A stretch of DNA of 8,110 bases from Deltaproteobacteria bacterium RIFOXYA12_FULL_61_11. Lineage in GTDB: Bacteria; Bdellovibrionota_F; JAHFAK01; YA12-FULL-61-11. The stretch covers positions 1 through 8,110 of the forward strand of contig MGSU01000194.1 in NCBI GenBank assembly GCA_001799195.1. The letters are read 5' to 3'. The translations under genes were made by a program, and so were the position numbers. The stretch's first letter is position 1. Every line of letters starts with the position of its first letter. The notes beneath the pieces were generated by a model. The model was not told where the DNA came from, ran no database searches, and saw only the letters and a program-made list of their open reading frames with translations. Below, piece by piece: positions 1 to 8,110 of this stretch.

Positions 1-392
1 ATAGTCTGGTCTTGACCCTGCGGGCCGCCCTCGGGGCAGGGCTGAATCTGCCTGAGTACGAGTTGGCCCGCTTGGGCGGTCCAGCCGGGGAGGTCCCGCT
101 GCGCGGACGCGAACGCGAGAGTCTCTGGGGCGATCAGTATGCCGTCGTGGGGTTAGAACTCGCCCGTACCCTCTTCACCCACAACCTCGGCACCCTCACC
201 GCCCTGGTCTTCCACGACCACGGCGCGGCCGTGCGTTCGGAGTGGTCCTCGGACAGACGCAGCGCGGCAAGCGGGGGGGGCCTGCGGATGTACCTGACGC
301 GAATCGCGGTACCGGCCATGGGGTTGGACCTGAGTTACAGTCACGAACTCGGGACTCTCTTGGCCTCAGCCACCCTCGGAGCGCGTTTCTGA
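1..392 (+). CDS. Omp85/surface-antigen-like outer-membrane beta-barrel, C-terminal fragment (5' end outside window)
   Basis: The frame is open from base 3 and ends at TGA 390-392, so only the last 129 residues are present. They alternate hydrophobic and polar residues as membrane beta-strands do. The pattern LRGR...GDQYAVVGLELAR, then LGTLTALVFHDHG, then GGGLRMYLTRIAVPAMGLDL matches what is known of the C-terminal barrel of BamA/TamA-type proteins (bacterial surface antigen family): strand, FxDxG-like strand, G-x-GLR strand. The chain ends in Phe (TLGARF), the usual terminal aromatic that BAM recognises. Inferred role: insertion or translocation of proteins across the outer membrane, or a related barrel. 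The POTRA region that would separate BamA, TamA and other Omp85 members lies upstream of the window. The next gene follows after 11 bases, which suggests one operon. Another barrel family with a similar end is possible. Confidence 0.7.
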   Translation, partial: SLVLTLRAALGAGLNLPEYELARLGGPAGEVPLRGRERESLWGDQYAVVGLELARTLFTHNLGTLTALVFHDHGAAVRSEWSSDRRSAASGGGLRMYLTRIAVPAMGLDLSYSHELGTLLASATLGARF

Positions 393-403
393 AAGAGGTA
401 ACC

Positions 404-1912
404 ATGCCGACCGACCCTACCTTCTCGAACCTTTCGCGCCCGCGGCGGTTCACCTGGCCGGCCGTGCCCGACTCCCCTATCGTACCCCGCCTCGTCCTGC
501 TCGTCGTCCTCTGCACCTGCTGCTACCTCCCGCTCGATATCCTCGGCCGAGGCTACCTCCCGAAGGACGACGCCCTGAGCCACGCGGCCAAGGCCGTCTC
601 GGGCAAGGAGTGGTCCGAGATCCTGGTCCTCGCCCCGCGCGTCGTCCAGGACAGCCATCCCGGCTGGCACTTTCTCCTCCGCGGTCTGCACCTCCTCACG
701 GGCTGGGGCGTACGGCCCCTGGTCATGGCCGAGGTCCTCTGCCTCTTCCTCTGCGTGACCCTGGTCCCCCTTCTCTTCCTGCGCCGGCCCGAGGTCTGGC
801 TGGCCACGCTGTTCGTCGTCTATTCCTGCGACCCACGGCACTTCTACCGCTTGCTGCTCGGCCGACCCCTCCTTTTCACCATGACCGTCCTCCTGCTGCT
901 CTGTTTCGCGTGGACCTACCGCTCGGACTTGCTCCGCAAACGGAGCTGGGCGATGTTCCTCCTCGTGGCTATGGTCCTCGCTGCCTGGCTCCACGGCGCG
1001 TGGCAGCTTTTCCTTATCCCCCTTTGCTGCTGCCTTGCTGCCAGAGCCTTCCGAGCAGCCGGTTTCCTGGCCCTGGGCTTAGCGGTCCAGACCGTCGGCG
1101 CGGCCCTGCTCTCCGGTAACCCGTTGACCTTCGTCGGCCACGTCTTCACACGCACCCTGCACGCCCTGGGCGATTTCCCGTTGCAGCGCATGTTGGTCGA
1201 TGAACTCCAAGGTGTCGAAGGTTTTCCCCTGGTCCTCGGGCTCGTCGCTCTGGTGCTCGTGTGGCAACGTCCCAAACCGCAGAACCTCCTGTGCGATCCG
1301 GTCTTCGTGCTCCTCGCGAGCTGCTACGTGCTTGCCGCCTACTCCGTGCGTTTCTGGATCGACTGGGGTCTGCCGGCTCTTGCTTGTTTCTTGGCCCCGC
1401 GCTTCGAAGAGGCGGCCCTTCGCCATCAGGGGGACCAAGCCTGGTCCAGGCTCGTGACCGTTGCCTGTCTGGCGGCAACGCTGATCGTGAGCGTGACCTC
1501 GGATGTCGGTGGGAGGTGGAGCGAGGCCGAGACCCGGGATGCGCTCTCCTCGAGTAAGCCTTCGCATGCGACCTGGCTCCCTGAACCGGGCGGCATCCTC
1601 TATGCCTCAGAGGCCGAGGTCTTCTTCTCCACCTTCGCGGCCAACCCCCATGCCCCCTGGCGCTACGCCCTGGGCATCGAGGCGACCATGATGGCCCCCG
1701 AGGACTTCGAGGTCCTGAAGACCATCCGCCTCAACCGCGGTTCGGTGCAAGCCCATCGCCCTTGGGCGGCGAAGCTCCGGCCCGAGGATCGCCTCGTCCT
1801 CCTGCGGCCGTACGGCACCCCGCCTGCTCTCCCCGAGTTGGAATGGTCCTACCTTGCTCGGAACACCTGGGTTGGCAGGACTCCTCGAGGTAGCGCGAAC
1901 GGAGGCAACTGA
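404..1912 (+). CDS. Polytopic membrane protein, GT-C glycosyltransferase-like
   Basis: A 502-residue protein starting at ATG 404, with AGAGG at 394-398 five bases upstream. The frame is open from 242, but that stretch overlaps the preceding gene and has no comparable start. About nine to ten hydrophobic segments are visible (near residues 27-46, 106-126, 130-141, 156-171, 182-200, 202-216, 219-238, 274-287, 298-313, 318-331, 348-364), then a soluble C-terminal region of about 135 residues. The loop after the first segment carries an acidic pair (KDDALSH, D55-D56), followed by DSHPGWHFLL near residues 83-92. Known GT-C enzymes (PMT/ArnT type) have acidic catalytic residues in this first extracytoplasmic loop. 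Inferred role: transfer of sugar from a lipid-linked donor on the outer face of the inner membrane. The tail (APWRYALGIEATM, KLRPEDRLVLL, TWVGR) resembles conserved ends of such proteins. The substrate is unknown and no named family is certain. Its distance of 11 bases from the barrel gene implies co-transcription. Confidence 0.65.
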   Translation: MPTDPTFSNLSRPRRFTWPAVPDSPIVPRLVLLVVLCTCCYLPLDILGRGYLPKDDALSHAAKAVSGKEWSEILVLAPRVVQDSHPGWHFLLRGLHLLTGWGVRPLVMAEVLCLFLCVTLVPLLFLRRPEVWLATLFVVYSCDPRHFYRLLLGRPLLFTMTVLLLLCFAWTYRSDLLRKRSWAMFLLVAMVLAAWLHGAWQLFLIPLCCCLAARAFRAAGFLALGLAVQTVGAALLSGNPLTFVGHVFTRTLHALGDFPLQRMLVDELQGVEGFPLVLGLVALVLVWQRPKPQNLLCDPVFVLLASCYVLAAYSVRFWIDWGLPALACFLAPRFEEAALRHQGDQAWSRLVTVACLAATLIVSVTSDVGGRWSEAETRDALSSSKPSHATWLPEPGGILYASEAEVFFSTFAANPHAPWRYALGIEATMMAPEDFEVLKTIRLNRGSVQAHRPWAAKLRPEDRLVLLRPYGTPPALPELEWSYLARNTWVGRTPRGSANGGN

Positions 1913-1931
1913 TATCGCAACCCTCGAGGTA
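1883..1931. repeat. 10-base direct repeat at the 3' end of the GT-C-like gene
   Basis: CCTCGAGGTA occurs at 1883-1892, inside the last codons of the + gene, and again at 1922-1931, just after its stop. The spacing is 39 bases. CCTCGAGG is itself a palindrome. The repeat sits where the minus-strand broken gene stops looking protein-like, so it could mark a deletion or recombination junction. A 10-base match in GC-rich DNA may also be chance. Confidence 0.4.
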
Positions 1932-2483
1932 ACCCTGTTCGGCGGCGAGCCGAAGATTGAGCGCCCGCACCTTCTCGGTGTTCTCTTTGAAATACAACCC
2001 GACCGAGAGCATGTACGAGAAGGTCTCGTGCAATTCACGCTCGTCGATGTATAAAGGAGATCCGAAAAACAAATACTTGGGCTTTCGAGTGACCCAGTCC
2101 TCGTTCGAGACAAAGCGGTTGGTATTGGCGACGAAACCGAACTGTTGCATGAACTCGATTAGGGTATTCCCGCTGCGCGTATCGAAGAGCCAGGGCATGT
2201 AGAGGTATTATTCTGCATCAGTTCCAGCCGGGGAAAGAGAAACATCGTGGAGCAATAGTTGCGGGGTCTGATCTCCATGCTGGGGGATGTCAGGCCTTCG
2301 ACGGGCGTATCCCGGTCGCGGACTTCGACCAATTCCAGTTCTTCGAGGCTGGTCGGCTCGATCAACGGAAAGTGCGGGTTCTTGTGCAAGCGCAGCATGC
2401 TGGGTTCCCATGTCGCGACGCGGTATGCATTGGCATTGCGGATTTTCCACCTTTCCCTGTTGATCCAAAAAGTGTGTCAACAT
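1908..2483 (-). pseudogene. Broken minus-strand gene of unknown family with two apparent frameshifts
   Basis: Reading leftwards from ATG 2483, protein-like sequence moves between frames. The ATG frame gives MLTHF; removing one T from the five-T run (A5 on + at 2467-2471) leads into WINRERWKIRNANAYRVATW and on through MLRLHKNPHFPLIEPTSLEE, TSPSMEIRPRNYCSTMFLF to LELMQNN near 2207. A second shift near 2203-2212 leads into YLYMPWLFDTRSGNTLIEF, RKPKYLFFGSPLYIDEREL and KENTEKVRALNLRLAAEQGY. After GCDIS (about 1908) the reading becomes low-complexity antisense of the + gene, so the natural 3' end seems lost. Without repair, the second frame is closed upstream by TGA at 2479-2477 and the first ends by a stop at 2210-2208. 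About 190 residues are recoverable. I do not recognise the family; no signal peptide or catalytic motif is evident. It lies 60 bases downstream of the cysteine-repeat gene in the same direction and may once have shared its operon. Sequencing error in short homopolymers would give the same picture. Confidence 0.6.
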
Positions 2484-2543
2484 GGTATCTTTGGGGGGTC
2501 TTGGTGAACCTCACGCTTCACGCCGACGATACTGGAGGGGCGT

Positions 2544-5033
2544 TCAGCGTGGACCGACTGTCCCGTAGTTGGTCTCGAGGCACTCGGTCAGTTGAGAGTT
2601 TTCCCCGATCGCAGGAGCGAACTCGCCGCAGACTTGCATAAGCAGGAATAGGCCTTCGAGACAACCCTCGAAGACGTCTTTCCGCTTTTCCTCCGGGATC
2701 TGGTAGTTCGCGAAGGACAGGTTTTCCACCTCGCACCGCTTCAGGCACTGACGAAAATCGTCGGCCACCCAGTTTTCGCTCGCGTTCCCGCGCTCACAGC
2801 TCGATAAACACTCTTTATGTCCTTCGAGATTGGCATCGATATCTACGGCCTCGCTCATGCTCCGGCCCTGCAGGCAGAGCTCGGTGCACTGCTGGTGTTG
2901 CTCGGGCCTACCCTCGGGCATGGCCTGGCGGCAACTGATCTCGCAGTACGCCGAGCGATCCGCCGGACCGCGGCACTCGTTCACGCAGGTCAGGAAGTCA
3001 TCGGTTTGGGGCCTGCCATCGGCGCAACGCAGCTCGCATTCCAGGGCAGGCGCGGCATTTCCAGCGCATTGCTGTTGGCAACGATCGATTGCGGCCGGGT
3101 CGGAGAGATGATCGCAGCCCAACTTACACTGTTCTTCGGCCGGTGGTTGAAAACCGGGACAACCCTGCAGGCAGGCCAATACCTGCTCCTCGCCTCGAGC
3201 TTGGAAATCCTTACCGCACTGTTCGGGACAATACATAACCGGATCCACCGGCTCGGGTGCCGGCAAGCACTGCTGCAGACAGCCCTCGTACACTTCGGGT
3301 CCTTCGGACTTGCGATCGCGACACTGCATGAGACAAGGATCCTCGACCGGTGGCGCCGAAGCCAGGTTGCACTTGGTCGAACGACAGCGCTCGATCGCTT
3401 CAATCCCCTCATCGGCAAACTCATCGTGACACCGTAGAGAGCACGAGTCCTCTCCGACCATCAGACCGGCCGCCTCGAGACAACGCTGGACCGAAGCGGT
3501 TTCACCCTCGGTTCCATCGGGAGGGAAAAGCTCTTTACAGACCACGTCGCACGGCGGTATTTCCTGCTGCTCGCCGAGGTACTCCTGCTTGCATTCGCGC
3601 AGGCAAAGCTCGCGGCCTTCCGGATCGACGGGATCGACGGCATTGCACTGCTCCTGGCAGCGAGCAACGATATCTTCATCTGGAATTGGCGCAGGCCCTG
3701 GTTGGCAACGTCGACACATCTCGAGGCAGAGGGGAGCCTGCTCGGCTTCGAAAGACCCCTTGCAGCGTTCCTCGCAGGATGGGGCGGTGGAGAGAGGTTC
3801 GAAGCCTCGACACGCATCGATACAGTGTTGGAAAGAGGCCGGATCGGTGTTGTTGCCGAATTCCTGCTTGCACCGTTCCTCACAGGCAGCCGGTAGTGGC
3901 TGCGGCACCGGCAGGTTCGGATTGCCGTCGGAACATGCCGCCAGGCAGCGTTCGATCGCGAGCGGATCCCTGGTGCCGTCATTGGCCTCGAAATCCAGCT
4001 TGCACCGTTCTTCGCAGGTCACGGGGGCGGGATTTGGGGAGACATTGGCGCTGTTTGGTTCGCCACCGCAAGAAGCCAAGCACGTTTCGATCACGGCAGG
4101 ATCATCGGCATCCGCCAATTTCTCTTTACACTCGTAACGGCATTGATCGATGGGGTCGAACGCGGGCTGCGGCAGCGGGTCGCCGCAACCGGCCAGACAG
4201 TGGTCGATGGCCGCGGCGTCGTTGGTCGAGGAGAACTCGGTCTTGCATTTGATCCGGCACTCTTCCTGCCAGGGCAGCGCGGGGGTGGGCGGTACTTCTA
4301 TCTCGCGGCAACGGGTGAGACACATCTCGAACTGAGCCGGATCCGCGAGAGTCCCGGCCTTGCATTGTTCCTCGCAGCTTAGGTTTACCTGGCCGGGCAC
4401 AATCTCATTGACCATGATCTCTTCACAACGTTTGAAACACAACCCGGCATTGGGATCGTTCTCCGGACCTTGGGGGAAGAGTTGTTTGCAATCGCCGAGG
4501 CAGAGTTGGTAACGCAGCAAATTGCGGTCTTCGTCGAGCTGAACAGCCGATTCTCCGGTCTCGGACTTTACACAGACCTTGCGGCAATCTTCGTAGGTGT
4601 GCTTGGCATCCTCGCTCTTCTTGCATTCGATCGTGCATTGTTCTTCGGCTATGGTCGGGATCGGCTGAGAATTCCGGGGGTCTAATCCTGCACAGCGATC
4701 GAGATCGCCGTAGAAGCCGGTGCCGAAGAGACGACGGGCACACTGCATGTAGTCGTCGGAAAACTCGACGTCTTCGACGTGGTGGGAACAACGGTTCATC
4801 GGGTCGGCCACCAACCCGTCGGGAGCACGGAACATGAACAGGGTCCGCCCTGCCAAGTCCTCGAAAGCGGCGGCTTGCCGGTCGGAGGTGGCGTCGCTCT
4901 CAGCGAAACGAACGGTCTCCTCGGTCGTTTCCTCATCTTCCTGCTTGAATTGCTCGAGGAACTGCGGATCGCAGGCCGTGATGGAACTCAGCATGAGGAT
5001 CAAGGCCACAAATAAACTCGAAACATGCCACAT
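2544..5033 (-). CDS. Large cysteine-repeat lipoprotein with 17 tandem twin-CX3C units
   Basis: An 829-residue protein from ATG 5033, chosen because GGAGGG lies four bases upstream and the hydrophobic leader begins there; the frame stays open to 5087, and ATG 5048 is the alternative. The leader MWHVSSLFVALILMLSSITA ends in the lipobox ITAC, with lipid-attachment Cys at residue 21 followed by Asp-Pro. An acidic linker (QEDEETTEETVRFAESD) and a region with Cys 82, 98 and 114 lead into residues 133-767. There, 17 units follow CX3C-x(11-18)-CX3C, often as CEERCK...ERCLAAC, joined by Pro/Asp-rich linkers with a 30-45 residue period. About 75 Cys occur in total. The second half of unit 10 has lost a Cys (CLEAA) and that of unit 11 is CX4C. 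The end carries three more Cys. Twin CX3C is known from small TIM chaperones, where the four Cys form two disulfides across a helical hairpin. I infer an exported, disulfide-stapled rod of hairpins anchored by lipid. The function is unknown: structural, metal-binding or binding-protein roles are all possible. Confidence 0.85.
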   Translation of the reverse strand: MWHVSSLFVALILMLSSITACDPQFLEQFKQEDEETTEETVRFAESDATSDRQAAAFEDLAGRTLFMFRAPDGLVADPMNRCSHHVEDVEFSDDYMQCARRLFGTGFYGDLDRCAGLDPRNSQPIPTIAEEQCTIECKKSEDAKHTYEDCRKVCVKSETGESAVQLDEDRNLLRYQLCLGDCKQLFPQGPENDPNAGLCFKRCEEIMVNEIVPGQVNLSCEEQCKAGTLADPAQFEMCLTRCREIEVPPTPALPWQEECRIKCKTEFSSTNDAAAIDHCLAGCGDPLPQPAFDPIDQCRYECKEKLADADDPAVIETCLASCGGEPNSANVSPNPAPVTCEERCKLDFEANDGTRDPLAIERCLAACSDGNPNLPVPQPLPAACEERCKQEFGNNTDPASFQHCIDACRGFEPLSTAPSCEERCKGSFEAEQAPLCLEMCRRCQPGPAPIPDEDIVARCQEQCNAVDPVDPEGRELCLRECKQEYLGEQQEIPPCDVVCKELFPPDGTEGETASVQRCLEAAGLMVGEDSCSLRCHDEFADEGIEAIERCRSTKCNLASAPPVEDPCLMQCRDRKSEGPEVYEGCLQQCLPAPEPVDPVMYCPEQCGKDFQARGEEQVLACLQGCPGFQPPAEEQCKLGCDHLSDPAAIDRCQQQCAGNAAPALECELRCADGRPQTDDFLTCVNECRGPADRSAYCEISCRQAMPEGRPEQHQQCTELCLQGRSMSEAVDIDANLEGHKECLSSCERGNASENWVADDFRQCLKRCEVENLSFANYQIPEEKRKDVFEGCLEGLFLLMQVCGEFAPAIGENSQLTECLETNYGTVGPR
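2733..4637 (-). repeat. Region encoding 17 twin-CX3C protein repeats
   Basis: Unit starts (first Cys, residue in the 829-residue protein): 133, 178, 220, 259, 298, 340, 384, 420, 459, 495, 531, 567, 602, 636, 666, 697, 742. The gaps between the paired CX3C motifs are 12, 16, 13, 15, 15, 18, 15, 11, 13, 18, 14, 13, 14, 11, 12, 14 and 16 residues. Units 4-8 are most alike (Cys-x3-Cys-Lys, then a Phe or Leu two or three residues on, then AIERCLAAC-like). The DNA is not a near-identical tandem array, so the units are old and divergent and the repeat is visible only at protein level. Confidence 0.85.
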
Positions 5034-5095
5034 AATACCCTCCCTCATCTCAACGCCGAGCTTCGACGTCAGCAACTCTTGCGCCACCCGAAGGA

Positions 5096-5125
5096 AGGTT
5101 CTCAGGTACTTGATCTCAGGTCAAG
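5096..5125 (-). promoter_or_regulatory. Candidate promoter/operator of the cysteine-repeat lipoprotein
   Basis: On the minus strand TTGACC (5124-5119) lies 17 bases from GAACCT (5101-5096), a good -35 but poor -10. The same stretch holds a direct repeat CTCAGGT (5101-5107 and 5115-5121, 14-base spacing) and an inverted pair CTTGA (5109-5113) / TCAAG (5121-5125). The site is about 65-90 bases from the chosen start at 5033. The repeat geometry could suit a regulator, but this rests on short motifs only. Confidence 0.25.
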
Positions 5126-5291
5126 GGAGGGAGACAACTATCATTATCCCAGGCTGAAAAAACCAAGGAATTCTCAAAAATCCGAGAGGGACCTGGACCA
5201 TCTTCGCCATCGTTCGTGCCGTGTCCACCTCGGAAGTGGCCAAGCAGCACTTTCTGTCCCGCTACCATGCCGAAAATCCCGCGCTACCAAG

Positions 5292-5317
5292 TGAGCAAAC
5301 CCAATGAGCAAACCCAA
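5292..5317. repeat. 13-base perfect tandem duplication
   Basis: TGAGCAAACCCAA occurs at 5292-5304 and again immediately at 5305-5317. The second copy supplies the TGA that closes the start-less open stretch 5158-5307. It looks like a recent slippage duplication. Confidence 0.8.
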
Positions 5318-5373
5318 GGTCGGACTTCGGAGCGTCGAATCGGTTTCGCGAACACTGACGCAGGAATTATCTC

Positions 5374-5388
5374 AACTTCGTTGAAGTT
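5374..5388. promoter_or_regulatory. Small perfect inverted repeat upstream of the transposase
   Basis: AACTTC (5374-5379), a GTT spacer, then GAAGTT (5383-5388). It lies 54 bases before the transposase ATG and could be an operator or an RNA hairpin in its leader. No T-run follows, so a terminator is unlikely. Confidence 0.3.
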
Positions 5389-5442
5389 CATAAAGTTAGA
5401 GAAGTAGCCGGCCTGGTATCGATCCTGCAAAATCCAGCGTGT

Positions 5443-6294
5443 ATGAACGAAAGGGTACCCAGGCATCTGCAGTTCTCGGACGGCGCGCTGCTGCACATGT
5501 ATTGGCAGTGCACCAACCACAATAAGCAGTACCTCTTCGAGAACGAAGACCTCAAAGAACTCTACCTGGAGCTGGTAGCGAAGTATAAGAAGCAGTACGA
5601 TATCAAGCTATTGGACTTTGCGCTCATGGGTAACCATCAACATCTCCTCGTACGTATATCGACGGTCGCGAAGTTCTCGCGTTTTCTGCAGAGCCTGCAT
5701 ACGTCGTTCGCCCGGCGGGTGAATAACCACTACGGCAACACCGGAGCCGTGGTCGAGAACCGGGTCAAGGTCTCGGTGGTCGAAGAGACCGACGAGGCGA
5801 TCCTTTCCGTGCAGCGTTATCTCGCGCTCAACCGCTGGAACTGCGAGGAGCGCACCCTGCCGCAGGACTACCGCTTCTGCGGCTACCGCCACTACGCCGG
5901 GCTTGAGCGAGACGACCGTATCGATACCTCCGAAGCATGGTTGGCCCTGGGCGATACAGACGAAGAACGTTTTGCTGCATACGGAGAGATGGTGGAAGCC
6001 CGACGCCAAGAACTGGGTCTAGGCCCGCAGGAACCTGACGATCTCCCATCCTTCTACAGTGGCTCCCCGGACTTTTGCCGCATCCACACCGAGCGGTTAC
6101 TCCAGGCTTTCCGAGAGCATAACAAAGCTCTCACCGCCGCTCGGGCCCTGAGCCTCACAACTTCCGACGCCGCTGCATCCTGCGCATCGCTTGGAGGTCG
6201 GCATCCCTGCCGCCATCACCGTTGCTCTCTGCATCCTGCAGCAACGGTAGGTCGGCATCCCTGCCGCCACTCCGACGCGTTGAAAAAAGACTGA
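5443..6294 (+). CDS. REP-associated tyrosine transposase (RAYT), Y1 HUH family
   Basis: A 283-residue protein. Known Y1/RAYT enzymes cut single-stranded DNA at REP hairpins using an HUH motif for metal and one catalytic Tyr. Seen here: MGNHQHLLV with H65-Q66-H67 as the HxH motif (Gln is unusual where a hydrophobic residue is normal); KFSRFLQSLHTSFARRVNNH and GAVVENRVKV as the family's central helix and strand; VQRYLALNRW with Y126 as the probable catalytic Tyr, matching YIxxNP of relatives although Pro is Arg here; then QDYRFCGYRHYAG, the typical S/G-YRHYAG segment. The N-terminus (RHLQFSDGALLHMYWQCTNH) aligns with usual family starts, supporting ATG 5443 although no good ribosome site precedes it and the frame is open 28 codons further. 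The tail from about residue 248 is Cys/His-rich because two REP-like palindromes lie inside the coding sequence, giving GRHPCRH twice. Probably a single-copy domesticated transposase. Confidence 0.9.
   Translation: MNERVPRHLQFSDGALLHMYWQCTNHNKQYLFENEDLKELYLELVAKYKKQYDIKLLDFALMGNHQHLLVRISTVAKFSRFLQSLHTSFARRVNNHYGNTGAVVENRVKVSVVEETDEAILSVQRYLALNRWNCEERTLPQDYRFCGYRHYAGLERDDRIDTSEAWLALGDTDEERFAAYGEMVEARRQELGLGPQEPDDLPSFYSGSPDFCRIHTERLLQAFREHNKALTAARALSLTTSDAAASCASLGGRHPCRHHRCSLHPAATVGRHPCRHSDALKKD
6173..6269 (+). repeat. Pair of direct REP-like palindromes in the 3' end of the transposase gene
   Basis: Two units share CTGCATCCTGC (6173-6183, 6229-6239) followed by a REP-like element (6193-6215, 6247-6269). 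Each element has a foot tetranucleotide, GGAG in the first and GTAG in the second, then GTCGGCATCCCTGCCGCCA. CGGCA and TGCCG pair around a TCCC loop; the flanking GG and CC extend the stem past a bulged T. Known REPs have a GTAG or GGAG foot and an imperfect stem, so the fit is close. Between the elements lies the inverted repeat ACCGTTGCT (6218-6226) / AGCAACGGT (6240-6248). The 54-base element spacing is a multiple of three, so both copies are read in the same frame. Confidence 0.75.
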
Positions 6295-6467
6295 CCCCTT
6301 CTTCGGGCCGATCTTTCTACGACACGCGAGGAAGGCCCTGGTGCGTCTTCTTTCCGGGGTAGCGCTGCTTTGCTAGCTGCCGAATCAACCCGATGATACC
6401 CTTGCCGGCATGAAGAGGGTGGTGGTGAGGGCTCCGTGTGTATATCGTGTTGAAACCGAGTCCGGCT

Positions 6468-6497
6468 TTGGTTGTTTTTATTTTGGTTGTTTTTATT
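6468..6497. repeat. 15-base perfect tandem duplication
   Basis: TTGGTTGTTTTTATT occurs at 6468-6482 and directly again at 6483-6497. T-rich on the + strand, A-rich on the other. Probably a slippage duplication in non-coding DNA; it may affect local bending upstream of the candidate promoter. Confidence 0.85.
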
Positions 6498-6535
6498 CAA
6501 GCGCCGCGCGAAGAGTGCCGAGGTGCGCCCGCTGG

Positions 6536-6565
6536 TTGACCTTCACCGGTCTGCATTGCTATCCT
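6536..6565 (+). promoter_or_regulatory. Candidate sigma-70-type promoter for the Sel1-repeat gene
   Basis: TTGACC (6536-6541), an 18-base spacer, then TATCCT (6560-6565). It is correctly oriented and about 125 bases before the GTG start at 6689. An inverted repeat GCATTG/CAATGC overlaps its downstream edge. Both hexamers deviate from consensus, so this is a candidate only. Confidence 0.3.
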
Positions 6566-6575
6566 TACGACCTCA

Positions 6576-6701
6576 ATGCCTGCTTTTCGGTGTGGAGTGA
6601 GTGGGGTTCGGAGTGCTGCAAAAATCGCTGCAGAAGCAAAGTCCAACGAGGAGTGGATGATTGCCGAGGTTTATGAGGTTTATAAAGTGTGGAACCTATA
6701 A
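6576..6701 (+). CDS. Small ORF overlapping the start of the Sel1-repeat gene
   Basis: A 41-codon ORF from ATG 6576 to TAA 6699-6701, ending 13 bases inside the Sel1-repeat gene. Its second half (AAKIAAEAKSNEEWMIAEVY) reads like an ordinary amphipathic helix. An internal ATG at 6657, preceded by GAGGAG (6648-6653), would give a 14-residue peptide ending EVYEVYKVWNL. Three readings are possible: a translated leader that couples to the downstream GTG; the 3' end of a decayed gene; or the true N-terminus of the Sel1 protein, separated by a two-base change in GTGTG (6687-6691). Removing GT there fuses EVYEVYKV to EPINNIVKSEEIAEALG. No homology is recognised. Confidence 0.3.
   Translation: MPAFRCGVSGVRSAAKIAAEAKSNEEWMIAEVYEVYKVWNL
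6666..6683 (+). repeat. 9-base tandem duplication in the leader of the Sel1-repeat gene
   Basis: GAGGTTTAT at 6666-6674 and 6675-6683. Each copy carries a GAGG that could serve as a ribosome-binding site; the second is ten bases from GTG 6689. It encodes EVYEVY in the small-ORF frame. Confidence 0.7.
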
Positions 6702-8110
6702 ATAATATTGTTAAATCAGAAGAAATTGCTGAGGCTTTGGGGTGCTTTCACGATGGACATGTCCAGTTCCTCGGATCTCGGTCTCAGCAGCTCTACCTCG
6801 AAGTCAACGGTTGCTTTGATCCATATGATTCGCCTGACAATAGGAAATCATGTTGTCTGGTCTTCATCGATTATCGAGAAGATTCGCTGAGGCTGGAGAT
6901 CGAACAAGACTATTTCAACAACATACATCAGTATCCTCTCTTTTGCGGCCCACGCCGTCCGTTGCAGGTTGGCGATTTTCTTGGTTACGAGCCGGTATAC
7001 GAGGATCATTTAATTGTCGTGAAGAACCCCGCAAAGATTTTCGCACTCAACGTTGAGATCCTGTATACATCCTATTCCGAGGCTACCATCAGCATCGAAT
7101 GCATGCTTCATATACATGGGATCAATGGCATATATGCTTGTCCTGGTGCCTATCTGAGATTGATTGCAACGAGCCTCGTTGTGGTAGATGAAAAAGGAAG
7201 AACGTATTGCAAAGAAGAACTTACATCGATGTGCCGTGATTGGTGGGCAAAATGGCATGAGCTACAGGTCAAGCAAAGGAGTTGTCTCGCTCCGGCACAA
7301 GGAGAAAGACCAAGAGCATCGGAGGTGCCCAGCCAAGACCTCTTGAAAAAGGCAGATAGCGGTGACCCTGAGGCATTGTTTGCCGTTGCCAACCTGTACT
7401 TTTCATCAATTCGTTCAGCGGAAGACTTCGAGCATGCTCTTCAATGGTATGCCAGAGCAGCCGCTGCTGGCCATGCCGAAGCCCAATATAGAATTGGAGA
7501 AATCCTTGTTTCGCGTAACAGGAGCAAGATCGAAGATTATTCCGATCAAGTCCGTGCAAGACAGTATTTTGGTCGTGCAGCGAGACAAGGACATCTCGAC
7601 GCAATATTCCAATTGGGAGTACTCTATGTGACCGGGAGAGGGGGCAATAAAAACATCAAGAAAGCTGTCACCTGTTTCAGAAAAGCGGCCAAGGATGGTG
7701 GTCAAGCTGCACTGTATAATTTAGGCGCCATCTATCAGTCACGTGACGATATTCGATGTCCGCATGATGTTGCCTTTCGTTACTTCCTCCGATCGGCGCA
7801 GCAGGGGTATGCCGCTGCGCAATATGCAGTCGGGACAGCGTATTTGTATGGGCGAGGAGTGGAGAAGGATATCGACAAGAGCATCATCTGGTTGAGACGA
7901 GCAGGGGCTCAGGCCGAAGGCAGGGCCTTGTTGACTTTGGGGCATCTGTTTCGACAGGGCTTGGGAGTCGCGAGGAACCTTGAGGCGGCCTACTACTTTC
8001 ATCGATGTGCGATGCAACATTTCGCGTTCCGACGCGATCGAGCATTCCATTACCACCAAGCGGAGCGCTTGGTGGTTGATCTTGTTTCGGAAATTCCAAT
8101 TCCCACGTTG
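6689..8110 (+). CDS. Sel1-repeat protein with an N-terminal FHDG-motif domain (3' end beyond window)
   Basis: Open without a stop from GTG 6689 to the last base (474 codons). An in-frame TAA at 6683-6685 leaves GTG 6689 as the natural start; the first ATG is far inside at 7103. Residues 1 to about 200 form a beta-rich region: EEIAEALGCFHDGHVQFLGS (FHDG at 20-23), LYLEVNGCFDPYDSP, CCLVFIDY, LIVVKNPAKIFALNVEIL. Such FHD-start domains recall small immunity-type or uncharacterised proteins, but I cannot name the family. From about residue 215 there are six Sel1-like repeats (starting near 226, 262, 302, 338, 374, 411), for example AAAQYAVGTAYLYGRGVEKD and LDAIFQLGVLYVTGRGGNKN with WYARAAAAG and CFRKAAKDG. 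Sel1 repeats are known alpha-helical scaffolds for protein binding; in bacteria they occur in signalling and in toxin-immunity or effector loci. No signal peptide is seen, so it is probably cytoplasmic. G+C is clearly lower than in the left block (27/60 at 7021-7080), suggesting transfer. Confidence 0.85.
   Translation, partial: MEPINNIVKSEEIAEALGCFHDGHVQFLGSRSQQLYLEVNGCFDPYDSPDNRKSCCLVFIDYREDSLRLEIEQDYFNNIHQYPLFCGPRRPLQVGDFLGYEPVYEDHLIVVKNPAKIFALNVEILYTSYSEATISIECMLHIHGINGIYACPGAYLRLIATSLVVVDEKGRTYCKEELTSMCRDWWAKWHELQVKQRSCLAPAQGERPRASEVPSQDLLKKADSGDPEALFAVANLYFSSIRSAEDFEHALQWYARAAAAGHAEAQYRIGEILVSRNRSKIEDYSDQVRARQYFGRAARQGHLDAIFQLGVLYVTGRGGNKNIKKAVTCFRKAAKDGGQAALYNLGAIYQSRDDIRCPHDVAFRYFLRSAQQGYAAAQYAVGTAYLYGRGVEKDIDKSIIWLRRAGAQAEGRALLTLGHLFRQGLGVARNLEAAYYFHRCAMQHFAFRRDRAFHYHQAERLVVDLVSEIPIPTL

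Follow-up and report, generated by a model that had tools for sequence, protein, structure and literature searches.

Organization of the locus

The window, i.e., the whole stretch of 8,110 nucleotides analysed here, contains on its minus strand a gene for a cysteine-rich lipoprotein (2544..5033). The open reading frame runs from an ATG through a stop codon and yields a product of 829 amino acids with 75 cysteines; translation and a motif count agree with the initial annotation in the coordinates, in the number of repeated units (17) and in the content of about 75 cysteines in 829 residues. The gene assignment is based on the reading frame and its translation, a ribosome-binding site, and the dN/dS against a paralogue in the same genome (see below). 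The ribosome-binding site, GAGGGAGG, lies a few bases 5' of the ATG at 5033, and the same site is found before the ATG of the paralogue. Since it is common to the two genes, the ATG at 5033 is a supported start.

By sequence, residues 1-21 (4971..5033, minus strand) comprise a signal peptide that ends in a lipobox (LSSITA/C), followed by Asp at position +2. The lipobox itself (ITA/C, residues 18-21) was recognized by inspection, and the stretch ITACDPQ is identical in the paralogue. The n-region of this signal peptide has neither Lys nor Arg. From these features, which are those of a bacterial lipoprotein, we infer the cell location of the protein. Under the Lol rule of E. coli, Asp at +2 means retention in the inner membrane, a rule that may not hold in the present bacterium.

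The signal peptide is followed by an N-terminal domain (4638..4970, minus strand; residues 22-132) with 3 cysteines, the repeat array, and a C-terminal domain (2547..2732, minus strand; residues 768-829), also with 3 cysteines. The N-terminal region (residues 21-132) is the best-conserved part of the paralogue pair, with 78% identity, and the C-terminal domain shows 60% identity. The net charge of the mature protein is -81. When compared with Pfam (E up to 10), NCBIfam and PDB, the full protein gave no usable match; the absence of any Pfam or NCBIfam match is in line with the initial suggestion that it may represent an undescribed family.

The other genes noted in the window lie on the plus strand. 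The gene adjoining that of the lipoprotein (5443-6294) encodes an IS200-like Y1 transposase of the REP-associated type, and the 21-nt sequence AGGTCGGCATCCCTGCCGCCA occurs in two identical copies (6195 and 6249) that have the appearance of REP sequences. A gene for a Sel1-repeat protein (6689-8110) continues past the window end. On the other side, a 505-aa protein with many hydrophobic stretches (395-1912) is probably membrane-embedded and has no Pfam or NCBIfam match, and the C-terminal end of a further protein (3-392) bears a weak, non-significant resemblance (E 0.12) to Omp85-family outer-membrane proteins.

The repeat array and its paralogue

The array (2733..4637, minus strand; residues 133-767) consists of 17 CX3C-Xn-CX3C units separated by Pro-rich linkers of 8-23 residues. 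Fifteen of the 17 units fit the pattern C-X3-C-X(11-18)-C-X3-C perfectly. The remaining two are variants: in the degenerate unit 10 (3468..3551, minus strand; residues 495-522) the fourth cysteine is replaced (CLEAA), which gives a C-X3-A end, and in unit 11 (3369..3443, minus strand; residues 531-555) the second motif is CX4C, as it likewise is in unit 7 of the paralogue. With these two exceptions, the lipid-anchored chain of 17 twin-CX3C units is as it was initially described. The unit consensus is, roughly, C-E-E-R-C-K-x-E-F-...-D-P-A-x-[IVLF]-E-R-C-L-x-x-C, and the proline content is 17% in the linkers versus 4% in the units. When every consecutive CX3C pair is counted, the protein contains 28 twin motifs, compared with a maximum of 4 in 2000 composition shuffles.

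Apart from the lipidated residue, the protein has 74 cysteines, an even number, since an additional cysteine at 443 offsets the loss in unit 10; the corresponding number for the mature paralogue, 58, is even too. This parity is what complete pairing into disulfides would give, although it is no proof of it. At the DNA level, no tandem repeat was found over the array, the window showing only trivial repeats of 9-15 nt, and the duplications are therefore old.

The paralogue, located on contig 52 of the same genome, has 684 residues; it comprises 13 units, and its end domains are the same. In a pairwise alignment the two proteins are 62% identical overall, and the longer array has four complete central units that the shorter one lacks. 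All 59 aligned cysteines are conserved, whereas the other positions are 58% identical. The dN/dS of the pair is ~0.13 (0.29/2.23), a ratio in which dS is saturated.

Resemblance to known families

In sequence comparisons, the nearest resemblance of the units is to the plant alpha-hairpinins. Three of the 30 units matched PF14861 (Antimicrobial21, the plant alpha-hairpinin family) below the threshold, with a best E of 0.00059; in a rescan unit 7 reached 18.8 bits where the cut-off is 27, and no match rose above this cut-off. None of 59 Cys-preserving shuffles matched the family, so the resemblance is not due to cysteine spacing alone. In addition, EcAMP1 and the wasabi receptor toxin are among the weak PDB matches of the unit profile. 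The 4C motif of the alpha-hairpinins is given as CX3C-X(4-20)-CX3C (PMC11591084), and the 15 perfect units, with loops of 11-18 residues, carry it exactly.

The tandem arrangement also has a counterpart in plants. Alpha-hairpinin precursors contain up to 12 tandem CX3C-Xn-CX3C modules with linkers and a C-terminal domain, and vary in that entire modules drop out of the middle (PMC7191063, PMC11591084). The tandem twin-CX3C architecture itself is already known, and the initial portrayal of such a chain as unprecedented is not supported. In particular, the present units share the twin-CX3C motif and the helix-turn-helix (here predicted) with Sm-AMP-X, Tk-AMP-X, MBP-1 and EcAMP1, and the protein shares with the modular precursors a signal peptide followed by tandem, linker-separated modules, as well as the loss of whole modules from the middle. 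Unlike the plant proteins, it is bacterial, lipid-anchored and acidic, has larger N- and C-terminal domains, and carries 17 modules, whereas at most 12 are reported in plants. What is new is this bacterial, lipid-anchored form, which is acidic and has 17 modules with Pro-rich spacers between them; no relative of it was found among several hundred profiled genomes. Because the motifs are short, convergence with the alpha-hairpinins is likelier than homology.

Other families with tandem Cys-rich repeats are more distant. The Golgi GLG1 cysteine-rich repeat (PF00839) was touched by only one of the 30 units (E 0.2), and in the same Pfam comparison of the units, which the initial annotation had proposed, none matched Tim10/DDP. 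The Myxococcus-type cysteine-rich repeats, which are likewise found in tandem in exported bacterial proteins, had been set apart from the outset, and indeed neither the protein nor its units matched any of the NCBIfam models. 

Predicted structure and disulfide formation

For a two-unit model, the repeats of the protein itself were used as the alignment, which was shallow and in which a few rows are still misplaced. This model has four helices, two per unit (H5-15, H22-33, H47-57 and H63-73), with a mean pLDDT of 70 and a pTM of 0.39. A full-length single-sequence model shows helix-turn-helix in most units at low confidence (pLDDT 52). With a shallow alignment or none, these models are weak (pTM 0.24-0.39), and the helical hairpins that had been anticipated are predicted by both at low confidence. 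A PDB structure search with the two-unit model matched no solved structure. The placement of the cysteines in the predicted helices resembles the published structure of EcAMP1, whose disulfides are Cys7-Cys29 and Cys11-Cys25 (PMC7191063). The motif, the helices and EcAMP1 together suggest C1-C4 and C2-C3 pairing within each unit. As for the fold alone, we consider it very probable that each unit is a disulfide-clamped helical hairpin.

The genome holds two VKOR-DsbA fusion genes and two further DsbA-type matches. The fusion proteins (L031 706-1968, minus strand, and L032 1459-2688, plus strand) have CPAC and CPHC active-site motifs and provide the disulfide-forming system expected by the initial annotation. 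Given these two enzymes, oxidized cysteines are likely in the periplasm, and the cysteines of the array are likely to be oxidized.

Distribution

A whole-protein search of 59 genomes gave matches in the own genome only. A unit-profile search of 386 genomes was also restricted to the own genome, except that part of a unit was matched in a single other genome; the open reading frame concerned reads as a phenylalanyl-tRNA synthetase beta chain, and the match was taken as chance. No relative was found by the unit profile in 195 and 10 genomes from two additional phyla, by tblastn in plasmids, or by a peptide-pattern search, a method that reaches close relatives only, in viral contigs and the 84,980 genomes of a species-level collection. 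A literature search for twin-CX3C repeats in bacteria found no bacterial case. The lineage is sparsely sampled: the relatives in the 59-genome search include one other genome of the class, and the nearest named RpoB record is a 'Deltaproteobacteria' MAG with 58% identity. Because of this thin sampling, absence elsewhere is weak evidence.

Interpretation and alternatives

In the explanation that we favour, the 829-aa protein would be exported by Sec and anchored through its lipidated N-terminal cysteine. Its body would consist of 17 small antiparallel helical hairpins in series. In each, the two cysteines of a CX3C motif would lie a single helical turn from one another and be bonded to the cysteines of the partner helix in alpha-hairpinin fashion, and the Pro-rich acidic linkers would space the hairpins like beads on a string. 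The VKOR-DsbA fusion enzymes would form the disulfides in the periplasm. The result would be an envelope stalk or binding scaffold, extended, highly acidic and resistant to proteases, bearing the conserved N- and C-terminal domains. Its number of modules could vary freely, as the 17 and 13 units of the paralogues show.

Taken as a whole, this explanation seems to us evenly poised between right and wrong. The role as a disulfide-armoured envelope stalk or scaffold, proposed from the anatomy of the protein, is tentative, with prospects slightly below even. It is also possible, rather than probable, that tandem disulfide-clamped helical hairpins evolved in bacteria separately from the alpha-hairpinins of plants, giving a protein family that builds a long, armoured filament or stalk on the cell surface, a structural class of which we found no description in bacteria. 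If the favoured explanation is right, a twin-CX3C hairpin already found in plants, animal toxins and mitochondria would also serve bacteria as a building block for long envelope proteins, probably by convergence; it would offer a modular disulfide-locked scaffold to study, and would tie VKOR-DsbA oxidation to a substrate with dozens of disulfides.

The main alternative is a polyprotein of defence or inhibitor peptides, in which the linkers would be cut and single hairpins would act on other microbes or on proteases. The architecture is that of the plant modular precursors, including the short C-terminal domain and the middle-module loss (PMC7191063, PMC11591084), and the units resemble Antimicrobial21. 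We consider it unlikely, however. Antimicrobial peptides carry a positive charge according to PMC7191063, whereas this protein is strongly acidic; inspection of the linkers by eye revealed no dibasic site for cleavage; a lipid anchor is present; and both end domains show the conservation expected of a protein that stays in one piece.

A thiol-based metal store, whose CX3C pairs would bind Cu(I) or similar along the helices, has a small chance of being correct. The very high cysteine content would suit this role, as would CX3C pairs on predicted helices, a feature shared with the Csp copper-storage proteins. On the other hand, the full protein has no Pfam match at E up to 10, it is exported in an organism that also makes VKOR-DsbA oxidases, its cysteines are probably oxidized, the Pro-rich linkers speak against a four-helix bundle, and no metal gene was seen in the window; no evidence emerged for the metal-loading role that had been suggested. 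It is very unlikely that the protein is a redox buffer or a substrate of a disulfide relay rather than a structural protein: a chain with 37 possible disulfides might serve this purpose, but the units are without a CXXC active-site-like pattern, and the unit-by-unit conservation of cysteines fits structural bonds.

A periplasmic chaperone with hairpins that bind hydrophobic clients, in the manner of the small TIMs to which the units were initially likened, is hardly credible: the CX3C spacing is in the same range as in Tim9/Tim10/DDP, but no unit matched Tim10/DDP in Pfam at E up to 10, the alpha-hairpinins resemble the units best, and each chain of the mitochondrial small TIMs has a single unit whose CX3C motifs are flanked by long helical arms, where the present protein has 17 units and Pro-rich linkers.

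Genes around the paralogue

The genes around the two paralogues differ, and there is no operon. In locus L004, near the paralogue, a gene at 1-534 on the plus strand encodes a protein with YYLDENGYAYYLDENGYAYY-type repeats and no Pfam match. The gene adjoining the paralogue, at 1404-4562 on the minus strand, encodes a 1052-aa protein in which a spermidine-synthase domain and TPR repeats are fused to an MFS-like membrane part.
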